Source: Hasllibacter sp. MH4015 (GTDB lineage: Bacteria; Pseudomonadota; Alphaproteobacteria; Rhodobacterales; Rhodobacteraceae). From it: DNA of 64,000 nucleotides. Every line of letters starts with the position of its first letter. Position 1 is the first letter of the stretch. Shown in pieces: positions 1-64,000 of the stretch. The notes under the pieces are model-generated. The model made no database searches. It saw nothing but the letters and a program-made list of their open reading frames with translations, and was not told the origin of the DNA. Location of the stretch: positions 3,116,001 to 3,180,000 of the forward strand of contig NZ_JAHTBK010000001.1 in the NCBI RefSeq assembly GCF_020177575.1, in the 5' to 3' direction. The position numbers and the translations under genes are program-made.

Positions 1-1
1 C

Positions 2-784
2 ATCATCAAGGCGCTGCCGTTCGAGATGATGATGATCATGGGCGCGGCCACCGGCGCATTCCTGATTTCAAACGACAAAGGCACGATCAAGGCCACGCTC
101 AGTGGACTGAAGAAGGTCTTCAAGGGACCCGATTGGAAGGATGAGGATTACCGCGACCTTCTGTGTCTGTTGTTCGAACTGATCCGCCTGCAACGCCAGA
201 ATGCCGTCGCGGTCGAGGAGCATATCGAGAACCCGGAAGGCTCGGAGATTTTCGGCCGCTATCCCAAGATCCTGAAGGACCACGAGGCGGTTGAACTGAT
301 CTGCGATACGATGCGGTCCGCCGCGATGAACTACAACGACCCGCACCAGGTGGAGGAGGTTCTGGATAAGCGTCTGGAGCAGAACGTCCACCACCAGATG
401 CACGGAAGTCATGCGATGCAGACCGTGGCCGATGGCCTGCCCGCACTTGGCATCGTTGCCGCCGTTCTGGGTGTGATCAAAACCATGGCCTCCATCGACC
501 AGCCGCCCGAGATCCTCGGCGGCCTGATCGGCGGTGCGCTTGTCGGGACATTTCTGGGCGTATTCTTGGCCTACGGATTCGTCGGTCCTTTCGCCTCCAA
601 GATGAAGACCGTGATCGAAGAGGATCACCAGTTCTACCTGATGATCCGGGAGGTCCTGATTGCGAACCTCCACAACCACGCCACGAACATCTGCATCGAA
701 GTGGGCCGCCAAAACGCCCCGCACCACGTCCGTCCCGGCTTCAATGATCTGGAAGAAGCGCTGAGAGGGTTGAAGGCGGCATGA
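2..784 (+). CDS. motA: Flagellar motor stator protein MotA (5' end outside window)
   Basis: Inner-membrane stator subunit that, with MotB, conducts ions and turns the flagellar rotor. The reading frame is open from base 2, so the gene begins upstream of the window and only the part from the second membrane region onward is visible. A cytoplasmic charged domain follows, then two C-terminal membrane helices with the conserved P-A-L-G-I-V-A-A-V-L-G-V-I stretch (MotA Pro motif) and a short cytoplasmic tail. The stop overlaps the start of the next gene by 4 bases, implying translational coupling. MotB is not downstream; it must lie elsewhere. Confidence 0.95.
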   Translation: MIKALPFEMMMIMGAATGAFLISNDKGTIKATLSGLKKVFKGPDWKDEDYRDLLCLLFELIRLQRQNAVAVEEHIENPEGSEIFGRYPKILKDHEAVELICDTMRSAAMNYNDPHQVEEVLDKRLEQNVHHQMHGSHAMQTVADGLPALGIVAAVLGVIKTMASIDQPPEILGGLIGGALVGTFLGVFLAYGFVGPFASKMKTVIEEDHQFYLMIREVLIANLHNHATNICIEVGRQNAPHHVRPGFNDLEEALRGLKAA

Positions 785-2907
785 GGACCCTACTCATTGC
801 AGTGTCGTTGCTAGGCGCTTGGGTCGCTCCCGGCCATGGGCAGACACTTCGCATACAGTCCGGCGATCATGCCGGATTCACCCGGCTCGTTTTGCCTATA
901 GGCACGGAACGCGAATGGAATCTTCAGACCGAGGGCGATCGGGAATGGACGCTCAGCCTCGTGCCCGGCGTGGACGGCTTCGACACGTCCGGTGCATTCG
1001 ATCTGATCCAGCGGACACGGCTTGCCGATCTTCGCGCCGGTGACGACCTTAGGCTGGACCTGAACTGCTCCTGTGGCGTCAGCAGTTTCCGGCACGAGGG
1101 ACAATACCTGGTCATCGACATCGCCGATCCCGACCCCAACGCGCTGCCTCCCGCCGATGAGCCCAGCGAGGGTGCGGAACCCGACGTCGCCGTGACGGAG
1201 CCCACGGAGATCAACACCCTGCCCGATTTGACCTCGATCCTCCGGGTACCACGGGCCCTGCCGATCATCCCAGCGTCGCAACAACCCGTCATGGCCGAAC
1301 CCGCAGTGACCGAACCGGACATGGGCGAAGGCGACCCAAATCCGCGCATTGCCGAAGCGGCGGAAATCATGGCGGAACAACTGGCTCGCGCGGCAGCCTC
1401 CGGATTGCTTGACGCGGCCCTTGACCAGCCTTTCACGGCCGCTGACCCCGTGGAAGCCGACCGTCCTACCGATGTCGAAATCGTGGACCCCAACCCCGTC
1501 CCCCCCGAGGGAGACCCACTTGTGACAGGCGACCTCCCGATCCGGGCCGAGACAGCGTTTGATCGGTCGATTCAGATTGAATTGCCCTCGCGCCCGACCC
1601 GGACGGAAGGATCGTGCACCGGAGCACCGTTCTCCGCGCGCGATTGGGCGGATGGGTCTGGCTTCGATCAGGATCTCGGGGCGCTCCGCCTGGCCCTCTA
1701 TGACGAACGCGATGTCCTGTCGGAAACCGGGGCGCTGCAAATGGCACAGCACTATCTCTACTACGGGTTCGGGGCGGAAGCCGCCTATTGGCTGTCGGAA
1801 TTGGCCAACCCTCCCGATCCGTATCTGCCAATTGCATCCATCCTTGACGGCAGACAGGACGCGCGCTTCGTTCCGGTCGAGATGCCGTCGGGTTGCTCCC
1901 CGGGGGAGCTCTTGTGGCGTTACATTGGTGATGCCGTCACGGCGGATCTTGAGCCGGACGATCTGTCCGCCCTGCAGCGGGCCTTTGCGGACTTGCCCCC
2001 CGGTCTGCGCGACCATTTGGGGCCGATGCTGGCGGCACGCCTTCGCGACGATGGCCATGGCGCGGCGGCGCTCAATATCCGCGATGTCCTCCACCGTGGC
2101 GGGCGCATAGATCCGAACCAATTGACGGTGCTGGACCTCAGTCTCGGCATCTCGGGCACCGAAGGTCCACACCAGACACGCGCCGCAATCGACGGCGCGT
2201 TGGCCAGCGACGGCGCGAATTCCGTCACTGTTATGGCGGAGGCCCTCGGCTTCGAGCGTAGTGCTGGTACTCTGCCTGATCCGGCTCGCGTCACGGCAGC
2301 GGAAGCCCTGTTGCGCGAAAACGGGGAGGGCCCGGATACCGCAATCCTTTGGCGTGAGGTCCTGCTGGCCCACGCGGCGCTGGGGCGGATCGACACCGCG
2401 CTTGGCATGCTGTCCGACCCCGCGCGGTCGGACGATGCGCGGGCGGATGCGCTGACCCTTCTGATAGAAGAACGTGCTGCGGTGAACGATACGGCCTCCC
2501 TCCTGATACTGGCCTATACCTATGGACGCGATTGGCGACCGGAGGGCTCGGCCGCCGGTCGGGCGCAGGTGCGCGCCATTTCGGCTCTCCGGGCGGAGGG
2601 TCTTTTCGAGGCCGCCAACATCCTGCGGGACGTGCGCCGCCCGCTGATCCTGCCAAACCTGGACGACGAGATGCCCGAGGCCCCGGACGAGGCGCTTGAT
2701 GCGTGGCAGGATGGGGATTGGGAGCGACTGGCCACGTCCGCCGATGGCCCCCACGGCGACATCGCCGCCCGAATGTCAGCCCTTGGCCGCGGGGAAGACG
2801 TAACTCAAACGACGCTCAATCTCGCCGACCTCGCCAGATCGGTCACAGATAGCCGCGACTTGCGCGGAACGATCACCGAACTCCTCGCGCAGCCGACGCT
2901 GCCATGA
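781..2907 (+). CDS. Large periplasmic protein of the flagellar cluster, function unknown
   Basis: I do not recognise a named family. The 708-aa product starts with a clear signal peptide (about 21 residues, ending G-H-G-Q), so it is exported. A beta-rich N-terminal region of roughly 110 residues, faintly like AMIN-type domains, contains a C-S-C motif. It is followed by an acidic and proline-rich linker (about 115-270) and a helical, TPR-like C-terminal half rich in Ala and Leu. It overlaps motA by 4 bases and precedes flhA on the same strand, so it is probably co-expressed with stator and export genes. By position it could be a periplasmic motility factor comparable in role to rhizobial MotC, but that is inference from context only. 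Confidence 0.75.
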   Translation: MRTLLIAVSLLGAWVAPGHGQTLRIQSGDHAGFTRLVLPIGTEREWNLQTEGDREWTLSLVPGVDGFDTSGAFDLIQRTRLADLRAGDDLRLDLNCSCGVSSFRHEGQYLVIDIADPDPNALPPADEPSEGAEPDVAVTEPTEINTLPDLTSILRVPRALPIIPASQQPVMAEPAVTEPDMGEGDPNPRIAEAAEIMAEQLARAAASGLLDAALDQPFTAADPVEADRPTDVEIVDPNPVPPEGDPLVTGDLPIRAETAFDRSIQIELPSRPTRTEGSCTGAPFSARDWADGSGFDQDLGALRLALYDERDVLSETGALQMAQHYLYYGFGAEAAYWLSELANPPDPYLPIASILDGRQDARFVPVEMPSGCSPGELLWRYIGDAVTADLEPDDLSALQRAFADLPPGLRDHLGPMLAARLRDDGHGAAALNIRDVLHRGGRIDPNQLTVLDLSLGISGTEGPHQTRAAIDGALASDGANSVTVMAEALGFERSAGTLPDPARVTAAEALLRENGEGPDTAILWREVLLAHAALGRIDTALGMLSDPARSDDARADALTLLIEERAAVNDTASLLILAYTYGRDWRPEGSAAGRAQVRAISALRAEGLFEAANILRDVRRPLILPNLDDEMPEAPDEALDAWQDGDWERLATSADGPHGDIAARMSALGRGEDVTQTTLNLADLARSVTDSRDLRGTITELLAQPTLP

Positions 2908-2992
2908 CCGGAAAGCCCTATAGCCATTCCATGCACCAAGCCGCGGGCCGTTCGACGAGCCGCACCACGTGCCCTTCCAAACAGGCCTGATC

Positions 2993-5071
2993 ATGTCCGC
3001 CAAAGCCCTGTTCCAGCCGACGATCCTGTTCGCCCTGGCCCTGATGGCCGTCATCGTCATGATGATCCTACCCGTGCCGTCCTTCATCCTCGACCTCGGG
3101 CTGGCGGCGTCTTTCGGGTTGGCGATCCTGATCTTCACGGTGACGCTGTTCATCGAGCGGCCGTTGGATTTCTCGGCATTTCCGACGGTCCTTCTGGCGT
3201 CCCTCATGCTGCGGCTGTCGCTGAATGTCTCGTCCACGAAACTGATCATCGGACAGGGGCATACCGGAACGGATGCGGCGGGGGGCGTCATCGAAGGCTT
3301 TGCGATGTTCGTCATCGGCGGATCAGTCGTGATGGGTCTTGTCATCTTTTGCGTTCTTTTGATCGTAAATTTCATCGTAATCAACAAGGGCGCCGCGCGC
3401 ATGGCAGAGGTCGGGGCCCGCTTCGCGCTCGACGGGATGCCGGGCAAGCAACTCGCTATCGACAGCGATATGGCCGCGGGCGCCATCGACCATACCGAAG
3501 CCAAGGAGCGGCGCGAACGGGAGCAGGCGGAGACGACCTTCTTCGGCTCCCTGGACGGGGCGTCGAAATTCGTGAAGGGCGACGCAATTGCCGGGCTTCT
3601 CATCACGCTGCTCAACCTCGTGGTCGGTCTGATCATCGGCACCACGCTCCATGGCATGCCGCTTGCGCAGGCGTTCGAGACCTACACGATCCTCACTGTG
3701 GGCGATGGTCTGGTCAGCCAGATCCCAGCGGTCATCATCGCCATCGCATCCGCCTTGTTGCTGGCACGCGGCGGGGCGACCGGTGCGACCGACACGGCGC
3801 TTCTGTCTCAGCTCGGCCGCCATCCTTCGGCCCTTGCCACCGTAGGTATCCTGATGGGAATCTTCGGTCTTGTCCCCGGCCTGCCGCTCGCGCCGTTCCT
3901 CCTTGGCGCTATCGCATTGTGCGCCGCGGCGTGGTGGCGGTCCAACACGCTATCCAATGAGGCAAGTCTCAAGATCGCCGCCGAAACACCCGATAAGGAT
4001 GCGCCGCGAGAGACGGTGGGCGACCTTCTGGATGTGGACGACATTCATGTGGAGTTTGCGCCCGACCTCGTTAGCCTCGCCCTTGATCCGGCGACGGGGC
4101 TGGATGCCCGAATCAAGAGCATGCGGGAACACATTGCCCGCGCCTTCGGGGTAATCCTGCCGGAAATGCGCCTGACCGACCGGGGCGACCTGCCGCCCGG
4201 TTCCTATTCCATTCGGCTGCTCGGCGTCGAACACGCCACCGCGTCGCTACAGCCCGCCCGCGTCCTGATGTTGACGCAGGATGGCGCAATTGACTTGCCC
4301 GACGGCGAAGAAACGGCGGAGCCTGTCTACAATGCGCCCGCCCGATGGATCGACCCGCGCGATCGGGAGCGTGCGGCACTGGCAGGTATGACGGTTGTCA
4401 CTCCGTCCGAGGTTCTGGCGACGCATCTGTTAGAGGTTCTAAAGCGCAACCTCTCGCGCCTGCTGACCTTCAAGACCCTGCAACGGCAGCTCGATGCGTT
4501 CGTGACCCTTTCTGACGGAACGCGGTCGGAAGAGAACCGTCGCCTGCTTGATGAGCTTGTGCCGGACAAGGTGCCGCTTGACCTTCTGCATTCCGTCCTG
4601 CGCCTGCTTCTTGCCGAACAGGTCTCGATCCGGAACCTGCCCCTGATCCTCGAAGCCATTGCGGAGGCGCGCGGCAACGCAGCTCAGCCCGAGATGATCT
4701 GCGAACATGTGCGCCAGCGGCTCGGCTTTCAGTTGATATCCGAGATGAAGCGCGCGGATGGCTCGCTGCCTCTGATCCAGCTGGCATCGGAATGGGAAGA
4801 CGTTTTCATGCGTTACCAGATCGGTGGCGACGGCGGCTTGCCCGAAATTGCGCTGCCCCCCGATGAGTTCAACGCGCTGGCCAAATCCGTGGGCGACAAG
4901 GTCAACACCGCCAGTGAAAAGGGCACGTATCCCGCAGTCGTGACCTCGGCGCTGCGGCGACGGTTTCTGCGCACGGTCCTGTCAGCGCGCGGTATCCCGA
5001 ATCCGGTCGTGTCATTCGAGGAGATCGGATTGGAGGCGAAACCTGCCCTTGTCGGGCTCGCCGCGCCATGA
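2993..5071 (+). CDS. flhA: Flagellar type III export gate protein FlhA
   Basis: Export-gate component in the centre of the MS ring that docks chaperone-substrate complexes. About eight membrane helices occupy the first 320 residues, followed by a large cytoplasmic domain. The FHIPEP-family signature is visible after the early helices (A-R-F-A-L-D-G-M-P-G-K-Q). Length (692 aa) is normal. I chose the ATG at 2993 (M-S-A-K-A-L-F) because an AGG lies just upstream; an in-frame GTG at 2969 would add eight residues. The stop overlaps fliR by 4 bases. Confidence 0.97.
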   Translation: MSAKALFQPTILFALALMAVIVMMILPVPSFILDLGLAASFGLAILIFTVTLFIERPLDFSAFPTVLLASLMLRLSLNVSSTKLIIGQGHTGTDAAGGVIEGFAMFVIGGSVVMGLVIFCVLLIVNFIVINKGAARMAEVGARFALDGMPGKQLAIDSDMAAGAIDHTEAKERREREQAETTFFGSLDGASKFVKGDAIAGLLITLLNLVVGLIIGTTLHGMPLAQAFETYTILTVGDGLVSQIPAVIIAIASALLLARGGATGATDTALLSQLGRHPSALATVGILMGIFGLVPGLPLAPFLLGAIALCAAAWWRSNTLSNEASLKIAAETPDKDAPRETVGDLLDVDDIHVEFAPDLVSLALDPATGLDARIKSMREHIARAFGVILPEMRLTDRGDLPPGSYSIRLLGVEHATASLQPARVLMLTQDGAIDLPDGEETAEPVYNAPARWIDPRDRERAALAGMTVVTPSEVLATHLLEVLKRNLSRLLTFKTLQRQLDAFVTLSDGTRSEENRRLLDELVPDKVPLDLLHSVLRLLLAEQVSIRNLPLILEAIAEARGNAAQPEMICEHVRQRLGFQLISEMKRADGSLPLIQLASEWEDVFMRYQIGGDGGLPEIALPPDEFNALAKSVGDKVNTASEKGTYPAVVTSALRRRFLRTVLSARGIPNPVVSFEEIGLEAKPALVGLAAP

Positions 5072-5838
5072 TCGCGCTTGCGGCAGAGATGCTGGAGGTC
5101 ACGCAAATCTGGCTGGCGACGGCGATCGCCGTATTCCTGCGCATCGGTGCTTGCTTCATCGTCCTGCCGGGGCTGGGCGAACAGATGATCCCGGCGCGCG
5201 TGCGTCTTGGGGCGGCCTTTGCTTTCACCATCTTCCTCACCCCCGCCCTCCACGGAGAGATTGCGGCCCAGGGCACGCTCCCCCCGATTACGGCCTTCTT
5301 CTCGGAGGCGCTGTCGGGCCTGATCCTCGGCCTTGCCCTTCGTTTGATGGTCCACGCCTTGCAGATTGCGGGCACGATTGCGGCGCAATCCACGTCGCTC
5401 AGTCAGATCATGGGCGGCGCGTCACCCGACCCGCAACCGGCCATGGGTGCGATCCTCATGTTGGGTGGCCTGACCCTTGCGGTTCTGTCAGGCCTGCATA
5501 TCCATCTGGTCGAAACGTTCCTGCGCTCCTACGCGATCCTGCCGTTCGGCGATCTGCCCGGCCCGCGCGATTTGGGTGGTTGGGGCGTCGATCAGGTACG
5601 CCACAGCTTCTCCCTAGCCCTGTCACTGGCGGCTCCGTTTCTTGTGGCGTCGCTGCTCTACAATGTTGCGCTTGGCGTCATCAACAAGGCGATGCCGCAA
5701 CTGATGGTCGCCTTCGTGGGCGCGCCCGCGATAACTTGGGGCGGTCTTGTCCTTCTCTTGCTGACGACACCGTTCATCCTGCCGATCTGGCTGACCGCGT
5801 TTGAAGGGGTGCTGTCCGCGCCGATGGGGCCACGATGA
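5068..5838 (+). CDS. fliR: Flagellar export gate protein FliR
   Basis: Membrane protein of the flagellar type III export gate, which assembles with FliP and FliQ. The 256-aa product has six or so hydrophobic helices and the family's early R-I-G-A-C-F and P-G-L-G-E-Q motifs. It overlaps flhA upstream and flhB downstream by 4 bases each, forming a coupled flhA-fliR-flhB unit. fliQ is separate, on the opposite strand near 10.6 kb, and fliP is not in the window. Confidence 0.96.
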   Translation: MIALAAEMLEVTQIWLATAIAVFLRIGACFIVLPGLGEQMIPARVRLGAAFAFTIFLTPALHGEIAAQGTLPPITAFFSEALSGLILGLALRLMVHALQIAGTIAAQSTSLSQIMGGASPDPQPAMGAILMLGGLTLAVLSGLHIHLVETFLRSYAILPFGDLPGPRDLGGWGVDQVRHSFSLALSLAAPFLVASLLYNVALGVINKAMPQLMVAFVGAPAITWGGLVLLLLTTPFILPIWLTAFEGVLSAPMGPR

Positions 5839-6929
5839 GCGACGAAGACCAAAGCCCATCCGATAAGCCACACGACCCAACCGACCGCAAACTGGAGGAG
5901 GCGCGCAAAAAGGGAGAGATCGTGCGGTCCGCCGATCTCAACACGGCGGTCGTCTATGCCGGTTTTCTCCTGTCTGGCGCGCTTCTTGCCCCTTGGGTCG
6001 TGCAATCCCTTGGCGCTTTGACCCAGGCCAGCCTAGGGCAGGCGGAGGTGTTGGCCCCGTTGCTTCTTGGCCCGGGCGGCTCCGGACCTGCGGTTGGGCT
6101 CTTGTCGCCGTCCATGCTGTCGGCGGCGGTCGTGGGCTTCGTCCCGGCGATCCTCCTGGTGGCAGCGCTCATCGCGCAACGTGGCCTCCTGTTCACGCCA
6201 TCCAAACTCGCCCCCAAGCTCAACCGCATCTCGCCCATCGGCAACGCCAAGCAGAAATTCGGCGCGCAAGGCATGTTTCAGTTCGCAAAATCCGCCGTGA
6301 AACTCGCCCTGGTCTCGATTTTTCTCGCCCTCTACCTCTGGGCCCGGGCGGAAGAGATTCTCGCGTCGATCTATGCCAGCCCCGGGCAGGTTCTCGAGCT
6401 TCTCGGGCGCCTGTCGCTTGATTTTCTTCTGGTCGTCACCGGGATGACCGCCCTGATCGGGGGCGCGGATTGGCTCTGGGAATGGGGCCAACTGCGCCAA
6501 CGCAATCGCATGACAAGGCAGGAGCTGATGGATGAAGCCAAAAGCTCCGAAGGCGATCCCCACATGAAACAGCAGCGTCGGCAACGGGGCCAAGCGATTG
6601 CGATGAACCAAATGATCGCCGATATACCCAAGGCAGACGTCATTATCGTCAACCCCACGCATTACGCCGTTGCATTGAAATGGGACCGCGCCGACGGCGG
6701 CGTGCCGACCTGCGTGGCCAAAGGCGTGGATGAGGTCGCCCGGCGCATCCGTGAAGCGGCGGCTGAGGCGGGCGTTCCCGTCTTCTCCGATCCGCCAACG
6801 GCCCGCGCCCTTCACGCCTCGGTGGAGCTTGGTCATCCAATCCTGCCCGATCAATACCGCGCCGTCGCGGCCGCCATCCGGTTCGCGGATCTGATGCGCA
6901 GCAAGGCCCGCAAGGTGCGCAAGCCGTGA
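5835..6929 (+). CDS. flhB: Flagellar export switch protein FlhB
   Basis: Export-gate protein that changes substrate specificity from rod and hook to filament proteins after autocleavage. The N-terminal half has four membrane helices. The C-terminal cytoplasmic domain carries the self-cleavage motif N-P-T-H at residues 273-276, followed by the typical Y-A-V-A-L-K-W. Length (364 aa) is usual. It starts inside the end of fliR and its stop overlaps the following coiled-coil gene. Confidence 0.97.
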   Translation: MSDEDQSPSDKPHDPTDRKLEEARKKGEIVRSADLNTAVVYAGFLLSGALLAPWVVQSLGALTQASLGQAEVLAPLLLGPGGSGPAVGLLSPSMLSAAVVGFVPAILLVAALIAQRGLLFTPSKLAPKLNRISPIGNAKQKFGAQGMFQFAKSAVKLALVSIFLALYLWARAEEILASIYASPGQVLELLGRLSLDFLLVVTGMTALIGGADWLWEWGQLRQRNRMTRQELMDEAKSSEGDPHMKQQRRQRGQAIAMNQMIADIPKADVIIVNPTHYAVALKWDRADGGVPTCVAKGVDEVARRIREAAAEAGVPVFSDPPTARALHASVELGHPILPDQYRAVAAAIRFADLMRSKARKVRKP

Positions 6930-7294
6930 GCGAGACGCGCCTTGACCGCCTGCACCAGGTGTCCGGCATTCTGGCCGACCGCGCCCTTGCCCCCGTGGAA
7001 AAGGCAGCCGTGGACATGCATGCGATCGAGCAGCGGGTGGAAGCGTTGGCGCACCATCGCGCAGCGCTGATGCGGTCGGCCAGCGACCCGACGCTCGCCG
7101 GGTCCATGCTGGCCCAGGCCGAAAGGTTGCGTCAGCAACAGGCGCGCGCATTGGAAGAGCTTGCGCGCGCGCGCGTGGCGCTGGAACAGGCCCGGCAGGC
7201 GGCGGCCAAAGCCGTCGGACGGAACCGCGTCCTGGAGAAGCTGATCGAGAAGCGCGCCCTCGTTATAAGAAAGTCGGGGCGCGCAAAGCGTTGA
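6926..7294 (+). CDS. FliJ-like coiled-coil protein
   Basis: A 122-aa protein that is almost entirely alpha-helical, rich in Ala, Arg, Glu and Gln with heptad character over residues 10-110, and with a basic C-terminus. It overlaps flhB by 4 bases and is the last gene of the motA-flhA-fliR-flhB unit. Size, charge pattern and position fit a FliJ-type export chaperone or ATPase stalk protein, but sequence alone does not prove the family. It ends convergently with fliL, 21 bases apart, with no obvious terminator. Confidence 0.6.
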   Translation: MSETRLDRLHQVSGILADRALAPVEKAAVDMHAIEQRVEALAHHRAALMRSASDPTLAGSMLAQAERLRQQQARALEELARARVALEQARQAAAKAVGRNRVLEKLIEKRALVIRKSGRAKR

Positions 7295-7315
7295 ACGGCA
7301 GCTAAAACTTCGCGA

Positions 7316-7840
7316 TCAGGCGTCCTGCCGCGTCAGATCCGTGATCAAGACGTCATGCACGACCGCATCGCCCAATACGCCGATCGCTGCCTCCCGCAGA
7401 CCCTCACGCAGGGGGGCCATGGCCGCGGCCTCGGTGAACATGCCGTCGAAGCCCCCTGCATTTGCATGGGCGAACAGGACGCGCAGGAAGCTGTCGCGAA
7501 GGCGCGGCTCTCGATTGAAGACGGAGCTGTTCTGGCCCGTATTGACCTCCACCGTCAGTCCCATCACGACGAGCGCACGAACCGATCCGTTGCGCACGAT
7601 GGGCACGACGAATTGATTGTTCAGGCGCACATATTCCGTGCCCTCGCCGGTCTGCTCAACCGGGGACGGTTCGCCGTCATCTTCGGCGACATCGTCCTCG
7701 CCACCCTCGTCCGATGAAGTTCCCGCCACCTCCTCGACATCGTCGGAAGGCACATCGCCGCCGGCCAGCATCATCCCCGCACCGATGCCGCCACCGGCCC
7801 CGAGCAGCAAGAGGAGCACGGGCAAGAGCATCCGCATCAT
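7316..7840 (-). CDS. fliL: Flagellar basal body-associated protein FliL
   Basis: Single-pass inner-membrane protein that supports the stator and torque generation. The N-terminus is a hydrophobic anchor with a Gly-rich helix (about residues 4-27), followed by an acidic Ser/Glu/Asp linker (about 30-65) and a periplasmic FliL domain with a Y-V-R-L-N-N-Q-F-V-V-P motif. Length 174 aa is typical. It is the promoter-distal gene of the long minus-strand block that begins at flgB. Confidence 0.9.
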   Translation of the reverse strand: MMRMLLPVLLLLLGAGGGIGAGMMLAGGDVPSDDVEEVAGTSSDEGGEDDVAEDDGEPSPVEQTGEGTEYVRLNNQFVVPIVRNGSVRALVVMGLTVEVNTGQNSSVFNREPRLRDSFLRVLFAHANAGGFDGMFTEAAAMAPLREGLREAAIGVLGDAVVHDVLITDLTRQDA

Positions 7841-7867
7841 ACCAATATTCCTAAGCCGTTCAGCCGA

Positions 7868-8602
7868 TCAGAAAGGCAGGATCGCATCGGCCACCTCCTG
7901 CCCGTATCTGGGCCGCTGGACGTCAGTAATCAGGCCGCGCCCGCCATATGAAATCCGCGCCGCCGCGATCCGGTCATATTCGACGGAGTTCTGGCGCGAG
8001 ATATCCTCGGGCCGGACGTACCCCGTCACCAGCAGCTCTCGGACCTCGTTGTTGACGCGCACTTCCTGGCTGCCTTCGATGCGCAGGACGCCGTTTTGCA
8101 GAACCTCCGTGATCGTGGCAGCGACGCGCAAGGTCAGCTCCTCGTTGCGACGGACAGAACCCTCGCCCGCCGACCGGCTGGAACTGTCGAACTCCACCGC
8201 CTCCCCCAGCGAACCACCGCGGGTCAGTAGCCCGTCCGCCCGCTGTGGCAGGCCGAAGAGGTTGGGGATACCCATTTCCTCCGACCCGCTGCGTTCCCGT
8301 TCGGAGGAGTTCTGGAATTCCGCGCTGTCGTCGATCTCGATCACCACGGTCAGGATATCGCCCCGCAAGCTCGCCCGCCGGTCCCCCAACAGCGATGCAC
8401 GTCCCGCGGTCCAGAGCGAGGCGCCCTCCGCCCGGTCGGGGATGTCGCGCGAATCGGGAAGCGGCACCACGTTCATGGCGAAGACTTCGTTACCATTGGC
8501 GGGCGAGGTCAGGTCGGGGGTCTGGCCCACCTGGGACAGTCGGGCACAGGCCGACACGGACAGGATCGCGGCGGCGAAAAGGATCAGGGATAGATGTTTC
8601 AT
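7868..8602 (-). CDS. flgH: Flagellar L-ring protein FlgH
   Basis: Outer-membrane lipoprotein that forms the L ring around the rod. The signal peptide ends in a lipobox (V-S-A-C, Cys19). The body shows FlgH features: N-D-I-L/R-G-D-I-L-T-V-V-I-type beta strands and a G-Y-V-R-P-E-D-I segment near the C-terminus. Length 244 aa is normal. The start overlaps the end of flgA by 4 bases. Confidence 0.96.
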   Translation of the reverse strand: MKHLSLILFAAAILSVSACARLSQVGQTPDLTSPANGNEVFAMNVVPLPDSRDIPDRAEGASLWTAGRASLLGDRRASLRGDILTVVIEIDDSAEFQNSSERERSGSEEMGIPNLFGLPQRADGLLTRGGSLGEAVEFDSSSRSAGEGSVRRNEELTLRVAATITEVLQNGVLRIEGSQEVRVNNEVRELLVTGYVRPEDISRQNSVEYDRIAAARISYGGRGLITDVQRPRYGQEVADAILPF

Positions 8603-9021
8603 GGGGTGGGTCCAACGGTGACAAGGCCAGGACCGGTGGCCGTGGCGGTAACGGTTTGGCGCGAATTGAGATTGATCACGCGGAGCATTTCGCCCGAGGC
8701 CGCACGATCCAGCGCGCGCCCCTCGGTGAGGATCAGAAGGCCCCCATGGTTGTAGCGCAGCGACACGATCTCGTTACGCTCCACGATGGCGGGCGGGCGC
8801 AGATCGCCCGGGCGGATGGGGCGGCCAGGGTAAAGGTTGATCCGGGCTTCCATCCCGATCGCATCGCCCATGTCAGACAGCGCGCCGGGCGTTGCACCTT
8901 CGACCGTCGCCACATCGGCGGGGCCGATCAGCGTGGCGCCCCGAATGGTTCCGGCGGCGATCACGGTTTCCTGCGCAGCCACGGGCGTGGCCAAGAATGT
9001 CAGCATCAAGACGACCCGCAT
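8599..9021 (-). CDS. flgA: Flagellar P-ring chaperone FlgA
   Basis: Periplasmic chaperone for P-ring (FlgI) assembly. The 140-aa product has a signal peptide cleaved after A-V-A-A and a SAF-type domain with the family's P-G-R-P-I-R-P-G-D-L motif. It is short because only the C-terminal FlgA domain is present, as in many alphaproteobacteria. It abuts flgG (one-base overlap) and overlaps flgH. Confidence 0.92.
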   Translation of the reverse strand: MRVVLMLTFLATPVAAQETVIAAGTIRGATLIGPADVATVEGATPGALSDMGDAIGMEARINLYPGRPIRPGDLRPPAIVERNEIVSLRYNHGGLLILTEGRALDRAASGEMLRVINLNSRQTVTATATGPGLVTVGPTP

Positions 9022-9806
9022 CAGCGCACCTGCGTCGTTGCGCCGAGCATCTGGTCGGCAGCGGTCAGAACCTTGGCGTTCAACTCGTATCCGCGTTGTG
9101 CCTCGATCAGGTCAGTGATCTCTCGCACCGCATCGACGGAGGATTGTTCGACATAGCCCTGCCGCAACGTCCCCAGACCGTCCTGCCCGGGTTGTGCCGC
9201 CAAAGGCGGACCGGAGGCCGCGGTCTCAAGAAACAGGTTCGATCCGATCGCTTCCAGCCCGTTGTCGTTGGAAAAGCCTGTCAGGTTGAATTGCCCGAGC
9301 AATTGCGGCTCCACCTCTCCGGCGAAGAAGGCATAGACCTCGCCTTGCGCGTTGATGGAGATGTCGCGGGCATCGGCCGGAATGGTGATCCCGGGGTTCA
9401 CCTCGAACCCATCGGCCGTCACGATCAAACCGTCGCCGGTACGCTGCAACGCGCCGTCGCGGGTATAGGCCGATTCCCCCGAAGGCAGCGTCACCTCCAG
9501 ATAGCCGCGCCCTTCGATGGCGACATCCAGATCTCCACCGGTCTGGGCGATCGTGCCCTGCTCCCACGTCACGGTCACGGCGGAGGGGCGAACGCCAAGG
9601 CCCACTTGCACACCGGCGGGAACAATCGTCCCGTCGGCGGCATTGATCGCACCGGCCCGCGTCATCTGCTGGTAATGCAAGTCGGCAAAATCCGCGCGGC
9701 GCGGGCTGTAGCCGGTGGTGGACATGTTCGCGATGTTGTTCGAAATCACGTCGACGCGCATCTGCTGCGCGCTCATGCCGGTGGCGGCGATATCCAAGGC
9801 TCTCAT
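9021..9806 (-). CDS. flgG: Flagellar distal rod protein FlgG
   Basis: Distal rod subunit, 261 aa. The N-terminus carries the rod/hook motif (A-T-G-M-S-A-Q-Q, then N-N-I-A-N-M-S-T-T-G-Y), and the C-terminus ends with the matching helix (Y-V-E-Q-S-S-V-D followed by a Q-R-G-Y-E-L-N motif). It follows flgF in the same direction with an 18-base gap. Confidence 0.97.
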   Translation of the reverse strand: MRALDIAATGMSAQQMRVDVISNNIANMSTTGYSPRRADFADLHYQQMTRAGAINAADGTIVPAGVQVGLGVRPSAVTVTWEQGTIAQTGGDLDVAIEGRGYLEVTLPSGESAYTRDGALQRTGDGLIVTADGFEVNPGITIPADARDISINAQGEVYAFFAGEVEPQLLGQFNLTGFSNDNGLEAIGSNLFLETAASGPPLAAQPGQDGLGTLRQGYVEQSSVDAVREITDLIEAQRGYELNAKVLTAADQMLGATTQVR

Positions 9807-9824
9807 TCGGGAATCCTTTCTGGA

Positions 9825-10547
9825 TTAACTGCGCTGACCCGCGGTGCGCAGGAAGTCGCGGATGCGGTTGTCTTCGGCATCCATGAAACTCTGGCCAAGT
9901 TCATAAGCCCGCTGCACCTCGATCATGCGAGAGATCTGGGCGACTGCATTGACGTTGGACTGCTCCAGAAACCCTTGCATCACCCGCGCGTTATCGGCGG
10001 GGACATAGCCGCTTTCGGCAACGAAAGCGGTCCCGAATTGGCGCGACAATTCTAGCGGGTCACTGGGCAGGTAAAGACCCACAACCGTCAGGGGCTGGCC
10101 ACCGACCGACAGCGTTCCATCGGGCGCAAGGGCCAGGTCGCCGCCATTGGGCGGTACGAAGACGGGCGCGCCGCCTTGATCGAGAAGGCGACTGCCGTCA
10201 GGCGTCACAAGTTCCCCAACATCGTTGCGGATGAACGCGCCCGCGCGGGTCAGCGCCTCCCCCGCGACCGTGTCGATCAGGAAAAATCCTTCACCTTCGA
10301 TTGCGAAGTCGAACTCACCGCCCGTGCGTTGCAGGGCGCCTTGCTGCGCGGAAATGCTTCGTCCTGTGGCCGTCCCCATGCTTAATGAAGGGTCGTCCCG
10401 CCCGGTATGGGCGACGTGTTCGGCGAAGATGATCCCTTCGGTGCGGAACCCGGTGGTGGAGATATTGGCGATGTTGTTGGCAACGACCGACATCTCCCGC
10501 ACCAGGCCGGACAAGCGAGTGAGCGACGTGTAGCCGGGATTATCCAT
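9825..10547 (-). CDS. flgF: Flagellar proximal rod protein FlgF
   Basis: Rod protein of the FlgBCFG family, 240 aa. It has the N-terminal V-A-N-N-I-A-N-I-S-T-T-G-F motif and C-terminal Q-R-A-Y-E-L-G helix. It is slightly shorter than FlgG and lies upstream of it, which is the usual flgF-flgG order. The preceding gene, fliQ, ends 3 bases upstream, so co-transcription is nearly certain. Confidence 0.95.
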   Translation of the reverse strand: MDNPGYTSLTRLSGLVREMSVVANNIANISTTGFRTEGIIFAEHVAHTGRDDPSLSMGTATGRSISAQQGALQRTGGEFDFAIEGEGFFLIDTVAGEALTRAGAFIRNDVGELVTPDGSRLLDQGGAPVFVPPNGGDLALAPDGTLSVGGQPLTVVGLYLPSDPLELSRQFGTAFVAESGYVPADNARVMQGFLEQSNVNAVAQISRMIEVQRAYELGQSFMDAEDNRIRDFLRTAGQRS

Positions 10548-10550
10548 CGC

Positions 10551-10820
10551 TCACATCCCCGCGATCATCGGGACAAGCGTGTCCGAGAAATAGGAGGTGA
10601 GCGCCTGCGTCATGAACCCCATCGACGCCCAGAAAACGACGACGATGGCTGCGAGTTTCGGCACGAAGGTCAGCGTCATTTCCTGCACGCTCGTCAGCGC
10701 CTGAACCAGGCCGACCAGCACGCCAACCACGAGGGCAGCGGCCAGGATGGGAGTGGAGATCACGACGGAAACCCAAAGCCCTTGGCGGAGCGTGTCATAG
10801 AAGACCATTTCCTCCATCAC
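10551..10820 (-). CDS. fliQ: Flagellar export gate protein FliQ
   Basis: Small (89 aa) export-gate protein with two membrane helices; it packs around the FliP-FliR core. The motif pattern P-I-L-A-A-A-L-V-V-G-V-L-V-G-L-V-Q-A followed by Q-E-M-T-L-T-F-V-P-K is characteristic. It sits between fliE and flgF with gaps of 1 and 3 bases. Confidence 0.96.
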   Translation of the reverse strand: MMEEMVFYDTLRQGLWVSVVISTPILAAALVVGVLVGLVQALTSVQEMTLTFVPKLAAIVVVFWASMGFMTQALTSYFSDTLVPMIAGM

Positions 10821-10821
10821 T

Positions 10822-11106
10822 CTACACCGGCATCCGCAGGATTTCCTGGTAAGCTTCCACGACCCGGTCGCGGATCGTCACGGCCGTTTCCACCGCAAGC
10901 TCCGTCTGCGCGAGGGCCGTTACAAGCGAATGGGGATCGGCCCCGGTGGTCATGGCCGCGGTCGCCTGCGCCTCTCCCTGCGCCACGGTATCGGCAAATG
11001 ACGTGACGGCCTGTACGAACGCGCCGCCATCCTGGGGGGCCGTCGGTTGCGGGGTCAGCCGCGTTTGACCGTAGGCCTGTGCGGCCATGGTTTGACGAAT
11101 ATCCAT
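10822..11106 (-). CDS. fliE: Flagellar MS-ring/rod junction protein FliE
   Basis: Small rod-adaptor protein, 94 aa, first substrate of the export apparatus. The C-terminal half carries the FliE pattern of an A-L-A-Q-T-E-L-A-V-E-T-A helix, then V-x-E-A-Y-Q-E-I-L-R-M at the very end. It lies between flgC and fliQ in the order flgB-flgC-fliE, conserved across many bacteria. Confidence 0.94.
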   Translation of the reverse strand: MDIRQTMAAQAYGQTRLTPQPTAPQDGGAFVQAVTSFADTVAQGEAQATAAMTTGADPHSLVTALAQTELAVETAVTIRDRVVEAYQEILRMPV

Positions 11107-11143
11107 CCGGGGTTCTCCTCAGACGTGAATGAAAATCGGTGCG

Positions 11144-11536
11144 CTACCGGCGCAATAGATCGTTAAGAGAGGTCGACATCTGCCGGATCTGGTCAAAGAC
11201 CCTCAAATTCGCCTCATAGGATCGCTGGGCTTCGCGGGCATCGGCCAGTTCAACGACCAGATCGACGTTCGACCCTTCGTAGTGCCCGGTATCGTCCGCC
11301 ATGGGGTGGGCGGGATCGAATATCTGTGGAAGGACGGTCTGGTCCAGCCGCACCGGGCCGGGGCGCACTGTGCCCTCGGTCGTTCCCATGCCGCGTTCGA
11401 CCTCGAAGCTGGTGATCTTGCGCTGGTATCCGGGTGTATCGGCATTGGCGATATTCTCCGACACATGGGTCAGGCGCTGCGCCTGGGCGCGCATTCCGGA
11501 GGCCGCGACGGACAGGGCATTGGAAAACTCGGTCAT
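11144..11536 (-). CDS. flgC: Flagellar proximal rod protein FlgC
   Basis: Rod protein, 130 aa, with the N-terminal motif A-S-G-M-R-A-Q-A and E-N-I-A-N-A-D-T-P-G-Y, and a C-terminal helix with A-Q-R-S-Y-E-A-N. It is separated from flgB by 9 bases and from fliE by 37 bases on the same strand. Confidence 0.96.
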   Translation of the reverse strand: MTEFSNALSVAASGMRAQAQRLTHVSENIANADTPGYQRKITSFEVERGMGTTEGTVRPGPVRLDQTVLPQIFDPAHPMADDTGHYEGSNVDLVVELADAREAQRSYEANLRVFDQIRQMSTSLNDLLRR

Positions 11537-11545
11537 GGCATCCCC

Positions 11546-11899
11546 CTATCGCCCAAGGCTTGTGCGCAGGATCGACATGGCGGAGCCATAGATACGAAGC
11601 GCTCTGGAATGGGCGCGCTGCGCCTCAATTCCGCGCAGCATTTCCAGTTCCAGCGACACGGTATTTCCGTTCGGGGACGCGGGCGTTCCCGCATCTACCA
11701 CGCGCATCGGCAGCGGGCCATCGGCCATCCTGTTCTCCGCGTTCATCCTGCGCCATGTCTCCGCGAAATCGGTGACGTCCCGAGCGCGATAACCCGGCGT
11801 ATCGGCATTTGCGATATTCTGGGCTACCACGGCCTGACGGGACGCGGCGTGGCGCGCCTGTGCGCCCGCAAGTTGAAAAATCTCAAGCCTGTCTAGCAT
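11546..11899 (-). CDS. flgB: Flagellar proximal rod protein FlgB
   Basis: Rod protein, 117 aa, with the N-A-D-T-P-G-Y-R-A-R-D motif and a C-terminal helix. The frame stays open far upstream, overlapping fliI on the other strand, but the ATG at 11899 is preceded by GGAGAA at good spacing, which fixes the start; an ATG at 11914 is a weaker alternative. It is the first gene of the flgB-to-fliL minus-strand block, so that block's promoter should lie in the 100 bases before fliI. A TTAAGCAT there resembles a CtrA half-site with one mismatch. Confidence 0.93.
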   Translation of the reverse strand: MLDRLEIFQLAGAQARHAASRQAVVAQNIANADTPGYRARDVTDFAETWRRMNAENRMADGPLPMRVVDAGTPASPNGNTVSLELEMLRGIEAQRAHSRALRIYGSAMSILRTSLGR

Positions 11900-11999
11900 T
11901 TGGGGTTCTCCCATCTCGGCTACACGAATGCTTAAGAGTGATTCCTTTAGATTCGGTAATCGAGGCGCTTCAAATGCGCCGTTTGCCGGAGAAGCCGCC

Positions 12000-13343
12000 A
12001 TGACGAATGCCGCCACCCTGACTGCCTTCGACCACCTGCGCGCGCAATTGCGCACTATCCGAACGGCTCGCGCCGTGGGACGCGTCGAACGCCTCGGGCG
12101 CAACGTGGTGACGGTGTCGGGCTTGGAGGGGGAGGTCGCCCTGGGCGACCGCGTCCGCCTCGGCCCTGCCTTGGTCGGGGAGGTATTGTCCATCGGCCCT
12201 GACGGGGCCCGCGTCATGCCGGAAGGATACGCAGATGGCCTGCGGCTTGGCACGGACGTGACCCATATCGGCCCGCCCGTCATTTCCCCCGACGACAGCT
12301 GGCTTGGTCGTGTGATTGATCCCGATGGCCAACCCCTCGATGGTCGCGCGCTTGTTCCCGGCGCCCGCCCGTATCCCCTCATCACTGCCCCGCCTTCGCC
12401 CGCTGCACGGCGCGGACTGGGGCGGCGTTTGCGGACCGGGTTCGCGGTGTTCGACACGCTGCTTCCCATCGTGCGCGGGCAGCGGATCGGGCTTTTCGCG
12501 GGCTCCGGTGTCGGGAAATCGCGCCTCATCGCGGCCCTGGCAGAGGGGATGCGCGCCGATGTGGTCGTGATTGGCCTGATCGGCGAACGCGGGCGGGAAG
12601 TGCGCGACTTCGTCTCCGATACCCTTGGGGCGGACGGATTGGATCGTGCGATCGTTGTCGCCGCCACGTCCGACCGGCCCGCCCTCACCCGGGCGCGGGC
12701 GGCCTACACGATGATGGCGATTGCGGAGTATTTCCGGGATCAGGGAAAGCAGGTTCTCGTTCTCGCCGATTCCATTACCCGCTTTGCCGAGGCCCATCGC
12801 GACGTCGCGGCCAGCGCGGGGGAACCCTTTGGCCCCGATGGCTTTCCCGCGTCGATGGCCCAAGCGGTCATGGGCCTCGCTGAGCGGGCGGGGCCAGGTG
12901 CGGCGGGACAAGGCGACATCACCGCAATCCTGTCCGTGCTTGTCGCGGGGTCGGACATGGACGGCCCCGTCGCCGATGTCATGCGGGGGGTCCTTGATGG
13001 CCATGTCGTGTTGTCGCGCGATATCGCGGAACGGGGGCGCTATCCGGCGATTGATCTGCTCCGCTCCGTCAGCCGGTCACTGCCCGCTGCCGCGGGTGCG
13101 GAAGAGAATGCGTTGATCGGGCAGGCCCGCAAGCTGATGGGTGCCTATGACCGGGCGGAGATGATGATCCAGGCCGGCCTCTACTCACCCGGTACCGATC
13201 CGCTGATCGACGGCGCGGTCAAGGTCTGGGACGCTTTGGACGAATTCATCGGCGCCCCCGCCGGTGTCGATGAGGCCGCGAGTTTCGAGGCGCTGGCCCG
13301 CGTCCTTGGTCCCGCCAGCACGCCTGGCCACGGGACGACCTGA
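12000..13343 (+). CDS. fliI: Flagellum-specific export ATPase FliI
   Basis: Cytoplasmic ATPase that energises substrate entry into the export gate. The 447-aa product has the Walker A motif G-S-G-V-G-K-S at about residue 169, a Walker B-type L-V-L-A-D-S-I-T-R-F segment, and the F1-beta-like P-S-A/S-I-T signature region. The ATG at 12000 is chosen because GGAGAAG precedes it; an upstream ATG at 11928 lacks a ribosome site. It is divergent from flgB and stands alone, since fliH is not adjacent. Confidence 0.97.
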   Translation: MTNAATLTAFDHLRAQLRTIRTARAVGRVERLGRNVVTVSGLEGEVALGDRVRLGPALVGEVLSIGPDGARVMPEGYADGLRLGTDVTHIGPPVISPDDSWLGRVIDPDGQPLDGRALVPGARPYPLITAPPSPAARRGLGRRLRTGFAVFDTLLPIVRGQRIGLFAGSGVGKSRLIAALAEGMRADVVVIGLIGERGREVRDFVSDTLGADGLDRAIVVAATSDRPALTRARAAYTMMAIAEYFRDQGKQVLVLADSITRFAEAHRDVAASAGEPFGPDGFPASMAQAVMGLAERAGPGAAGQGDITAILSVLVAGSDMDGPVADVMRGVLDGHVVLSRDIAERGRYPAIDLLRSVSRSLPAAAGAEENALIGQARKLMGAYDRAEMMIQAGLYSPGTDPLIDGAVKVWDALDEFIGAPAGVDEAASFEALARVLGPASTPGHGTT

Positions 13344-13361
13344 GCCCGGCGACCGTACCGC

Positions 13362-14159
13362 TTAGGCGAGGTTCTGCAACAAGATCACCGCCGATGCGCC
13401 GGGGGTCAGGGGGGACGGGCCGGCAGCGATCTGCGCCTGCAACGTGAAGGCGCGGACCAGGTCATCCACCTTCTCCGGGTCCCGCAAATCCTTGAAGTCA
13501 GACGTTCCCAAAACACGCTCCGACGCTTTGCGGAATTCGTCGAGCTGTTGGTCAAGGTCGAGCGTCCCGATGGATGTGGGCAAGGCGAAGGCGGTCTCGA
13601 AAACCTTGCGCAGGGGCGGATTGCCCAACACGCTCAACCATTGGGTGTTGTTCGAAGAGGTTAGCGCGGCGATTTCCGGCACTTCACGGGACGCCGTCAG
13701 GGCAAGGCGCATATCCTCATCCTGCGCACCCACCGCAACCTCGAAGGATTGGCGATCGAAGCGTGCCAGGATACGGTCGGCGAAGCCGGGGGATTGGGTG
13801 CGGGGCGGGAGCGTGCCGCCGAACCCGAAGGCCTCAGCAAAGGCGCGGTAGCGTTTGTCGGCCAGCCGGTTGGATAGGGCATCGTCATTGTCGACACCGT
13901 CCGACAGCACCTTTTCGATAAAGGCGCGGTTGCCGATATCGCCGTCCAAACCATAGGCTCCGAGCGCCACGCGCATCATGCGAAAGTCCGCAACCAGATC
14001 AGCCGGCGATGTGATGGACCCGATCTTCTCTCGGAAGTAGGCACGATCCCTCGCCTGGGCCGGCGCATCGGCGAATTGTGCCTGTTGCTGGTCGAGGCTG
14101 GATTTCAGAAACGACCAACCGGCAAACCCGCCAAGCGGAAGAACGGGTTGGAAGGTCAC
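13362..14159 (-). CDS. DUF1217 family flagellar protein
   Basis: A 265-aa protein of the alphaproteobacterial DUF1217 type, found in flagellar clusters. Features include repeated R-D-x-A-Y-F/F-I-E-K helices and a conserved R-Y-R-A-F-A-E-A-F segment. No signal peptide or membrane helix is seen. The start overlaps the flbT stop by 4 bases, so it is translationally coupled to the flagellin regulators. The biochemical role is not established; position suggests flagellar assembly or filament regulation. Confidence 0.8.
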   Translation of the reverse strand: MTFQPVLPLGGFAGWSFLKSSLDQQQAQFADAPAQARDRAYFREKIGSITSPADLVADFRMMRVALGAYGLDGDIGNRAFIEKVLSDGVDNDDALSNRLADKRYRAFAEAFGFGGTLPPRTQSPGFADRILARFDRQSFEVAVGAQDEDMRLALTASREVPEIAALTSSNNTQWLSVLGNPPLRKVFETAFALPTSIGTLDLDQQLDEFRKASERVLGTSDFKDLRDPEKVDDLVRAFTLQAQIAAGPSPLTPGASAVILLQNLA

Positions 14160-14560
14160 GCCTGACTTGCGGCCAGCAGCCGCTCCTCCCGCGGGAGAAG
14201 GCCACGCAATGCCTTGAGGGTCTGGTAAACCTGCCCGTCGACGAGAGTTTCCGTCGCGCGCGCCAGCAACGCGCGGCTGTCGGGATCGGTGAAGACCTGG
14301 CTCAATTGCTCGACGCCGCGCAACAATTGCGCCTTGGCGTCATCGAAATCCGCATCACCAGACAGGACCAGCTGCGCGACATAACAGACGCGGCGGACGG
14401 GTGTGTTCACCTCCTCCGGGTGGATCGCGTCTCGCAGGCGCAGGATGTTGGCTCCGGGCGTCACGATCGACAAACGCGTGCGCCGGTCGCCGTTCTCGAT
14501 CACGGCGCCGTTCACGAGGACCCGTTCCTTTGGACCAAGCTTCAGGACAAGGCCGCTCAT
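14156..14560 (-). CDS. flbT: Flagellin post-transcriptional regulator FlbT
   Basis: FlbT homologue, 134 aa. In Caulobacter FlbT binds the 5' untranslated region of flagellin mRNA and promotes its decay when the hook is incomplete. The N-terminal L-K-L-G-P-K-E-R-V-L-V-N-G motif and the following A-N-I-L-R segment are typical. Overlaps of 4 bases with flaF upstream and the DUF1217 gene downstream place it in a flaF-flbT-DUF1217 unit just downstream of flagellin. Confidence 0.95.
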   Translation of the reverse strand: MSGLVLKLGPKERVLVNGAVIENGDRRTRLSIVTPGANILRLRDAIHPEEVNTPVRRVCYVAQLVLSGDADFDDAKAQLLRGVEQLSQVFTDPDSRALLARATETLVDGQVYQTLKALRGLLPREERLLAASQA

Positions 14561-14931
14561 TCCGAAACCTCCTGTCCGCTCAACCCCCGCATGACGGCCG
14601 TGTTGATGTCGATCAGCGCATCGAGGGCCGCGCTTTCGTCCAAGGCCTTGCGCGATTGCAGAAGCGAAAACTCGGCAAGGTAGAAGAGCTGCGCACGAAG
14701 GCTCTGGGGCAGGCGATTATCGGGATCCGCAAGGTCCGAGGCGAGGATTGTCCAAAGCTTGCGATTGTCGTGCAGGGCAGATGCGCGGTCCGACATCGGG
14801 GCGCCCTTTCGGCGCGATGCGTTCAGGCGTGCGGTGATGGATTGAAATGCTGCGTATTCCGTGCCCCGCGCGGTGCGGACGGGCGTGGCAGAAGAGGTAT
14901 AGGCGGTCTGGGCGAGGGAGGTGGACATCAC
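14557..14931 (-). CDS. flaF: Flagellin regulator FlaF
   Basis: FlaF homologue, 124 aa, partner and functional opposite of FlbT in controlling flagellin synthesis or export in alphaproteobacteria. Diagnostic features are R-x-T-E-Y-A-A-F near the N-terminus, a N-R-K-L-W-T-I-L-A-S-D-L segment and the L-F-Y-L-A-E-F helix. Start is either 14931 or the adjacent ATG at 14928. It lies 143 bases downstream of the flagellin gene on the same strand. Confidence 0.93.
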   Translation of the reverse strand: MMSTSLAQTAYTSSATPVRTARGTEYAAFQSITARLNASRRKGAPMSDRASALHDNRKLWTILASDLADPDNRLPQSLRAQLFYLAEFSLLQSRKALDESAALDALIDINTAVMRGLSGQEVSE

Positions 14932-15025
14932 GGATGTGCTCCTTGGGCGGGCTGTGTCGGTCGGCGATCAGGGGCGGTCTGCGGCGATGGGGGTCGTATT
15001 GCCGAGCGGCCAAGACAGTCGGTGA

Positions 15026-15065
15026 TTTCCGGGGCGTGTGCGCGTCATGCGCCACGCCCCGGAAA
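15026..15065 (-). terminator. Strong hairpin between flagellin and flaF
   Basis: A perfect 13-bp inverted repeat (TTTCCGGGGCGTG and its complement) closes a 14-base loop that itself can form a GCGC pair. It begins 10 bases after the flagellin stop. No T-run follows in the minus direction, so this may be a factor-dependent terminator or an mRNA 3'-stabilising structure rather than a classic intrinsic terminator. Confidence 0.55.
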
Positions 15066-15074
15066 AGGATCAGT

Positions 15075-16643
15075 TTACCGGAACAGCGCCAGGATGTTCT
15101 GAGGCGCCTGGTTGGCAATGGACAGCGACTGGGTCGCCAGCTGCTGCTGCACCTGAAGCGCCTGCAAACGAGCAGAGGCCTCTTCCATATCTGCGTCCAC
15201 CAGCGTGCCGATCCCGGATTTCAGGGAATCGATCAGCTTGCCCACGAAGTCCGACTGCGTTTCGATCCGGCCCTGGGCCGAACCGAAGGCCGCCGCGGCG
15301 TCGATGGAATTCTGGATCAGCGTCTCAACGTTATCGAGCGCGGAATCCGCCCCCGCATTCGTGGTTACGTCCAGATTATCGAGGCCGAACAGACCGCCCG
15401 ACGCCTCGCCCCCCGTCGATGCGCTCAATGCGATGGTGGTGGTGGAGGCGTTGTCATAGTCGATGGCCAACGAATAGGCGCCCGTGGTCTCGTTCTGCTG
15501 GACCTGCGTGGTCACACCATCGGGCGGGTTGGAGTCAATCGCCGTTTTCAGACCCCGTGCGACGTCTTCCATTGTCTCACCCTGGCCCGCGATGTAGCGG
15601 AACGCCGTGCCGGCAACCGTCACTTCGAAGCCATCACCTTCCGACACATTGGCGGCGGCGCTGAAGTCGATCGTCTCGGCCCGTTGCGCGATGGTGCCTG
15701 TGGTCTGGGTCAGGCCGGTGCTGCCGTTGAGCTCTTCGATATTGGCACCGGCACTACCGGACGTGTCGCCCAGCGTTGCGGCAACCTCGATATCGACCTC
15801 TGCGAAGGCGTTGGTGTTGGAAATCACCAATTCGCCCGCATTGGCACCGGCGGTGGCGGTGATACCGGGAATGTCGCGCGCATTAATCTCACCCTGCAGA
15901 AGCGTGGCAACGCCTGTGGCGTCTTCCGTGCCGTCGAGCGTGACGGTGATGGTGGACCCGCCGACCGTCAGGCTGAACGTGTCGTTCGCGGCAAAGCCGG
16001 TGGTCGTGCCTTCGGTGATCTGAATCTGCGCACTCAGCCCCGCCTGCGCGCCGCTTGTGGCCGACGCCGACCCGTTGAGCGAGCCAAGCGCCGTCAGATC
16101 GCCACCGGTCACGGCCGTCGTTCCGTAGGTGCCCGCGATGCTGCTCAGGTCCTGACGCTGAACCGTGATGTTAGAGGCGGCAACATTCCCGGAACCCGAC
16201 CGGTCGAGGGACGAGAGGACGTTCACATCTTCGGTGCCGGACACGAGGTTCAGGCCGTTGAACTGCGCCGCGCCCACAACCGATTTGATCTGGTCGGTCA
16301 GCGCGTCGATGTCGGTCTGGATCTTGGCCCGGTCGACGTTCTCCTCCTGCGCGGCCACGATCTTGCCTTTGATCTCGGTCAGCAGGTCCGTCACGGTTTC
16401 GGAGGCGTTCCGGGCAACGGCGACGGTGGATTCCCCAAGGCTCAAGCTTTCCTGGATGCCCTTGAAGCCCTTCACGTCCGATTCCATCACCTTGGAAATC
16501 GCCCAGACGGCCGAATTGTCTTTCGCCGATGCCACGGATTTACCGGTGGAGATCTGCGATTGGGTTTCTTGCAAGTTCGCGTTGACCGATTTCAGGGTCT
16601 GAAGCGCGACCATGGCGCTGTTGTTGGTCAGAATGCTGGACAT
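15075..16643 (-). CDS. fliC: Flagellin
   Basis: Filament subunit, 522 aa. The N-terminal D0/D1 region has S-I-L-T-N-N-S-A-M-V-A-L and S-T-G-K-S-V-A-S-A-K-D-N, and the C-terminus ends with the conserved S-I-A-N-Q-A-P-Q-N-I-L-A-L-F-R. The central domain (about 170-440) is Gly/Thr/Ala-rich and enlarged relative to minimal alphaproteobacterial flagellins. No cysteine is present, as expected for a secreted filament protein. A GGGA ribosome site precedes the ATG, and a palindrome spans the start codon. A CtrA-type box lies about 160 bases upstream; flaF and flbT follow downstream. Confidence 0.97.
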   Translation of the reverse strand: MSSILTNNSAMVALQTLKSVNANLQETQSQISTGKSVASAKDNSAVWAISKVMESDVKGFKGIQESLSLGESTVAVARNASETVTDLLTEIKGKIVAAQEENVDRAKIQTDIDALTDQIKSVVGAAQFNGLNLVSGTEDVNVLSSLDRSGSGNVAASNITVQRQDLSSIAGTYGTTAVTGGDLTALGSLNGSASATSGAQAGLSAQIQITEGTTTGFAANDTFSLTVGGSTITVTLDGTEDATGVATLLQGEINARDIPGITATAGANAGELVISNTNAFAEVDIEVAATLGDTSGSAGANIEELNGSTGLTQTTGTIAQRAETIDFSAAANVSEGDGFEVTVAGTAFRYIAGQGETMEDVARGLKTAIDSNPPDGVTTQVQQNETTGAYSLAIDYDNASTTTIALSASTGGEASGGLFGLDNLDVTTNAGADSALDNVETLIQNSIDAAAAFGSAQGRIETQSDFVGKLIDSLKSGIGTLVDADMEEASARLQALQVQQQLATQSLSIANQAPQNILALFR

Positions 16644-16651
16644 GAATGTCC
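16638..16651 (-). promoter_or_regulatory. Palindrome spanning the flagellin start codon
   Basis: GGACAT-TC-ATGTCC is a perfect 6-bp inverted repeat; the flagellin ATG forms the first bases of its second arm. In the mRNA it would form a short hairpin just after the GGGA ribosome site. Because FlbT-type regulators act on flagellin 5' leaders, it could affect translation, but this is inference. Confidence 0.35.
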
Positions 16652-16804
16652 CTTTCTTTGCTTTCCTTGGCGTGATTTTCCACGCCGGTCACAGGACAGC
16701 CTCCGCTTTGGCGGGGCATTGCGAGCGTCATTCTGACGGTTGCGGGTCGATCGTTCCGGCCCACGCCACCCCTCGGGTGCAGAGCCCGTTCTGGGCAGAG
16801 GGGG

Positions 16805-16819
16805 GTTAAACCGGCGTTA
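16805..16819 (-). promoter_or_regulatory. Candidate CtrA-binding box upstream of flagellin
   Basis: The sequence is an exact TTAA-N7-TTAA match, the consensus of the alphaproteobacterial response regulator CtrA. It lies about 162 bases upstream of the flagellin start and 45 bases past the end of the FlgN-like gene. In Rhodobacteraceae CtrA controls motility genes, so the site is plausible. The 220-base gap (16644-16863) holds no gene that I can see. Confidence 0.55.
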
Positions 16820-16863
16820 AGGCCCGGCTCGGCGATGCTGCTAATTTGATCCAACGCGAGCCG

Positions 16864-17211
16864 CTAGCGACGGGCGAGGGTTTTGCCCGGCGCTTCGCCA
16901 TTGGCCCGGCTCTGGCCCGATGCATCATAGGTATTGAGGACCGGCGCGCGTACCGACCCCAACTGATCCCGCGCCCGCGCGACACCTGTCTGGGCCGCGC
17001 GCAGAAGCGTGGCATTGCGTGCGGACATCGCCTTGATCGCGGTCAGCTCCCCCGCACTGGCACCATCTTGGCGCAAACGCGCAAAAGCCTGTTCCAATTG
17101 CGCGGCCAATGGCTCCAGCCGCGCGAAGTCCCCGGCCAGCAGGGCCGTGTGCTGGGTTTCAAGGATAGAGCGGATGACATTCGCCGCCGGTTTTCGCAGC
17201 CCGAACATCAC
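16864..17211 (-). CDS. FlgN-like flagellar export chaperone candidate
   Basis: A 115-aa, mainly helical protein without signal peptide or membrane segment. The N-terminal half (about 8-75) has the amphipathic helix pattern of FlgN-type chaperones that escort hook-filament junction proteins. The C-terminal 30 residues look disordered (Gly, Ser, Arg-rich), where FlgN proteins bind partners. Its start overlaps the FlgJ-like gene's stop by 4 bases. Family assignment is by size, helix pattern and location only. Confidence 0.55.
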   Translation of the reverse strand: MMFGLRKPAANVIRSILETQHTALLAGDFARLEPLAAQLEQAFARLRQDGASAGELTAIKAMSARNATLLRAAQTGVARARDQLGSVRAPVLNTYDASGQSRANGEAPGKTLARR

Positions 17212-17501
17212 TCCGTTTCCGTCCGTGCCAGAAGGGAGGCGAAGATCGCCTCGGCAAGGCCGATGCCGCCCTGCTGCGCGATCGCGCGCGCGTGTTCGTG
17301 TCGCAGCATGGAAGACATCTGCTCCTCCCCGATGCCGCCACCGAAGCTTTCTCTCGCGCCGCCAAACCCTGCATGTTGCAGCATTTCGGCGAGGAAGGCG
17401 GCTTCAAGGTCTTCGGCAACCGCGCGGAGGCGGGCGGTCTGCGACGAGGGGTTCGCCTGCACCGGCGTAAGGCCGGAGGGGGTCAGAATCGGCTCGGACA
17501 T
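17208..17501 (-). CDS. FlgJ-type rod-binding protein (N-terminal domain only)
   Basis: About 97 aa, matching the N-terminal rod-cap domain of FlgJ: A-x-D-L-E-A-A-F-L-A-E-M-L-Q, then a Gly-rich loop and E-E-Q-M-S-S-M-L, and an A-x-Q-G-G-I-G-L-A motif. The peptidoglycan-hydrolase domain of enterobacterial FlgJ is absent, as in most alphaproteobacteria. Start at 17501 (M-S-E-P) has GAGA upstream; 17516 would add five residues. It is divergent from fliK. Confidence 0.75.
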   Translation of the reverse strand: MSEPILTPSGLTPVQANPSSQTARLRAVAEDLEAAFLAEMLQHAGFGGARESFGGGIGEEQMSSMLRHEHARAIAQQGGIGLAEAIFASLLARTETE

Positions 17502-17613
17502 CAAAGTCTCTCGCATTCGAGGGATTTCGACTCACCGTGACAGGCCCGCGTAAAGAATTCGTAAGGGGCTTGCGGGTTAGAGCGGGTCGGACACCAACAA
17601 ACGGGCACCCAGA

Positions 17614-19404
17614 ATGGTTGATCTGTTCCAGAACCTCCGCGCAACGGGCGCATCTGGCCCCACTTCCCAGGGGCATGATGCGGCAGGCGTGATACCCGAC
17701 GGCTTCGCCTTTCTCACCGCATTCCAAGCGGATGGCACAGCGCAGAATTCCCTGATCCCGGCAGTCCCGGTTTCGGCGCAGGACAACGCGGACGGGAGCG
17801 CACGGGCCGACGACGTGCTGACCGTTTGGGTTTCATCCGAGCCCGTTTCGGTCGACGATCCCTTGAATATGCAGCCGCTGCCAGTGTCGGACGAGCCTCC
17901 CTTCGTCACGTCGGACCTGCCGGCCCCCACCGAACCCGGCGTCAAAGCGCCTATTCAAGCCATCGTTACGCCCATCGAGATGGTCACGACTATGGAGCCC
18001 CGTTCTATGCCGGTGCAGGAAGAGGACATCTTGCCGGTCCGCGTCCCGGTCCCGATCAGCGCGCCCGTCCAACCGACACCGCCCGCTACGTTAAACCCGG
18101 CGGCACCTCTACCGACCCTGGGCGCGCTGCCTGCACCTCAGCCTAGCCCGAATGTCACGACGGGTACGTGGCCGGGCGCTGACACGCTCGGCGCGAGCAA
18201 TCCCGTTGCACTCGCCCCAGCGCAAATTTCCGCCGCGGTCCCGGTCGATCCTGACATTCCGTCGTCGGCTCAACCGATGCCAATGCCCGGTCTGGCACCG
18301 GCCCCGAGCCTATCAAAAGCGCCTCTTGCCAGCCCCACCCAGGCCATCCTTGCCGAACCATCCCCGCAGTCGGGCGCATTTTTTGCGCGGCCCGCTCAAT
18401 TCGTAGAAGCACCCCCGCCTCTGCAGGTCCGAACGACGCCGATGCCCGCGCCGTCTGATGCCGCACCGATTCAATCCTCCGGTGCGCCGGCACCGCTGAA
18501 GTCTCCGCAATCCAAGAGCACGGCTGTGCCAGCACCCACCGCGCCAGCGCCACAACCCGTTCCACCGCCGCTGATTGAGCGAGCTGAACCCACCCCACTC
18601 ACGCAACGCGCGGAACCCGCCTCGGCCCCGCTCACGTTCCTCCCAGCACTCGCACGCCCGCCAGTTGCGACCCCCTCCGAGCCAGTGCAGACAGCGCTGC
18701 TGACACCGGACCCAGCGCCTCGTCACTCTGCCCCGGAGCAACTGCCACCCCGCATTCCGCTCGATGAACCGGTCGCCATGCCCCGGATAGTCACCCCGCC
18801 TGCGCCTGCGACGGGCCCATCGGGAATCGTGACATCAGCACCGGTCCTGACACCAGCGCCGATCTTGACCGCGTATTCGCGCTCGGTTCTGCCCGTGGAC
18901 GGAACGCCTTCGCTCGACCCGTTCGGCCTCCTCCAACCCCAAGTCACGCACACATTCTCCGCCACGCCGGTCGCGCCCATCATACCCCATGCGCCCCCGT
19001 CCTCCGCAACGGCCATTGCGCACCAGATCGCGGCGGCTATGGCGGATCTTGGTCCCGAGACGGGGCCGATGGAACTGGCCCTCGACCCGCCGGAACTTGG
19101 CCGCCTGCGCCTTCAAATCACCGAGGTGGCGGGAGTGCTCACCCTTTCCATCCATGCCGACCGCCCCGAAACCGTCGACCTGATGCGCCGACATCTGGAC
19201 CTTCTGGCGCAGGAATTCGCGCGGTCGGGCCTTGATGCTCCGTCCGTGCGCATCGCCCAAGACGACGGCGGCGGCGGCAACTCCGCCCGACACGGCGCGC
19301 CCCGCGGTGGCGATGACGCGGATACGAACGAAACCGCTGCCCCGCAGCCCGAACGAACCGTCCTTCGCGTCACCGCGGACGGTGGCCTCGACATCCGAGT
19401 GTAG
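17614..19404 (+). CDS. fliK: Flagellar hook-length control protein FliK
   Basis: Secreted ruler that sets hook length and triggers FlhB switching. The 596-aa product has a very long Pro/Ala/Thr-rich, low-complexity region (about 90-460) and a compact C-terminal Flg_hook domain, recognised by M-E-L-A-L-D-P-P-E-L-G-R-L, L-T-L-S-I-H-A-D-R-P and a Leu-rich helix. The extreme C-terminus is hydrophilic. It is followed 8 bases later by flgD. No signal peptide, as expected for a type III substrate. Confidence 0.92.
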   Translation: MVDLFQNLRATGASGPTSQGHDAAGVIPDGFAFLTAFQADGTAQNSLIPAVPVSAQDNADGSARADDVLTVWVSSEPVSVDDPLNMQPLPVSDEPPFVTSDLPAPTEPGVKAPIQAIVTPIEMVTTMEPRSMPVQEEDILPVRVPVPISAPVQPTPPATLNPAAPLPTLGALPAPQPSPNVTTGTWPGADTLGASNPVALAPAQISAAVPVDPDIPSSAQPMPMPGLAPAPSLSKAPLASPTQAILAEPSPQSGAFFARPAQFVEAPPPLQVRTTPMPAPSDAAPIQSSGAPAPLKSPQSKSTAVPAPTAPAPQPVPPPLIERAEPTPLTQRAEPASAPLTFLPALARPPVATPSEPVQTALLTPDPAPRHSAPEQLPPRIPLDEPVAMPRIVTPPAPATGPSGIVTSAPVLTPAPILTAYSRSVLPVDGTPSLDPFGLLQPQVTHTFSATPVAPIIPHAPPSSATAIAHQIAAAMADLGPETGPMELALDPPELGRLRLQITEVAGVLTLSIHADRPETVDLMRRHLDLLAQEFARSGLDAPSVRIAQDDGGGGNSARHGAPRGGDDADTNETAAPQPERTVLRVTADGGLDIRV

Positions 19405-19412
19405 GAGACCCC

Positions 19413-20075
19413 ATGGACGTCCTTCCCATTTCCCAGACCACCTCATCGGCCAACGGCGCCACCGCATCGGACGCGGCCTCCATCACGTCCGATTTCGAGT
19501 TGTTTCTTCGCCTTCTGACCACGCAGATGCAGAACCAGGATCCGCTCAACCCAACCGACAGTACCGAATACACCGCCCAGCTCGCCACGTTTTCCGGCGT
19601 CGAACAGCAGGTGCTGACCAATGACCTCCTGCGCGACTTGCAGGCCGGGTTCACCGCCATGAACATGGGGCAGTTATCCGGCTGGATCGGGTTGGAGGCG
19701 CGGGCCGAAATGCCGGTCAACTTTACCGGACAGGAGGTTGAGGTTCAGGTCGCCCCCGCCCCTCTTGCCGACCGAATGGAACTGATCGTGCGCGACCAGA
19801 ACGGAGAGATGGTGGCCCGCACCCCGATCCCGTTATCCGATGAGCCCTACCAATGGCAGGGCCTCGACGAAAACGGGCAACCCTTGGCCGACGGCACCTA
19901 CTTCCTCTCCGCCCAAAGCTGGTCGGGAGAGACGATGCTGGAAGAACGCGCCGCCTTCGTTCACGCCACGATCCAAGAGGCGCAGACCGTGAACGGTGAG
20001 GTCTGGCTTACGATGGACAACGGCATCTCGATCCCCGCCGATGGCGTGCAGGCGCTGCGCCGTGGCGACGGCTAG
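19413..20075 (+). CDS. flgD: Flagellar hook-capping protein FlgD
   Basis: Scaffold needed for hook assembly, 220 aa. The N-terminal FlgD motif F-L-R-L-L-T-T-Q-M-Q-N-Q-D-P-L-N-P is present, followed by F-S-G-V-E-Q-Q. The C-terminal part has the FLG-type beta domain (W-Q-G-L-D-E-N-G-Q-P-L-A-D-G-T-Y). Its stop codon overlaps the ubiB stop codon on the opposite strand through a shared CTAG. Confidence 0.95.
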   Translation: MDVLPISQTTSSANGATASDAASITSDFELFLRLLTTQMQNQDPLNPTDSTEYTAQLATFSGVEQQVLTNDLLRDLQAGFTAMNMGQLSGWIGLEARAEMPVNFTGQEVEVQVAPAPLADRMELIVRDQNGEMVARTPIPLSDEPYQWQGLDENGQPLADGTYFLSAQSWSGETMLEERAAFVHATIQEAQTVNGEVWLTMDNGISIPADGVQALRRGDG

Positions 20076-21601
20076 ATCAGGCTGAGGATCGCGGCCAACG
20101 CGGCTCCGACAACCACGCCCCCCAGCCCGAGGGCCAGCCGTTCGGGCCAGACGGGACGCCGGTCCTGCCGGGGCGGGTGAGCCTGGGCGATCAGCGCCGC
20201 CTCGGCCAGTTGCGGCAGGCGTGGACCGAAGCGCGACAGAACCATCGCCGTACGGAAGAGGTCCCGTGCCACCGCCTGCGGTCCGATATTGCGGGCGATG
20301 TATTCTTCCACCACCGGGCGCGCAGCGGTCCAGATGTTCATGTCCTCGTCCAGCGACCTGGCCACCCCCTCGACCACGACCATGGTGCGCTGCAACAGGA
20401 TTAGCTCCGTGCGCGTCTCCATCCCGAAGCGTTCCGTTACCTCGAACAGATAGGCCAGAAGGCGACCCATGGAGATACCGCTGGCATCCATCCCGAAAAT
20501 CGGCTCCCCCACGGATCTGAGCGCTTGGGCAAACTCCGCCACATCGCGATCCTGGGGCACGTAGCCGGCCTCGAAATGCACCTCAGCGACGCGGCGGTAA
20601 TCCTTGCGGATGAACCCCATCAGGATCTCCGCATAGACGCGCCGCGTATATTCATCCAACCGTCCCATGATCCCGAAATCCAGCGCCACGACATCGCCAT
20701 TGGGCGCGACCTTCAGGTTGCCCTGGTGCATGTCGGCATGGAAAAATCCGTCGCGCAGCGCGTGGCGCAGGAACATCTGCAACACCGTCTGCGCAAGGGC
20801 CTTGCGGTCGTACCCGCCTACATCAATGGCCGCGAGATTGCTGAACGGCACCCCTTCGGCCCAGCCCAGCACCATCATCCGGCGCGAGCTGAGGCCCCAT
20901 TCCACCGCCGGCACGACAAAGCCCTCATCGTCCTTGGTATTGGCCGCGAATTCACCCGCCGCCGAGGCCTCGATGCGCAAATCCAGCTCCTGCGTCACGA
21001 CCCCTTCGAAATGGGTGATGACGTCGCGCGGTCGCAACCGGCGGGAGGACGGAGATAACGTCTCGATCAGCGTCGCCATGAGGTGAAAGGCGTCCACATC
21101 CTTGCGAAACGCCCGCTCAATGCCCGGACGAAGGATCTTCACCGCCACGTCGCGTCCGCCCTCGACCAACGTCGCGCGGTGCACCTGCGCGATGGAGGCG
21201 GCAGCAACGGGATCGGAGAACGCGCTGAAAATCTCATCGACGGGGCGGCCCATTTCCTCGGCCACGACGCGGCGTGCATCCGAGGTATCGAAGGGCGGCA
21301 GCTTGTCCTGCAGCACCTGCAATTCCGCTGCCATCTCCGGTCCGACCACATCCGCGCGGGTCGAAAGGATCTGCCCAAACTTGATGTAGGCCGGGCCAAG
21401 GGCCGTCAGGGCGCGGACCACGGGCGGCATGGTCGGATCACCTTTCAGGCCCAACCACTTGAACGGCCAGCCCAGCACACGGGCCGCCACCCGGATCGGG
21501 CGCGGCGCGTCCACGGCTTCCAGCACGGCACCCATGGCGCCCGTCCTCTCGAACGTCGCGCCGGTGCGCACCAGCCGCCAGATATTGTGGGGACCGCGCA
21601 C
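20072..21601 (-). CDS. ubiB: Ubiquinone biosynthesis kinase-like protein UbiB
   Basis: ABC1/ADCK-family atypical kinase required for ubiquinone synthesis, 509 aa. The family K-F-G-Q motif is at about residues 73-76 and an ADCK-type A-S-I-A-Q-V-H motif follows. The H-A-D-M-H-Q-G-N-L and D-F-G-I-M-G-R catalytic segments are present, and a hydrophobic membrane helix closes the C-terminus. It follows ubiE with no gap, so the pair is an operon. Confidence 0.96.
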   Translation of the reverse strand: MRGPHNIWRLVRTGATFERTGAMGAVLEAVDAPRPIRVAARVLGWPFKWLGLKGDPTMPPVVRALTALGPAYIKFGQILSTRADVVGPEMAAELQVLQDKLPPFDTSDARRVVAEEMGRPVDEIFSAFSDPVAAASIAQVHRATLVEGGRDVAVKILRPGIERAFRKDVDAFHLMATLIETLSPSSRRLRPRDVITHFEGVVTQELDLRIEASAAGEFAANTKDDEGFVVPAVEWGLSSRRMMVLGWAEGVPFSNLAAIDVGGYDRKALAQTVLQMFLRHALRDGFFHADMHQGNLKVAPNGDVVALDFGIMGRLDEYTRRVYAEILMGFIRKDYRRVAEVHFEAGYVPQDRDVAEFAQALRSVGEPIFGMDASGISMGRLLAYLFEVTERFGMETRTELILLQRTMVVVEGVARSLDEDMNIWTAARPVVEEYIARNIGPQAVARDLFRTAMVLSRFGPRLPQLAEAALIAQAHPPRQDRRPVWPERLALGLGGVVVGAALAAILSLI

Positions 21602-22348
21602 CTAGAGCTTCCAGCCTGAATGCAGCGCGGCGATGCCCATCGACAGGTTGCGATATTTCACCTGCTCGAACCCCGCATCGCGGATCATGCCCGCGAAGGT
21701 CTCCTGATCCGGGAATTTGCGGATCGACTCGACCAGGTATTGATACGAGTCGCGATCTCCCGCGATCACCTGCCCCATGCGCGGGATCACGTTGAAGGAA
21801 TAGAGGTCATAGAGTTTTTGCATTCCGTCATTGGGCAATTGCGAGAACTCCAGAACCATCAACCGGCCGCCGGGCTTCAAGACCCGGAAGGCTTCCGCGA
21901 GGGCCTCGTCGATGCGCACCACGTTCCGGATGCCGAAACTGATCGTGTAGACGTCGAAGCTGTTATCGGCAAAGGGCAGCGCCATCGCGTCGCCGCACAC
22001 CCACGAAAGCTTGTCGGCCATCGCCTCGGCCTCGGCGCGCTTTTCGCCCTCGTCCAGCATGCTCTGGGTCATGTCGAAGACGGTCGCATGGGCACCGGGT
22101 GCGCGTTTCAGGAACCGAAAGGCGATATCCCCCGTGCCGCCCGCCACATCCAGAAGCCGCTGACCGTCGCGCGGCGCCAGCCAATCCATCATCGCATCCT
22201 TCCAGATGCGGTGGATGCCCACGCTCATCACGTCGTTCATCACGTCGTATTTGGACGCCACATTCGTGAACACCCCGTGGACCATCCCCGCCTTCTGATC
22301 CTCGGCCACATCCTGAAAGCCGAAGTGAGTCGTACGATCGTCCGCCAT
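21602..22348 (-). CDS. ubiE: Ubiquinone/menaquinone C-methyltransferase UbiE
   Basis: SAM-dependent C-methylation of the quinone ring, 248 aa. The SAM motif [14 protein letters not shown] and the UbiE signature near the N-terminus (Y-D-x-M-N-D-V-M-S-x-G-x-H-R-x-W-K) are clear. The frame is open far upstream, but ATG 22348 (M-A-D-D-R-T) begins the conserved domain and lies in the short divergent gap with mutM. It is the first gene of ubiE-ubiB. Confidence 0.97.
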
Positions 22349-22438
22349 GGGCCTTGTCCTTTTGTATTCCCGCCCCTTCTTATAGGGGCCTGCCGGGGCG
22401 CTGCAACGCACCCCGATGACACATGAGGAAAGCCTGAT

Positions 22439-23290
22439 TTGCCCGAACTTCCAGAGGTTGAGACAGTGCGTCGCGGGCTGCTGCCTGCGCTGGAGGGCGC
22501 TCGGATCACCACGGCGTCCGTGAACCGCCCCGATCTGCGCTGGCCGTTCCCCGACCGGATGGCCGACCGCCTGACCGGCGCACGCGTCACCGCGCTGCGC
22601 CGGCGGTCGAAATACATCCTCGCCGACCTCGATACCGGAGAGACGCTGTTGATCCATCTGGGCATGTCCGGGCGAATGACCGTGTCGGGCGATCCGTTGG
22701 GCCGGTTCCACCACACCCACCCCACGCCCGCGAAACACGACCATGTGGTGTTCGACACCGATACGGGCGCGCGGATCACGTTCAACGATGCCCGCCGGTT
22801 CGGTGCGATGGACCTTCTTGATACCGACACCCAGGACGAGCATTGGCTTTTGCGCGACCTGGGGCCGGAGCCGCTTGGCAATTCCTTCAACGAAGCCCAC
22901 CTTATCGCGGCCTTCGCGGGCAAGCGCAGCCCCGTGAAATCCGCGCTTCTGGACCAGCGCATCGTGGCCGGCCTCGGCAATATCTACGTGTGCGAGGCGC
23001 TTTACCGCGCCGGAATTTCTCCTTTGCGCCACGCCGCGCGCATCGCACCGGGTCGAGTCGCGCGCCTGGTGCCGATCATCCGCGATGTATTGGCGGAAGC
23101 TATCGAAGCGGGGGGATCTTCCTTACGTGACCATCGGCAGGCGGACGGGGAACTGGGATATTTTCAACACACCTTTCTCGTGTATGGCCGCGAGGGTCAG
23201 CCCTGCCAAACCCCGGCCTGCGCTGAGAAAATTCGCCGCAAGGTACAGTCAGGGCGGTCCAGCTTCTACTGCGCGGCCTGCCAAAGGTAG
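22439..23290 (+). CDS. mutM: Formamidopyrimidine-DNA glycosylase
   Basis: Base-excision repair enzyme removing 8-oxoguanine, 283 aa. The start is TTG, fixed by the invariant P-E-L-P-E at residues 2-6 (catalytic Pro2 and Glu3) and by GAGGAAA upstream. Lys in G-R-R-S-K-Y-I-L and the C-terminal zinc finger (C-x4-C ... C-x2-C, with R-S-S-F-Y-C-A-A-C) complete the active protein. It is divergent from ubiE. Confidence 0.97.
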
Positions 23291-23353
23291 TTGAAACCCC
23301 TGCCACCGGTGCTAAGCCTCAGGGCTCGTTTCAACAGCCGATGAGCGCATTCC

Positions 23354-24130
23354 ATGGCCTACGAGACCCTGATCGTCGACGTCGAAGATCATATCTGCCT
23401 GATCAAATTGAATCGCCCCGATGCGCTCAACGCGCTCAACACGCAGCTTCTGGGCGAATTGGGCAAGGCGCTTGCCGCGGCCGAGGGCAATGACAAGGTC
23501 CGCTGCATCGTCATAACAGGCACCGACAAGGCATTCGCCGCCGGGGCCGACATCACCGAAATGGCCGAAAAGACTTTTGCCGACGTGGTATTCGAGGATC
23601 TCTTCGCCGAAGCCGCCGACAGCATCGCGCGCATCCGCAAGCCGATTATCGCCGCCGTGGCGGGCTATGCCCTGGGCGGCGGGTGCGAATTGGCGATGGC
23701 GTGTGATTTCATCATCGCCGCCGACAATGCCAAGTTCGGCCAGCCCGAGATCAACCTCGGTGTCATCGCCGGCATGGGCGGCACCCAGCGCCTGACCAAG
23801 CTGGTGGGCAAGTCAAAGGCAATGGACATGCATCTGACGGGGCGTTTCATGCCAGCCGAGGAGGCCGAGCGCGCGGGCCTTGTCAGCCGCATGGTCCCCG
23901 CCAAGAAGCTGATGGAGGAGGCGATGGCCGCCGCCGCGAAGATCGCCGAGAAATCCGCGATCTCCACCATGGCCGCAAAGGAAGCCGTGAACCGGGCGGA
24001 GGAGGTGAGCCTTTCCGAGGGACTCCTGTTCGAACGGCGCCTGTTCCATTCGATGTTCGCGACCGAGGATCAGTCCGAAGGCATGGCCGCCTTCATCGAA
24101 AAGCGCGAGCCGCAGTTCCGCGATAAGTAA
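23354..24130 (+). CDS. Enoyl-CoA hydratase
   Basis: Crotonase-family enzyme hydrating trans-2-enoyl-CoA in fatty-acid or amino-acid breakdown, 258 aa. Oxyanion-hole and catalytic motifs are present: [17 protein letters not shown] (first catalytic Glu) and [13 protein letters not shown] (second catalytic Glu). The position between mutM and rpsT is common in Rhodobacteraceae. Exact physiological substrate cannot be read from sequence. A CGAAGGG/CCCTTCG hairpin without a T-run follows the stop. Confidence 0.93.
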
Positions 24131-24309
24131 GGCCGCGACGAAGGGGGCTTCCCTTCGCGGGCCAAATCCCCTATCAGCCGCGCCAGACATGCGTGTGAGG
24201 CCCGCCTTTTGGCCAGATTCGCCCGGTAGTGAACCCGGGGTCGGGACCACCCGCGTTGCACCTATTTCAATATGCCCGGGACTATCGGGCCGACGAAGGA
24301 TCAGACACG

Positions 24310-24576
24310 ATGGCAAATTCGCCCCAAGCCAAGAAACGCGCCCGCCAGAACGAGCGCCGCTTCCAGATCAACAAAGCCCGCCGTTCGCGCATCCGCACCC
24401 ACCTGCGCCGCGTGGAAGAGGCGATCGCCTCGGGCGATCAAGCCGCCGCCGCCGAAGCGTTGAAGAATGTCCAGCCCGAGTTGATGCGCGGCGTCACCAA
24501 GGGGGTGATGCACAAAAACACCGCATCGCGGAAAATGTCGCGTCTTGCGTCCCGCGTGAAGGCGATGGGCGCCTGA
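24310..24576 (+). CDS. rpsT: 30S ribosomal protein S20
   Basis: Ribosomal protein S20, 88 aa, highly basic and helical, with the N-terminal [13 protein letters not shown] and the R-x-R-I-R-T-H-L motif. The ATG at 24310 gives the family's usual length; an open frame extends upstream without a good start. An intrinsic terminator follows. Confidence 0.97.
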
Positions 24577-24603
24577 GCCGCCGCATCTCCGACCACGACA
24601 AAG

Positions 24604-24630
24604 GCGTCCCTTCCCGGGGCGCTTTTTTTT
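24604..24630 (+). terminator. Intrinsic terminator after rpsT
   Basis: Stem GCGTCCC / GGGGCGC (one T-G wobble) with a 5-base loop, followed by eight T residues. It lies 28 bases after the rpsT stop. Confidence 0.9.
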
Positions 24631-25110
24631 GCGCGAGAGAAAATCGCAATGCGCTCAAGGCTCTAAATTGAGCCGCGAGATTCGATTGCCGGAGGTGGCC
24701 CGAGTCAAGCAAGAAGAGGTGTTGCGACGGGCGCGAGACTCCCGATACCTTCCCTCCAGCGAGTCAGACGCCTTGGGGGGCGGATGCGGGGTACGAACCC
24801 TGGTTCGATGCTGAAATTGCGCGGTGCCACGACACGTGGCGCATGACGTATCCGGCGGAATTGCCGTGGCACTTGGACAGGTGGGATTGGGACGGGCCGT
24901 GGCCATGTTGGCCGCGCGGCGTTCCTTTTTGTAGCCCGAATCTTCCCTTAGACCCACGAAGCGCGACACGACCAGACCCACGCCGGATCAACCGGCGGGT
25001 AACAGTTGTGTTGTTTGTTGTGGGTGGTGATTGGCGCGCGGTGGCAGAATTTTGGTGTATAACCGGTCCGTAAGCACAGGGCCGGGCAAGAAAAGGGACG
25101 GATAGAGGGA
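24631..25110. other. Long intergenic region before dnaA
   Basis: No convincing gene is seen in these 480 bases. It contains a GCTCAA/TTGAGC inverted repeat (24653-24673), GCCAC-GACAC-GTGGC near 24830, a CGCCGG-ATCAA-CCGGCG hairpin (24981-24997), and a GT-rich stretch (about 25007-25031). A TATAAC about 50 bases before dnaA could be a -10 element. I found no good DnaA box (TTATCCACA-like), so this is probably the dnaA control region, not oriC. Confidence 0.5.
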
Positions 25111-26574
25111 ATGAACGACGACACATGGGGCCAAGTCCGCGAAGAACTGTTGCAAGCCGTCGGGCGCAACAATTTCAAAGCCTGGATCGAACCGATCGGC
25201 TTTGATCGGGTGGAGGACCGAACGGCGCATTTTCACGTGCCCACCGGCTTCATCGGATCCTGGGTGTCGAATAATTTCGGGGACCTGATCCTGCGCCATC
25301 TGTCGTCCCGCGGCGTCAGCGCCGACCGTGTCCAGTTTACCGTCGGCCCGCGCCGCGCCGCCCCCGCCGCTGCACCGCAGCCGGCCCTGGAAATGGCGGA
25401 AGCCGCTCCGGCGCGCCACCACGCGGAACCCGCTCCCCGGCCGCAACCCGCCCCGGCCGCCGCCGCCGGCGGCGCCGTCCCGCCGTCGCAACCGCCCGCA
25501 GCGTCCGTCGCCCCGCACCGCACCGTGGCGGAGCTTCACGGCACCAAGCTGAACCCGCTGTTCACCTTTTCCAATTTCGTCGTCGGCAAACCGAACGAGC
25601 TGGCCCATGCCGCCGCCCGCCGCGTGGCCGAAACCCTCGACGTGACCTTCAATCCGCTGTTCCTCTACGGCGGCGTCGGCCTCGGTAAGACACACCTGAT
25701 GCACGCCATTGCCTGGGACCTTCAGGACCGCTTCCCCGATGCGAAGATCCTCTACCTGTCGGCGGAGCAGTTCATGCACCGCTTCGTCCGGGCGCTCCGT
25801 GAACAGGACACGTTCAACTTCAAGGAAACCTTCCGCTCGGTCGATATCCTGATGGTCGATGACGTGCAGTTCATCGCGGGCAAATCCTCCACCCAGCAGG
25901 AATTCTTCCACACCTTCAACGCGCTGGTGGAGATGGGCAAACAGATCGTCATCTCCGGCGACCGCGCGCCCGTCGATATGGAGGAGCTTGATGGCCGCAT
26001 CGCCTCGCGCCTGCAAAGCGGACTGGTGGTGGACATTCACCCCACCGATTACGAATTGCGGATCAGCGTGCTGGAGCACAAGGCCGAGCTTCTTCGCCAG
26101 AAATACCCGCATGTGAAATTCGCCGACGGGGTGCTGGAATTCCTCGCCCGCAAAATCGCCTCCAACGTCCGCGAACTGGAGGGTGCCCTCAACCGCCTCT
26201 ACGCCACCGGCGATCTGGTGCGCCGCGAAGTGACGGAGGATTTCGCCCGCGACAACCTCGCCGATATCCTGCGCGCCTCCGACCGCAAGGTCACGATGGA
26301 CGAGATCATCAAGAAAACCTGCGAATATTATAAGCTCCGCCAGGTCGACATGATAAGCCAGAACCGCCAGCGCGCCATCGCGCGGCCCCGGCAGATGGCG
26401 ATGTATCTCTGCAAGCGACTGACGCAACGCTCCCTGCCCGAGATCGGGAAGAAATTCGGCGGACGCGACCACACCACGATCCTCTACGGTGTGCGCAAGA
26501 TCGAAGAGCTGATGCAGATCGACAGCCAGATCGCCGAAGACGCGGAATTGCTGCGGCGGATGCTGGAAGCCTGA
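25111..26574 (+). CDS. dnaA: Chromosomal replication initiator DnaA
   Basis: Replication initiator ATPase, 487 aa. Domain I spans about 1-75 (starts M-N-D-D-T-W). A Pro/Ala-rich linker (about 82-140) is long and low-complexity. Domain III is AAA+ with Walker A G-V-G-L-G-K-T-H at about 190 and Walker B I-L-M-V-D-D-V-Q-F. Domain IV carries the DnaA-box-binding signature G-G-R-D-H-T-T-I-L-Y-G-V-R-K near the C-terminus. It precedes dnaN. Confidence 0.98.
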   Translation: MNDDTWGQVREELLQAVGRNNFKAWIEPIGFDRVEDRTAHFHVPTGFIGSWVSNNFGDLILRHLSSRGVSADRVQFTVGPRRAAPAAAPQPALEMAEAAPARHHAEPAPRPQPAPAAAAGGAVPPSQPPAASVAPHRTVAELHGTKLNPLFTFSNFVVGKPNELAHAAARRVAETLDVTFNPLFLYGGVGLGKTHLMHAIAWDLQDRFPDAKILYLSAEQFMHRFVRALREQDTFNFKETFRSVDILMVDDVQFIAGKSSTQQEFFHTFNALVEMGKQIVISGDRAPVDMEELDGRIASRLQSGLVVDIHPTDYELRISVLEHKAELLRQKYPHVKFADGVLEFLARKIASNVRELEGALNRLYATGDLVRREVTEDFARDNLADILRASDRKVTMDEIIKKTCEYYKLRQVDMISQNRQRAIARPRQMAMYLCKRLTQRSLPEIGKKFGGRDHTTILYGVRKIEELMQIDSQIAEDAELLRRMLEA

Positions 26575-26693
26575 TTACCGGGTCCGGGGGGTTGACCACG
26601 CAACACCCCGCGCCCAAACCTTCATAAAACACCTTGTGATTGGCTGGGGTCCGGGACATTCTCGCGGCCCCGCCATCTGTCGGAGCCTGGGAC

Positions 26694-27815
26694 ATGAAAC
26701 TCTCCATCGAACGCGCCACCCTTCTGCGCGCCGTCAGCCAAGCGCAATCGGTCGTGGAGCGGCGGAACACCATTCCGATCCTCGCCAATGTCCTGATCGA
26801 AGCCGACGGCGACAGCGTGTCGTTCCGGGCAACCGATCTGGATATCGAGGTGGTGGACAAGGCCCCGGCCCAGGTGGAGCGTGCGGGCGCAACAACCGTC
26901 AATGCCGTCACCTTCCACGAAATCGTGCGCAAGCTGCCCGACGGCGCGCTCGTTTCGCTGAACGAGGATAGCACCGCAGGCCGCCTGACGGTGGAAGCCG
27001 GACGCTCGACCTTCCAGCTGGCCACTCTGCCTCGCGAAGACTTCCCGGTCATGGCATCGACCGATTACGCCGCGAATTTCTCCGCCAAGGCGCCGGAGCT
27101 TCGGCGGCTGTTCGACAAATCCAAATTCGCCATCTCGACGGAAGAGACGCGCTATTACCTCAACGGTGTCTATTTCCACATCGCAACCGGCGAAAGCGGC
27201 GACAAGGTCCTTCGCGCCGTGGCCACGGATGGCCACCGCCTGGCCCGCATCGACAGCACCCTGCCCGACGGTGCCGCCGACATGCCCGGCGTGATCGTTC
27301 CGCGCAAGACGGTGGGCGAGTTGCGCAAACTCCTCGATGACGACGACGCGCAGATCGCCGTATCTGTCAGCGAGACCAAGATCCGCTTCGCCACGCCCGA
27401 CATCACGCTGACCTCCAAAGTCATCGACGGCACGTTCCCCGACTACACCCGCGTCATCCCGATGGGGAACACACGCCGGATGGAAGTCGATGCCGGCGAT
27501 TTCGCGAAGGCCGTGGACCTTGTGGCCACCGTCAGTTCCGAACGTTCCCGCGCCGTGAAGATGGCGTTGGATGAGGACCGGCTGGTCCTGTCCGTGAACG
27601 CCCCCGACAGCGGCAATGCGGAGGCCGAGCTGGCCGTTGCGTACGGCGATGAGAAGCTGGAGATCGGCTTCAACGCGAAATACCTGCTGGAAATCGCCTC
27701 ACAGGTGGACCGGGAGAATGCGGTCTTCATGTTCTCCTCCCCCGCCGAGCCCACGCTGATGCGCGAAGGCAATGACGAAAGCGCGATCTACGTTGTCATG
27801 CCGATGCGCGTGTGA
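26694..27815 (+). CDS. dnaN: DNA polymerase III sliding clamp (beta subunit)
   Basis: Beta clamp, 373 aa, three similar domains. It begins M-K-L-S-I-E-R and ends with the hydrophobic-pocket motif I-Y-V-V-M-P-M-R-V, a typical clamp C-terminus. The ATG at 26694 restores the family length; the frame is open 54 bases further upstream. Located 119 bases after dnaA and upstream of recF. Confidence 0.98.
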   Translation: MKLSIERATLLRAVSQAQSVVERRNTIPILANVLIEADGDSVSFRATDLDIEVVDKAPAQVERAGATTVNAVTFHEIVRKLPDGALVSLNEDSTAGRLTVEAGRSTFQLATLPREDFPVMASTDYAANFSAKAPELRRLFDKSKFAISTEETRYYLNGVYFHIATGESGDKVLRAVATDGHRLARIDSTLPDGAADMPGVIVPRKTVGELRKLLDDDDAQIAVSVSETKIRFATPDITLTSKVIDGTFPDYTRVIPMGNTRRMEVDAGDFAKAVDLVATVSSERSRAVKMALDEDRLVLSVNAPDSGNAEAELAVAYGDEKLEIGFNAKYLLEIASQVDRENAVFMFSSPAEPTLMREGNDESAIYVVMPMRV

Positions 27816-27820
27816 CGTCT

Positions 27821-27863
27821 GCCGGATGCCTCCGGCGGGGATATTTTTGGCACATGGAAGACA
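27821..27863 (-). repeat. Dispersed repeat copy A (dnaN-recF gap)
   Basis: In minus orientation it reads TCTTCCATGTGCCAAAAA then TATCCCCGCCGGAGGC. Closely similar sequences occur at 32117 and 43637. It fills most of the 57-base gap between dnaN and recF. The GCCGGATGCCTCCGGC part can form a hairpin. Confidence 0.7.
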
Positions 27864-27872
27864 GGGCGCGCG

Positions 27873-28960
27873 ATGAGCCGGGTATTCGTCGCATCCCTCA
27901 CCCTCTCGCATTTTCGGTCCCACAGGCGGGCGCGACTGGCGCTTGACGGACGGCCCGTGGCTTTGTTCGGGCCCAACGGGGCGGGCAAGACCAACCTGAT
28001 GGAGGCCGTATCGCTGCTTAGCCCCGGGCGCGGGCTCAGGCGCGCGGCCTCCGATGAGATCATTCGCAGGCCCCAGGCGATCGGGTGGAAGGTCTCCGCC
28101 GAGGTCGAAGGCCCCGGGATCGGCCACGAGATCACGCTGACCGCCGAGCCCAGCACGGCGCGCGCCACCCAGATCGACGGCAAGACCGCGCCGCAGGTGG
28201 CACTCGCCAAGATCCTGCGCATCGTCTGGCTGGTGCCCGCGCAAGACCGGCTCTGGATGGAAGGGGCCGACGGGCGCAGGCGGTTTTTGGACCGCATCAC
28301 GCTCAGCTTCCTGCCCGACCATGCGGAGGCGGTGCTGACCTATGAAAAGGCCATGCGCGAACGCAACCGCCTGCTGAAGGACGACGTCCGCGATCCCGCA
28401 TGGTATCGCGCGCTGGAGGCGCAGATGGCCGGTGCCGCGACCCGCATCGTGGCCGGGCGGGAGGAGGCCCTGCGCCGCATCGCCGCCGCGCAGGTGGGGG
28501 CCGCCACCGCCTTTCCCGCCGCCGATCTGTCCATCGAGGTGGAGGTGCCCTGCACCACCGAGGACGATTTCCTCACCGCCTTCGCCGACAGCCGCCCCCG
28601 CGACATCGCCGCCGGACGCACGCTGATCGGCCCGCACCGCGCCGACATGGCCGCGATCTACCGCGACAAGGGCGTGGCGGCCAAGCAATGCTCCACCGGA
28701 GAGCAGAAGGCGCTGCTGATCTCCCTGATCCTCGCCAATGCCCGCGCCCTCAAGGCCGAGACCGGGGCCGCGCCGCTGGTGCTCCTGGACGAGGTCGCCG
28801 CGCACTTGGACGCGGGCCGCCGCGCCGCGCTCTTTGACGAGATCTGCGCGCTGGAGGCTCAAGCCTGGATGACCGGCACGGGGCCGGAATTGTTTGCGGA
28901 ACTGGGCGAGCGGGCGCAGCATTTCGAGGTGACCGAGGTGGGTGGCGAAAGCCAGCTGGC

Positions 28961-28964
<4 letters not shown>
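27873..28964 (+). CDS. recF: DNA replication and repair protein RecF
   Basis: SMC-like ATPase that loads RecA at single-strand gaps, 363 aa. Walker A is G-P-N-G-A-G-K-T-N at about residue 34, the ABC signature is C-S-T-G-E-Q-K-A-L, and the Walker B-type segment is L-V-L-L-D-E-V-A-A-H-L-D. Follows dnaN as usual. Its stop overlaps the stop of the convergent unknown gene. Confidence 0.96.
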
Positions 28965-32099
<3,135 letters not shown>

Positions 32100-32116
32100 C
32101 CAAATGCGCTGCGCCC

Positions 32117-32163
32117 CTTCCATGTGCCGAAAATATCCCGGGGGTTTGGGGGCTGGCCCCCAA
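32117..32163 (+). repeat. Dispersed repeat copy B with terminator-like hairpin after gyrB
   Basis: CTTCCATGTGCCGAAAATAT then CCCGGGGG matches the repeat at 27821. It continues into TTGGGGGC-TG-GCCCCCAA (32146-32163), a strong hairpin 47-64 bases after the gyrB stop that may terminate its transcript, although no T-run follows. Confidence 0.6.
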
Positions 32164-32183
32164 TCTCTTGGTCTCGTCAAACC

Positions 32184-32216
32184 GTAGGGCGGGACTTGTC
32201 CCGCCATCCGCCCTAC
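32184..32216. repeat. Nested inverted repeat (REP-like)
   Basis: Outer arms GTAGGGCGG and CCGCCCTAC are perfect 9-bp complements; inside them GGGAC-TT-GTCCC forms a second hairpin. The composition resembles extragenic palindromes common in Rhodobacteraceae, but only one copy is seen here. Confidence 0.5.
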
Positions 32217-32247
32217 ATTCCCTCCCACCAACAGGGGAGGGCCCCAA

Positions 32248-32917
32248 ATGTCCGACGGTTTCGCCGATCTCATCACCCGCGCCAACGGGTTCTTCACCGA
32301 CCTCAGTGCCAACAACAACCGTGAGTTCTACGAGGCCCACAAAGCCACCTACAACGCGGACATCAAGAAGCCGGCCGAGCTTCTCGCCGATCTCTTTGCG
32401 GAGGATCTCGCCAAGGCCACCGGCACGGCGCACAAGCCCAAACTCTTTCGCATCCACCGCGATGTGCGCTTCTCCAAGGACAAGACCCCCTACAATACGC
32501 ATTTGCATCTGCTCTGGTCGCAACCGGTTCAGGCGCCCACGCCCGCATGGTTCTTCGGCAGCGCCCCCGATTACCTCCTGCTCGGGATGGGGGTGATGAA
32601 CCTCGAAAAGGACAGCCTCACCGCCTACCGCACCATGGTCGACCGCCACGGCGACGAGCTGACGGACGCGATGGATGCCGCGCACAAGGCCATCGGCGCG
32701 CGGTTGAGCGATTGGGGCCCCGATCCGCTCAAGCGGGTGCCAAAAACCCTTCGACCCCGACCATCCCCATGGCGATCTGCTCAAAAGCAAGGCCTTTGCC
32801 GTGACGGCGGACCTGCCCCCGGGCTGGGAAAAGGCGGGGCTGCTCAAGACGCTCAACGCAATGGTCCCGGCGTTTCTCCCGATCCACGCGATTCTCTCGG
32901 ACGCCTTTCCCGGCTGA
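32248..32917 (+). pseudogene. DUF2461 family gene with a one-base frameshift
   Basis: The first 165 codons match the DUF2461 (TIGR02453) pattern: F-F-T-D-L, Y-E-A-H-K, F-R-I-H-R-D-V-R-F-S-K-D-K-T-P-Y, and a D-P-L-K-R-V-P-K segment. At a run of five A (32742-32746) the frame shifts. Removing one A restores P-F-D-P-D-H-P-H-G-D-L-L-K and a proper C-terminus ending F-P-G with a stop at 32915-32917. As written, the frame runs on to 33045 with meaningless sequence. Either a recent inactivation or a homopolymer sequencing error. A good GGAGG precedes the ATG. Confidence 0.8.
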
Positions 32918-33044
32918 CCCGATCGCCCAAACGATTCGAATCGCGCGCCCGGGGTAAGGGCAGCCTTACCTTAAGCCCCGCTTCATCCGAATCCCGCCCC
33001 AAGGGCCCGATCTCCCAAACTGCGGGATACCCTTACCTTGGGTG

Positions 33045-33216
33045 ATGACACCCGATAACACGCGCCCGACGGGGCGATGACACGATGCTATCGGGCCCAT
33101 TTCCGACGTCGCGTCACATGGTACCTTCATCATTTTTTATATCGTAATTTCAAAACACTAAGACAATGACATCCGATAACATCGGGGCGTTATGACCTTT
33201 CTTCGCGTTGAAATTG
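33045..33216. promoter_or_regulatory. Repeated motifs upstream of the curli genes
   Basis: ATGACA(C/T)CCGATAACA occurs at 33045-33060 and 33166-33181 (15 of 16 identical), and an inverted TATCGGGC lies near 33088. The second copy is part of a perfect palindrome CCGAT-AAC-ATCGG (33173-33185). An AT-rich tract (33130-33160) lies between the direct copies. The whole gap 32918-33345 has no gene; these look like regulator sites for the curlin gene. Confidence 0.45.
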
Positions 33217-33345
33217 TCTGTCAAGGCAGGTTGGGGCCAATTTGAGTTCATCGGCTCACAGGGCATTACCCGAAACGAGCTGCACAACACCTGAACCTGA
33301 AACACACACCTGAACCAAAACTTCATTTTAATAGGAATTCACACA

Positions 33346-33780
33346 ATGAAACTCGCACTGATCAAAACCGCCGCCGTCTCCATCGCTCTGATCGCCGCTG
33401 CCGGCTCCGCTTCCGCCTGCAACCTGGCAACCGCCAACCAGTGGGGTTGGGGCAACGGTGCCGGCGTGACCCAGCTGGGTAACTGCAACAACACCGCCGT
33501 GTCGCAGGGCGGCTGGGGCAACCAGGCGATCGGCTACACCGACGGTGACTTCAACACGACCGCCATCGGCCAGGAAGGCGCGTTCAACAACGCCTACTCC
33601 CAGCAGACCGGTTTCGCGAATGCCAACGGCATCGCCCAGTTCGGTGTCGGCAACGACGCATCGGTCGTCAGCGACGGTGCCTTCAACTCCGGCGCTGTGA
33701 TCCAGGTCGGCAACGGCCAGTCCGGTCACATCAGCCAGAGCGGCGTCGGCAACACCGCCAACATCATCCAGGCCAACTAA
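33346..33780 (+). CDS. Curlin-repeat amyloid subunit (CsgA-like)
   Basis: Secreted amyloid fibre subunit candidate, 144 aa. A signal peptide (about 24 residues, ending S-A-S-A) precedes a mature protein made of about six curlin-type repeats with the pattern x-Q-x-G-x-x-N-x-A (V-T-Q-L-G-N, A-I-G-Q-E-G, G-I-A-Q-F-G-V-G-N, H-I-S-Q-S-G-V-G-N). Two cysteines occur near the mature N-terminus, unusual for CsgA. AGGA lies 8 bases before the ATG. First gene of a three-gene curli-like set. Confidence 0.85.
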   Translation: MKLALIKTAAVSIALIAAAGSASACNLATANQWGWGNGAGVTQLGNCNNTAVSQGGWGNQAIGYTDGDFNTTAIGQEGAFNNAYSQQTGFANANGIAQFGVGNDASVVSDGAFNSGAVIQVGNGQSGHISQSGVGNTANIIQAN

Positions 33781-33899
33781 GCCTGGCCCATCCGGCGGCG
33801 GGGTGCCCCTTCCTTCCCCTCCTCATCCCGCCGCCGGATCATTTTCCAAGACCCAGATATTTCACCACCCCAAACCCAATTTTTTGAAAGGACAGGCCA

Positions 33900-34298
33900 A
33901 TGACCAAGATTTCCAAATCCCGCACGGCCCTCGGCCTCGCCGCGATCAGCACGGCCGTCCTGGGCTGCACCGCGATCTCTGCCGAAACCGACAGCATGAC
34001 CCGCGAAGCCCACGCCCAAGCCACCGCACCCGTCGCATGTGCCGTGAACATCCAGACCTCCGGCAACGGCTTCGTGCTGGAACCGGTCGTGCAGGCCAAC
34101 GAGGCCGTCTCCGGCATCTACCAGCTGCGCGTCGAAGGCCCCGGCACCCGCATGAACCAGGGTGGCCCGTTCTCGGCCAATGCCGGTCAGACGGTCGAAC
34201 TTGGCCGTATGCAAATGTCCGGCTCCGCCTCCAGCCTTGATGCGGAACTGACCCTCACCATCGACGGCCGCAATTACAGCTGCCCCGTGTCCCTCTAA
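33900..34298 (+). CDS. csgH: CsgH-like curli assembly/chaperone protein
   Basis: 132-aa exported protein. The N-terminus is either a signal peptide or a lipoprotein signal (V-L-G-C at about 20-23). The mature part is a single small beta domain with V-A-C-A-V-N near the start and N-Y-S-C-P-V-S-L at the end, so two cysteines can bond. This matches CsgH, the alphaproteobacterial counterpart of CsgC that prevents premature curlin aggregation in the periplasm. Its position between two curlin genes supports this. Confidence 0.75.
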   Translation: MTKISKSRTALGLAAISTAVLGCTAISAETDSMTREAHAQATAPVACAVNIQTSGNGFVLEPVVQANEAVSGIYQLRVEGPGTRMNQGGPFSANAGQTVELGRMQMSGSASSLDAELTLTIDGRNYSCPVSL

Positions 34299-34369
34299 CC
34301 CCAAGACCTCAATACAAACCCTTTTATCCGATCCTTTTTAACCAACCTATTTTTCCAAGGAACACTGCC

Positions 34370-34729
34370 ATGTTTAAGAAAACCTTTACCGCCCTCGCCC
34401 TCGTTGCCGCCACCGCAGCCACGACCGTTCCCGTCGCCGCCCAGCAGATCAGCTTCGGCATCAACGCCCAGACCCAGGAAGAAGCGGACCTGATCCGCGG
34501 TGGCCTGGTGCTCTTCCAGATCGCCAACGGCGCTGACCCGGTGGAGACGCTTCAGCAGGCCGCCAACGGTTCGGTCGGCGTGATCCACCAGGAAGGCAAC
34601 GGCCATAACGGCTCCATCGCCCAGAACGGCAACGCAGCCGGCGGCGTCTTCCAGTTCGGTGAGAACACCGACGCCCACCTCGTTCAGGGCAACGGCGATG
34701 CCGACCTGACCTTCGTATTCGGCTGGTAA
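34370..34729 (+). CDS. Curlin-repeat protein (CsgB-like minor subunit)
   Basis: 119 aa with a signal peptide cleaved after A-A-Q or nearby. About 60 residues without repeats precede four curlin-type units (V-I-H-Q-E-G-N-G-H-N-G, I-A-Q-N-G-N-A-A-G, V-F-Q-F-G-E-N, L-V-Q-G-N-G-D). It ends in F-V-F-G-W. Fewer repeats and a distinct N-terminus suggest a nucleator or minor subunit rather than the main fibre. Last of the curli-like set. Confidence 0.75.
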   Translation: MFKKTFTALALVAATAATTVPVAAQQISFGINAQTQEEADLIRGGLVLFQIANGADPVETLQQAANGSVGVIHQEGNGHNGSIAQNGNAAGGVFQFGENTDAHLVQGNGDADLTFVFGW

Positions 34730-34782
34730 TCCCCTTACCCAGCCCACCCAGTTCGGTTCCCCTTCACCGGGGCGCCGGAACC

Positions 34783-34836
34783 CCGGACGCTCGATCGACC
34801 CAAGCCCCCGTTTCCCCTGACTGATCGGGCGTCCGG
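34783..34836. repeat. Long inverted repeat after the curli genes
   Basis: Arms CCGGACGCTCGATC (34783-34796) and GATCGGGCGTCCGG (34823-34836) pair over 14 positions with one T-G, around a 26-base C-rich loop. No T-run follows. It may protect the curli mRNA 3' end or assist termination. Confidence 0.5.
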
Positions 34837-34894
34837 ACCTCTCCATCCCCTCCTTCCCCCCAAGGGAAGATCGTCCCTTTGACGTGTCCCACCT

Positions 34895-34925
34895 CCCCCG
34901 GCCGAAGCGGTCGGGGGCTTTTTCT
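34895..34925 (+). terminator. Intrinsic terminator of the curli operon
   Basis: CCCCCGGCC and GGTCGGGGG pair around GAAGC and are followed by CTTTTTCTT. It lies 166 bases after the third curli gene and overlaps the open frame upstream of the transporter, which argues against any transporter start before 34926. Confidence 0.88.
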
Positions 34926-34950
34926 TGTGCTTGTGGAGCGAAGCCGAATT

Positions 34951-36156
34951 ATGCGACGGCTCAGCCATCCGTTTGCAAGGGGTGCCTTGGTGGCCCGATT
35001 CCGGTTCCATGGATTGTTGCCCTTCTTGCTGCTGCTCTTCGTCGGCACGCTCAGCAATTCTGCCATCGTCCCGTTCATGGGCTTCTTCCTGATCGATGGG
35101 CTGGGGCAAGCGCCTTGGATTCTCAGCGTCTATTCCGGTCTGGCCATTGCACTGACCGTGGGCACCAACCGCGCCTTCGGGCGGCGGATCGATGGCGGCG
35201 CGCCGGTCTTTCCCCTGATCGGCCTTGCGGCGGGCGGCTATGCGCTGGCGGCACTGGCGCTCAGCCTGTCACCCAGCCTCCCGGTTATGCTGACCATGGG
35301 CGCGCTTGGCTTCGGGCTCAGCGCGTCGGCGATCTCCACCATGTTCAGCCTTGGCGGCCATCTGGCGGAAGGGGCGAGCATCGACCGTCCGCGCTTCAAT
35401 GCGATCATGCGGGCCACAACCTCGACCGCGTGGATGATCGGCCCCGCGCTCAGCTTTCTGGCGGCCGGCCTTTATGGCCCCGCCATTGTGTTCAAGGGGG
35501 CGATGGCACTCGGCCTTCTCTGGCTTGCCCTATGGTGGACATCCCTGCCGCGAAACGCGACAGCCAAGGCACCCCCCAGACCGGTCGATCCCGGCACCAC
35601 CATCGCACCTCCCAAGGGTCTGGCACTCGCCGCTGCCTTCGTGTTCTGCCTGTCCATCGCCCATGGCCTCACTTTCTCGGCCCTGCCATTGTTCTTCACG
35701 CAAGAGGTCGGTCTGCCCGATTTCGCTCCCGGGACCGCCTTCAGCGTCAAGACGTTCGTGGAAGTCATCGCGATCTTCTCCACCCCTGTCCTGATGGCCC
35801 GCTTCGGCCTGCGCGCGCCTCTGATGGCGGCGACCTTACTGGCCATCGGCGCAATCCTTGTCCTCGCTTCGGTCAGCACGCTGCCCCAGATGCTTTTCGG
35901 CGCGGCGCTAGAGGGGCTCTATTACGGGCTCTTCGCCAGCCTCGGGATTTCCTACGTGCAAAGCTTCGCGCCCGACCGTCCGGCGCAGGCCACGGCGATG
36001 TATTGGAATGCGCTGATGATCAGCGGCTTGCTCGCCGGTCCCGCCGTGGGCCTGATTGCGCAGATCAGCAGTTTCCAGACGGTGATCTACACGTCGTCCG
36101 CCGTGGCGGCGCTAGCCGCGCTGATTCTTCTGGCGGGCGGTCGCACGCGGACCTGA
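34951..36156 (+). CDS. MFS transporter (sugar-efflux-like)
   Basis: Twelve-helix major facilitator, 401 aa from ATG 34951 (GGAG lies 12 bases upstream; an earlier start at 34879 would cross a terminator). Features include an early P-F-M-G-F-F-L and a cytoplasmic R-R-I-D-G-G loop after helix 2. A Pro-rich central loop (about 200-225) separates the two halves. It resembles SetA-type sugar efflux permeases, but the substrate is not evident. It stands alone between the curli genes and trhO. Confidence 0.8.
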   Translation: MRRLSHPFARGALVARFRFHGLLPFLLLLFVGTLSNSAIVPFMGFFLIDGLGQAPWILSVYSGLAIALTVGTNRAFGRRIDGGAPVFPLIGLAAGGYALAALALSLSPSLPVMLTMGALGFGLSASAISTMFSLGGHLAEGASIDRPRFNAIMRATTSTAWMIGPALSFLAAGLYGPAIVFKGAMALGLLWLALWWTSLPRNATAKAPPRPVDPGTTIAPPKGLALAAAFVFCLSIAHGLTFSALPLFFTQEVGLPDFAPGTAFSVKTFVEVIAIFSTPVLMARFGLRAPLMAATLLAIGAILVLASVSTLPQMLFGAALEGLYYGLFASLGISYVQSFAPDRPAQATAMYWNALMISGLLAGPAVGLIAQISSFQTVIYTSSAVAALAALILLAGGRTRT

Positions 36157-36179
36157 CCCCGGCTCAGGGCACCGACGCG

Positions 36180-37079
36180 TTACCGCCCCAGATGCATCTC
36201 GCCCCGCGCCTTGGCCAAGGCGATCTGCTTCTGCCGCTCCCGGAACCGCGCGCGATCCGCATCGCTGTGGAGGTCGATGCATCGGTGGCAAGATACGCCC
36301 TCCTCGAAGGCCCCACGCTCGCGATCCTCCGCCGTAATCGGCTGCCGACAGGCGCGGCACAGGTCATATGGCAGTTCCCTCAACCCGTGGCCCACGGCGA
36401 CCCGCTCGTCGAACACGAAGCAGCCGCCCTGCCACAGGCTTTCCTCCTCCGGCACCTCTTCGAGGTATTTCAGAATGCCGCCTTTGAGGTGGTACACCTC
36501 CTCCACCCCCTGCGCTTTCAGGAACGCGGTGGACTTCTCACACCGGATGCCGCCCGTGCAGAACATCGCAATCCGCTTGTTTCCGAACCGCTCCTTGTTC
36601 TCGTCCCACCATTTCGGAAAATCGCGAAAGCTCGTCGTCTCCGGGTCCACCGCCCCCTCAAACGTCCCAATCGCCACCTCGTAATCGTTCCGCGTATCAA
36701 TCACCGCCACGTCCGGCGCCTGGATCAGCGCGTTCCAATCGGCGGGGTCCACATGGGTCCCGACCGAGGCCGGGTCCAGCCCCGGCGCGCCCATCGTCAC
36801 GATCTCCTTCTTGAGCCGCACCTTCAGCTTCCCGAACGGCGGAGCCTCCGCATGGCTCTCCTTCCATTCCAACCCGGCAAATCCGGGCAAAGCCCGAATG
36901 TGCGCCAAAACCGTATCAATCCCCTTGCGCGACCCCGCAATCGTCCCGTTGATCCCCTCCGGCGCAATCAACAACGACCCCCTCACCCCTGCGTTGCACG
37001 CAACGTCCGCCAACGGCCCCTTCACGGTGGAAGGGTCCGGCACTTTGGCGAAATGATAGAGGGCAGCAACAGTGACCAT
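36180..37079 (-). CDS. trhO: tRNA uridine 34 hydroxylase, rhodanese-like
   Basis: UPF0176/YceA-family protein, 299 aa, which in E. coli forms 5-hydroxyuridine at tRNA position 34. The N-terminal acylphosphatase-like domain is followed by a rhodanese domain with the active-site loop F-C-T-G-G-I-R-C (Cys174). A C-terminal zinc-binding segment has C-R-A-C ... C-H-R-C-I. ATG 37079 (M-V-T-V-A-A-L) matches the family start; upstream frame is open but not conserved. Confidence 0.93.
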
Positions 37080-37089
37080 GGGGCGCGGC

Positions 37090-37578
37090 TTAATCCAGCT
37101 TCCGTCCCGTCGCAATCTCGGCGGCGTCCCCAATCGCCTCACGAAGTTCCTCAAGGCTCAGTCCGGGCGGCATCTCAAAATCCATGACCGAGTGGCGCCG
37201 TGTGCGCGTCTGAACCTGAAGCATGCGATACAGCTTGATGGTCGCAATCTCGATGCCTCGAATATCGGCGTAATCCACTCGCTGGACGCCCCGTCTGAGC
37301 AAAGTCCCCGGCATCTCCAAATGGGTCGGGCCCAACACGATGGCACGTTCACCGACCAGATCACGGATCAGAACGTACCCCGACACGGCCGCAAAGATCA
37401 GAGACGTGACAAAAAAGAAAACCGACGCGCCTCCCGCGCCGCTCATCGCTGCATTGAACGCGCTCGCGGCGATCAAGCCGAACAGGATCACACCGCAAAC
37501 AAATACAAATGGCCGCGCCCGGATCGGGATGCGGCTCATCGGTTCATCTGCTTGAGGTCCACTCACGTCTTGCTCCAT
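37090..37578 (-). CDS. Membrane protein with PH-like C-terminal domain, unknown
   Basis: 162 aa, no named family recognised. Two adjacent membrane helices (about 24-42 and 52-71) precede a small beta-rich cytoplasmic part with L-G-P-T-H-L-E-M-P and Y-A-D-I-R-G-I-E-I, the pattern of bacterial PH-like membrane proteins. Start at 37578 or 37539 cannot be decided because neither has a strong ribosome site. It ends 10 bases before the start of trhO and may be co-transcribed with it. Divergent from pncA. Confidence 0.55.
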
Positions 37579-37624
37579 GATCCGATTCAGATAGCCCTTG
37601 GACTAGGATGCAAGGAAGCCTCGA

Positions 37625-38218
37625 ATGACCCAAGCCCTCATCGTCATCGACGTGCAAAACGACTTTTGCCCCGGCGGCGCGCTCGCTGTGCCTGAGGGTG
37701 ACGTAATCGTCCCCGGTATCAACGCGCTTATGGCCGACTTCCCCGCCGTTATCCTCACCCAGGATTGGCACCCGGCGGGGCATTCCTCCTTCGCCTCGAC
37801 CCATGATGCCGAGCCGATGACCATGACCGAAATGCCCTACGGTCCCCAGGTGCTCTGGCCCGATCATTGCATCCAGGGCTCCATCGGCGCGCAGTTTCAC
37901 CCGGACCTCACAATCGACCGCGCGGACCTCATCATCCGCAAGGGCTACAACCCCGCCATCGACAGCTATTCCGCCTTCTTCGAGAATGACCACACCACGC
38001 CCACCGGCCTCGAAGGCTACCTGCGGACGCGCGGCATCACGGACCTCACCATGGTCGGCCTCGCCACGGATTTCTGCGTGAACTTCTCCGCCGTGGATGC
38101 CGCGAAACTGGGCTTCAACGTCACCGTGCGGGAGGATCTGACCCGCGCCATCGACTTCGACGGCTCCCTTAATGCCGCCCGAGAAGGGATGCGCGAAACC
38201 GGTGTCCTCTTGGCATGA
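37625..38218 (+). CDS. pncA: Nicotinamidase
   Basis: Converts nicotinamide to nicotinate in NAD salvage, 197 aa. Catalytic triad is visible: Asp9 in V-I-D-V-Q-N-D-F, Lys in I-R-K-G, and Cys in A-T-D-F-C-V. Metal site D-W-H-P-x-x-H follows T-Q. The next enzyme of the pathway, pncB, is encoded 8 kb downstream on the same strand. The stop overlaps the start of the next gene (ATGA). Confidence 0.96.
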   Translation: MTQALIVIDVQNDFCPGGALAVPEGDVIVPGINALMADFPAVILTQDWHPAGHSSFASTHDAEPMTMTEMPYGPQVLWPDHCIQGSIGAQFHPDLTIDRADLIIRKGYNPAIDSYSAFFENDHTTPTGLEGYLRTRGITDLTMVGLATDFCVNFSAVDAAKLGFNVTVREDLTRAIDFDGSLNAAREGMRETGVLLA

Positions 38219-39006
38219 TCCCACCGCTCGCCAGCCAGATCACCGAAGCCCTCTCGGGCGAGAGCCAAATCCGCGCCGTCTTTCTTGGCGGCAGCCACGG
38301 GACCGGCACCGCCGACGCTTAAAGCGACATGGATTTCGTGATCGTGACGGAGGCGGGGCTGACCGATGACATCGCGGCGCTCTGGCGGGATACGCTTTCC
38401 GATCTCGGTCAGCTCGTTCTCTGGCGCGACCGCTCCGTCGCGCCGACGCTCATCAACGCCATCCTCGCACCCGACATTCGGATCGACGCGCTGGTCCTGC
38501 AACCGGCGCAGCTTGGTCGGCACACGCAAGACGGCGTGCAGGTCCTGCTTGATCGCGACGCGCTCTACGACACGCTTCCGCCAAGCCCGCCTGCGCCGCA
38601 GCGCGATGTCCGCCGCCATGCCTACCAGTTCGAGGAGTTCATCCGCGTTCTCGCCCTCCTCCCCCTCGTTGTGGGGCGGCAGGAATTCATCAATGGCGTC
38701 ACCGGGCTCACACACCTGCGCCGTTACTTGATCGACCTTCTGATCGCGGAGGCGGGCGTGCCCTTTGGCGGTGGCGCGCTGGTTCTGAACCCGCGCCTGA
38801 CACAGGCGCAGCAAAGGCTTCTGACCGGTCTGCCGCCCCTGGTCCCGACACGCGACGGCGTCATCAAAGCGCATCGCGCCTACGCCGCCGCCTACCTGCC
38901 CCGCGCGCGGGCCTTCGCGAAGGCCGAAGGCATCGACTGGCCCGCGGCGTTCGAAGACGCCACGCTTACCAATCTCGAACAGACGCTCGGGCTGAAGATC
39001 TACTGA
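38215..39006 (+). pseudogene. Nucleotidyltransferase with in-frame stop in its catalytic motif
   Basis: Read from ATG 38215 (overlapping pncA's stop), the frame encodes a polymerase-beta-like nucleotidyltransferase: F-L-G-G-S-H-G-T-G-T-A-D-A then TAA at 38320-38322, then S-D-M-D-F-V-I-V. The stop falls exactly between the G-G-S and D-x-D halves of the active site, at a position usually occupied by an aromatic residue; a Tyr codon needs one change to become TAA. The remaining 225 codons are intact and in frame. An ATG at 38329 could give a truncated protein lacking G-G-S. Aminoglycoside-nucleotidyltransferase-like; natural substrate unknown. Confidence 0.75.
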
Positions 39007-39869
39007 TCCCCCTCACCCTGCTGCGCCAGTGACAGCGGTTCCTTGAAGGTCAGGGTGCGATAGGGGAACGGGATCTCGATACCCGCATCGTCGAGCGCGC
39101 GTTTCACGGCGGCCACGATCTCATCGCGGGATTGGCGCACGTCCACCGGCTTCGATCCGGTCCACCACGTCACTTCGAAATCAATGGAGGAGGAGTTGAA
39201 TTCCCGCGCGAAAATCTGGATCGGCTTCTCCCCCACCACGCTCTTGCAGCCCTCGACCGCCTTGGCGATCACGTCGCGCGACGCATCAACATCCTCGCCA
39301 TAGGCGACGCCGCAGATCACCGTGACCCGGCGCACTTCCTGATCTGTGCGGATGGTCAGCGGGTTCTTGAACAGCATGGCGTTCGGCACGATCACCAATT
39401 GCCCATCTGTCTGGCGGATATGGCTTTCACGGATGGCGATCTTCTTCACCTCGCCCTCGATCCCCTCGCATTCGATATGATCCCCGATCCGCATCTTGCG
39501 CCGCGACAGGATGATGATCCCGGCCAGGAAATTCTCGAACACGTCCTTGAAGGCGAACCCGATGGCGACCGATCCGATGCCAAGCCCCGCAAGGATGCTC
39601 GACGGCGTCAGGTTCGGGAACACGATCACGGCAGCAATCATCAGCCCCATGACCCAGACAAAGATGCCCGCGAACAGCTCGAACAATTCCTTGAGGCTCG
39701 GGCGCAGCTTCGATCCCGACATGACGCGCGACAGCAGCGCCTGCACCCCCCTCGCAATGCCCCAGGTCAGCAGAAGCACGACAACAGCGACGGCAAGCTG
39801 CGGCAGCATTTCGATCGACGCGCGGGCAATGTCGCGCAATTGCTGCAACAGAATGTTCACGGGTTCCAT
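39000..39869 (-). CDS. Small-conductance mechanosensitive channel (MscS family)
   Basis: Osmotic-safety channel, 289 aa. Three N-terminal membrane helices; the pore helix region has the Gly/Ala-rich L-A-G-L-G-I-G-S-V-A-I-G-F-A-F-K-D pattern. The cytoplasmic beta domain follows with R-I-G-D-H-I-E. ATG 39869 (M-E-P-V-N-I) is the likely start. Its 3' end overlaps the end of the nucleotidyltransferase pseudogene. Confidence 0.93.
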   Translation of the reverse strand: MEPVNILLQQLRDIARASIEMLPQLAVAVVVLLLTWGIARGVQALLSRVMSGSKLRPSLKELFELFAGIFVWVMGLMIAAVIVFPNLTPSSILAGLGIGSVAIGFAFKDVFENFLAGIIILSRRKMRIGDHIECEGIEGEVKKIAIRESHIRQTDGQLVIVPNAMLFKNPLTIRTDQEVRRVTVICGVAYGEDVDASRDVIAKAVEGCKSVVGEKPIQIFAREFNSSSIDFEVTWWTGSKPVDVRQSRDEIVAAVKRALDDAGIEIPFPYRTLTFKEPLSLAQQGEGDQ

Positions 39870-39953
39870 GGGCGGGTCTCTCCTGTCCTTCGCAAGGCAA
39901 CGCAAAGGACCGGGTTTGGTTCACCGCCGCCGCGCGGATAGCGGACGGTTCGC

Positions 39954-40949
39954 CTAGGACAGATCGCGGTTGGGCATGCGCAATCGCCACACCAGGCCCC
40001 GCGCGGGATAGGACACGTCGACGGATCCGTTCACCGCACCGGCAACCAGATCGGTCAGAACCGTGGTCCCGAATCCGGCATGGGATGGCGCCGTGACCGA
40101 GGGCCCGCCAACCTCCGTCCATGTCACTTCGAACGTGGCTTCGTCGTCTTCGGACGGCCCTGCATTCAGGATGATCTGACCGTCCGACGATGAAAGCGCA
40201 CCGTATTTGACCGCATTGGTCGCCAGTTCGTGGAACGCCATGCCGATCGCCTGCGCCTGCGCTGCGTCCAACTTGGCGCTGCCTCCTTCCAGCCGAAGCC
40301 GGGACCCGTGCGGATCGACGAAGCCCGATAGCTGCGCAATGGCCAGTTGCTTCAGGTCGGCGTGCCGCCACGCATCCTCGGACAGCGCATCGGAATTCCG
40401 CGCCAATCCCTCCAACCGTTGCAGAAGGCGCTCCTCGAATGTCTCGGAAGGGCCGGATCGCAATGTGCGCCGGACCAGACCCTGCACAACGGACAGAAGG
40501 TTGCGGGACCGGTGGGTCAGCTCCCGCATCAGGAAGGTGTTATGCGCCAGCGCGGCCTTATGCTCCGAAATGTCCATGATCGCGACGAGGCCCCGGACCG
40601 GTCTCTGGCCATCCGGTCCGTCTTCGAACGAGACCTGTTTGCGCGCGCTCACCCACACGACGTCACCGTTGCCGTGCAGAACCCGGTGCTGCACGTCGAT
40701 GAAATCGTCCTTGTCCGGGTCCAGCAGGATATCGACCTGGTAGTCGATCTTCGCGCGATCCTCGGGATGAATGCGGGCATGCAGGTCACCACGCGGACTC
40801 GCCTCCTCCGCCGGCAGGTCGAACAAGGCCGCGGCGCGCGCATCCAGCGTGATCGTGTCGTCGATATAATCCACACGGCCCAGCCCAAGACCGGCGACCT
40901 TGACGGCGATCAGATATTGTTCCTTCAGCGCGGATGTCATTTCACTCAT
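39954..40949 (-). CDS. PAS-domain HWE/HisKA_2-type sensor histidine kinase
   Basis: 331 aa, cytoplasmic, no membrane helix. An N-terminal PAS fold (about 10-130) is followed by the phosphoacceptor box R-E-L-T-H-R-S-R-N (His146). The ATPase domain has the alphaproteobacterial F-H-E-L-A-T-N-A-V-K-Y-G-A-L-S motif and ends with R-G-L-V-W-R-L. These kinases often feed the general-stress or light responses in alphaproteobacteria. No response regulator is adjacent, so it is an orphan. The long open frame upstream of 40949 is not conserved-looking. Confidence 0.85.
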   Translation of the reverse strand: MSEMTSALKEQYLIAVKVAGLGLGRVDYIDDTITLDARAAALFDLPAEEASPRGDLHARIHPEDRAKIDYQVDILLDPDKDDFIDVQHRVLHGNGDVVWVSARKQVSFEDGPDGQRPVRGLVAIMDISEHKAALAHNTFLMRELTHRSRNLLSVVQGLVRRTLRSGPSETFEERLLQRLEGLARNSDALSEDAWRHADLKQLAIAQLSGFVDPHGSRLRLEGGSAKLDAAQAQAIGMAFHELATNAVKYGALSSSDGQIILNAGPSEDDEATFEVTWTEVGGPSVTAPSHAGFGTTVLTDLVAGAVNGSVDVSYPARGLVWRLRMPNRDLS

Positions 40950-41134
40950 CGCACAATTCGGCCTTCGCGCAGGAAAATCAGTCATTTCGACCGGTTTGAC
41001 GGGGCAAGCTAATGCGGAACCGGTGGTCCGTACAATAAAATACCTTAAACGCATCGCGTGCCAAGACCGCCCCTTGCCCGGCACCCAAACCACGCCTAAA
41101 CCATCCCGGCTGTATACAGGCCGGGGAGGGTGCC

Positions 41135-42247
41135 ATGACCGCGAAAACAATCGTCAACAGCTGGAATGAATGGGACCCTTTGCGCCACGTCATCGTAGGC
41201 CGCGCCGACGATTGCCACATTCCACCGGAGGAGCCCGCGCTCGACGCGAAGGTGCCGGAAGACAGCGACATGCGCGGCCAATGGGGACGGCGCCCACAGG
41301 ACACCATCGACCGCGCGAATGAGCTTCTCGATAATTTCGCATCGCTCCTCGAAAAGCGCGGCATCCGCGTCGATCGCCCCACGCCCATCGACCATTCCAA
41401 ACCCGCGACCACACCGGATTTCCACACCGACAGCCAGTTCGGCTGCATGCCGCCCCGCGACGTCCTGCTGACCGTCGGCTCCGAGATCCTCGAAGCCACG
41501 ATGTCCTACCGTTGCCGCTGGTTCGAATACCTCAACTATCGCCCCCTGATGCAAAAATACTGGGACGAAGACCCCAACTTCCGGCACGAGGCCGCGCCCA
41601 AGCCCCGTCTCACCGACGCCGACTACCACCCCGATTACCTGTCCGACAAAATCGGCGTCGAAAAGCGCCTGCAATGGGCGGCTGAGAAGTTCTTCGTCAC
41701 GACGGAGGAGGAGCCGCTCTTCGACGCCGCCGATGTCCTGCGCTTCGGCCGGGACCTCGTGGTGCAGCACGGCTTCACCACCAACCTCAAGGGCATCGAA
41801 TGGCTTGCCCGCCATTTCCCCGATCACCGCGTCCATGCGGTGAACTTCCCCGGCGACCCCTACCCGATCCATATCGACGCGACCTTCACGCCGCTCCGCC
41901 CCGGCCTGATCCTCAACAATCCGCAACGCCGCCTCCCTGACGATCAACGCGCCCTCTTCGAAAAGAACGATTGGGAAATCGTCGACGCCGCCCAACCGGC
42001 CCACAACGCGCCCCCGCCGCTCTGCTATTCCTCCACCTGGCTTTCCATGAACGTCCTTGTCCTCGACCCAAAAACCGTCTGCGTCGAAGCGTCCGAGGTC
42101 TACCAGATGGAACAGATGGACAAACTCGGGATGGAGGTCATCCCCGTTAACCTCCGCGACGCCTACGCCTTCGGTGGCGGGCTCCACTGCTGCACGGCGG
42201 ACGTCTATCGCGAAGGTGGACTGGAGGATTATTTTCCGGTGCAGTAG
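41135..42247 (+). CDS. Glycine amidinotransferase-like enzyme
   Basis: Amidinotransferase of the AGAT/StrB type, 370 aa, which would move an amidino group from arginine to an amine. Family motifs are N-S-W-N-E-W-D-P-L-R near the N-terminus, the central H-I-D-A-T-F metal-free catalytic His/Asp region, and the C-terminal G-G-L-H-C-C-T with nucleophile Cys at about 352. No signal peptide. Whether the acceptor is glycine, an inosamine or another amine cannot be read. A DUF4268 gene follows after 10 bases. Confidence 0.85.
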   Translation: MTAKTIVNSWNEWDPLRHVIVGRADDCHIPPEEPALDAKVPEDSDMRGQWGRRPQDTIDRANELLDNFASLLEKRGIRVDRPTPIDHSKPATTPDFHTDSQFGCMPPRDVLLTVGSEILEATMSYRCRWFEYLNYRPLMQKYWDEDPNFRHEAAPKPRLTDADYHPDYLSDKIGVEKRLQWAAEKFFVTTEEEPLFDAADVLRFGRDLVVQHGFTTNLKGIEWLARHFPDHRVHAVNFPGDPYPIHIDATFTPLRPGLILNNPQRRLPDDQRALFEKNDWEIVDAAQPAHNAPPPLCYSSTWLSMNVLVLDPKTVCVEASEVYQMEQMDKLGMEVIPVNLRDAYAFGGGLHCCTADVYREGGLEDYFPVQ

Positions 42248-42257
42248 CCTAAGCCAC

Positions 42258-43247
42258 ATGACCGATATCGCCCTTGGCACTTTAGAAAGCGTGGACCTCC
42301 GCGCGGCTTGGCAAACCGAAGCTGCAGACTTCACGCCCTGGCTCGCCGAAGAGGCCAATCTCAAGGCGCTCGGCGATACTCTGTCGCTCGATCTGGAATT
42401 AGAGGCGCAAGAGAAATCCGTGGGCCCCTTCCGTGCGGACATTCTTTGCAAAGAGATTGGGTCAGACACGTGGGTCCTAATTGAAAATCAGCTTGAGCGC
42501 ACAGATCATACGCATCTGGGGCAATTGCTTACCTATGCCAGCGGGCTGAAGGCCGTCACTATTATCTGGATTGCCGCGAAATTCACCGAGGAACATCGCG
42601 CCACACTCGATTGGCTCAACACGATCACCGATGCAAGCTTCCGCTTCTTCGGCATCGAGGTCGAACTTTGGCGCATTGCCGCATCGCCCGTGGCACCGAA
42701 ATTCAACATCGTTGCCAAACCCAACAATTGGTCCCGCGCCGTGGCCCGTGCGGCGACCGCGATTGACGAGGATGCGCTGTCGGATGTGCGGCAAACCCAA
42801 CTCGCCTATTGGGAGGCCTTGAATACCACTTTGTCCGCAAGCCCTGGTCCTGTTGCCGGGACCCGCAAGGCTAGGCCGCGCGGCTGGATAAACTACTCCG
42901 TCGGGCGCACGAACTTCGGGCTAGGTGCGGTCATGCTTCGCCAGCGAAACGCCATCCGTGCCGAAGTCTATATCCGTGGCCCCGATGCCAAATCCTATCT
43001 GGCCATCTTGCGTGAAGACGCGCCACACATCCAAGCCGAACTCGGCTTCCCCCTCACCTACGATCCGCTTCCTGATAGGCAAGACGCCCGCATCTACACT
43101 CTCCGTGAAAATACCGACCCCGAGGACCGCTCAGACTGGCCCAGTCAACACGAATGGCTAGCGGACAAGCTCAACCAGTTGCACCGCGCTTTCGCCCCGC
43201 GCATCCGCGCGCTTGATCTTGCGGACATGACGGACGACAGCGCCTAA
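42258..43247 (+). CDS. DUF4268 protein with PD-(D/E)XK-like N-terminus
   Basis: 329 aa. The N-terminal half has the nuclease-like pattern F-R-A-D-I-L followed by W-V-L-I-E-N-Q and H-L-G-Q-L-L-T-Y-A, i.e. D ... E-x-Q with a helix, as in PD-(D/E)XK folds. The C-terminal half (about 200-310) is the DUF4268 region. Such proteins are often annotated in defence or accessory islands, but no activity is known. Starts 10 bases after the amidinotransferase; the stop overlaps the methyltransferase stop. Confidence 0.75.
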   Translation: MTDIALGTLESVDLRAAWQTEAADFTPWLAEEANLKALGDTLSLDLELEAQEKSVGPFRADILCKEIGSDTWVLIENQLERTDHTHLGQLLTYASGLKAVTIIWIAAKFTEEHRATLDWLNTITDASFRFFGIEVELWRIAASPVAPKFNIVAKPNNWSRAVARAATAIDEDALSDVRQTQLAYWEALNTTLSASPGPVAGTRKARPRGWINYSVGRTNFGLGAVMLRQRNAIRAEVYIRGPDAKSYLAILREDAPHIQAELGFPLTYDPLPDRQDARIYTLRENTDPEDRSDWPSQHEWLADKLNQLHRAFAPRIRALDLADMTDDSA

Positions 43248-44332
43248 TCCATCCCCCGCCACAGGTTCACCTTCGTCCCCGAATGATCCACGGGCCCGAA
43301 AGCCTCAAGCTCCAGCCCCGTGGCCTTCGCCAACCCTCCATCGCTCGTCACAAGCCCCACGCGCCAACCACCAAAGCGATCGGCCAGCACCGACCCCAGC
43401 GCGCCATACAATCCAAACAACAGCTTCCGGTCCCCGATCCGTCCGCCATAGGGCGGGTTCACCAGCACCAGCCCCGGCGCCACGCCATTGGGCGGCACCA
43501 AGTCACTCACCGCCGCCCGCTCGAACGCGACCACCTCTTCCACGCCCGCCCGCTCCGCATTTCCGCGCGCGCCGCGAATGGCCCCGTCGTTCCGGTCAAA
43601 CCCGAAGAACCGCACGCCGCCGATTTGCGCGACCCTGTCTTCCATGTGCTCCAAATATCCCCGCCGGAGGCTCCCGCCGCGGGCCATACGCTCGAACGCA
43701 AATGATCGTGAGCGCCCGGGGACCAGCCCGGCGGCAATCTCCGCCGCTTCAAGCACGAACGTCCCCGACCCGCACATCGGGTCCACGACCGCTTGGCTCC
43801 CGTCAAAGCCCATGACGCGCAGGAACCCGGCTGCCATAGTCTCCCGCAACGGCGCCTTTCCCACGAACTCCTTGTGGCCCCGCCGGTGCAGCGCCTCCCC
43901 GGTCGTGTCGACGGAAATCGTGCACAGATCATCGTCGATCCGCACCTTCACGACGATTTCGGCCTCCCTGGACACCGCGATCCCGGCCGCCTCCAGCCCG
44001 CCGGCAACCCGCTGCACCGCCGCCTTGTTGACGTAGATTCTCGAGCGTCGGCACGTGGCCTCCACGCGCACCGGCTCATCCGCGCTCAGGACCGCCCGCC
44101 AATCCACCTTCCTGGCCCGTTTGTCGAGTTGCGCCAGATGCATCGCCCGGAATTCCGCGATCCTCAGCAACACGCGCACCGCGCAGCGCAGATGCATGTT
44201 CGCCCGCGCCGCCTCGGCCAGATCACCCTGCGCTTCCACACCGCCCGCCACACGACGCAGGCCTTCAAAACCCAGGGCGCGCGCCTCGTCCTCCAACGGT
44301 CCTTCCAGGCCGGGCACCGCCACAAGGAACAT
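43244..44332 (-). CDS. THUMP-domain RNA methyltransferase (RlmL-like)
   Basis: SAM-dependent RNA guanine-N2 methyltransferase family, 362 aa. The N-terminal ferredoxin-like/THUMP part is followed by a UPF0020 domain with V-D-P-M-C-G-S-G-T-F and the catalytic N-P-P-Y-G. It is shorter than E. coli RlmL (only the N-terminal half is present), as in many alphaproteobacteria. A GTG at 44341 overlapping the LysR stop is an alternative start. It carries an internal copy of a dispersed repeat. Confidence 0.88.
   Translation of the reverse strand: MFLVAVPGLEGPLEDEARALGFEGLRRVAGGVEAQGDLAEAARANMHLRCAVRVLLRIAEFRAMHLAQLDKRARKVDWRAVLSADEPVRVEATCRRSRIYVNKAAVQRVAGGLEAAGIAVSREAEIVVKVRIDDDLCTISVDTTGEALHRRGHKEFVGKAPLRETMAAGFLRVMGFDGSQAVVDPMCGSGTFVLEAAEIAAGLVPGRSRSFAFERMARGGSLRRGYLEHMEDRVAQIGGVRFFGFDRNDGAIRGARGNAERAGVEEVVAFERAAVSDLVPPNGVAPGLVLVNPPYGGRIGDRKLLFGLYGALGSVLADRFGGWRVGLVTSDGGLAKATGLELEAFGPVDHSGTKVNLWRGMD
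43637..43671 (+). repeat. Dispersed repeat copy C, inside the methyltransferase gene
   Basis: GTCTTCCATGTGCTCCAAAT then ATCCCCGCCGGAGGC matches the intergenic copies at 27821 and 32117 with few differences. It is within the coding sequence (minus strand), where it encodes G-S-L-R-R-G-Y-L-E-H-M-E-D without breaking the frame. Confidence 0.6.
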
Positions 44333-44337
44333 CCCGC

Positions 44338-45213
44338 TCACGGTCGCGCCCCGACAATGGGCAACGCCGCAATCGGCTCCAGTTTCAGGAACGCCGCCAC
44401 CTCGCGGCTCGGCATCGGATCTCTGAGAACCACTTCCATCTCCAATGCCCCGAATTTCAAATCCGTGCCGATCTCTCGCAATCCGGCGCTGTCCCCAAGC
44501 TCCAGCAACAGCGCCGCGCCCAAACCCGCGCGCACCATTTCCCGCGCGGTGGTCTTCGTGGTCACGGCGATAACACAATCAAAGGTCACGGTAACGTCCG
44601 CGTCGCCCCGTGACATGTCGGTTCCGGTGATGATCGGGCGACTTTGGGCTGTGCCGATCAGGGGGCATCGCATCCGGTATCCCGTTCCCTGCCATTCCGG
44701 CGCGACCCCGTCCGCCGCGATCAGGCAGCGGACACGCGGGCCCGCGCCCTCCGCCACCCATGACGTGCGGATCGCTAGGTCCACATCACTGTTATGGAGC
44801 GAGATAACGCCGTCGCTTTCCTCCACCCGCAAATCCACCTTCGGATGACGCGCCCGGAACGTCTGCAGGATCGGCGGCGCCCAATGGGTCGCCAGCTCGA
44901 CCGGCAGGGTCAGGGTCAATCGCCCGGTCAACGGACGATCTTCCGCGCCTTCCTCCAATGCCTCAAGCGCCAGGGCTACGATTCCAACCGCCTTTCCCCG
45001 GACGCGATGGCCTGCATCGGTCAGCTGGAAAGACCGCGTCGTACGCACGGCGAGCGACACGCCCAGTTCCGCTTCCAGCTCCGCCAGGGCAGCCGACACG
45101 ACGGGGACGGATAACCGCAATCGCTCCGCCGCAGCGCGGATGGAGCCTGCATCTGCGATCACCGCGAAATACGCCATGCGCCGCAGGAATTGATAAGACG
45201 GTAGCCGGTCCAA
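44338..45213 (-). CDS. LysR-family transcriptional regulator
   Basis: 291 aa. N-terminal winged helix-turn-helix (about 8-65) with S-I-R-A-A-A-E-R-L-R-L-S and the ligand-binding domain from about 92. Divergent from the SnoaL-like gene over a 106-base AT-richer gap, the typical LysR regulator-target layout. Inducer unknown. Confidence 0.9.
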   Translation of the reverse strand: MDRLPSYQFLRRMAYFAVIADAGSIRAAAERLRLSVPVVSAALAELEAELGVSLAVRTTRSFQLTDAGHRVRGKAVGIVALALEALEEGAEDRPLTGRLTLTLPVELATHWAPPILQTFRARHPKVDLRVEESDGVISLHNSDVDLAIRTSWVAEGAGPRVRCLIAADGVAPEWQGTGYRMRCPLIGTAQSRPIITGTDMSRGDADVTVTFDCVIAVTTKTTAREMVRAGLGAALLLELGDSAGLREIGTDLKFGALEMEVVLRDPMPSREVAAFLKLEPIAALPIVGARP

Positions 45214-45319
45214 TTGTTCGTCTTTTCCGAAGGCTTGCTTTGTTTCTTTTGTTCTACACGAAAAATGGACCCCGCGCCAATCTCTCCAGACATCGCAACA
45301 TCATCCGAAAGGGATCAAG

Positions 45320-45805
45320 ATGACCGGATTGAAACCCACGCTCGCCGCCGCCACCCTCGCCGTGGCCGCCCTCACCGCGCCGGTGCTGGCCGACGGCCAT
45401 GGCCTCGCCGTGGTCGAACGCTTCTACACTGAGCTTCTGACCGACCCCGCCGCGACAACCCCCGACATGGTACGGGAGGTCGTGGCGGAGGATTGGGTCA
45501 CGACCCCCACCCCCCTCGGCGGCCCGGGGGCGGAGGGCTTCGCCAACACCATGGCCGCCTTCGGTCAGATCATCCCCGACCTGGAATGGGAGGCGGTTGA
45601 AATCCTGCAATCCGGCGAACGCTACATCGTCCGGGGCCGCGCCACCGGCACCCCGGTCGCACCCTTCTTCGGCATCGACCCGCCCACCGGCAACAGCTTC
45701 GACATCATGTCCATCGACATCCACCGCGTCGAAGACGGCCTGATCGTGGAAAGCTACCACGTGGAGGAATGGGCCACCGCGATCCAGCAACTGACGGCGG
45801 AGTAA
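45320..45805 (+). CDS. Exported SnoaL-like (ester cyclase-type) protein
   Basis: 161 aa with a signal peptide (cleavage near V-L-A-D, about 25) and a SnoaL/NTF2-like fold: V-V-E-R-F-Y-T-E-L-L and a C-terminal H-R-V-E-D-G-L-I-V-E-S-Y-H. Annotated relatives are called ester cyclases, but most have no proven activity. GGGATCAAG precedes the ATG. Likely controlled by the divergent LysR protein. Confidence 0.75.
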   Translation: MTGLKPTLAAATLAVAALTAPVLADGHGLAVVERFYTELLTDPAATTPDMVREVVAEDWVTTPTPLGGPGAEGFANTMAAFGQIIPDLEWEAVEILQSGERYIVRGRATGTPVAPFFGIDPPTGNSFDIMSIDIHRVEDGLIVESYHVEEWATAIQQLTAE

Positions 45806-45877
45806 CCGCCACCGCCCCTTGCACGTCCCAACACCTTCGGGCCAAGGTCCGAAGCGTCACGTGCAAGGGGTCCATCC

Positions 45878-47170
45878 ATGGTCGACATCGCCACCCGCGT
45901 CTGGAACCACAAATGGAAGATCGACCCGATCGTCCGGTCCCTCATCGATACCGATTTCTACAAGCTGCTGATGTGCCAGTCCGTCTTCCGCAACAAGCCG
46001 GACACCCAGGTCACGTTCTCCCTCATCAACCGCTCCACACACATCCCGCTTGCCGACCTGATCGACGAAGGCGAATTGCGTGAACAACTCGACCATATCC
46101 GCACCCTCCGCCTCACAAGGGGCGAGTCCACCTGGATGCGCGGCAACACCTTCTACGGCAAACGCCAGATGTTTTCGCCTGCCTTCATGGAATGGTTCGA
46201 GAATTTACAACTCCCCCCCTACCACCTCGACCGTGTCGGCGATCAATATGAGCTGACCTTCGAAGGCGCCTGGCCCGAGGTCATGCTTTGGGAAATTCCC
46301 GCCCTCTCCATCCTCATGGAACTCCGCGGCCGGGCCGTCCTCAACCGCATGGGCAAATTCGAACTGCAAGTCCTCTACGCCCGCGCCATGACCAAGCTCT
46401 GGGAAAAGATCGAACGCCTGCAACAGACCCCCGACCTGCGCATCGCCGATTTCGGCACAAGACGCCGCCACTCCTTCCTCTGGCAGGATTGGGCCGTCCA
46501 GGCCATGCGCGAGGGCCTGGGCGACAGCTTCGCGGGCACCTCCAACTGCCTCATCGCCAAGAACCGCGATCTGGAGGCCATCGGCACCAACGCCCACGAA
46601 CTCCCCATGGTCTACGCCGCCCTCGCCCCCGACGACGCCGCGCTGGCCAACGCCCCCTATGACGTGCTGAGCGATTGGCACGAGGAACACGACGGCAACC
46701 TCCGCATCATCCTGCCCGACACCTACGGCACCGAAGGCTTCCTCGAAAACGCCCCCGACTGGCTCGCTGGCTGGACCGGCATCCGCATCGACTCCGGCGA
46801 CCCCGCCACAGCCGCCGAGACCGCGATTGATTGGTGGAAGAGCCGCGGCGAAGACCCCCGCGAGAAGCTGGTGATCTTCTCCGACGGGCTGGACGTCGAC
46901 AAGATCGAGACCCTCCACAAACAATTCTCCGGCCGCGTCCGCGTCAGCTTCGGCTGGGGCACCCTGCTCACGAACGACTTCCGAGGGTTGGTGGACAACG
47001 ACGCCTTGGCCCCGTTCTCCCTGGTCTGCAAAGCCGTGGCTGCAAACGGGAAGGCAACGGTCAAATTGAGCGACAACCCCGAGAAAGCCATGGGGCCGGG
47101 GGCAGAGATCGAGCGCTACAAGCGAGTCTTTGGGGTGGGTGAGCAGGAACGGGTGGAGGTGGTGGTTTAA
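45878..47170 (+). CDS. pncB: Nicotinate phosphoribosyltransferase
   Basis: Makes nicotinate mononucleotide from nicotinate and PRPP, 430 aa. Conserved segments include D-F-Y-K-L-L-M near the start, F-G-T-R-R-R-H-S near the middle, and a PRPP-binding I-R-I-D-S-G-D-P. With pncA upstream it completes the Preiss-Handler salvage route. Its stop codon overlaps that of the DUF262 gene. Confidence 0.96.
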   Translation: MVDIATRVWNHKWKIDPIVRSLIDTDFYKLLMCQSVFRNKPDTQVTFSLINRSTHIPLADLIDEGELREQLDHIRTLRLTRGESTWMRGNTFYGKRQMFSPAFMEWFENLQLPPYHLDRVGDQYELTFEGAWPEVMLWEIPALSILMELRGRAVLNRMGKFELQVLYARAMTKLWEKIERLQQTPDLRIADFGTRRRHSFLWQDWAVQAMREGLGDSFAGTSNCLIAKNRDLEAIGTNAHELPMVYAALAPDDAALANAPYDVLSDWHEEHDGNLRIILPDTYGTEGFLENAPDWLAGWTGIRIDSGDPATAAETAIDWWKSRGEDPREKLVIFSDGLDVDKIETLHKQFSGRVRVSFGWGTLLTNDFRGLVDNDALAPFSLVCKAVAANGKATVKLSDNPEKAMGPGAEIERYKRVFGVGEQERVEVVV

Positions 47171-48921
47171 GCAGGAAGCGGCCACCGAGTTAGCACCCAA
47201 TCTGAAAGCCTTTCGGCACGATCCCTCAAAGCCTCCGGAGTCCAATCTTCATATTCAGCCGCGAACTCCCGGACGTGTTTATACATCGAATCCTCCGCGT
47301 AAACCGCGCGCTTCTTTTTGTATTCAAGGTTGCCAATACCAGGATTCATTGATGGACTTAGTGGTAGTAGATTGGCCAAAGTGTGAGTAAGTGACTTTCG
47401 GTCTTCAGGTGAGAACCCGACATATGTTCCCGCTTTAACTTTTTGCGGTAACACATGTTCGATCACAATATCGCCGGGCGGCACATCACCACCAGATGCT
47501 CTATTGAGTTCCGCCAGAACGTAGTTGGTGATTTTCGCCGTGTAGACGGGGCGTTCAATCACCGCATTATGCACAGCAGTATCATCCGGCCAAAAAATCG
47601 TTGGGGAAGTTCGCACCAGTTGCGATAAAGCATCGGCACTCCTACCGCCATCGGAATTCTTCCAAAGGTCCTTAAAAAGCGCGTGCAAGCCCGTTGGCTC
47701 AACACCACAAAGCGCACGTCTTACCAGGAAACCTTCAGTGAAATCAAAAATTTCTGCAGCCTCGTCTTGAGAAATCTCATCGAGCTGAGCACTACGATAA
47801 GCACTCATCAAAAATGGCAAAGCAGAGGAGGGTAGTCGAAAACGAGATGGGCGGGAAATACAGTTCTTCAGCCGTCCATCGAAACTGTGCAGTTCCGTTC
47901 CCGTAACAATGTCCATAAACGCCGGTTGCCAATGGGCAAGGCGCTCGACAACCTGCTCTGGGGAGGTCGAAGTCTGCCACTCTTTTTGCAACTTGTTAAA
48001 TACTTCACTCTTTTTTGTGGAAGGATCAGAAATAAGACCGTACGGAAAAAAGAAGCTATCGAAAAGATTCTTTCCCGAACGATCATCCTGGAATCTACCA
48101 TAAAATGGAGTCCAAATATCATCATGAAGTTTTTCGACTTCAACAGGCGACCTTGACGCTGATTTCTGAAAAATTGCGTTCTTTACAAGATCTCCAATTG
48201 TCATTGGCTTTTGCTTCGAATTCAGTCGATCGAAAATTATTGGACCAGAAGTTGGGTCGATAACATCGATTTGAACTACTGGGAGACCACTAAGCAATGC
48301 AGATAAGAAGCGCTCTAGACCATCGTCTAACGAGTTTTCATACTTGTTTTGAATTGCCACCAAGGCGCGGTCATAGTTTTTCTTAACAGTTTGGTTCGGA
48401 GCTAACGCTGATGTTGAGAGAGGATGAAATTCTCTTATTTGGCTCACATCTTCAACAGTATTTACAATCGATGCTCGCGTACTTTCAATTACATCATTCA
48501 TCGACTTTCGATCAAGCTGTGAGGATTGTATTTTTGCATTTGACTTCTCGAGATATTTCTCGGTATGAATTATGTATTTATGGAATAGTTTTCGAGCTTC
48601 GTCACCGTCTCCTCTGCGCGAAAGGAGAGTGATAACAGCGCACAAAGTGATAAAAATGGAAGTCATTCTCTGCTGACCATCCACAATTTCATATGCGTTT
48701 GGATCGGATGGCTTAGAAGGTTGTTGCGCAATAATAATCGCACCACAAAAATGACTGTCGACCTCGGCGTCTGCAACCCTTTCGATGTCGTCGATCAGTC
48801 CCTCTATTTCAGGTTTGGCCCATTTGTAGGGTCGTTGAAAGTAAGGGATGACATAGATGTTACCCGCTCCAATTACTTGATCAAACGAAGTCTCGCCGGT
48901 GTTGTGCGTGATTTTTGACAT
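47167..48921 (-). CDS. DUF262/DUF1524 protein, GmrSD-like restriction candidate
   Basis: 584 aa. The N-terminal DUF262 part has I-P-Y-F-Q-R-P-Y-K-W and the I-V-D-G-Q-Q-R nucleotide-binding motif. The C-terminal DUF1524 HNH-type nuclease part has I-E-H-V-L-P-Q, H-T-L-A-N-L and K-K-K-R-A-V-Y, so the active site looks intact. This is the domain order of fused GmrS-GmrD type IV restriction enzymes. Base composition is clearly more AT-rich than all neighbours, and the gene is single, pointing to horizontal acquisition. AGGA lies 7 bases before the ATG. Confidence 0.85.
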   Translation of the reverse strand: MSKITHNTGETSFDQVIGAGNIYVIPYFQRPYKWAKPEIEGLIDDIERVADAEVDSHFCGAIIIAQQPSKPSDPNAYEIVDGQQRMTSIFITLCAVITLLSRRGDGDEARKLFHKYIIHTEKYLEKSNAKIQSSQLDRKSMNDVIESTRASIVNTVEDVSQIREFHPLSTSALAPNQTVKKNYDRALVAIQNKYENSLDDGLERFLSALLSGLPVVQIDVIDPTSGPIIFDRLNSKQKPMTIGDLVKNAIFQKSASRSPVEVEKLHDDIWTPFYGRFQDDRSGKNLFDSFFFPYGLISDPSTKKSEVFNKLQKEWQTSTSPEQVVERLAHWQPAFMDIVTGTELHSFDGRLKNCISRPSRFRLPSSALPFLMSAYRSAQLDEISQDEAAEIFDFTEGFLVRRALCGVEPTGLHALFKDLWKNSDGGRSADALSQLVRTSPTIFWPDDTAVHNAVIERPVYTAKITNYVLAELNRASGGDVPPGDIVIEHVLPQKVKAGTYVGFSPEDRKSLTHTLANLLPLSPSMNPGIGNLEYKKKRAVYAEDSMYKHVREFAAEYEDWTPEALRDRAERLSDWVLTRWPLPA

Positions 48922-49092
48922 ATCGGTGTCCTAGATTCGTGTCTTTGATATGTTGGAACACTTTGTCGCTCAGAAAAAGCGTTTCACACCATTTTGCTAG
49001 GTCGGCACGTTGGCTTTCGCTAGCCCACGGAGGGCGGGTGCAACCCAAAAGCCCCAATCCGCAACTTCCAGGATGACGCGCTACACCCCCGC

Positions 49093-49512
49093 TCAATCCT
49101 CCCCCACAGACCCCCGCAACGCCTTCACCTCACCGCGGCGTTTCTTCGCCTCCACCCGCTTCCGCTTCTGGTTCAGCGACACCCGCGTCGGCCTCCGCTT
49201 TTTCGGCGCTACCAGCGCCCGCCGGATCAGCTCCGCCAACCGCTCCCGCGCGATCTCTCTATTCCGCGCCTGGGACCGCTCCTCCGAGACCTGCAAGAGC
49301 ACTGCCCCGTCCTTCGTCCATCGCCGCCCGGCGATCCGGCGCAGCCGCCCCTTCACCGCGTCGCTCAACGCCGGTGACCGCGCCGCCTCGAACCGCAGTT
49401 CGACCGCGCTCGCCACCTTGTTCACATTCTGCCCGCCCGGCCCGGAGGCGCGCACGAACTGCTCCGTGATCTCCCAGTCCTCGATGCTGATCTGGTCCGT
49501 GATGCGAAGCAT
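49093..49512 (-). CDS. arfB: Alternative ribosome-rescue factor ArfB
   Basis: Peptidyl-tRNA hydrolase acting on stalled ribosomes, 139 aa. The G-G-Q motif is at residues 26-28 within R-A-S-G-P-G-G-Q-N-V-N-K. The C-terminal tail is rich in Lys/Arg (R-K-R-V-E-A-K-K-R-R) and inserts into the empty mRNA channel in known ArfB. Four phased CTATACC repeats lie just upstream. smpB, the trans-translation partner, is 3 kb away. Confidence 0.94.
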   Translation of the reverse strand: MLRITDQISIEDWEITEQFVRASGPGGQNVNKVASAVELRFEAARSPALSDAVKGRLRRIAGRRWTKDGAVLLQVSEERSQARNREIARERLAELIRRALVAPKKRRPTRVSLNQKRKRVEAKKRRGEVKALRGSVGED

Positions 49513-49530
49513 GGCCCTCTCGTCCCGCGT

Positions 49531-49570
49531 CTATACCGGTTCTATACCAAGACTATACCGGTCCTATATC
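49531..49570 (-). repeat. Four heptamer repeats at 11-bp period upstream of arfB
   Basis: CTATACC occurs at 49531, 49542 and 49553, with CTATATC at 49564, so starts are exactly 11 bases apart. On the transcribed strand they read GGTATAG. They lie 19-58 bases before the arfB start. An 11-bp period puts all copies on one face of DNA, as in cooperative operator arrays. Confidence 0.6.
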
Positions 49571-49584
49571 CTCGAATTCGCACG

Positions 49585-49612
49585 AAAAAGGGCCGCCTTG
49601 CGGCGACCCTTT
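49585..49612 (-). terminator. Intrinsic terminator after the 18-codon ORF
   Basis: On the minus strand AAAGGGTCGCC-GCAA-GGCGGCCCTTT is followed by further T residues (TTTTTCG). One position pairs as G-U only on the minus-strand RNA, showing orientation. It ends any transcript from yhhQ or the small ORF before arfB. Confidence 0.85.
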
Positions 49613-49682
49613 CGAAAGTTCAGGAGGTGGGATCGGTTAGGATATACCACCTTGGGATGGGCGGTGCGCCCAAGGGTCTGCC

Positions 49683-49739
49683 CTAGAGGCGCGCCTCCCA
49701 AGTTGTCCCGTCACACGTCTCCAATACCTTTCTAGACAC
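49683..49739 (-). CDS. Candidate 18-aa peptide with an exceptionally strong ribosome site
   Basis: GTG-started ORF of 18 codons and a TAG (V-S-R-K-V-L-E-T-C-D-G-T-T-W-E-A-R-L). It is preceded at 7 bases by AAGGAGG within a stretch complementary to 17 nt of the canonical 16S rRNA 3' end. A TTGACA lies about 60 bases upstream just past the yhhQ stop, and an intrinsic terminator follows. Downstream CCTTGGG/CCCAAGG arms add structure. I know no family. It might be a small protein, a leader peptide for arfB, or a fortuitous frame within a regulatory RNA. Confidence 0.45.
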   Translation of the reverse strand: MSRKVLETCDGTTWEARL

Positions 49740-49774
49740 TGGATCACCTCCTTTCGCTTGGTTGCTGTTGAGGT

Positions 49775-49803
49775 GATGCTGCCACAGATTTTGTGGATGT
49801 CAA
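49775..49803 (-). promoter_or_regulatory. Candidate promoter with internal palindrome
   Basis: A perfect TTGACA (-35, 49798-49803) is followed after 17 bases by AGCATC, a weak -10. The spacer contains the perfect inverted repeat CCACA-N5-TGTGG (49782-49796), placed like an operator. It begins just after the yhhQ stop and would drive the small ORF. Confidence 0.4.
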
Positions 49804-49809
49804 AAGAAA

Positions 49810-50433
49810 TTACACAAGCACTGGCGAAATTTTCCGTGTGATGAGGCGGAAGGGGATCAAGGCGATCAATGCGAGTGCAAGTTTCACCCCCCAATCCGCA
49901 ATGGCCAGAGACACCCAAAGCGGCGCCTCGGGGCCCATGCCGAGGATCGGGAGGATCTCATTCGCCCAGGCTACATCGCCCGGCAGAAGACTTGTCAGAG
50001 CGCCCGAGAACGCGATGAAGAAGAAGAGCGCCGTGTCAACGGACGATCCGATTAAGCTAGATATAACAGGCGCTTGCCACCATTTCCCCTGCCGCAAGCG
50101 ATCAAAAATCGCCACGTCGAGAAGTTGCGCCGTCAGGAACGCGATGCCGGACCCAAGCGCGATGCGCAACGTGACCAGCGGTCCGAATTCGCCCATGATC
50201 TGCGTCCCGATGAGGGAGCAGGCAACGCCCACCAGGAAGCCGACGAAGACGACGCGCCGCGCAACGCCCGCGCCGTAGACACGGTTCATCACGTCCGTCA
50301 CCAAGAACGCCAGCGGATAGGTGAACGCGCCCCAGGTCAGCCATTGGCCGAACAGGAATTGCACGAGGATGTTGGAGGCGACGACAATGGCCGCCATGGC
50401 AAGAATGCCGGGCAGGATACGCATGGGTTTCAT
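49810..50433 (-). CDS. Queuosine precursor transporter, YhhQ/VUT family
   Basis: Membrane protein with about six helices, 207 aa. Family motifs are W-G-A-F-T-Y-P-L-A-F-L-V-T-D-V-M-N-R-V-Y-G and a C-terminal helix pair. E. coli YhhQ imports 7-cyano-7-deazaguanine for queuosine synthesis. Start ATG 50433 (M-K-P-M-R-I-L). No partner queuosine genes nearby. Confidence 0.88.
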   Translation of the reverse strand: MKPMRILPGILAMAAIVVASNILVQFLFGQWLTWGAFTYPLAFLVTDVMNRVYGAGVARRVVFVGFLVGVACSLIGTQIMGEFGPLVTLRIALGSGIAFLTAQLLDVAIFDRLRQGKWWQAPVISSLIGSSVDTALFFFIAFSGALTSLLPGDVAWANEILPILGMGPEAPLWVSLAIADWGVKLALALIALIPFRLITRKISPVLV

Positions 50434-50508
50434 TCCGTTTTTACAAGGTGGTCGGAGACTTGGCCCAAGAAGGGCAGGCGCGCCGGATACGCCCATGGTC
50501 GTGCCCCG

Positions 50509-51066
50509 TCAACCCTCGTGGCGGTCATACATGAGGGTGCGCTGGCACACCTCCCGGTCCACCGGTTCGAACCCCATGGATTGGTAAAGGCGCAGGGCGG
50601 CGGGATGATCCAGGGTGCAGGTATTGACCGTCATCTTCTCCACCCCGTCCCGCGCCCATCCCGTGGCGATGGCTGTCTGCAGAAGCGGACGGCCGAGCCC
50701 GCTGCCCACGGCCTGCGGCACCAGCCCGAAATACGCAAGGTCGCATTCCCCCGGCTCGGACCAATCGAGCATGTAGAACCCGGCGGGCCAGCCGTTCCGG
50801 ATCGCCGTCCAGATCACCACATCCGGATGGCGCACGAAGTCCTGCAGGGCTTGCGGATCGGTCTCCGCCTGGATGAAACGGTCCTGCCATTCATATTCCT
50901 GACCCACGGCCTCGTAGAGCGACAGGAAGTACCAGACAGGCGGATCAATCGCGCGCTCCAGCCGGACATCGCCGGGCAGTTGCGCGGGGGCAATATCGGG
51001 ACGTTCGGGCATTTCGAGATAGGTGATGGTGTAGTCGACCTTGGTGCCCGCAGGGACCACGTTCAT
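50509..51066 (-). CDS. GNAT-family N-acetyltransferase
   Basis: 185 aa with the acetyl-CoA motif Q-A-V-G-S-G-L-G (about 115-125) and a C-terminal Y-Q-S-M-G-F-E motif. Starts at the ATG (51066) overlapping the stop of the sulfurtransferase gene, so it is co-translated with it. Substrate unknown. Confidence 0.88.
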   Translation of the reverse strand: MNVVPAGTKVDYTITYLEMPERPDIAPAQLPGDVRLERAIDPPVWYFLSLYEAVGQEYEWQDRFIQAETDPQALQDFVRHPDVVIWTAIRNGWPAGFYMLDWSEPGECDLAYFGLVPQAVGSGLGRPLLQTAIATGWARDGVEKMTVNTCTLDHPAALRLYQSMGFEPVDREVCQRTLMYDRHEG

Positions 51067-51926
51067 CCGGTTTCGACCTTCAACTGCTCGAACTGACCCC
51101 ACTCGGCCCAGGACCCGTCGTAGAGCGAGACATCCTCCTGCCCCAACCGCATCAGGCCGAGCATCAGGATCGCCGCCGTCACGCCGGAGCCGCAGGTGGT
51201 GATGATACGCTTGTCGAGGTCCACGCCGCCCGCCTCGAACGCGGCGCGCAGGGCGTCGCCCTCTTTCATCGTACCGTCCTCGTTGAACAGCGTGGCATAG
51301 TGGACGTTTCTGGAATTCGGAATGCGCCCCGCGCGCAGGTTCGCGCGCGCCTCGGGCTCCTCGCCGCGGAAACGGGCGGGGCTGCGGGCGTCGACGATCT
51401 GCCAATCCCCCAGCTTGGAGGCGGAGGCGACCTGCGTGACGTCCTTCACCAGATGGGCCTGACGCTGCACGGTCATGTGCCGGTCACGGATGATCGGCGG
51501 CATGTCCTCGACCGGGCGACCTTCGGCCTGCCACTTGGGAAAGCCGCCATTCAGAACCGCCACGTCACTCTTGCCCATCAAGCGGAAATTCCACCAGACG
51601 CGCGCGGCAGAAAACAGGCCCATCCCGTCATAGACCACGACCTGGTGGCCATCGCCCACGCCCATGGCGCGCATGCGGGACATGAACTTTTCAACCGGGG
51701 CGACCATGTGGGGCAGGTCCGAACGGCGGTCGGAAATCTCGTCGATGTCGAAAAAACGCGCGCCGGGGATATGGGCCGCGTCATACTCCGCTTTCGCGTC
51801 TCGTCCCATTTCCGCAAGGTAATAGGACGCGTCGATGATTCGCAGATCGGGGTCGTTGAGATGTGCGGCCAGCCACTCGGTCGAGACCAGTGTTTGCGGA
51901 TCGTCCCCGGTGATGACCTTACCCAT
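51063..51926 (-). CDS. sseA: 3-mercaptopyruvate sulfurtransferase
   Basis: Two-domain rhodanese, 287 aa. The active-site loop T-T-C-G-S-G-V-T-A (Cys245) is the mercaptopyruvate-type C-G-S-G-V rather than thiosulfate-type. The N-terminal rhodanese domain is inactive, as usual. It transfers sulfur from 3-mercaptopyruvate to thiols or cyanide. Upstream member of a two-gene unit with the GNAT gene. Confidence 0.92.
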   Translation of the reverse strand: MGKVITGDDPQTLVSTEWLAAHLNDPDLRIIDASYYLAEMGRDAKAEYDAAHIPGARFFDIDEISDRRSDLPHMVAPVEKFMSRMRAMGVGDGHQVVVYDGMGLFSAARVWWNFRLMGKSDVAVLNGGFPKWQAEGRPVEDMPPIIRDRHMTVQRQAHLVKDVTQVASASKLGDWQIVDARSPARFRGEEPEARANLRAGRIPNSRNVHYATLFNEDGTMKEGDALRAAFEAGGVDLDKRIITTCGSGVTAAILMLGLMRLGQEDVSLYDGSWAEWGQFEQLKVETG

Positions 51927-52050
51927 GTCCGGCTCCCGTTTGCGGATATGCGATCTGTCCTACGCCGCGCCCCAAGGCCACGCAAGTCTTCGCACACGCG
52001 CGGATGCGGTGTCGTCATGAAGGAAAGATCCACCCAGGAGGTCGGCAGGC

Positions 52051-52527
52051 TCAGCCGTTTTGCTTCAGCAGCCGCTGTTTCTGCCGGTTCCAGTCGCGCT
52101 TGGCCGACGTCTCTCGCTTGTCCTGCGCCTTCTTGCCTTTCGCGACGCCGATCCTCAGCTTCACGAAGCCCTTGTGGTTGAAATACATCACCAGCGGGAC
52201 GAGCGTCATGCCCTGCCGCTGCGTGGCGTTCCAAAGGCGCGACACCTCCCTTTTGGAAGCCAGCAATTTGCGGCGGCGCTTTTCCTCGTGTCCGAAGGTC
52301 TTGGCCTGGATGTAGGGGGCGATGTAGGAATTCACGAGCCACAATTCGCCGTCATCCACCTCGGCATAGCTTTCGGCGATGTTCGACTGGCCCTGACGCA
52401 GGCTTTTCACCTCCGAACCTTCCAGGACAATCCCGACCTCCAAATCGCTTTCGATCGCGTAATCGAAGCGGGCACGCCGGTTTTCGGCGATGACCTTGTA
52501 GTTTGGAGTGTCAGTCGGTTTGGCCAT
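52051..52527 (-). CDS. smpB: SsrA (tmRNA)-binding protein SmpB
   Basis: Required for trans-translation, 158 aa. Shows the SmpB pattern: [12 protein letters not shown][11 protein letters not shown], Y-I-A-P-Y and a basic C-terminal tail ([11 protein letters not shown]). Follows dapA in the same direction, an alphaproteobacterial arrangement. Confidence 0.97.
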
Positions 52528-52581
52528 GGTTTCGCCTATCTAGGCACTCCATCGCCCCGAGTCCACGGGCCCTGGATCGGA

Positions 52582-53454
52582 TCAGTTCATGAGGCCCGCA
52601 TGGCGCAGTCCGGCGTCGACCTTGGCCTTGGTCTCATCGCTCAGGCCAATCAGCGGCAGGCGCACCTCGTCCGAACACAGGCCAAGCGCGGACATCCCGT
52701 ACTTCGCGCCGCAGAGACCCGGTTCGGTGAAGATCGCATCGTGAAGCGGCATCAGCCGATCCTGGTATTCAAGGGCGGCCTTGTAATCACCCGCGCGGGT
52801 CGCAGCCTGCATCTCGGCACATAGCCGCGGCGCGACATTGGCGGTGACGCTGATACAGCCATGGCCGCCGCCCGCATTGAACGCCACGGCCGTCGCGTCC
52901 TCCCCGGACAATTGGATGAAATCTATGCCGCAGGTGATCCGGGTCTTGGGAACGCGCGACAGGTCCGCCGTTGCATCCTTCACGCCGACGATATTGGGCA
53001 GTTTCGCCAAGTGCCCCATCGTCTCAGGCGTCATGTCGATCACGGACCGGGGCGGGATGTTATAGATGAGGATCGGAATACCGACCGCGTTCAATGCCTC
53101 GTAATGGGCGATCAGCCCGCGCTGGGTGGGCTTGTTGTAATAGGGCGTCACCACAAGCGCCGCGTCCGCGCCGACATCCTTGGCGTGCTGGACGAAGCGC
53201 AACGCCTCTGCCGTGTTGTTGGACCCGGCGCCCGCGATGACCGGGATACGGCCGGCTGCAACCTGGACCACGGTTTCGATGACCGCCTCGTGTTCCTCGT
53301 GGCTCAGCGTCGGGCTTTCGCCAGTGGTCCCGACGGGCGCCAACCCGTTGGAGCCTTCCGCGATATGCCATTCTACCAGCCGTTTCAGCGCGTCGAAATC
53401 CACAGCACCATGGGTCAACGGCGTGACGAGGGCGGGGATCGAACCATGAAACAT
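52582..53454 (-). CDS. dapA: 4-hydroxy-tetrahydrodipicolinate synthase
   Basis: Condenses pyruvate and aspartate semialdehyde for lysine and peptidoglycan diaminopimelate, 290 aa. Motifs: G-T-T-G-E-S near 45, Tyr in L-I-Y-N-I-P, and the Schiff-base Lys in [11 protein letters not shown] 53454 (M-F-H-G-S-I-P) gives the family length and follows an AAAGGA. Divergent from the lytic transglycosylase. Confidence 0.97.
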
Positions 53455-53601
53455 CGGCCAGTCCTTTCGAGGCGCAATCAGTGGCAGGGTCCTGCCCCAA
53501 TACCCGGCGGCTTGCCGATTGCCAAGTTCGTGAGTTGCGTCTGTGCCCATCTGCCCTATCCTGTCCTGCGGGGGCTTTGATGGAAGGGAGACGCCGCGGA
53601 T

Positions 53602-55545
53602 ATGCGACGCCTGATACTTGTGACCTGCCTCAGCACCCTGATCTCGGGGGCCGCCGTTCATGCACAAACCGATGCCGTGGCGCTGAACCGCGCGCTGAAC
53701 GCGTACAATGCCGGGGATCTGGCCGGCGGGTCGGAAGCCGCGCAGCAGTTGGACGATCCCGTGGCGCTAGACCTTCTGGCCTGGACGCGCCTGCGTCGGG
53801 GGGAAGGGGATTTCGGCGAATACATCTCTTTCCTCGACCGCAATCCCGACTGGCCCGGCCTGCCATATCTGCGACGCCAGGGGGAGCCGTCGATCCCCGA
53901 AGGCGGTGATCCGCAAAACGTGCTCGACTACTTCAACGATGATCTGCCCCAGACCGGTGCGGGCGCGCTGGCGCTGGCCCGGGCGCTGGAGGAAACCGGG
54001 GATCGCGCCACCGCCGAGGCGATCGTCATCTACGCCTGGACCAATCTGGTGATGATCGGAACCGACGCGCAGGCGCTGAACCGTGCCTATGGCGATATCC
54101 TCACACAGGACCATCATATCGCGCGGCTGGATCACCTTCTTTGGGAGAATGCAGAGGATCGTGCGCGGGCCATGTTCGGCCTCGTCCCCGAAGGGTGGGC
54201 GGCCCTGGCCGAGGCGCGCCTGACGCTCCGCGCGCGGGGGCCGAACGTGAACGGCCTGATCGACGCGGTCCCAGCAGAGCTTCAAGATGATCCGGGCCTT
54301 GCCTATGAGAGGTTCATCTGGCGGGTGCGCGAAGGGCTTTGGGACACGGCAGGGGAATTGCTGCAGGCCCGATCCGTATCTGCCGAGAGCCTTGGACGCC
54401 CCGCCGAATGGGGCCGCCGCCGCGCGGATCTTGCCCGTGACGTGATGCGCGAAGGCGACCACGCCACATGCTACGATTATGCCGCGAACCACCGTATCGA
54501 TCCTGTCGATGATTACCTGCGTTTTGCGGATCTGGAATGGCTGGCCGGGTATTGCGCCCTGCAACTTGGCCGGGCGGAGGTCGCCGTCGGACATTTCCAG
54601 GATTTTCGGGAAGTGGTCTTTTCCCCGATCTCGGTCGGGCGGGCGGGCTACTGGCTCGGGCGCGCGCATGAGGCGGCGGGCAATGCCGACCGGGCGGCAG
54701 AGGCGTATTCCCTTGGCGCGCAGTACCAATCCAGCTTCTACGGTCAACTTGCCCAGGAACGGGGCGGCCTGCCGGTCGATGCAGCGTTCCTCGGCGACCG
54801 GGATTACGGCGAATGGGAAACCGCCAGTTTCGTGGACCTGCCCGTCTTCCACGCCGCGATGCTTCTTTACGAGGCCGGGCAACGCAATCTGGCGGAGCGG
54901 TTCTTCACCCACATCACCGAACGTCTGGATGAACGGGAAGCCGGGCTGATGGGTGATCTGATGCTGGAACTGGACGAGCCGCACTTCGCCCTGCTCGTCG
55001 CGAAGCGCGCCGCGCAATCCGGCCACCAGATCATCCGCGCCTATTACCCCCTTGCGGACTTGGAGGATGTGGAGCTGCCGATCCCGCGCGCCCTTGCCCT
55101 GTCCATCGCGCGGCGCGAAAGCGAGTTCGACCCGGTCGTCGTGTCGGGCGCCGGGGCCATCGGCCTGATGCAGGTTATGCCGGGCACGGGGCGGGATTCC
55201 GCGGGCGATCTGGGCATCGACTTCTCCCTCTCCCGGCTCAGCAATGATCCGGCCTACAACGTGCTCCTCGGCTCCAACTACATTCGCGGGTTGATCGAGG
55301 CCTATGACGGCAACCCGGTTCTGGTCGCCGTCGGCTACAATGCCGGGCCCGGGCGCGTGCGTCAGTGGCTGGAACGGTTCGGCGATCCGCGCCGCGCCGA
55401 TGACGTGATCGACTGGATCGAGGACGTGCCGTTTTCCGAGACACGCAATTACATCATGCGCGTGATCGAGAGCTTGCCGATCTACGAGGCGCAATTGACC
55501 GGTGAATTGCCGACAATCGGCATGAGCGAGCGATTGGTGCAGTAA
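53602..55545 (+). CDS. Soluble lytic murein transglycosylase (Slt70-like)
   Basis: Periplasmic peptidoglycan lyase, 647 aa. Signal peptide (about 22 residues, ending V-H-A). A long helical superhelix spans about 30-480, followed by the SLT domain with catalytic Glu in R-R-E-S-E-F-D-P, then [12 protein letters not shown] and V-G-Y-N-A-G-P-G-R. Family length is normal. Confidence 0.94.
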
Positions 55546-55609
55546 TCCCGTCGCGATGTGTTACGGTCTTCGGATCGGCGACGGGAAGTTGGAAGGTTAG
55601 CGCGACATC

Positions 55610-56080
55610 ATGGATTGGTCTGTCTTCGCCTTATTCCTGTGCGCGTGCGGCGCAGCCGCGGCCACGGGATCCCTGTTTCCGCCGGGGGAGTGGTATCGCG
55701 CCCTGAACAAGCCCAGTTGGACACCACCCGATTGGCTGTTCCCGATTGCCTGGACAACCCTCTACATCGCGTCGGCCTATGCGGCCACGCGCATCGCGGT
55801 GCGCGACGACAATGCCCATGCGATGGCGTTCTGGGCGCTGCAAATCGCGCTGAACGCACTTTGGACGCCGGTCTTCTTCGGGTTGCAACGGATACGCGGC
55901 GGGATGGTCGCGCTGGTGTTCCTCTGGCTGGCCGTGTTCGGGACGATGCTGTCCTTCTTTGCCCATGACGCCCTGGCCGGATGGCTGATGGTGCCGTACG
56001 TGGTGTGGGTCACGGTGGCGGGCGCGCTGAACCTGTCGGTCTGGCGCCTGAACCCGGAAGAGGCTGCCGGACAGGCTTAG
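55610..56080 (+). CDS. tspO: TspO/MBR family membrane protein
   Basis: 156 aa with five membrane helices. The diagnostic segment W-Y-R-A-L-N-K-P-S-W-T-P-P-D-W is at about residues 30-45. In Rhodobacter, TspO in the outer membrane modulates tetrapyrrole and stress responses. Stands alone. Confidence 0.93.
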   Translation: MDWSVFALFLCACGAAAATGSLFPPGEWYRALNKPSWTPPDWLFPIAWTTLYIASAYAATRIAVRDDNAHAMAFWALQIALNALWTPVFFGLQRIRGGMVALVFLWLAVFGTMLSFFAHDALAGWLMVPYVVWVTVAGALNLSVWRLNPEEAAGQA

Positions 56081-56398
56081 GTCCGGCGATTCCCCCCCGA
56101 AGCCGCCCCAAGCTCGGCGACCGCATCCGCCCGACCCCAGAATATTTCAGCCAAACGCCGGAATTCTCACGGCACCGAGACCGGGGGCTCACGCATCCGT
56201 GGGCTCCGTGCGTTTCGAGCGGGTTGTGTGCACATGCGCACCAATATTACCGGATTCTCGCGCTTCCGTGTCTGGATTGAGAGCGCCACCCCCCGCATAT
56301 TCATTCCATCGACGAGCCACAGAGGTTCGCCAGAGAGACACACCAAACCAGGGGCCACCAAAACACACGGCCCCAACACACTCAAAAGGATAGAGAAA
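56081..56398. other. Intergenic region before a secreted protein gene
   Basis: About 318 bases with no supported gene. A quasi-palindrome GTGCACATGCGCAC near 56227 and an AATATTA about ten bases later could be control elements of the downstream gene. Nothing else is recognisable. Confidence 0.4.
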
Positions 56399-56725
56399 AT
56401 GAAAAAGATCGCACTCATCGCCGCCGTTGCCGCCACCGTCGCCGCTCCGGCCTTCGCCCAATCCGCCGCTTCCATCTTCGCGTTCGACCACTTCAACCAA
56501 TCCGCCGAAAGCACCTCTGACCTGCGCTTCGCACCGTCGGGTGAGAACACCTCCCGCGTGGCATCGACCGGCGCGCTCGGCACCGCGTTCGACGTCGTCA
56601 ACGCGTCCCAGGACACGCCCTCCGACCTGCGCGGCCTGAACGGCGCGACGCTCGTCAACGGCACCCCCGCCCACGGCGCCGACATCTTCGACCGCCTGCG
56701 CGCCGCATCGCTCGAAGACGAGTGA
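56399..56725 (+). CDS. Small secreted protein, unknown
   Basis: 108 aa, family not recognised. A textbook signal peptide (M-K-K-I-A-L-I, cleaved after A-F-A) leaves about 88 residues, acidic, Ser/Ala/Asp-rich and probably poorly structured, with two related segments S-T-S-D-L-R-F and T-P-S-D-L-R-G. AAAGGA precedes the ATG at 56399; the upstream open frame is not supported. Confidence 0.65.
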   Translation: MKKIALIAAVAATVAAPAFAQSAASIFAFDHFNQSAESTSDLRFAPSGENTSRVASTGALGTAFDVVNASQDTPSDLRGLNGATLVNGTPAHGADIFDRLRAASLEDE

Positions 56726-56810
56726 TCGCCACCAGATAGAGCTTCCCGCTCTCTCTCCGGATGCCCCTCGCCATAGTGGCGGGGGGTGTCTGCGTTGGGG
56801 GGGAATACGA

Positions 56811-56838
56811 AAAAGGGCGCCCGGTTGGACGCCCTTTT
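56811..56838. terminator. Bidirectional terminator between the secreted protein and infB
   Basis: AAAAGGGCG and CGCCCTTTT are perfect 9-bp arms around a 10-base spacer. A run of A on one side and T on the other lets it work in both directions between these convergent genes. Confidence 0.85.
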
Positions 56839-56858
56839 CAATTCGGTTCGGGGAAAGG

Positions 56859-59339
56859 TCAGGTCAGGGACCGCTCGACCTCTTCCCGTTCGAAGATTTC
56901 GATCACGTCATCGGGGCGGATGTCTTCGTAATTCTCGAAGGCCATGCCGCATTCCTGACCGGACTGAACCTCTTTCACTTCATCCTTGAAGCGTTTGAGG
57001 GTCTTCAGCGTCCCTTCGTGGATCACGACGTCGTCGCGCAGCAGACGCACCCCGGCGGAGCGGCGCGCCACCCCTTCGGTGACCAGACACCCGGCCACGT
57101 TGCCCACACCGGAGACCTTGAAGACCTCCTTGATGGTGGCGTAGCCGATGAAGTTCTCGCGGATCTCCGCGCCCAGAAGGCCCGATGCGGCGGCTTTTAC
57201 GTCATCCACAAGATCGTAGATCACGGAGTAATACCGGATTTCCACGCCCTTCTGGTTGGCGCTGTTGCGCGCGGGCGCGTTGGCCCGGACATTGAAGCCG
57301 ATGACCGGGGTGCCGGACGCTTCGGCCAGGCCGATATCCGATTCCGTGATCGCGCCCACACCGTAATGCAGGACCCGCACGCGCACCTCGTCATTGCCGA
57401 TCTTCTCAAGCGCCTGGACAATCGCTTCGGCGGAGCCCTGGACGTCCGCTTTCACCACGATCTGCAACTCCGCCACGTTCTCATCGGCCTTGGCGTTGGC
57501 CAGAAGCTGATCGAGCGTGGTTGCAGCACCGGCAGCGGCGCGTTTGTCCTTGGCGGCCTGCTCACGGTATTCCGCGATTTCGCGCGCCTGGGCTTCGGTT
57601 TCGACGACATTGAGGACGTCACCGGCCTCCGGCGTGCCGTTCAGGCCGAGCACCTCGACCGGAACCGAGGGACCGGCTTCCTGTACGCGGTCGCCCTGGT
57701 CGTTGACCAAGGCACGAACCTTGCCCCATTGCTCGCCCACGACGAAGATATCGCCCTGCTTGAGCGTGCCGTTTTCCACCAGCACGGTTGCGACGGGGCC
57801 CCGGCCCACATCCAGCTGCGCCTCGATCACGGCGCCTTGGGCGGCGCGTTTCGGATTGGCCTTGAGTTCCAGCAATTCCGCCTGAAGCGCGATGGCCTCC
57901 AACAATTCCGGCAAGCCATCGCCGGTCATGGCGGAGACTTCGACATCCTGCACTTCGCCCGACATCGCTTCCACGATCACCTCGTGTTGCAGCAGGTCGG
58001 TCCGGACTTTCTGGGGATCCGCGGCGGGGCGGTCGATCTTGTTGATCGCCACGATCATCGGCACATCGGCCGCCTTGGCGTGGGCAATCGCCTCCACCGT
58101 CTGGGGCATGACCGCGTCATCGGCTGCAACCACCAGGACCACAATATCCGTCACCTGCGCGCCCCGGGCCCGCATGGAGGTGAAAGCCGCGTGGCCGGGC
58201 GTGTCGAGGAAGGACAGAACCGCGCCGGATTCCGTCGTCACCTGGTAAGCGCCGATATGCTGGGTGATGCCACCGGCTTCGCCGGACACGACATTCGCCT
58301 GGCGGATCTTGTCCAGAAGCGAGGTCTTGCCGTGGTCGACATGGCCCATGATCGTGATGACCGGGGGACGCGGAACCAGATCTTCCGGCGCATCCTCGAC
58401 CGCGGCGATCACGTCCTCCACGTCGGCATCCGACACACGCTGCACGCGGTGGCCGAATTCCTCCACGATCAGTTCCGCCGTATCGGCGTCGATCGGCTGG
58501 TTCTGGGTGATCATCATACCGTTGTTCATCAACGCCTTCACGACGTCGGCGACCCGTTCGGACATGCGGTTGGCCAGTTCGGAGACGATGATCGTCTCGG
58601 GCACCTGCACGTCGCGGATGACCTTTTCGCGGTCCACGGGGCCGCCCATCGCCTTCTGGCGCTGGCGTTCCTGCTTGCGCTTCATGGCCGCCATGGAGCG
58701 CTGACGCCCGCCCTCGCCACCGGACATCGCCTGGTTGACGGTCAGCTTGCCGGAGCGGCGTCCGCCACCGTCATTGGCACGGCCACGCTCATTGCGCTTG
58801 TTATCCCGTTCGGGCTCGCGCCGCGACGGGGCGGCCTTGCCACCTCCGCGCGGACCTGCGGCGGCCGGTGCGGCAGCGGCGGTCGGGTCAACGGCTTCGG
58901 GCGGCGGTGCGTTGCGGCGTGCCTCATCCTCGGCCTTGCGGCGTTCGTCTTCTTCGGCCTTGGCTTTCAGCGCCTCTTCACGCTCGCGCTCTTCGCGTTC
59001 CTTGGCCTCGGCCTCGGCACGGCGGCGATTGCGTTCTTCTTCACGCTCGCGTTCGGCCTTCACACGTTCTTCGGCCTCTTCGACCTCGCGTGCCTTGGCG
59101 TTCTGCAACGCCTTCAGGCGACGCTCCATCTCCGCGTCGGGGACCGACTTGTCCCGTTTGCCGCCTTCGGCGTTTTGCGCAGCCGCCGAAGGGGCGCCGG
59201 GTTTCGGCACCATCACGCGTTTCCGCTTGGTCTCTACCACCACGGACTTCGTCCGCCCGCGCGAGAAGCTCTGGTTCACGCGGCCTGATCGTGCCCCACC
59301 CGAGAGGCCAAGGGGTTTCTTTCCGTCCTGATCGCTCAT
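56859..59339 (-). CDS. infB: Translation initiation factor IF-2
   Basis: GTPase placing initiator tRNA on the ribosome, 826 aa. The N-terminal third (about 20-260) is charged, repetitive and Glu/Arg/Ala-rich, typical of alphaproteobacterial IF-2. The G domain has [13 protein letters not shown] and N-K-I-D. C-terminal domains bind fMet-tRNA. The ATG at 59339 overlaps the ylxR stop by 4 bases. Confidence 0.98.
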
Positions 59340-59968
59340 GCGTTCCGTTCGTCCTTCCCGGTGGTCTGGCCACCGTCTGCTACACGCAGTCCCTGGAGTT
59401 TCGCGGCCCCCTCTACAACACGGGGGGCGAGTCCACCAGCGGCAAGCGCGCCATGTATCACACTTTGGCGACCGAATGCCAAACCCAATTCCTGGGCGGT
59501 GAGAATGCCAAAATATCGGGCCCCTTCCGGGGTCCACAGTTTCGATTTTCCGCGCTCAGACCCGTCAGAGGCCTGAAGCAGCACGCCAACCTGTTTCGTG
59601 GCGAGCCAGTCTTTCACTTTCTCGAACCCGGCAACCGCGTGGCCGCCCTTGCGGGCCATCGCGATCAGGTCGGTGACGCGGCGGGCCAGGGCGGCTTCGA
59701 CCCGGTCCACCAGATCCTCGGGCACCTGCACCGGTTGCTTGGCCGCGCGGGAGAAGAGGTTTTTCTTCACCGCACGTTCAAGCGCCGCGCGATCCGCGCT
59801 GACCCAGATACCGCGGCCCGGCAACCGTTCCAGGATATCCGGCGCGATTTGCCCGTCAGGTGCCACCACGAACCGGATCAGCCCCCGTTTGGGGGTCACC
59901 TCGCCCGTGGCGATGCACTTGCGTTCGGGACCGTCGCTTCGGTCCTTATGTCGGCCACCGCGGCTCAT
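59336..59968 (-). CDS. ylxR: YlxR (DUF448) RNA-binding protein with L7Ae-like domain
   Basis: 210 aa. N-terminal YlxR domain with R-K-C-I-A-T-G-E and L-P-G-R-G-I-W-V; the second half (about 90-180) resembles an L7Ae-type domain, a known alphaproteobacterial fusion. It lies between nusA and infB, the conserved position for ylxR, and is overlapped by infB. Confidence 0.88.
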
Positions 59969-59992
59969 GGGCGCGCGCCGGGCAAGAGGGCG

Positions 59993-61765
59993 TTAGCCCT
60001 CCACCCGCTCCTCGCTTGCGGCTTCGGCTTCCGCCGCGGCCTGCGCCTCAAGCTCCTCGATCGTGACCCAGCCCAATTGCAGGCGGGCCGTCATGACCAT
60101 GTTCTGCGCTTCCTCAAGCGACACGTCGAAGGGTTCCAGAAGGCCGTCATCCTTGATCCGCTCACCGCCTTCGGTCGTCCAACCGCCGGCAAGCTCCCAA
60201 TCGGCGCAGGTGCCGAAATCGTCCAGCGTCTTCACGCCATCTTCGCCCAAGGCCACCAACATTTGGGGCGTGAGGCCCTCAAATTCAATGAGGCTATCCT
60301 CAACGCCAAGCTCACGCGCCTTCTCCAGCGCCTTCTTGTTCTGCTCTTCGAGGTAGTCGCGGGCGCGGGCCTGAAGCTCGTTGGCGGTATCCTCGTCCAC
60401 GCCGTCTATGACCAGAAGCTCGTCCACTTCGACATAGGCGACCTCTTCCAGCGCGGTGAAGCCCTCAGACACCAGAAGCTGCGCGAAGAATTCGTCGAGG
60501 TCGAGCGTTTCCATGAACAGGCCCGTGCGCTCTTCGAACTCGGCCTGACGACGCTTGGATTCCTCCTCCTCCGTCAGGATGTCGATGTCGAGGTTCGTCA
60601 ATTGGGAGGCCAGACGCACGTTCTGACCGCGACGGCCGATGGCAAGCGAAAGCTGCTCATCCGGGACCACGACTTCGATCTTTCCGGCGTCCTCGTCGAG
60701 AACCACCTTGGAGACTTCGGCGGGCTGAAGCGCGTTCACCAGGAACGTCGGCGCGTCCTCGTTCCACGGGATGATGTCGATCTTCTCCCCCTGCAACTCG
60801 TTCACGACCGCCTGCACGCGAGAGCCGCGCATACCCACGCAGGCACCAACGGGGTCGATGCCGTTGTCGTAGGAGATGACGGCGATTTTGGCGCGGGAGC
60901 CGGGATCGCGGGCGACGGCCTTGATCTCGATGATGCCGTCATAGATCTCCGGCACTTCCATCTTGAACAGCTCACGCATGAATTCGGGCGCCGTGCGCGA
61001 CAGGAAGATCTGGTGGCCTCGGTTTTCGCGGCGCACATCTTTGATGTAGCAGCGGATGCGGTCGCCGTTGCGATAGGCTTCGCGACCAATCTTCTCGTTC
61101 CGGCGCAGTTGTGCCTCGCCCGAGCCCACGTCGACGATGACGTTGCCGTATTCCTCGCGCTTGACGACGCCGTTAATGATTTCGCCCACGCGGTCCTTGA
61201 ATTCTTCGAATTGGCGATCCCGCTCGGCCTCGCGCACCTTTTGCAAGATGACCTGCTTGGCCGATTGCGCGGCGATCCGGCCCATTTCCACGGGCGGCAC
61301 CTCGTCGGCGATCATGTCGCCCAGTTCGGGGGCCACGTTCTGATCCACGCCTTCGGTCAGGATGCGGTCGTTCTCGGTCGGCGCGCGCAGTACGAATCGC
61401 TTGACGTCGCGGGTTTCGACCAGCTCGCCCTCTTCGTCATAGATGTGGGACTTGGCGTTGAAGACGACGACATCGGGACGCTCCGCCGCGATCAGGGCGG
61501 TCGCCTCGTCGGGCAGCATCTCCGCCTTGTCGTTCTCCAGCATTTCCGGATCGGTCACGGTGCGCACACGGGTGAAGGTGGCGCGGCCCGTCTTGCGGTC
61601 GATGGAAACGCGGATGTCCAGCTCGGACCCGTAGCGGGACTTCGCGGCCCGGGCGAGGCTTTCTTCCATCGCTTCCACGACCAGTGACGGGTCGATCATC
61701 TTCTCGCGCGCCACCGCTTCCGCGGTTTGCAGCAACTCCAGCTGGTTGGCTGATGTGATGGCCAT
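59993..61765 (-). CDS. nusA: Transcription termination/antitermination protein NusA
   Basis: 590 aa. N-terminal RNA-polymerase-binding domain, S1 domain (about 135-200), two KH domains including G-M-R-G-S-R-V-Q-A and G-R-R-G-Q-N-V, and acidic C-terminal repeats (about 370-560) like those of proteobacterial NusA. ATG 61765 (M-A-I-T-S-A-N) is 4 bases downstream of the rimP stop. Confidence 0.97.
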
Positions 61766-61769
61766 GTTG

Positions 61770-62342
61770 TTAGTCCTCCGCCTTCGAGGTGTCTTCCTCG
61801 ATCTCGTCAAATTGCGTTTCGTCGATGATGCCGGCGTCTTTTCGCTGCTTCAGCATCTCCTTGATCAACTCGTCGGTCAGGACCAGCTTCGCGTCGCTAA
61901 GCCAGTCGAAATTCAGACCGACCGTCCCTTCCTCGATATTCAGCAAGACATCGTCCCCGTCGACGCCGGCCAGCACGCCTTTGAAGCGGCGGCGGCCGTC
62001 GATCACGTCCGTCGTCTCGATCTTCGCCTCATAGCCCTCGAAGGTCTCGAAGTCCTTCAGGCGGGTCAGGGGCCGGTCGATGCCGGGGCTGGACACTTCC
62101 AGCGCATAGGCATCCTCAAGCGGGTCCTCGACATCCAGAACCACGGAGATCGCGTTCGAGATCTGCGCGCATTCATCCACCTCGATCCCGCCATCGGGAC
62201 GTTCGGCCATGACCTGAAGCGTGTTCGTCTTGCCGCCCATCACGCGGATGCGCACCACTTCGAACCCGAGATTTTCGATCACGGGCACGAGTATTTCCGC
62301 CATGCGGCGGTCCATTGATGTCTTGGCAATCAGGTCTGACAT
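61770..62342 (-). CDS. rimP: Ribosome maturation factor RimP
   Basis: Needed for 30S assembly, 190 aa. Contains [10 protein letters not shown] and [11 protein letters not shown] 62342 follows GAGGGA closely and is the first gene of rimP-nusA-ylxR-infB. Its leader contains a terminator and an overlapping alternative hairpin. Confidence 0.96.
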
Positions 62343-62354
62343 AGATCCCTCTTT

Positions 62355-62393
62355 GCACGGCCCCAAAAACGAAAAAACGGGCCGTGCGGCCCG
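62355..62393 (-). promoter_or_regulatory. Attenuator-like switch in the rimP leader
   Basis: On the minus strand CGGGCC-GCAC-GGCCCG is followed by TTTTTTCGTTTTT, a textbook terminator, 22 bases before the rimP start. The inner GCACGGCCC (62379-62387) is also perfectly complementary to GGGCCGTGC (62355-62363) beyond the T-run. The two hairpins share bases and cannot coexist. The second ends just before the AAAGAGGGA ribosome site. Confidence 0.7.
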
Positions 62394-62448
62394 CTGAAAG
62401 TGTCGGTGGTGCGGTGGATCGTGACCCAGCCGCGCCGCTGTTGAGGGG

Positions 62449-62477
62449 GATATAGGGAGAATCGGGAGGCGGCGCAA
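62449..62477 (-). promoter_or_regulatory. Candidate promoter of the rimP operon
   Basis: TTGCGC and TATATC are separated by 17 bases. Transcription would start about 100 bases before rimP, upstream of the attenuator-like structure. The -10 matches that proposed for gyrB. Confidence 0.4.
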
Positions 62478-62480
62478 GGC

Positions 62481-62735
62481 TCAGCCGCAATGCACGTCCC
62501 GGATCACGTCAGCGGCATCAACTTCGAAGTTCAGCCGGGCCGGATCCGGGGCGACATCGCGCTGGCTGTCGGGGTAGATCACGCGGAAGATCAGCGGCAG
62601 GTCAGCGCCGGTTTCCAATTGCACGAGCGTCTGCCCCAGAAAGCCGCGCCATTGCTTTGCATTGCAATCCCCATCATGGGCCCCGGCCGGCAGCGGGCAG
62701 GCAAACAGCATCGTAAGGAACAGGGCGCGTGTCAT
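62481..62735 (-). CDS. I78-type peptidase inhibitor, exported
   Basis: 84 aa with a signal peptide (A-G-A, about 20). The mature domain has C-N-A ... G-F-L-G-Q, R-V-I-Y-P-D-S, A-R-L-N-F-E-V-D and ends V-H-C-G, the fingerprint of the I78 (elastase-inhibitor-like) family with a Cys pair. Last of three tandem relatives. Confidence 0.75.
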   Translation of the reverse strand: MTRALFLTMLFACPLPAGAHDGDCNAKQWRGFLGQTLVQLETGADLPLIFRVIYPDSQRDVAPDPARLNFEVDAADVIRDVHCG

Positions 62736-62778
62736 GGACCAAATGTCCGCCACGCGCCCCGCTGGCGCAAGGGAAGGG

Positions 62779-63144
62779 TCAGCCGCAATAGACGCGGTCG
62801 ATGATGTAGTTCGCATTCGTGCTGACGTTCAGGCGCTGGGGCTGGAAGTCCAGCGTGCCATACGGATTGTCGGGGGTGAAGTAACGCGCGGCGATCCCGA
62901 ACGACATCATGGAGCCGACGGGCTGTCCCACGAAGCCCTGGTACTGGTGGGCGCCGCAATCCTGACCCTGAACGGGAAGCACGGGCGCAGGGGTCCAACC
63001 ACTGTCTCCGATCGGGTTGATCACCGGCGCACCCAAATTGGGCGTGCTGCCGGGGCCAAAGTTGCCGATGGTTTGTGCGCCAGAAACGGCGGGGGCGAGA
63101 GAAAGAAGAAGGGCGGCGGCAATAGCCGTGGTGCGAAGGGTCAT
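62779..63144 (-). CDS. I78-type peptidase inhibitor, exported
   Basis: 121 aa, signal peptide cleaved after S-G-A (about 22). A Gly/Pro/Asn-rich linker precedes a domain with C-G-A-H-Q-Y-Q-G-F-V-G-Q, R-Y-F-T-P-D-N, Q-R-L-N-V and the terminal V-Y-C-G. Same fold signature as its neighbours. Preceded by GGAGATTTCACA. Confidence 0.75.
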   Translation of the reverse strand: MTLRTTAIAAALLLSLAPAVSGAQTIGNFGPGSTPNLGAPVINPIGDSGWTPAPVLPVQGQDCGAHQYQGFVGQPVGSMMSFGIAARYFTPDNPYGTLDFQPQRLNVSTNANYIIDRVYCG

Positions 63145-63149
63145 TGTGA

Positions 63150-64000
<851 letters not shown>

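Follow-up and report, generated by a model that had tools for sequence, protein, structure and literature searches.

A conserved attenuator-type leader with a candidate 5' antiterminator upstream of the rimP-nusA-ylxR-infB operon in Hasllibacter sp. MH4015 and its family

The joint setting of NusA, RimP and IF2 levels in bacteria is an old question. The closest described system is the rimP-leader, a terminator of the form GGGc(...)gCCC followed by a U-stretch at 4-130 nt from the gene start, which its describers headed "the most ubiquitous transcription attenuator" (PMC2965389, Naville and Gautheret 2010). The sections of that paper dealing with the leader report neither a larger conserved element nor an antiterminator for the general form, describe a tandem version with a potential antiterminator in several Gammaproteobacteria only, and name NusA as the best candidate effector (PMC2965389). 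The corresponding Rfam entry, RF01770, is labeled "Gammaprotebacteria rimP leader" (PMC5955585). In Bacillus subtilis, NusA is described as autoregulated via NusA-stimulated termination in its own 5' leader (PMC12288461), and weak terminal base pairs have been associated with NusG-stimulated termination, and breaks in the distal U-tract with NusG- and NusA-dependent terminators (PMC8060035). Two terminators, t1 and t2, have been placed upstream of rimP in Escherichia coli, where NusA affects its own operon and where the leader region of strain K12 also includes the tRNA gene metY and RNase III sites (PMC6511841).

We analyzed a stretch of 64,000 nucleotides from Hasllibacter sp. MH4015 (the window). 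On its minus strand, a leader interval extends from the end of a small ORF at 62481 to the rimP start at 62342, and the genes downstream of it follow the order rimP-nusA-ylxR-infB, as identified by Pfam (RimP, NusA, YlxR and IF-2):

61770..62342, minus strand: rimP (PF02576, 1.9e-23), with its ATG at 62342-62340
59993..61765, minus strand: nusA (PF13184, 8.2e-29; PF08529, 1.1e-26)
59336..59968, minus strand: ylxR (PF04296, 1.3e-23)
56859..59345, minus strand: infB, coding for IF2 (PF11987, 3.1e-41), start codon putative

The initial annotation of this DNA had proposed an attenuator-type leader with its own promoter before these genes, a claim borne out by the Pfam matches together with family-wide conservation, and its coordinates proved correct on direct reading of the minus strand. 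The elements that we distinguish in the leader are, from upstream to downstream:

62472..62477, minus strand: TTGCGC, -35 element (direct reading and script)
62449..62454, minus strand: TATATC, -10 element, after a 17-nt spacer
62435..62443, minus strand: CAACAGCGG, conserved block 1, where the transcript is predicted to begin
62434..62438, minus strand: GCGGC, candidate antiterminator 5' strand, pairing with 62386-62390
62411..62433, minus strand: hairpin H1, varying in sequence among species with its pairing kept
62404..62409, minus strand: CCACCG, conserved block 2
62376..62395, minus strand: AGCGGGCCGCACGGCCCGTT, intrinsic terminator hairpin (folding and conservation)
62386..62390, minus strand: GCCGC, part of the terminator 5' arm and loop, candidate antiterminator 3' strand
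62365..62377, minus strand: TTTTTTCGTTTTT, T-run (T6 at 62377-62372, CG, T5 at 62369-62365)
62355..62363, minus strand: GGGCCGTGC, 3' strand of the alternative pairing of the initial annotation, found in this genome only
62347..62352, minus strand: AGAGGG, likely rimP ribosome-binding site by its sequence

This arrangement resembles the rimP-leader in its position in the 5' UTR of rimP-nusA-infB (the transcript being predicted), in a GGGCC GCAC GGCCC hairpin that fits the GGGc(...)gCCC stem, and in a U-run whose T6 lies 29 nt from the rimP ATG, inside the published 4-130 nt. It differs in having two extra conserved blocks, the hairpin H1 and a candidate 5' antiterminator without covariation, all of them family-wide. 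We count it as a variant of the rimP-leader because the absence of a larger element is, in the sections of the original paper on the general form, an observation and not a criterion. With RF01770 it shares the gene and the proposed role. The RF01770 model (cut-off 47 bits) had no match in the window, nor any up to E 10 in 62000-62800; its best match in the genome (18.1 bits) falls outside the window, none of 16 relatives scores above the cut-off, and in a control search 1 of 14 control genomes passes it. No riboswitch, T-box or other Rfam cis-element reached its gathering score in the window, and at E <=10 there were two weak matches, RF02423 (a Burkholderia sRNA) scoring 14.1 bits at 62369-62450 vs a cut-off of 80. 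The likeness to the metY-nusA-infB leader of E. coli K12, as its source describes it, lies in the terminators upstream of rimP; no tRNA genes were found in the 64,000-nt window, so there is no counterpart of metY. The B. subtilis nusA leader, compared by its published description only, likewise has a leader terminator before the NusA operon, and the A-U and G-U foot of the window terminator and the CG break in its T-run recall the Nus-dependent terminators described in that species, which is a weak hint. Among the open-licence PubMed Central papers listed in our searches, none reports the version of the leader present in this family, although such a report may exist.

Three consecutive small ORFs lie 5' of rimP on the same strand (62481-62729, 62779-63144 and 63246-63719). 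Pfam assigns the latter two to the peptidase inhibitor I78 family, while the first has no Pfam match and ends in the same C-G-stop style as the I78 ORFs.

The family sample consisted of 124 loci (13 from the genus, 30 plus 80 from RimP matches, and L142). The 80 follow the E-value ranking approximately, some matches having been passed over, and the sample is not a random draw. The alignment of the leaders (A1) includes 123 of them and leaves out L089, in which block 1 reads ACGGCGG; its consensus is CAACAGCGGCGCGTCGGG-loop-CCCGA-GCTCCACCGG-AAA-CAACGGGCCGCGCGCCCGTTTTTTTGTG. The leader L089 (genome G037) has ACGGCGG before a hairpin and GGGCCGTG in the terminator, and the candidate antiterminator pairing would survive in it with one G-U pair. 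A sequence profile of the leader (R1) matched 191 of the 199 genomes drawn from the family, each of a different genus; RimP was matched in 195 of the 199. The R1 searches of family and class were run with stricter filters, which lose weak matches. The eight genomes without an R1 match are four without a RimP match (G030, G075, G118 and G132) and four with one (G066, G088, G095 and G164). The leader of G088 (L097) is yet present in A1 in a diverged form. G066, G095 and G164 are small genomes (2.1-2.6 Mb) in which the leader may have been lost or have diverged. In the Hasllibacter genome itself, the best R1 match is the one at rimP (62.3 bits), followed by another of 17.1 bits. Judged by its sequence conservation, the leader is genuine, strongly conserved and of the attenuator type, a family-specific variant of the rimP-leader.

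The promoter TTGCGC-N17-TATATC of the initial annotation is present, and conservation in the family puts it beyond chance. A TTG-N-TA pattern at a near-fixed site before the leader is found in 116 of 122 family loci (one of 123 was dropped for unread bases) vs 39 of 2440 shuffles, the expression often having caught a second TAT, for which its spacer and distance counts were not used; a further comparison of the promoter columns was made on the 116 loci minus 10. A generic promoter scan found no promoter at the locus at its thresholds. From these elements, transcription is predicted to start near A62442.

Downstream of the promoter, the order conserved in the family is CAACAGCGG, a varying hairpin, CCACCG, and then ACGGGCCGC..GCCCG plus the U-run. 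Block 1 is exact in 88 of the 123 aligned leaders; AGCG followed by G or A occurs upstream of the terminator in 123 of 124 loci, the exception being the ACGGCGG of L089, and the alignment columns A8, G9, C10 and G11 are invariant. Of the 123 leaders, 121 can form H1 with 4 bp or more, the mean z relative to mononucleotide shuffles being -2.6, and 4 of the 28 column pairs tested, in more than one register, beat all 200 permutations. Two further pairings were considered and rejected. A closing pair between CGG of block 1 and CCG of block 2 has a mean probability of at most 0.17 and is above 0.5 in no more than 17 of 123 leaders. Pairing of the leader stretch from block 1 to the terminator (H1 and its loop) with the first 16 nt past the T-run, which had been suggested by GUCCAAAC / GUUUGGAC in some species, gives a mean run of 4.43 vs 4.58 when permuted.

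The terminator that the initial annotation had placed before rimP is also there. Its core, CGGGCC-GCAC-GGCCCG at 62393-62378, extends to 8 pairs with flanking A-U and G-U (62395-62376). Single-sequence statistics are weak: the terminator piece folded alone gives -14.8 kcal/mol (z -1.8), the 140-nt leader has no extra stability vs shuffles (z -0.87), and the 8 kb scanned contain 6 terminator-like sites vs 7.2 in shuffles, with no excess. Promoter and terminator are beyond chance because they are conserved, GGGCC plus a T-run being found before rimP in 124 of 124 family loci. In the terminator helix 16 cells are double-changed (4.0 in shuffles), with a compensatory change from A-U to G-C at its foot in 14 cells; pairs with double changes number 2 vs 1.8 in shuffles, with no excess, and the covariation score is equaled by a +3 slide. 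Six other GGGC..GCCC+T5 sites in the genome of Hasllibacter sp. MH4015, a small number, all lack GGGCCGC; some of these sites may not be terminators, the pattern being no commoner than its reversed control. We infer that termination does take place at the leader hairpin. The sequence past the T-run (A1 columns 101-107) is partly conserved, reading GTGYYTGRA in many species, and such conservation beyond a terminator is unusual.

On the 5' side of the terminator lies a conserved candidate alternative fold, which would replace the mechanism of the initial annotation. The sole helix in the RNAalifold consensus of A1 is that of GCGGC with GCCGC, in which 97.9% of the cells are paired; 111 of the 123 leaders have all five pairs, and 119 have the inner four. 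On the terminator side, GGGCCGC is exact in 114 of 123 leaders, the G and the C after GGGCC being kept in 122 and 120. There is no covariation in this helix (0 double changes, and paired cells equal to the shuffled mean), the columns being too invariant to show any; with the 3' side slid by 3 columns, 95.7% of the 257 cells left are still paired. In partition-function calculations on growing transcripts, the antiterminator has a mean probability of 0.82 (>0.5 in 102 of 123 leaders) when the RNA extends 9 nt beyond the initial G of GGGCC. At +15 nt this falls to 0.14 (>0.5 in 17 of 123) and the terminator stands at 0.51 (>0.5 in 65 of 123), reaching 0.61 at +20 nt (>0.5 in 75 of 123). For the window leader, the antiterminator probability is 0.99 in the prefix, and that of the terminator is near 1 up to the T-run. 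Four leaders (L076, L112, L077 and L106) have the inner four pairs broken without compensation; in L077 and L106 block 1 is still AGCGG despite the changed loops, and therefore block 1 must have another role too. Both CAACA and CCACCG are conserved yet unpaired in the antiterminator model.

Outside the family, we compared 28 loci of the class, taken from the best 30 of 53 matching genomes after removal of two in-family ones. A terminator of the rimP-leader type is present in 20 of the 28, by a pattern that misses some loci with a similar hairpin visible (such as L130), and 16 of the 20 have GTGGGC in the 5' arm. The terminator is thus widely shared, as Naville and Gautheret reported. AGCGG occurs in the leader at 1 of these 20 loci, and the complementarity between leader and terminator is at chance level (mean p 0.59, 1 of 20 below 0.05); an equivalent antiterminator was sought in other families and not found at the 20 of 28 loci with a terminator. 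By this comparison, the two conserved blocks seem to have been added in this family. Across the class, R1 matched 11 of 115 genomes at E 0.01, and only two in-family genomes scored >23 bits. Of the weaker matches, those in G251 and G248 adjoin rimP and correspond to the end of the model with the terminator; that in G239 (19.7 bits, model positions 6-87) is located elsewhere than at rimP. A loose-pattern scan of genome contigs returned at least 117 stretches, mostly from unrelated taxa. When R1 was run on 15 mostly alphaproteobacterial stretches, L157 (Rhodobacterales bacterium) had the full leader (69.6 bits), L232 (Sphingomonas) a weak partial match (16.7 bits), and L202 (Rhodobacteraceae) no match. 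A plasmid search gave no match.

This genome thus carries one strong copy of a leader with a conserved promoter, conserved blocks, the H1 pairing and the terminator. We think it probable, with considerable room for doubt, that it works as an attenuator of the rimP-leader type in which a 5' antiterminator competes with the terminator, likely under the control of NusA. RNA polymerase would start near 62442 and transcribe a leader of about 71 nt before meeting a strong intrinsic terminator, and part of the polymerases would read through into rimP-nusA-ylxR-infB. The growing leader would make H1 first, between the two conserved blocks; once GGGCCGC emerges, GCGGC of block 1 would pair with it and hold the 5' arm of the terminator, and on emergence of the 3' arm the terminator would normally displace the antiterminator. 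This order of folding is predicted only, from the modeled prefixes. An operon product, most likely NusA, would act on the competition between the folds and set its own level. By analogy with B. subtilis and E. coli, NusA feedback on the leader is a plausible hypothesis.

The initial annotation had proposed a different switch, in which the terminator competes with a downstream 9-bp pairing across the T-run that senses NusA. We consider this very improbable. The complementarity itself was described correctly, GCACGGCCC (62387-62379) being perfectly complementary to GGGCCGTGC (62363-62355), and the two folds share bases and are mutually exclusive. Their energies are also close, since the piece with 7 of the 9 alternative pairs folds at -14.2 kcal/mol vs -14.8 for the terminator piece, and folding of the 140-nt leader places the alternative pairing in the minimum-energy structure and the terminator in the centroid. 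A complementary run of 9 appears at a frequency of 0.00015 when the downstream 34 nt are shuffled by mononucleotide, a value that ignores the extent of sequence scanned for that annotation. However, conservation in relatives, on which the proposal had been staked beforehand, fails: 1 of 123 leaders has the pairing, and 0 of 12 genus-mates. Between the terminator hairpin and the 35 nt that follow it, the longest complementary run has 9 pairs here, 6 or fewer in each of the remaining 122 leaders and 3-5 in the 12 genus-mates, with a mean over all loci of 3.72 vs a permuted mean of 3.74. When different species are cross-paired, 25 of 15006 combinations reach 9; the downstream sequence of the window takes part in 11 of the 25, because the hairpin is conserved, and it is therefore this downstream sequence that is singular. 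Moreover, the 3' strand is transcribed after the T-run, past the termination point, and therefore comes too late to govern termination in the way of an ordinary antiterminator. The specific 3' switch is thus unsupported, and the pairing is best regarded as an accident private to this genome, relevant, if at all, only in read-through RNA, where it could conceivably play a role, for example near the ribosome-binding site.

Still less credible is that the terminator belongs to the upstream genes for small secreted proteins and that the rimP promoter merely precedes it, as might be thought from the same-strand ORF ending at 62481, just before the promoter. The conserved promoter sits between the upstream gene and the terminator, and an upstream gene with a YCG-stop ending is found at 12 of 13 genus loci vs 1 of 109 other scored loci, yet the leader stays. 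A possible, if on balance somewhat unlikely, explanation is that the blocks form a binding site for a protein or ligand, or an aptamer (for NusA, RimP, a ribosomal protein or a small molecule), and/or a promoter-start signal, the pairing of block 1 being incidental. Block 1 lies at the predicted RNA start, is conserved past its complementary part and persists in two leaders with a changed loop, and CCACCG, though unpaired, matches exactly in 112 of the 123; on the other hand, the GC conserved after GGGCC is unneeded by a stem-only terminator and can be explained by pairing with block 1. We regard as quite unlikely that the leader provides fixed attenuation by a constant factor and/or that its product is itself a small RNA. 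The conserved strong hairpin and U-run would suit such a role, and a rimP leader is listed among the ProQ-associated sRNAs derived from attenuators in the relevant section of PMC5391140, but a fixed damper would have no obvious need for two upstream blocks and a kept hairpin.

A two-state leader can also be pictured, tentatively and as a rather unlikely reading, in which CAACAGCGG, H1 and CCACCG form a domain read by NusA, RimP, IF2 or the assembling 30S. Binding would close block 1 and let the terminator form, and in the unbound state block 1 would sit on the terminator 5' arm and the operon would be on. If this two-state reading is true, the family would have a dedicated antiterminator for an operon of transcription elongation and translation initiation, unlike the antiterminator-free form that has been reported for most bacteria. 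The two conserved upstream blocks are small, defined targets for studying what senses the products of the operon, and how.
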